Below the pieces are notes generated by a model. That model made no database searches and was not told the DNA's origin. It saw nothing but the letters and a program-made list of their open reading frames with translations. A stretch of DNA of 12,387 bases from Clostridiales bacterium. GTDB taxonomy: Bacteria; Bacillota; Clostridia; Peptostreptococcales; Anaerovoracaceae. Positions 1-12,387 of the stretch are shown one piece after another; the stretch's first letter is position 1; each line of letters starts with the position of its first letter. Both the position numbers and the translations under genes were made by a program. The DNA lies in NCBI GenBank assembly GCA_012799165.1, contig JAAZLU010000065.1:1-12387 (forward strand), in the 5' to 3' direction.

Positions 1-16
1 CAAAAGGCGGACAAGG

Positions 17-1285
17 TTGGAGACTTTCAATCAATTTAAGGGCTTGCCCAAAGAAGTATATATTCTTGCGCTTACACGCTGGATATCCGGCATGGGCAGC
101 ATGATCTGGGCTTTTTCGTCCATCATTCTAACCAGCGTGGTGGGTCTGAGTTCCCAGCAGACGGGCTGGGTCATGCTCAGCTACTCGACCGCGACTATGG
201 TAGGAACGGTGGTAGGCGGCAAGGCGGCCGATTACTATGGCCGAAAGCGGGTAATACTCGCCCTGACGATAATCTCCTGTACCTCTAAGCTCGTCTCGGC
301 CTTCTTCTGCACCAGCGTCTGGATAGTCCCGCTCACGGTAATCAGCTTCTTTTTCGGAAGCGGCATATACCCGGTGGTTTCGGCGATGGTTGCGGATATA
401 GTCAAGAGCTCGGGGAGCACTAAGCGGACTGAAAGCTTCTCGCTTCTGTATATGTGCGCTAACCTCGGCGTTGCAGTGGGCCCGGCGATCGGCGGCAGCC
501 TCGTGGCAAACCACCTGCCCTACATATATGTAATCGAAGCGGTAATGTTTATGGCGGGAAGTGGCCTCCTCTATGCTTTTACGACGGAGAGCTATACGGT
601 CAAGAGGTTTAGACCCAGCATAAGGGGCGGCGAATCGGACGACGTGGGTCATACCCTGAGGGTGGGCACCTGGACCATGTTGATGCGCAGAAAGCTGTTG
701 GCCTCGTTTATCGCCCTGCTGACCCTTGCGACCATGTGCTATGCGGCGGTGAACTATCTGCTTCCGATGCAATTTCGCGACAATTTCGGACTCGGACAGG
801 GCAGCGCCTATTCCGGAAGGGTCTGGACCGTGAACGCCCTGGTGGTCGTCTTTGCGACGCCGCTAATCGTGCGCTACACCAAGAAGAATCATCAGATGAA
901 ATGCAGTGCCTGGGGCTGCGCGCTATATGCGATCGGCTTCGGAGCTTATGCATATGTTACTAAGTTGCCTATGTATTTCGTAGCGGTCGCGGTGTGGTCG
1001 TTGGGCGAGGTTGTAATATCAACAGGTGCGGGGGCCTTCATTTCTGAAAACAGCCCTCCCAGCCATGTGGCGAGATTCCAGTCGCTCTACGAGGGAGGAC
1101 GCTCCTTGGGCAGAGGGCTCGGCCCGGTCGTATACGGACAGATGCTTCTCTTGCTTGCATATACGGAAATTTGGAACATCGTTTCGATCAGTTGTTTCGG
1201 GATTGCGGCCATGTTCCTTGCTATATATTTAAAGGTCGCGCGTTCGCAGCCGACCGCGCCTGAAGAGGAGGAGAGTTATGAGTAA
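17..1285 (+). CDS. MFS family efflux transporter, 12-TM type
   Basis: A 422-residue, very hydrophobic protein with the length and spacing of a 12-helix major facilitator. The loop after helix 2 carries motif A (GGKAADYYGRKR, about residues 67-78), and the N-terminus (FKGLPKEVYIL) resembles the start of clostridial drug-efflux MFS proteins. Such proteins sit in the cytoplasmic membrane and usually export small molecules by proton antiport; the substrate cannot be read from the sequence. The start used is TTG at 17. The frame is open to the left edge and the GGCGG upstream is only a fair ribosome site, so the true start may lie a few codons outside the window. The 3' end overlaps thyA by 8 bp, implying co-transcription and translational coupling. 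A link to folate or nucleoside transport is possible but is inference from position alone. Confidence 0.85.
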   Translation: METFNQFKGLPKEVYILALTRWISGMGSMIWAFSSIILTSVVGLSSQQTGWVMLSYSTATMVGTVVGGKAADYYGRKRVILALTIISCTSKLVSAFFCTSVWIVPLTVISFFFGSGIYPVVSAMVADIVKSSGSTKRTESFSLLYMCANLGVAVGPAIGGSLVANHLPYIYVIEAVMFMAGSGLLYAFTTESYTVKRFRPSIRGGESDDVGHTLRVGTWTMLMRRKLLASFIALLTLATMCYAAVNYLLPMQFRDNFGLGQGSAYSGRVWTVNALVVVFATPLIVRYTKKNHQMKCSAWGCALYAIGFGAYAYVTKLPMYFVAVAVWSLGEVVISTGAGAFISENSPPSHVARFQSLYEGGRSLGRGLGPVVYGQMLLLLAYTEIWNIVSISCFGIAAMFLAIYLKVARSQPTAPEEEESYE

Positions 1286-2111
1286 AGCTGATGTGTTATT
1301 TGCAAATATGTGTAGGGATATCCTGGACAATGGGTTTTCTACGGAGGGCCAGATTGTGCGGGCTAAGTGGGCCGACGACGGTAGTCCCGCTTACACGAAA
1401 AAGATTTTCGGCGTGGTAAATCGCTACGACCTGCAGGAGGAGTTCCCTGCGATTACTTTCAGGAGGACCGCGGTAAAGAGCGCGGTGGACGAGCTGCTTT
1501 GGATATGGCAGAAAAAGTCCAACAGGGTGGCCGATCTGAACACCCGGATATGGGATGCCTGGGCGGATTCAGAAGGGACTATAGGCAAGGCCTACGGATA
1601 CCAGATGAGCGTAAAGTATAAGTTCGCACACGGCGTTGAGGACCAGGTCGACAATGTGCTCTGGCAACTGAAGAATACTCCGTACAGCCGCAGGATTATG
1701 ACGAATATCTACAATTTTGCGGACCTTTCCGAGATGGGTTTGGAGCCTTGCGCCTATTCCATGACCTTCAACGTTACCGGTAATAAGCTCAATGCGATAC
1801 TCAACCAACGTTCACAGGATGTACTCGCGGCGAACAATTGGAATGTCTGCCAATACTCGGTTCTGGTCCATATGTTTGCGCAGGTGAGCGGCCTTGTTCC
1901 CGGAGAGTTGGTGCATGTAATTGCGGATGCTCACATCTACGACAGGCACGAGGAGATAATCCGCGAGCTTATAGAGCGGCCTCAGTATCCGGCGCCGAAG
2001 TTCCGTCTTAACCCCGAAATTACTGACTTCTACGACTTTACGCCCGACGATGTGATTTTGGAAGATTACCAGACGGGCCCACAGGTTAAGGATATACCGA
2101 TAGCGGTTTAG
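1278..2111 (+). CDS. thyA: thymidylate synthase ThyA (phi3T/Bacillus-type)
   Basis: Methylates dUMP to dTMP with 5,10-methylene-THF, producing dihydrofolate; cytosolic homodimer. The 277-residue length is normal. Visible landmarks are RR at 138-139 (phosphate-binding arginines from the partner subunit), the nucleophile C158 in EPCAYS, QRSQD at 177-181, N189, and the DAHIYDRH block with H219 and Y221. The residue after the nucleophile is Ala (PCA) where E. coli-type enzymes have PCH. This and the N-terminal VRAKWADDGSPAYT segment match the phage phi3T/B. subtilis ThyA subfamily as I remember it. The ATG at 1278 follows GAGGAGGAG and overlaps the upstream transporter gene. The DHFR needed to recycle its dihydrofolate product lies two genes downstream. 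Confidence 0.95.
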   Translation: MSKADVLFANMCRDILDNGFSTEGQIVRAKWADDGSPAYTKKIFGVVNRYDLQEEFPAITFRRTAVKSAVDELLWIWQKKSNRVADLNTRIWDAWADSEGTIGKAYGYQMSVKYKFAHGVEDQVDNVLWQLKNTPYSRRIMTNIYNFADLSEMGLEPCAYSMTFNVTGNKLNAILNQRSQDVLAANNWNVCQYSVLVHMFAQVSGLVPGELVHVIADAHIYDRHEEIIRELIERPQYPAPKFRLNPEITDFYDFTPDDVILEDYQTGPQVKDIPIAV

Positions 2112-2205
2112 TCTGTGAATCTGCCCGCAGCATGGAGTAAACGAAGCAGGACCGCTTTGCGGCTTTATTCCGCGCGGAAATTATTAATGAATTTTGGTGA
2201 AAAGA

Positions 2206-3279
2206 ATGGCAAAGAGAGATAATCCGAGGCTCCGCCAGAGCGCGAGCCGCAGGGGAAAAAATAAGAGGAGCAATCACGAGATAGGCCCGGACGGCAGGCT
2301 TCAAAAGGAAGCACCATCCAAGTCTTTCGCTTCAAAAGGCGCAGGTCGCGGCAAAACGGAAGCGACAAAGAGCGGGCGTGCCAAACCCGTCGCAGCGACA
2401 GCAAAGCGTCAGGGCTTTTCGGATAAAAAATCCGCTCCGACGAGCCGCGGACGCAGGAGCGCAGCAAAGCCCGCCCTTGTAAAAGCTGAAGGCGCCCCTG
2501 CCAGTCGCTCCGCGAGGCGGGAAGCAGAGCTCGACCCGAATCTGATAATAGGCAGAAACCCTGTAATGGAGGCCATAAAGTCCGGAAGGAGCATAGATAA
2601 GCTTCTTATGCAGATCGATGCCGTGGGCTCGGCTAAGAAGATAGCCTCCATGGCTGCAGAGGCAAAGATAAATGTGCACTATGTCGAGAAGATTGTGCTG
2701 GACAAACTCTGCCCCGGCAGGCCCCATCAGGGAGTGGCGGCCTATGCCGCGGCAAAGAACTACGCGCAGCTGGACGACATATTTGCAGCCGCGCAGGAGC
2801 GTAGAGAAGATCCGCTAATAGTTATTCTAGACGGGCTCGAAGATCCCCACAACCTCGGCGCCGTTCTTCGGAGCGCGGACGGAGCGGGGGCTCACGGGGT
2901 GATTATCCCTTCGAGGCGCGCGGTGGGGCTCACGGAGGTCGTGGCTAAGGCCAGCGCCGGCGCCATCGAGTATGTGCCGGTGGTGAAGGTTACAAATATC
3001 AACCGCTGCATCGAGGAGCTTCAGGAGCGCGGCCTTTGGGTCGCGGCGCTGGATATGGACGGCGAGAATTATTCGGACGCGGAGCTTTCGGGGCCCATGG
3101 CGATCGTGATCGGCGGCGAAGGAAGAGGTATTTCGCGCCTTGCAAAGGAGAAGGTGGACAAAGTGCTCTCAATACCCATGAGGGGCAAAATAGATTCACT
3201 TAACGCTTCGAACGCCGCGGCGGTGCTGCTCTACGAAATCGACAGGCAGCGGCGGAACGAAAGGATGAGTCAGTTATGA
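2206..3279 (+). CDS. rlmB: 23S rRNA 2'-O-ribose methyltransferase RlmB (SpoU/TrmH family) with long basic N-terminal tail
   Basis: SAM-dependent SpoU/TrmH-family enzyme, expected to methylate the 2'-OH of a guanosine in the 23S rRNA P-loop. From the ATG at 2206 it has 357 residues. Residues 1-110 are a low-complexity tail rich in K, R, S and A. A substrate-binding domain starts at IIGRNPVMEAI (114-124). The knotted catalytic domain follows: motif 1 LDGLEDPHNLGAVLRSADG (208-226, with N216 and R222), motif 2 IVIGGEGRGIS (300-310), motif 3 IPMRGKIDSLNASNAAAVLL (323-342). TTG 2194 and GTG 2197 are in frame upstream, but GGTGA at 2196-2200 is well spaced for ATG 2206. The stop overlaps the DHFR start (ATGA). 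The homologous core is about 245 residues, so the tail is an addition. Exact rRNA target is family inference. Confidence 0.92.
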   Translation: MAKRDNPRLRQSASRRGKNKRSNHEIGPDGRLQKEAPSKSFASKGAGRGKTEATKSGRAKPVAATAKRQGFSDKKSAPTSRGRRSAAKPALVKAEGAPASRSARREAELDPNLIIGRNPVMEAIKSGRSIDKLLMQIDAVGSAKKIASMAAEAKINVHYVEKIVLDKLCPGRPHQGVAAYAAAKNYAQLDDIFAAAQERREDPLIVILDGLEDPHNLGAVLRSADGAGAHGVIIPSRRAVGLTEVVAKASAGAIEYVPVVKVTNINRCIEELQERGLWVAALDMDGENYSDAELSGPMAIVIGGEGRGISRLAKEKVDKVLSIPMRGKIDSLNASNAAAVLLYEIDRQRRNERMSQL

Positions 3280-3890
3280 GAGCGGTTGCGGTGGTCGATA
3301 AAAATTTAGCGATAGGCAGAGACGGGTCTCTGCTCTTTCGCTTACCCTCGGATCTAAAACAGCTGAAGGAGCTGAGCCTCGGGGGCATAGTCGTGATGGG
3401 TCGCAAGACTCTGGAATCCATGCCCGGTGGAAAGCCGCTTCCCGGCAGGCACAACCTCGTCCTATCCGGGAGCATGCAACCCGGAATAGAACTTATCGAA
3501 AACGAAGGGAAGCGCTGGGTTTTCGGCGTCTTCAATGATATGGACAGCCTGCTGGACTTCCTCGGATATCAGGGGAATCAGCCCTACGGCGGCTGGCTCT
3601 TTCGCTCCAAAAATATAAATATATTCGGCGGCGGCGAGGTATATAGGCAGTTCCTTCCGCTCTGCGATAGCATTCAGCTAACCGAAGTGGATGCGGAGGC
3701 AGAGGATCCGGATACATGGTTTCCGGATTTTCGCGCAGACGGCGATTGGAGGCTCGCACATATGGGAGAACCCGTTCTCGACGGGGGGCTCACATATAGG
3801 ATAAATACCTACGAGCGCATCGGTGACGAATGCACCGGATGTTCCGAAAGCAGCTGCTCGGGAGTCTGCTCCGGATGTGCAGGAATCTGA
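3276..3890 (+). CDS. folA: dihydrofolate reductase with cysteine-rich C-terminal tail
   Basis: Reduces dihydrofolate to THF with NADPH, restoring the folate oxidised by ThyA. DHFR landmarks: AVVDKNLAIGRDG (5-17), the acidic active-site residue D26 in LPSDLK, MGRKTLESMPGG (41-52), PLPGRHNLVLS (54-64), and the nucleotide-binding FGGGEVYRQF (117-126). At 204 residues it exceeds the usual 160-170 by a tail after residue about 182 with C186, C189, C194, C198 and C201 (CxxCx4CxxxCxxC), resembling a small metal-binding knuckle. Where most DHFRs have a Pro-Trp pair (LPWxLP), this one has Leu20-Phe21. The ATG overlaps the rlmB stop by 4 bp. The stop is TGA at 3888-3890, with no SECIS-like hairpin after it. 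Confidence 0.93.
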   Translation: MRAVAVVDKNLAIGRDGSLLFRLPSDLKQLKELSLGGIVVMGRKTLESMPGGKPLPGRHNLVLSGSMQPGIELIENEGKRWVFGVFNDMDSLLDFLGYQGNQPYGGWLFRSKNINIFGGGEVYRQFLPLCDSIQLTEVDAEAEDPDTWFPDFRADGDWRLAHMGEPVLDGGLTYRINTYERIGDECTGCSESSCSGVCSGCAGI

Positions 3891-3901
3891 TTCCTTGAAA
3901 G

Positions 3902-3939
3902 TGTGCCCAAAAGTTCTTTTTCCGCAACGCACCGTACAC
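3902..3939 (+). repeat. 38-bp repeat, copy A
   Basis: Begins TGTGCCCAAAAG and ends in the invariant core CACCGTACAC. It matches copy C (4173-4210) at 33 of 38 positions by eye and points the same way. Copies B and D are inverted relative to it. Confidence 0.8.
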
Positions 3940-3952
3940 GTGATTCTACGCT

Positions 3953-3973
3953 TCGATTGAGAGTCTCATTCGA
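3953..3973. repeat. near-perfect palindrome
   Basis: TCGATTGAGA, one central G, then TCTCATTCGA: the arms match at 9 of 10 positions. There is almost no loop and no following T-run, so this is more likely a DNA site or relic than a terminator. Confidence 0.5.
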
Positions 3974-4099
3974 TTAGTGTAAATGACACAATTAATTAAG
4001 AAATCTTTGTGCTATAGACATAATAAATATGTTGACATGTTCCTTCGACACTTCAATACCGCTTCCAGGCAGAGAATACGTCGGATTTTTTAAGGTGAA

Positions 4100-4137
4100 A
4101 TGTACGGTGCACAATCAAAAATACAGTTTTTGTCACA
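4100..4137 (-). repeat. 38-bp repeat, copy B (inverted, most diverged)
   Basis: Read on the minus strand it starts TGTGACAAAAAC and ends CACCGTACAT. Shares 24 of 38 positions with copy A, concentrated in the outer TGTG, the A-run, the T-run and the CACCGTACA core. Faces copy A across 160 bp. Confidence 0.65.
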
Positions 4138-4172
4138 CAATTCGGGCTTTTCCAATGAGAAATCCAAAAAAA

Positions 4173-4210
4173 TGTGCCCAAAAGTCTTTTTTCTACAACA
4201 CACCGTACAC
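4173..4210 (+). repeat. 38-bp repeat, copy C
   Basis: Same orientation as copy A and 33/38 identical to it, beginning TGTGCCCAAAAGTC and ending CACCGTACAC. Lies 35 bp beyond the end of copy B. Confidence 0.8.
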
Positions 4211-4349
4211 GGCAGCTATTTTGAGAGGAGCAGATGTGCCTGATATATGTAACAGGTTAACAGAAGTGGGAATAATTGGAGATATATTACCAATATTGCA
4301 GCTTGGGAGATGAGAAAATAGCTCTCTAGAGTGGTAATTCAGATTTTTC

Positions 4350-4387
4350 GTGTACGGTGGACAGGCGAAAATGACATTTCCGGCACA
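4350..4387 (-). repeat. 38-bp repeat, copy D (inverted)
   Basis: On the minus strand it begins TGTGCCGGAAATGTC and ends CACCGTACAC; 27 of 38 positions match copy A. It lies 30 bp past the stop codon of metH and faces copy C across 139 bp. Confidence 0.75.
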
Positions 4388-4417
4388 CGGATGCCTTGCT
4401 CAAGCCTTGCTGCGTGT

Positions 4418-6817
4418 CTACGCGAATATCTCCAAAGCATATCTTACGGATTCCATCGCATCCTTGCAGTATCTATCCGCGTCTATGGATTTCGCGTACT
4501 TTGCGTTTAGTACTGCACCGCCTACCATTATGGAGGTGGCAGGAGACTTTCTGCGGACAATTTCTATAGTTCGGGCCATATTTTCCACGGTAGTCGTCAT
4601 GAGGGCTGAAAGACCGAGCAATTTCGCTTCTTTTTCGACGCAGACCCTCGCGACCTCTTCGGGGTTTACATCCTTGCCCAAATCCACGACCTTAAAACCG
4701 TAATTTTCCAGGAGAACCTTAACGATATTCTTTCCTATATCGTGTATATCTCCTTTGACCGTGGCGATTACGACAGGTCCCTTTCCGGCATCTTCGGCGG
4801 CAGGCAGAGTTTTTTTAAGAATCTCGAAAGCCGCGGCAGCAGTTTCGGCGCTCATCATCAGCTGGGGGAGAAATACGCTGCCCTTTTCGAAGCCCTCTCC
4901 CACTTCGTCGAGTGCCGGTACAAGTTCCGTGTTTATGATATCCATGGCGGTCATTGTCGCCAGCAGCTCTTCCGCGGCCTTTGCCGCCTCGCTAATTAAA
5001 CCTTTCAATACGCATTCTCGAAGACTTGTAGGAGCAGTTTTGCTTTTTGCCGCCCCTGAAGTCTTTGCACTCTGCGCAGGCTTACTTCCTGTCTTCAGAG
5101 CGGCGGACGAACCGTAAATCTCTATGTATTCGTTCAGTCCGTCCTTATCTCCGGAAAGCACTCGATATGCGTTGTATGTGGCCCGCATACTCTCCGAGAG
5201 GGGATTTATTATCGAAAAATCGAGCCCCTCATGAAGAGCTTTCGCATAAAAATTCGCATTGATTATATCGCGCCTCGGAAGCCCGAAGGAGATATTTGAG
5301 ACACCCAAAATGGTCTTAACACCCAGCTCTTTTTTTATCATCTTTACGGCCGCAAGAGTCTCCTTCATGGCGGTCGGCACTGCGCTTATAGTCATGCAGA
5401 GCGGGTCAATTACGATGTCCTTTTTACTTATACCGAAGCTCTTCGCCCTCTCCACTATCTTTTTCGCAATTAAAAACCTGCCGGCGGCATCGTCCGGAAT
5501 CCCGTCCTCGTCTAAGGTGAGGGCGACCACAACTCCTCCGTACTTAGCCACGGTAGGGAATATCCTCTCCATGGATTCTTCTTTTCCGTTTACGGAATTC
5601 ACCATGGCCTTACCGTTGTAAATTCTGAGCGCGGCCTCTATAACATCGGCGGAAGCGGAGTCTATCTGAAGCGGCAGGGGGGTCACCCGCTGAATATCGG
5701 AGACCAGCCGGCATACGACGGCCTTTTCGTCTATGCCCGGCAAGCCTGCATTAACGTCTATAATGTGAGCCCCCGCCTCCTCCTGCGCGATAGCTTCTTT
5801 AACGGCATAAGAAAAATCTCCTTCCGCAAGGGACTGCCTTAGGGCTTTATTTCCGGTGGGGTTTATCCGCTCTCCTATTATCGTGTGGTCTTCGACCACA
5901 AGTCCGGGTCCGTAGGAAGATATAAGCGTATGGTTTTTTCGAACAGGTAGCACATACGGCAGGGATGAGCAGGCTTTTACAAGCTCTCTTATATGTTCCG
6001 GAGTGGAGCCGCAACAAGCTCCAACGAGCTGCACGCCTTTAGCCGCATACTGCGCGATTAAAGCTCCATATTCTTTCGGTGAAATATCGAAGACGGTTTT
6101 GCCGTCCTTCTGAACGGGCAGGCCGGCGTTGAGCTTTATCGCTACAGGAGTTGAAGAATACTTTAAAAACTCATCTATTATCGGAGCGGCCTTGCGGGGA
6201 TCGAGACCGCAATTGAGACCGAGCGCATCGACTTTCATCCCTTCTAAAAGGGCTATTACCGCCACCGGATCCGCACCCGTCAGGAGTTTGCCCTTCTCGT
6301 CGAAGGCGACCGTAGCCATCACCGGGAGGTCGGACTCCTTTGCGGCGAGCACGGCGGATTTCAACTCGTAAGTGTCGGACATAGTTTCTACGACTATCAA
6401 ATCCGCTCCTGCCTTGCTGCCTATTCCTACGACTTCTCTATACGATTCGTAGGCTTCTTCGAAGCCTAAGTCTCCTAAGGGTTTTAAAAGCTTGCCGGTG
6501 GAAGATAGGCTCAAGGCTACAAATCCTTTACCGGCTCTTGTGACCGCCTTCTTCGCGTTTTTGACTGCAGATCTTACGATATCTTCGAGCTCGTATTCGG
6601 ACTCCAGTTTTATGCCGGTGGCTCCGAAGGTATTCGTATAGACTACGTCGGCTCCGGCGGATAAGTATTCGAAGTGAATATCTTCTATGAGCGAAGGCTT
6701 TGTAATGTTCCAGTCCTCCGGATTCTCTCCGGCCATAAGGCCGGCTTCCTGAAGAAGCGTCCCCATGGCTCCGTCCAAAAAGACCATTCTCTTTTTAAGC
6801 AAGTCCGTAAAATTCAT
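4418..6817 (-). CDS. metH: cobalamin-dependent methionine synthase, short form lacking the SAM-reactivation domain
   Basis: Transfers the methyl group of 5-methyl-THF to homocysteine through a B12 cofactor. The 799 residues contain, in order: a homocysteine-binding barrel (about 1-290) with zinc-ligand cysteines C203 (LNCG) and C268/C269 (GACCGS); a pterin-binding barrel starting GERINPTGNKALRQ (315-328) with VNAGLPGIDE; an Ala/Ser/Lys-rich linker (about 572-598); a helical B12 cap (600-675); and a Rossmann B12 domain with the base-off signature GDIHDIGKNIV (689-699, H692 the cobalt ligand), LLGLSALM and VGGAVLN. It stops where E. coli MetH (over 1200 residues) continues into the activation domain, which is encoded separately just upstream. 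The ATG at 6817 lies 21 nt after the upstream stop, with a GGGAAG element. Confidence 0.95.
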   Translation of the reverse strand: MNFTDLLKKRMVFLDGAMGTLLQEAGLMAGENPEDWNITKPSLIEDIHFEYLSAGADVVYTNTFGATGIKLESEYELEDIVRSAVKNAKKAVTRAGKGFVALSLSSTGKLLKPLGDLGFEEAYESYREVVGIGSKAGADLIVVETMSDTYELKSAVLAAKESDLPVMATVAFDEKGKLLTGADPVAVIALLEGMKVDALGLNCGLDPRKAAPIIDEFLKYSSTPVAIKLNAGLPVQKDGKTVFDISPKEYGALIAQYAAKGVQLVGACCGSTPEHIRELVKACSSLPYVLPVRKNHTLISSYGPGLVVEDHTIIGERINPTGNKALRQSLAEGDFSYAVKEAIAQEEAGAHIIDVNAGLPGIDEKAVVCRLVSDIQRVTPLPLQIDSASADVIEAALRIYNGKAMVNSVNGKEESMERIFPTVAKYGGVVVALTLDEDGIPDDAAGRFLIAKKIVERAKSFGISKKDIVIDPLCMTISAVPTAMKETLAAVKMIKKELGVKTILGVSNISFGLPRRDIINANFYAKALHEGLDFSIINPLSESMRATYNAYRVLSGDKDGLNEYIEIYGSSAALKTGSKPAQSAKTSGAAKSKTAPTSLRECVLKGLISEAAKAAEELLATMTAMDIINTELVPALDEVGEGFEKGSVFLPQLMMSAETAAAAFEILKKTLPAAEDAGKGPVVIATVKGDIHDIGKNIVKVLLENYGFKVVDLGKDVNPEEVARVCVEKEAKLLGLSALMTTTVENMARTIEIVRRKSPATSIMVGGAVLNAKYAKSIDADRYCKDAMESVRYALEIFA

Positions 6818-6838
6818 ATATTTTAAGCTTCCCTTCTG

Positions 6839-7564
6839 TTAGTTTTCCTGCCTCATGGCGCAATCTTTTTTATCGCAGCTAGAACAGCCCGATTCGAAAA
6901 CTGTGCCTTTTTCCGGGCATCCGTCCGCACGAGCGACTCCCAAGAAAGCCGTAACGCTCTTGGAGGGTGTAAGCATCTTGCTCTGCGTTAGAGAGAGCCC
7001 TATCTTTTTGGGTGCCTCCAGTACCTTTAAAATCCAGCCTTGCAAGGCAATATCCAAATCGCCGTAGCCGGGCGAAAATCTCGGGCGAAAAATTTTGCCG
7101 GAATTTTCGGGAAGATCGGCGAGTTCCCTTTCGAGTTCGTTCAATCGCGTCTCTAAAAGCTGAGTGCAGACGGCCTGAAGCACCACTGCTTTTGCCATGG
7201 AGGCGGAAGCGTATCTGGCCATAAGGCGGTCGCACTCCGCGCCCAAGCTTGCAGCTATAATATAGCATCTGTCGCATCCGGTGAGATTTCGGGCAAGGCC
7301 GGTGCTGCTTATTCTCTTTCCGAGTATTTCCAATTTCCCCAAGGCATCCGGCTCGTCCGCCGCATTAAGCTCGCTCGCATCGTCCGCGCAGTCCAAGACT
7401 GGTGCAGAAATATAAATTCGTCGAAATTCGACAGCCGAAATCGCTTCCTCGGCAACGATATCTATAAGACTTTCCGTCTCAGGATCGGGTTTTACCTTTC
7501 CGTATCCGAGGTAGCGCGCTATCTCTTTTTTATCTTGTTCTGAGAGAATCTTGCTATCTGCCAA
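6839..7564 (-). CDS. stand-alone MetH reactivation-domain protein
   Basis: A 241-residue protein matching the SAM-binding reactivation domain of MetH, supplied in trans to the short MetH encoded next. Key block: RPRFSPGYGDLDI (160-172), corresponding to the RPxxGY SAM-binding motif, then PKKIGLSLTQSKMLTPSKSVTAFLG, typical of clostridial stand-alone versions. It would bind SAM and help remethylate cob(II)alamin after the cofactor oxidises. The C-terminus has C216, C227, C230 and C235 (GCSSCDKKDC), an extra cluster that may bind metal. The start is TTG at 7564, inside the last codons of metF (11-bp overlap), with TGAGGT about 7 nt upstream; coupling to metF translation is likely. No ATG fits better. 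Confidence 0.9.
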   Translation of the reverse strand: MADSKILSEQDKKEIARYLGYGKVKPDPETESLIDIVAEEAISAVEFRRIYISAPVLDCADDASELNAADEPDALGKLEILGKRISSTGLARNLTGCDRCYIIAASLGAECDRLMARYASASMAKAVVLQAVCTQLLETRLNELERELADLPENSGKIFRPRFSPGYGDLDIALQGWILKVLEAPKKIGLSLTQSKMLTPSKSVTAFLGVARADGCPEKGTVFESGCSSCDKKDCAMRQEN

Positions 7565-8420
7565 TGGCTGACCTCACATTTTCGTATATACCTTCGTAAA
7601 TCTCAGCCTTGTTCATCGTATAAATATGGAAGGCTCTTATGCCGTTAGATATCAGATCTAATACTTGAAGGCTCGCAAACACGATGCCCGCTTGCTTCAT
7701 GGCTTCGGGATTGTTTCGGAATTTATCCGCCATCGCCAGGAGGGTGGGCGGAAGATTTGCGCCTGAAAGTTCCTTTATGCGCGAAATCTGCTGAGAAGAA
7801 GTAAGGGGCATTATCCCCGGAACTATGGGAACTTCTATCCCTATATCTCGCACCCTATACATAAAATTATAGAATATGCTGTTGTCGAAGAACATCTGGG
7901 TGGTAAGAAATTCCGCTCCCGCCTCTGCCTTTCGTTTAAGATTTTCAAGGTCGCTCTGCTTATCCGGGCTTTCGGGATGTCCCTCCGGATAGCAGGCTCC
8001 GCCTATGCAAAAATCCCCTTTGGATTTTATGTATTCAATGAGCTCAGATGCATATTTAAAATCCGTCTTCAGATCTTCTATGTCTTTGGGTAAGTCTCCT
8101 CGCAGGGCCATTATATTCACTATCCCGGCATCTTTAAGCTCAGCGAGCACCTTGTCGATGTCTTCCTTTGAGGACTGCACGCAGGTCAAATGAGCAAGGG
8201 GGGTCATTCCCAACTCGTCCTGTACATATTTTACTACCTTGACAGTATTGCCTGCAGTGTTTCCGGAAGCGCCATAGGTGACGGAACAAAAATCCGGTTT
8301 AAGCGCCGCGAGACTGCTTGTGCATTCCATAACCGAATCGAATGAAGCCCCCGGCTTGGGAGGGAACACCTCGAAAGATATGCTGTAATCATTTTCTTTG
8401 AGCAGTTTAGATATTCTCAT
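7554..8420 (-). CDS. metF: 5,10-methylenetetrahydrofolate reductase MetF
   Basis: Flavoprotein that reduces methylene-THF to 5-methyl-THF, the methyl donor used by MetH. The 288-residue length is that of a standard bacterial MetF barrel. Visible motifs: SFEVFPPKPG with the catalytic glutamate E17, HLTCVQSS (77-84), NIMALRGDLP with D109, and CIGGACYPEGHPES (138-151). First gene of a minus-strand operon followed by the reactivation protein and metH. The ATG at 8420 follows AAAGGAAG, and the leader closely resembles that of metH. No SAM, cobalamin or T-box riboswitch fits in the roughly 120 bp before the divergent rplM promoter, and no strong promoter is evident there. Confidence 0.96.
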   Translation of the reverse strand: MRISKLLKENDYSISFEVFPPKPGASFDSVMECTSSLAALKPDFCSVTYGASGNTAGNTVKVVKYVQDELGMTPLAHLTCVQSSKEDIDKVLAELKDAGIVNIMALRGDLPKDIEDLKTDFKYASELIEYIKSKGDFCIGGACYPEGHPESPDKQSDLENLKRKAEAGAEFLTTQMFFDNSIFYNFMYRVRDIGIEVPIVPGIMPLTSSQQISRIKELSGANLPPTLLAMADKFRNNPEAMKQAGIVFASLQVLDLISNGIRAFHIYTMNKAEIYEGIYENVRSAIGR

Positions 8421-8542
8421 ATTTTAAAGCTTCCTTTCTCTACAATTCTCTAAAGCGGTAAAGTCTCAAATTTGAATTGTTATTTTATCACATACATCTT
8501 TTAAATTCCATATTGCCATTAAATGCAAGCAAAATTTGGTGG

Positions 8543-8571
8543 TTGACAAGCCTGCGCATTGAAGATACAAT
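8543..8571 (+). promoter_or_regulatory. housekeeping promoter of the rplM-rpsI operon
   Basis: TTGACA (8543-8548), a 17-bp spacer, then TACAAT (8566-8571): nearly perfect sigma-A consensus. Transcription should start near 8578. The stretch 8421-8542, between this and the divergent metF, is A/T-rich and shows no gene. Confidence 0.9.
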
Positions 8572-8577
8572 GACCGA

Positions 8578-8782
8578 GCGCGATTGTTTCGCCTGCGGAG
8601 ATGCGATTAGATGAATCGATTTCGCGCAGATGTGAAACGGCGCAGGAATTCGAAAGGTACAGGCCCTGCGGGGCCCTAGGCCGAACTAACAGTAGTAGTG
8701 CCGAAAATTATGGCCGGCAGCCATAAGAGTAGGCGCCGAACGCGATGCGTATATGCATCCAAGTAGGCAGGGAGGTAGGAAA
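8578..8782 (+). promoter_or_regulatory. structured 5' leader of rplM, candidate L13 autoregulatory leader
   Basis: About 205 nt lie between the expected transcription start and the rplM ATG, with no ORF but several helices. CGATT/AATCG (8604-8618) is nested in GTTTC 8586-8590 / GAAAC 8634-8638. GGCCC/GGGCC pair at 8662-8675. TTATGGC/GCCATAA (8708-8726) is a perfect 7-bp stem. GATGC/GCATC (8744-8759) lies just before the ribosome site GGGAGGTAGG. GCCGAA occurs three times (8680, 8700, 8735). Bacillota L13 operons are known to carry an L13-binding leader; assignment here rests on position and visible pairing, not a model match. Confidence 0.55.
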
Positions 8783-9211
8783 ATGTCCAGTTACATTGCC
8801 AAGCCTTCGGAGATCGATAGAAAATGGTACGTGCTCGACGCTGAAGGCAAGACCCTCGGCAGACTCGCATCGGAAGCCGCATCGATACTCCGGGGCAAGA
8901 AAAAGCCGATCTATACTCCGTTCATCGATACCGGCGATTACGTAATAGTAATCAATGCCGAGAAGATTCAGGTGACGGGTAAGAAGGCGCAAAAGAAAAT
9001 CTACAAGAGCTATTCCGGATATCCCGGTGGGCTCAAGGAGGTAAGCTTCCAGGAGTTGCAGAAGAAAAAGCCTGAAGAGATTATAAGGCACGCGGTCAAG
9101 GGCATGATGCCCAAGGGTCCGCTCGGACGCAAGATGTACAAGAAGCTGAAGGTCTACGTGGGACCGGAGCACATTCACGAGGCACAGAAGCCCGAAGTGT
9201 GGGAATTTTAG
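8783..9211 (+). CDS. rplM: 50S ribosomal protein L13
   Basis: 142 residues from ATG 8783, the usual L13 length. The sequence starts [20 protein letters not shown]. It carries [34 protein letters not shown] and the L13 signature region around [20 protein letters not shown], ending [11 protein letters not shown]. It assembles early into the large subunit. An in-frame ATG at 8753 would add ten residues, but the strong GGGAGGTAGG at 8770-8779 places initiation at 8783. Followed after 17 nt by rpsI, the universal rplM-rpsI pair. Confidence 0.98.
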
Positions 9212-9228
9212 GAAGGGAGGAGTAAAAA

Positions 9229-9624
9229 ATGGCTAAATTGCAGTATGCAGCGACCGGCAGAAGAAAGTCTTCCGTTGCCAGAGTAAGACTCATTCCCGGC
9301 AAAGGAAACATCACGGTAAACAAGAAAACTCTCGACGAGTATTTCGGAGGGCTCAAGCTCCTCAAGAACGAGGTTAGACGCCCTCTGGAGATCGTAAGCT
9401 CATCGGGTAAGTACGATGTGCTCGCATCCGTCTATGGCGGAGGCACAACGGGCCAGAGCGGGGCGCTGCGCCATGGAATCTCCAGGGCACTTTGCCAGGC
9501 GGATCCCGAAAACAGAGCGGTGCTCAAGGCGGCAGGTTTCCTGACGAGAGACCCGAGAATGAAGGAAAGAAAGAAGTACGGCCTCAAGAAGGCTCGTCGC
9601 GCATCTCAGTTCTCGAAGCGTTAA
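9229..9624 (+). CDS. rpsI: 30S ribosomal protein S9
   Basis: 131 residues. N-terminal [19 protein letters not shown], the S9 signature [19 protein letters not shown] in the middle, and the basic tail ending FSKR. In S9 this tail reaches the decoding centre and contacts P-site tRNA. Ribosome site GGGAGG lies before ATG 9229. Co-transcribed with rplM and closed by a terminator about 20 nt downstream. Confidence 0.98.
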
Positions 9625-9646
9625 TTTAAGATTGACGACTACAATT

Positions 9647-9680
9647 ATGACGGCGGCAGCTCAGCTGCCGTCATTTTATC
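9647..9680 (+). terminator. intrinsic terminator after rpsI
   Basis: GGCAGC/GCTGCC stem with a TCA loop, extended by ATGAC/GTCAT around a three-base GGC bulge, then TTTTA. It separates the ribosomal operon from the selenoprotein operon. Confidence 0.85.
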
Positions 9681-9729
9681 TTACTAATGATATTTTTGTC
9701 GATTATTGTAATTGCCTTACTGTAATATT

Positions 9730-9759
9730 TTGCACAAGAATAACCAAGGATAATATAAT
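9730..9759 (+). promoter_or_regulatory. promoter of the selenoprotein pair
   Basis: TTGCAC (9730-9735), 18-bp spacer, TATAAT (9754-9759), in an A/T-rich stretch just after the rpsI terminator. The expected leader (about 9766-9858) contains two small hairpins: GTGAC/GTCAC at 9795-9807 and GTGCGT/ATGCAC (with a G-U pair) at 9825-9839. The second sits just before the ribosome site GGGAGGTGA. Confidence 0.75.
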
Positions 9760-9858
9760 ATAATTAATGGGCGTGCCGGGTTTATTCGGACAATGTGACC
9801 GCGTCACTGAAATCTCTCGCTAAAGTGCGTATTATGCACATAACGGGAGGTGATGCCT

Positions 9859-10149
9859 ATGAAAATAACATTGACTGAAGATTTAAAGGACTACATGATT
9901 CAGGAAGGGCGCAAAAATATCATCGTCGAGGTGAAGAACTGTGTAACCTGAGGAGGTGTCTCAAGGACTATATCGGCAGGTCTTGTCGATGACGACATCC
10001 ATGTAGATGAGAGATACTTTATGACGGAGCAGACCGAATTGGGTAAAATATATTTGCCCAAGAGCGGAGTTCGCTACGGGAGCGAAGTAAAGCTTTCGTT
10101 TATGAAGCTGCTCTGGATGAAGCGAATCTTTATCGATGGAATTTACTAA
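9859..10149 (+). CDS. selenoprotein, HesB-like / CC-Se motif type, copy 1 (TGA at codon 31 = Sec)
   Basis: 96 residues when the TGA at 9949-9951 is read as selenocysteine; no long standard ORF covers it. Residues 1-30 run MKITLTEDLKDYMIQEGRKN to VEVKNCVT, then U31, GGVSRT, and a C-terminal half ending LLWMKRIFIDGIY before TAA. The Sec motif is C28-V-T-U31 (CxxU). The paralogue at 10240 matches before and after the TGA (about half identical, counted by eye), and a SECIS-like hairpin follows. The layout (LTxxLKxYM, then VEV, then Cys/Sec, then Gly-Val and a C-terminal beta region) recalls the IscA/HesB scaffold, but the terminal CGC of IscA is absent. ATG 9859 is chosen because GGGAGGTGA (9845-9853) is correctly spaced; ATG 9853 overlaps that site. 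Role unknown; redox or metal-cofactor handling is inference. Confidence 0.85.
9972..9990 (+). promoter_or_regulatory. bacterial SECIS element, copy 1
   Basis: Seven-pair stem 9972-9978 / 9984-9990 (one G-U) closing the five-base loop GGUCU (9979-9983). The loop starts 30 nt from the U of the UGA codon. The loop sequence matches that of the E. coli fdhF SECIS, and the distance falls in the known bacterial range. It should bind SelB to deliver Sec-tRNA while also encoding SAGLVD. Confidence 0.8.
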
Positions 10150-10169
10150 ACCTTATGCATTCTGTTAAC

Positions 10170-10215
10170 GGGGGCGAGCCTCGAAAGGGGACGGCCCCGC
10201 TTTCAGAGGAAAGCG
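10170..10215 (+). other. hairpins between the two selenoprotein genes
   Basis: A perfect 7-bp stem CGCTTTC/GAAAGCG with AGAG loop (10198-10215), preceded by a weaker fold in which GGGG 10171-10174 pairs with CCCC 10195-10198 around a CCTC-GAAA-GGGG mini-hairpin. The two share C10198, so the outer pairs compete. No T-run follows, so this is not an obvious terminator. The strong stem ends 11 nt before the GGAGG of copy 2 and could affect its expression or RNA processing. Confidence 0.5.
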
Positions 10216-10239
10216 AGCACACAGCAGGAGGTGGTACTC

Positions 10240-10536
10240 ATGAAAATCATACTGACCAAGGATTTGAAGGATTATATGCTGAAAGAAGGCAAGAAGAATA
10301 TCTTTGTCGAAGTGGAGACGAGCGGATGTTGAGTGGGAGTCTTTAAGACTGTGCTGGCAAGTCTTGTCAGCGACAATTTCCGCCCGGACGAAAACGAGTA
10401 TATGACAGTTGAGACGGAGCTTGGCAAAGTGTTTTTACCCAAGCCCGGAGTCAAAGTCAAATACGATGACGAAATAAAATTTTTCCTGCAAAGACAGCTG
10501 TGGATTAAACGGATCGAAGTTACAGGAATTAGCTAG
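10240..10536 (+). CDS. selenoprotein, HesB-like / CC-Se motif type, copy 2 (TGA at codon 31 = Sec)
   Basis: 98 residues with the TGA at 10330-10332 read as selenocysteine; starts MKIILTKDLKDYMLKEGKKN and ends QLWIKRIEVTGIS before TAG. Here the Sec follows the Cys directly (S28-G-C30-U31-V-G-V), so the motif is CU where copy 1 has CxxU. TSGCU aligns naturally with the TSGCSG loop of IscA, putting C30 at a cluster-binding cysteine. GGAGGTGG ends about 6 nt before ATG 10240. Lies 90 nt after copy 1 with no promoter visible between, so a two-gene operon is likely. Conventional calling would start a 67-codon ORF at the GTG right after the TGA, which has no good ribosome site and would lose the active-site half. 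I recall the NCBI family name 'CC/Se motif family (seleno)protein'; membership needs a profile search. Confidence 0.87.
10353..10371 (+). promoter_or_regulatory. bacterial SECIS element, copy 2
   Basis: Seven-pair stem 10353-10359 / 10365-10371 (one G-U) with loop AGUCU (10360-10364), again 30 nt from the U of the UGA. The outer base pairs differ from copy 1 yet stay paired, which supports selection on the RNA structure. Confidence 0.82.
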
Positions 10537-10570
10537 AATACATATTTCATTGCACGCGGAGTGGGGCTCG

Positions 10571-10590
10571 AAAGAGTCTCGCTCTTTTTT
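10571..10590 (+). terminator. intrinsic terminator after the selenoprotein operon
   Basis: AAAGAG / CTCTTT stem with a five-base TCTCG loop running into six Ts, 34 nt after the stop codon of copy 2. The stretch 10591-10732 beyond it shows no gene or clear structure. Confidence 0.7.
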
Positions 10591-10732
10591 GTGCAGTCTA
10601 AGCAGGGTGAGGGTCCGCCTCTTGCGATGCAAATTCGGGGCGGGGGCTCATAATAAAGAAGTAGATGTGCGGAATCGAAGTAAAATTTCTGTTAAGTTTT
10701 CGCAAAAACAGTTTAATCTTTTCAACGATTGT

Positions 10733-10761
10733 TTGCGGCTTGGCTGTCAATAATATATACT
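10733..10761 (+). promoter_or_regulatory. promoter of the lipoprotein gene
   Basis: TTGCGG (10733-10738), 17-bp spacer, TATACT (10756-10761). About 55 nt of leader follow before the GGGAGGTGA ribosome site. Confidence 0.6.
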
Positions 10762-10823
10762 AATTTAGCATAGAGTGTCTTATTGCAAAATAACTGCCGA
10801 GCCAGGAGCCGGGAGGTGAAATT

Positions 10824-12071
10824 ATGAAGAAAATTTTAACTTTCTTACTGATAGCTGCGATGCTGCTTGCAGTGGGCTGCAAAAAGAATGTTAGCAGCGA
10901 CCCTGAAGTACCCGACAACAACGACCCGAGCGAAGTTGTTTCGGATGTCAAAGAACCTAGCGACAATACGAGCGATAATACCGGAGACAGCGATAACAAT
11001 CAGACGGGTACGGATGATACTCAAACACCGGGCACGGAAGATCCCGGCAAGATACTGCCGTTTTCCATGCCATACGACTATGGCGATAATGTCTTGGTTG
11101 CTCGCGACGAGGCGGAGCTGCGCACTTTGCGCTGGGCTCAGGCTGCGGCGCGCCAAGTTGCCTACAATAAGGGTTATTTCCCCTGCGAAATCGAGATTAG
11201 TTCGATCGATTCCCTGAATCTGGGCATGGCGGCCCAGGACGGAGAGATGGTCGAGATGTACAGGGTATCGTATGTTATGAGCTATAACTTTATGATGTAC
11301 GGCGAAATTGAGGGTTACGAGGCTACGGGCCGCGGGTACATTCCGAGCGATCCTTCCACCGAAGCCCTGCTCGCCCTGTATTTCGATGATTATAACGGGC
11401 AGAGATATACGGTTATGGCAGGATGCTTTAGCGAGGCGGATGCACGGGAGGCTGCTCTTTCTGCGGGAGACGATGACCCGCTTAATCCTTATCGCAAGCT
11501 CGCCGCAGAGGCCATGGAGGAGACCCAAAGCCTTGTAGAAAATTCGATTAACGCGAATTACGGTCCGGACAGATGGAATAACCACGCACTTATAGACGAG
11601 AGGATAGGCCTTCGCGTAATAGGTTACGAAACGGTGTTTGGCCCGGGCAGTCTGGATAACTTGGATTCGCTCGGAATTGGCTATCGCGAGGAGAGCTATT
11701 ACCAACCCGGACACGGGACTTACGACGCTTGGATGGGGTTTGACTATCCCACGCTTGACGGTTCGTCGTACTTTACGGGTCTCAGTGGCAATCAGGTTCT
11801 TCTGAGCGTGCATACGAGCAATCCGGAAGTTGAAACTCCGCTGGGGATTCATCCGGGCTCCACAAGCACCGAGCTTTTGGCCAAGTATCCCGATGCTGAG
11901 GCTGGCAGCCCGCCGAATCTGTATGGCTTGGGAGATAATTACTATTTTTACTGCCCAAGTTCCATCGACTACGAAGGCGAAGAAGAATGGAAATACAACG
12001 GCCCCACCCTGCTCTTCGAGATGGATGGGGATGAAGTGGTCGGCATATCGGCTTATATGTTGCTGGATTAG
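10824..12071 (+). CDS. predicted lipoprotein of unknown function
   Basis: 415 residues. The N-terminus MKKILTFLLIAAMLLAVGC is a lipoprotein signal peptide with C19 as the lipidated residue, so the mature protein should be anchored on the outer face of the membrane. Residues 20-76 are an acidic low-complexity spacer of D, S, N, T, P and E, probably a flexible stalk. The folded part (about 77-415) shows no motif I recognise. The last 80 residues, from LGIHPGSTSTELLAKYPDA to LLFEMDGDEVVGISAYMLLD, look like the small 'GI..G.s..el...yp' beta module seen in other Bacillota lipoproteins; that is an impression, not a family assignment. Only four cysteines occur, including C19. It has its own promoter and the strong site GGGAGGTGA before ATG 10824, so it is probably separate from the selenoprotein genes. 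Confidence 0.85.
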   Translation: MKKILTFLLIAAMLLAVGCKKNVSSDPEVPDNNDPSEVVSDVKEPSDNTSDNTGDSDNNQTGTDDTQTPGTEDPGKILPFSMPYDYGDNVLVARDEAELRTLRWAQAAARQVAYNKGYFPCEIEISSIDSLNLGMAAQDGEMVEMYRVSYVMSYNFMMYGEIEGYEATGRGYIPSDPSTEALLALYFDDYNGQRYTVMAGCFSEADAREAALSAGDDDPLNPYRKLAAEAMEETQSLVENSINANYGPDRWNNHALIDERIGLRVIGYETVFGPGSLDNLDSLGIGYREESYYQPGHGTYDAWMGFDYPTLDGSSYFTGLSGNQVLLSVHTSNPEVETPLGIHPGSTSTELLAKYPDAEAGSPPNLYGLGDNYYFYCPSSIDYEGEEEWKYNGPTLLFEMDGDEVVGISAYMLLD

Positions 12072-12161
12072 CTGCGCCGCGCACAGTATCCAGATGCGGA
12101 GCGAGGGCAGCTTTCAATAATAGTTGGCAATAATTTTTGAAATATCTAAAAGGAGTGGCAA

Positions 12162-12387
12162 ATGAAGCTCAATAACAAGCGAACCGTCCTGGTAGGTCTC
12201 GCATTCCTCTCGATCTGCGCATTTTGGCAGATGTACGATAATGTAATCCCTCTGATACTCACGCGGACATTCCACCTCAACGAGACTCTTTCGGGTGTAA
12301 TCATGGCGGCGGATAACGTGCTGGCCCTGTTCCTTCTGCCTTTCTTCGGCAGCCTCTCGGACAGGACCGAAACCCGCATCGGAAAGC
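12162..12387 (+). CDS. MFS transporter, N-terminal part (cut by window edge)
   Basis: 75 complete codons before the right edge, starting MKLNNKRTVLVGLAFLSICA. A first helix is followed by QMYDNVIPLILTRTFHLNETLSGVIMAADNV, a second hydrophobic segment LALFLLPFFGSLSD, and the motif-A-like GSLSDRTETRIGK. This arrangement is typical of the SLC45/GPH-like branch of MFS proteins in clostridia. AAAAGGAGTGG precedes ATG 12162. The substrate cannot be told from this fragment. It is unrelated in detail to the exporter at the left edge. Confidence 0.85.
   Translation, partial: MKLNNKRTVLVGLAFLSICAFWQMYDNVIPLILTRTFHLNETLSGVIMAADNVLALFLLPFFGSLSDRTETRIGK

Follow-up and report, generated by a model that had tools for sequence, protein, structure and literature searches.

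Two adjacent reading frames interrupted at codon 31

The window analyzed here, a stretch of 12,387 nucleotides from a clostridial contig, carries two adjacent genes that are each broken by an in-frame TGA, and the locus raises the question of whether these codons are stops, reassigned sense codons, or selenocysteine (Sec) codons. A sequence-only reading had proposed a tandem pair of selenoprotein genes; the coordinates and frames bear out its claim of two neighboring genes with TGA at codon 31, and the strong ribosome-binding sites that it described lie upstream of both ATGs (Table 1). Its by-eye count of identities between the two proteins (19/30 before the TGA, 31/65 after it) equals the exact recount, and BLASTP aligns them with 51/97 identical residues (E 5e-35). 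With TGA translated as Sec, protein 1 would have the chalcogen residues C28-x-x-U31, and protein 2 the adjacent C30-U31.

Table 1. Features of the tandem pair and its flanks; positions are those of the window
Feature	Position	Strand	Description	Basis or remark
Terminator-like hairpin 3' of rpsI	9647..9674	+	Sets the pair apart from the ribosomal operon	Consensus scan
Sigma-70-like promoter	9731..9759	+	10/12 matches, 17-nt spacer, TATAAT	Consensus scan; no evidence of function
Ribosome-binding site of gene 1	9845..9853	+	GGGAGGTGA	Sequence
Predicted selenoprotein gene 1	9859..10149	+	96 codons; ATG 9859, TAA 10147-10149	CxxU, ...NCVTUGG...
In-frame TGA, predicted Sec codon 31 of gene 1	9949..9951	+		Relatives have Cys or TGA in this column
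SECIS-type hairpin of gene 1	9971..9991	+	Stem TATCGGCA/TGTCGATG, loop GGTCT	27 nt from TGA to loop
Ribosome-binding site of gene 2	10226..10234	+	AGGAGGTGG	Sequence
Predicted selenoprotein gene 2	10240..10536	+	98 codons; ATG 10240, TAG 10534-10536	CU, ...TSGCUVG...
In-frame TGA, predicted Sec codon 31 of gene 2	10330..10332	+		Sequence
SECIS-type hairpin of gene 2	10350..10375	+	Core stem GCTGGCA/TGTCAGC, loop AGTCT	TGA distance as in gene 1
Terminator-like hairpin and T-run 3' of gene 2	10558..10585	+	Closes the unit	Consensus scan

The 90-nt gap between the genes (10150-10239) holds many inverted repeats seen by eye (GGGGACGGCCCC, GCTTTCAGAGGAAAGC), which have no T-run and perhaps act in mRNA processing or control. 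An Rfam search of the window at gathering thresholds returned no matches. Elsewhere in the window, the DHFR-like protein encoded at 3276-3890 has a Cys-rich tail (CTGCSESSCSGVCSGCAG), and the predicted 415-residue lipoprotein-like protein at 10824-12071 had no match in a Pfam search.

Relationship to the CC/Se motif family

When searched with TGA translated as Sec, both proteins matched the model NF041239 (Moor_selen_rel, CC/Se motif family (seleno)protein), protein 1 over residues 1-94 (29 bits, E 8.6e-7) and protein 2 over residues 1-96 (31.5 bits, E 1.4e-7), with the Cys/Sec motifs CVTU and GCU at the conserved place. Neither reaches the curated cut-off of 40 bits, and two other NF041239 matches from the same bacterial family likewise fall under it (30.3 and 21.8 bits). 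Because the pair is homologous to this known family yet scores below its cut-off, it is, by sequence comparison, a divergent branch. It resembles NF041239 proteins in its whole-length homology, its size, the place of the Cys/Sec motif, and the UGA that many members carry, but differs in its score, its tandem arrangement, and its combination of one CxxU with one CU member. The sequence-only reading had named both the CC/Se-motif and the HesB-like families and had suggested profile searches against both; the first assignment stands, with a significant though sub-cut-off score, whereas the second does not, since the HesB-like selenoprotein model TIGR01911 matched neither protein at E ≤ 1 and Pfam returned nothing significant, PF01521 included. 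The likeness to HesB-like selenoproteins lies in small size and in the fact that TIGR01911 weakly matches 2 of the 39 relatives aligned. The accessible parts of PMC13188914 place the CC/Se motif family, with the motif CxxU, among those predicted with high confidence and give UxGP as the HesB-like motif; a hypothetical protein of Moorella thermoacetica is tabled in the accessible part of PMC9312934.

In 41 genomes (the window's own and 40 relatives), NF041239 was found at 24 places (E ≤ 0.01), 17 of which have one internal TGA; among the seven without TGA, one (L050) appears to be a chance match inside a larger protein. Across 349 genomes of the same bacterial family, a 22-member profile gave 64 matches, the window's two included, and these lie in 53 of the genomes. 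Exactly one internal TGA occurs in 41 of these matches and none in 23, and no match contains TAA or TAG. Every one of the 41 TGAs sits at the motif (39 of 62 matches when the window's two are set apart), and Cys occupies the motif in 10 of the 12 TGA-free matches that were read, the other two both belonging to the array of genome G160 described below. Four pairs of relatives show constraint on the sequence that follows the TGA. At the level of the order, members (E ≤ 1e-4) occur in 139 of 393 genomes; among the matches listed, two contain TGA plus TAA and one contains two TGAs (G460:C1:1935308-1935586), the latter possibly being a two-Sec member. Profile searches found no member in seven congeners of the window's genome, so the pair is patchily distributed. 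A scan of named genomes gave no match with the two window proteins and two loci with the relatives from G157 and G158 as queries.

These distributions bear on the possibility that the two genes are pseudogenes, each hit by a nonsense mutation at codon 31. Both frames are indeed interrupted by TGA, and among the order-wide matches listed, the two with TAA besides TGA look decayed. Against this stand the single TGA in 41 of 64 family-level matches with TAA or TAG in none, the constraint after the TGA, the strong ribosome-binding sites, and the covariation of the hairpins (see below), which make the pseudogene reading very improbable, as had been argued earlier from the unlikelihood of two independent nonsense mutations.

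Each window protein has one relative in the protein database, with 97 and 98% identity, and both relatives carry Trp at the Sec position. This would fit a genetic code in which the organism reads TGA as Trp (or as some other residue). Gene calling with code 4 would produce the same result, and we presume that the Trp is a TGA so translated, on contigs no longer than 1,130 and 1,028 bases. Within the window, TGA is the terminal stop of rlmB and of the DHFR-like gene, the 12 open reading frames examined contain 31 TGG codons, and internal TGA is confined to the two candidate genes, the other ten having none. The aligned column is Cys rather than Trp in TGA-free homologues, and the two further internal TGAs that were seen in the genome, in selD and grdA, are known Sec codons. 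Reassignment is extremely improbable, in line with the earlier argument from TGA-terminated neighbors and TGG usage; UGA conservation, covariation, and the TGA-terminated neighbors lead us to reject both this reading and that of pseudogenes. The two Trp-bearing database proteins (P0003 and P0004) carry the Pfam accession PF28096, which a Pfam search did not return for them.

Covarying SECIS-type hairpins downstream of the UGA

Both genes can form a 7-bp stem in which nucleotides +21 to +27 after the TGA pair with +33 to +39 around a 5-nt loop. The two stems share their inner four pairs (one of them G-U), and the outer three differ, each by double compensatory changes. As described in the accessible parts of PMC13188914, a bacterial SECIS has an apical loop of 3 to 9 nt, an upper stem of 4 to 16 bp, a G in the first two loop positions, a distance of 16 to 37 nt from the UGA, and a minimum free energy (MFE) of ≤ -7.5 kcal/mol. 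The two hairpins agree with this geometry, with loops GGTCT and AGTCT, stems of 7 to 8 bp, and 27 nt from the UGA. The gene 2 hairpin also lies within the energy limit (-8.7 to -11.8 kcal/mol), as marginally does that of gene 1 (-7.6 kcal/mol), for which a longer stretch favors another fold. Single-sequence folding of the two regions was not clearly better than that of shuffles; the SECIS case therefore rests on covariation.

Of 21 family-level UGA rows, 12 entered a first covariation test and 18 a second; G160c and G247, which are gapped in the alignment, and G338, a near-duplicate of G337, were left out. In the 12 genes, which were picked for showing the stem, 77 of 84 stem cells pair (91.7%), with 25 double-change cells and a covariation score of 0.775, and none of 500 shuffles reaches the paired cells, the double-change cells, or the score. 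Pairs with double changes and pair types are weaker measures, matched by 25 and 201 of the 500 shuffles, respectively, and stems slid to other positions pair in 21 to 49%. With the six genes that have a different best hairpin added, 81.0% of 126 cells still pair, with 34 double-change cells (0/500 shuffles); the two weaker measures are matched by 45 and 76 of 500, respectively. As a control, 15 Cys homologues pair in 35/105 cells at the same place and in 41/105 one codon later; an earlier control of eight Cys homologues gave 15/56.

Twenty further UGA genes were scored at the pre-set stem position, which fails in most of them: 2 have at least 6/7 pairs, and 96/140 cells pair overall. A free search placed a comparable hairpin exactly one codon (three bases) farther downstream, its loop lying at +32, in 17 of these 20, mostly close relatives, and one gene has neither the stem in place nor the shifted hairpin. 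Thirteen UGA members belonging to other families of the order showed no common stem at that place. A different, near-invariant hairpin, TGCTGA-AGTT-TCAGCA, whose loop lies at +18 downstream of the UGA, is shared by six relatives that carry the motif (S/T)CU(S/T)G (L115, L116, L118, L120, L060, and L062) and is possibly another SECIS class.

The hairpins also bear on a reading in which the UGA is a regulated stop, low selenium giving a 30-residue peptide and the full-length protein being only a minor product. A stop-or-Sec outcome is inherent to UGA decoding, and the weakness of the gene 1 hairpin would suit such regulation. The constraint after the UGA in relatives and a predicted IscA-like fold that extends over the full length (see below) point the other way, and we consider the regulated stop improbable.

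Sec machinery of the source genome

The window's genome contains selD (379.7 bits) and grdA (257.5 bits), each with one in-frame TGA. The assembly is fragmented (259 contigs, 89% complete); tRNA-Sec and selA were not found in it, and its eight selB matches all lie below the cut-off. The best of these is EF-Tu, and another, on contig C23, is presumably TypA/BipA-like, as judged by eye. Five weak tRNA-Sec matches proved to be tRNA-Ser, Leu, Arg, Leu, and Gly. The sequence-only reading had pointed to selA, selB, selC, and selD as genes to look for and held that a genome devoid of Sec machinery would refute its proposal. Taken literally, that refutation applies to selA, selB, and tRNA-Sec, which were not found in the assembly, but selD is present and the three missing genes map to a contig break.

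Among the seven congeners, tRNA-Sec scores over the cut-off in six and grdA with one TGA occurs in six, and the seventh yielded neither. Congener G006 has the order selA-selC-selB-grdX-(grdG-like)...grdA, and the same selA-selC-selB block is found in the two other congeners looked at. The grdA contig of the window's genome matches this G006 region (L051) to position 12268, where the contig ends, and selB of L051 ends at 11793, ~475 bp (about 0.5 kb) from that position. Because the contig thus stops just short of the congener block, the missing selA, selB, and tRNA-Sec most likely fell into an assembly gap. The window's rpsI shares 82 to 84% identity with that of the five congeners in which the match is full-length and ≤ 82% with the other genomes searched, which fits, without proving, the contig's place in this genome. 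Considering the family homology, the TGA/Cys exchange at one column, the covarying SECIS-type hairpins, and the known Sec genes of the genome, both genes most likely encode selenoproteins of the CC/Se-motif group.

Tandem arrays and their link to the sel operon

Members lie within about 0.5 kb of each other in 4 of the 53 genomes with matches (349 searched), namely, the window's, G157, G160, and G282. G157 has two adjacent members, both with TGA. The G160 array (L110:2743-5233) comprises three members within 1.3 kb and one ~1 kb upstream; two have TGA, and two of the four have no Cys at the motif. The three members in G282 (L111:2450-3549) have no TGA, and their motifs are CC, RTC, and GHC. 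The tandem of two, which the sequence-only reading singled out, is thus rare but not unique, as two other genomes have two adjacent UGA copies. In a tree of 39 members, the window genes are sisters (100/98), the G157 pair groups with G158 (100/99), and the G282 array stays together (100/100); from these separate groupings, tandem duplication probably occurred at least three times. The sister group of the window pair, G341 and G145 (91/80), has the motif CxxU as in gene 1, so the CU motif of gene 2 probably arose by a shift after duplication. The rplM-rpsI order is conserved in congeners; the 6 to 7 kb after rpsI in G007 and G003 contain no relative of the pair, and the G006 contig, which ends 78 bases after rpsI, is uninformative on its presence there.

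In G157 (L109:508-4755), the UGA tandem pair ends a cluster of the order selD-tRNA-Sec-selA-selB-CC/Se-CC/Se (selA and selB named by profile, the cut selD end by similarity, and the tRNA by ARAGORN), and G158 (L124, L134, and L135) has selD-tRNA-Sec-selA-selB-CC/Se (genes named by similarity, tRNA by ARAGORN). This position directly after selD-selC-selA-selB in two related genomes suggests a tie to selenium metabolism. Glycine reductase grdA-grdB and other multi-selenoprotein operons likewise unite several UGA genes (PMC13188914); those named in the accessible parts of that source combine different families, whereas the window genes are paralogues.

Predicted fold and proposed activity

The predicted fold of the window proteins is IscA/SufA-like along the whole chain (PDB 1r94, 1x0g, and 2d2a), with 8 to 17% identity in the structure matches to IscA/SufA-type proteins, and PF01521 gives weak matches for 3 of 39 relatives. 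A sequence search of the PDB with the family profile returned one match that is not credible (E 0.73), and a search with one Cys relative returned none. The tie to IscA/HesB thus consists of the predicted fold and weak matches of a few relatives. A-type carriers have C-terminal Cys-x-Cys ligands; the window proteins resemble them in predicted fold, but PF01521 matches neither protein and neither has any Cys beyond residue 31.

In the explanation that we favor, with a probability of about 95% as a whole, tandem duplication would have produced a two-gene unit, probably cotranscribed, in which SelB and tRNA-Sec would decode each in-frame UGA as Sec, guided by a hairpin whose loop starts 28 nt after the UGA. 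The products, of 96 and 98 residues, would adopt the A-type Fe-S carrier (IscA/SufA) fold with two chalcogen residues each. Their most likely activity would be selenol/thiol chemistry at the motif loop, that is, reversible selenenylsulfide redox or the binding and delivery of Fe-S, metal, or selenide as a soft ligand, and the working form may be a homo- or heterodimer. A bolder proposal, which we regard as doubtful, is that CxxU and CU subunits form a heteromeric Se-dependent A-type carrier and that the family serves Se/Fe-S trafficking for the Sec pathway, the latter being suggested by its place at the end of the selD-selC-selA-selB cluster in a related genus. Were this true, the two subunits together would offer a cluster, metal, or selenide two thiolates and two selenolates.

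Implications

The CC/Se family is already catalogued in the accessible parts of PMC13188914; to this, the present analysis adds a tandem pair that mixes CxxU with CU, SECIS hairpins with compensatory changes, a predicted IscA-like fold, and a link to the sel operon. The literature searched, including the accessible parts of PMC1794560, PMC13188914, PMC9312934, and PMC12013277, yielded no description of a tandem CC/Se pair or of an IscA-like fold for the family. Automatic gene calling seems to miss or mistranslate such genes, to judge from the Trp that both nearest database entries carry at the Sec position. At this locus, two paralogous selenoproteins appear to have been retained as neighbors, each with a Cys/Sec motif of its own and with SECIS hairpins that differ by compensatory changes. 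An uncharacterized selenoprotein family gains a predicted IscA-like fold and is connected through genomic context with the Sec machinery, which makes its function testable.
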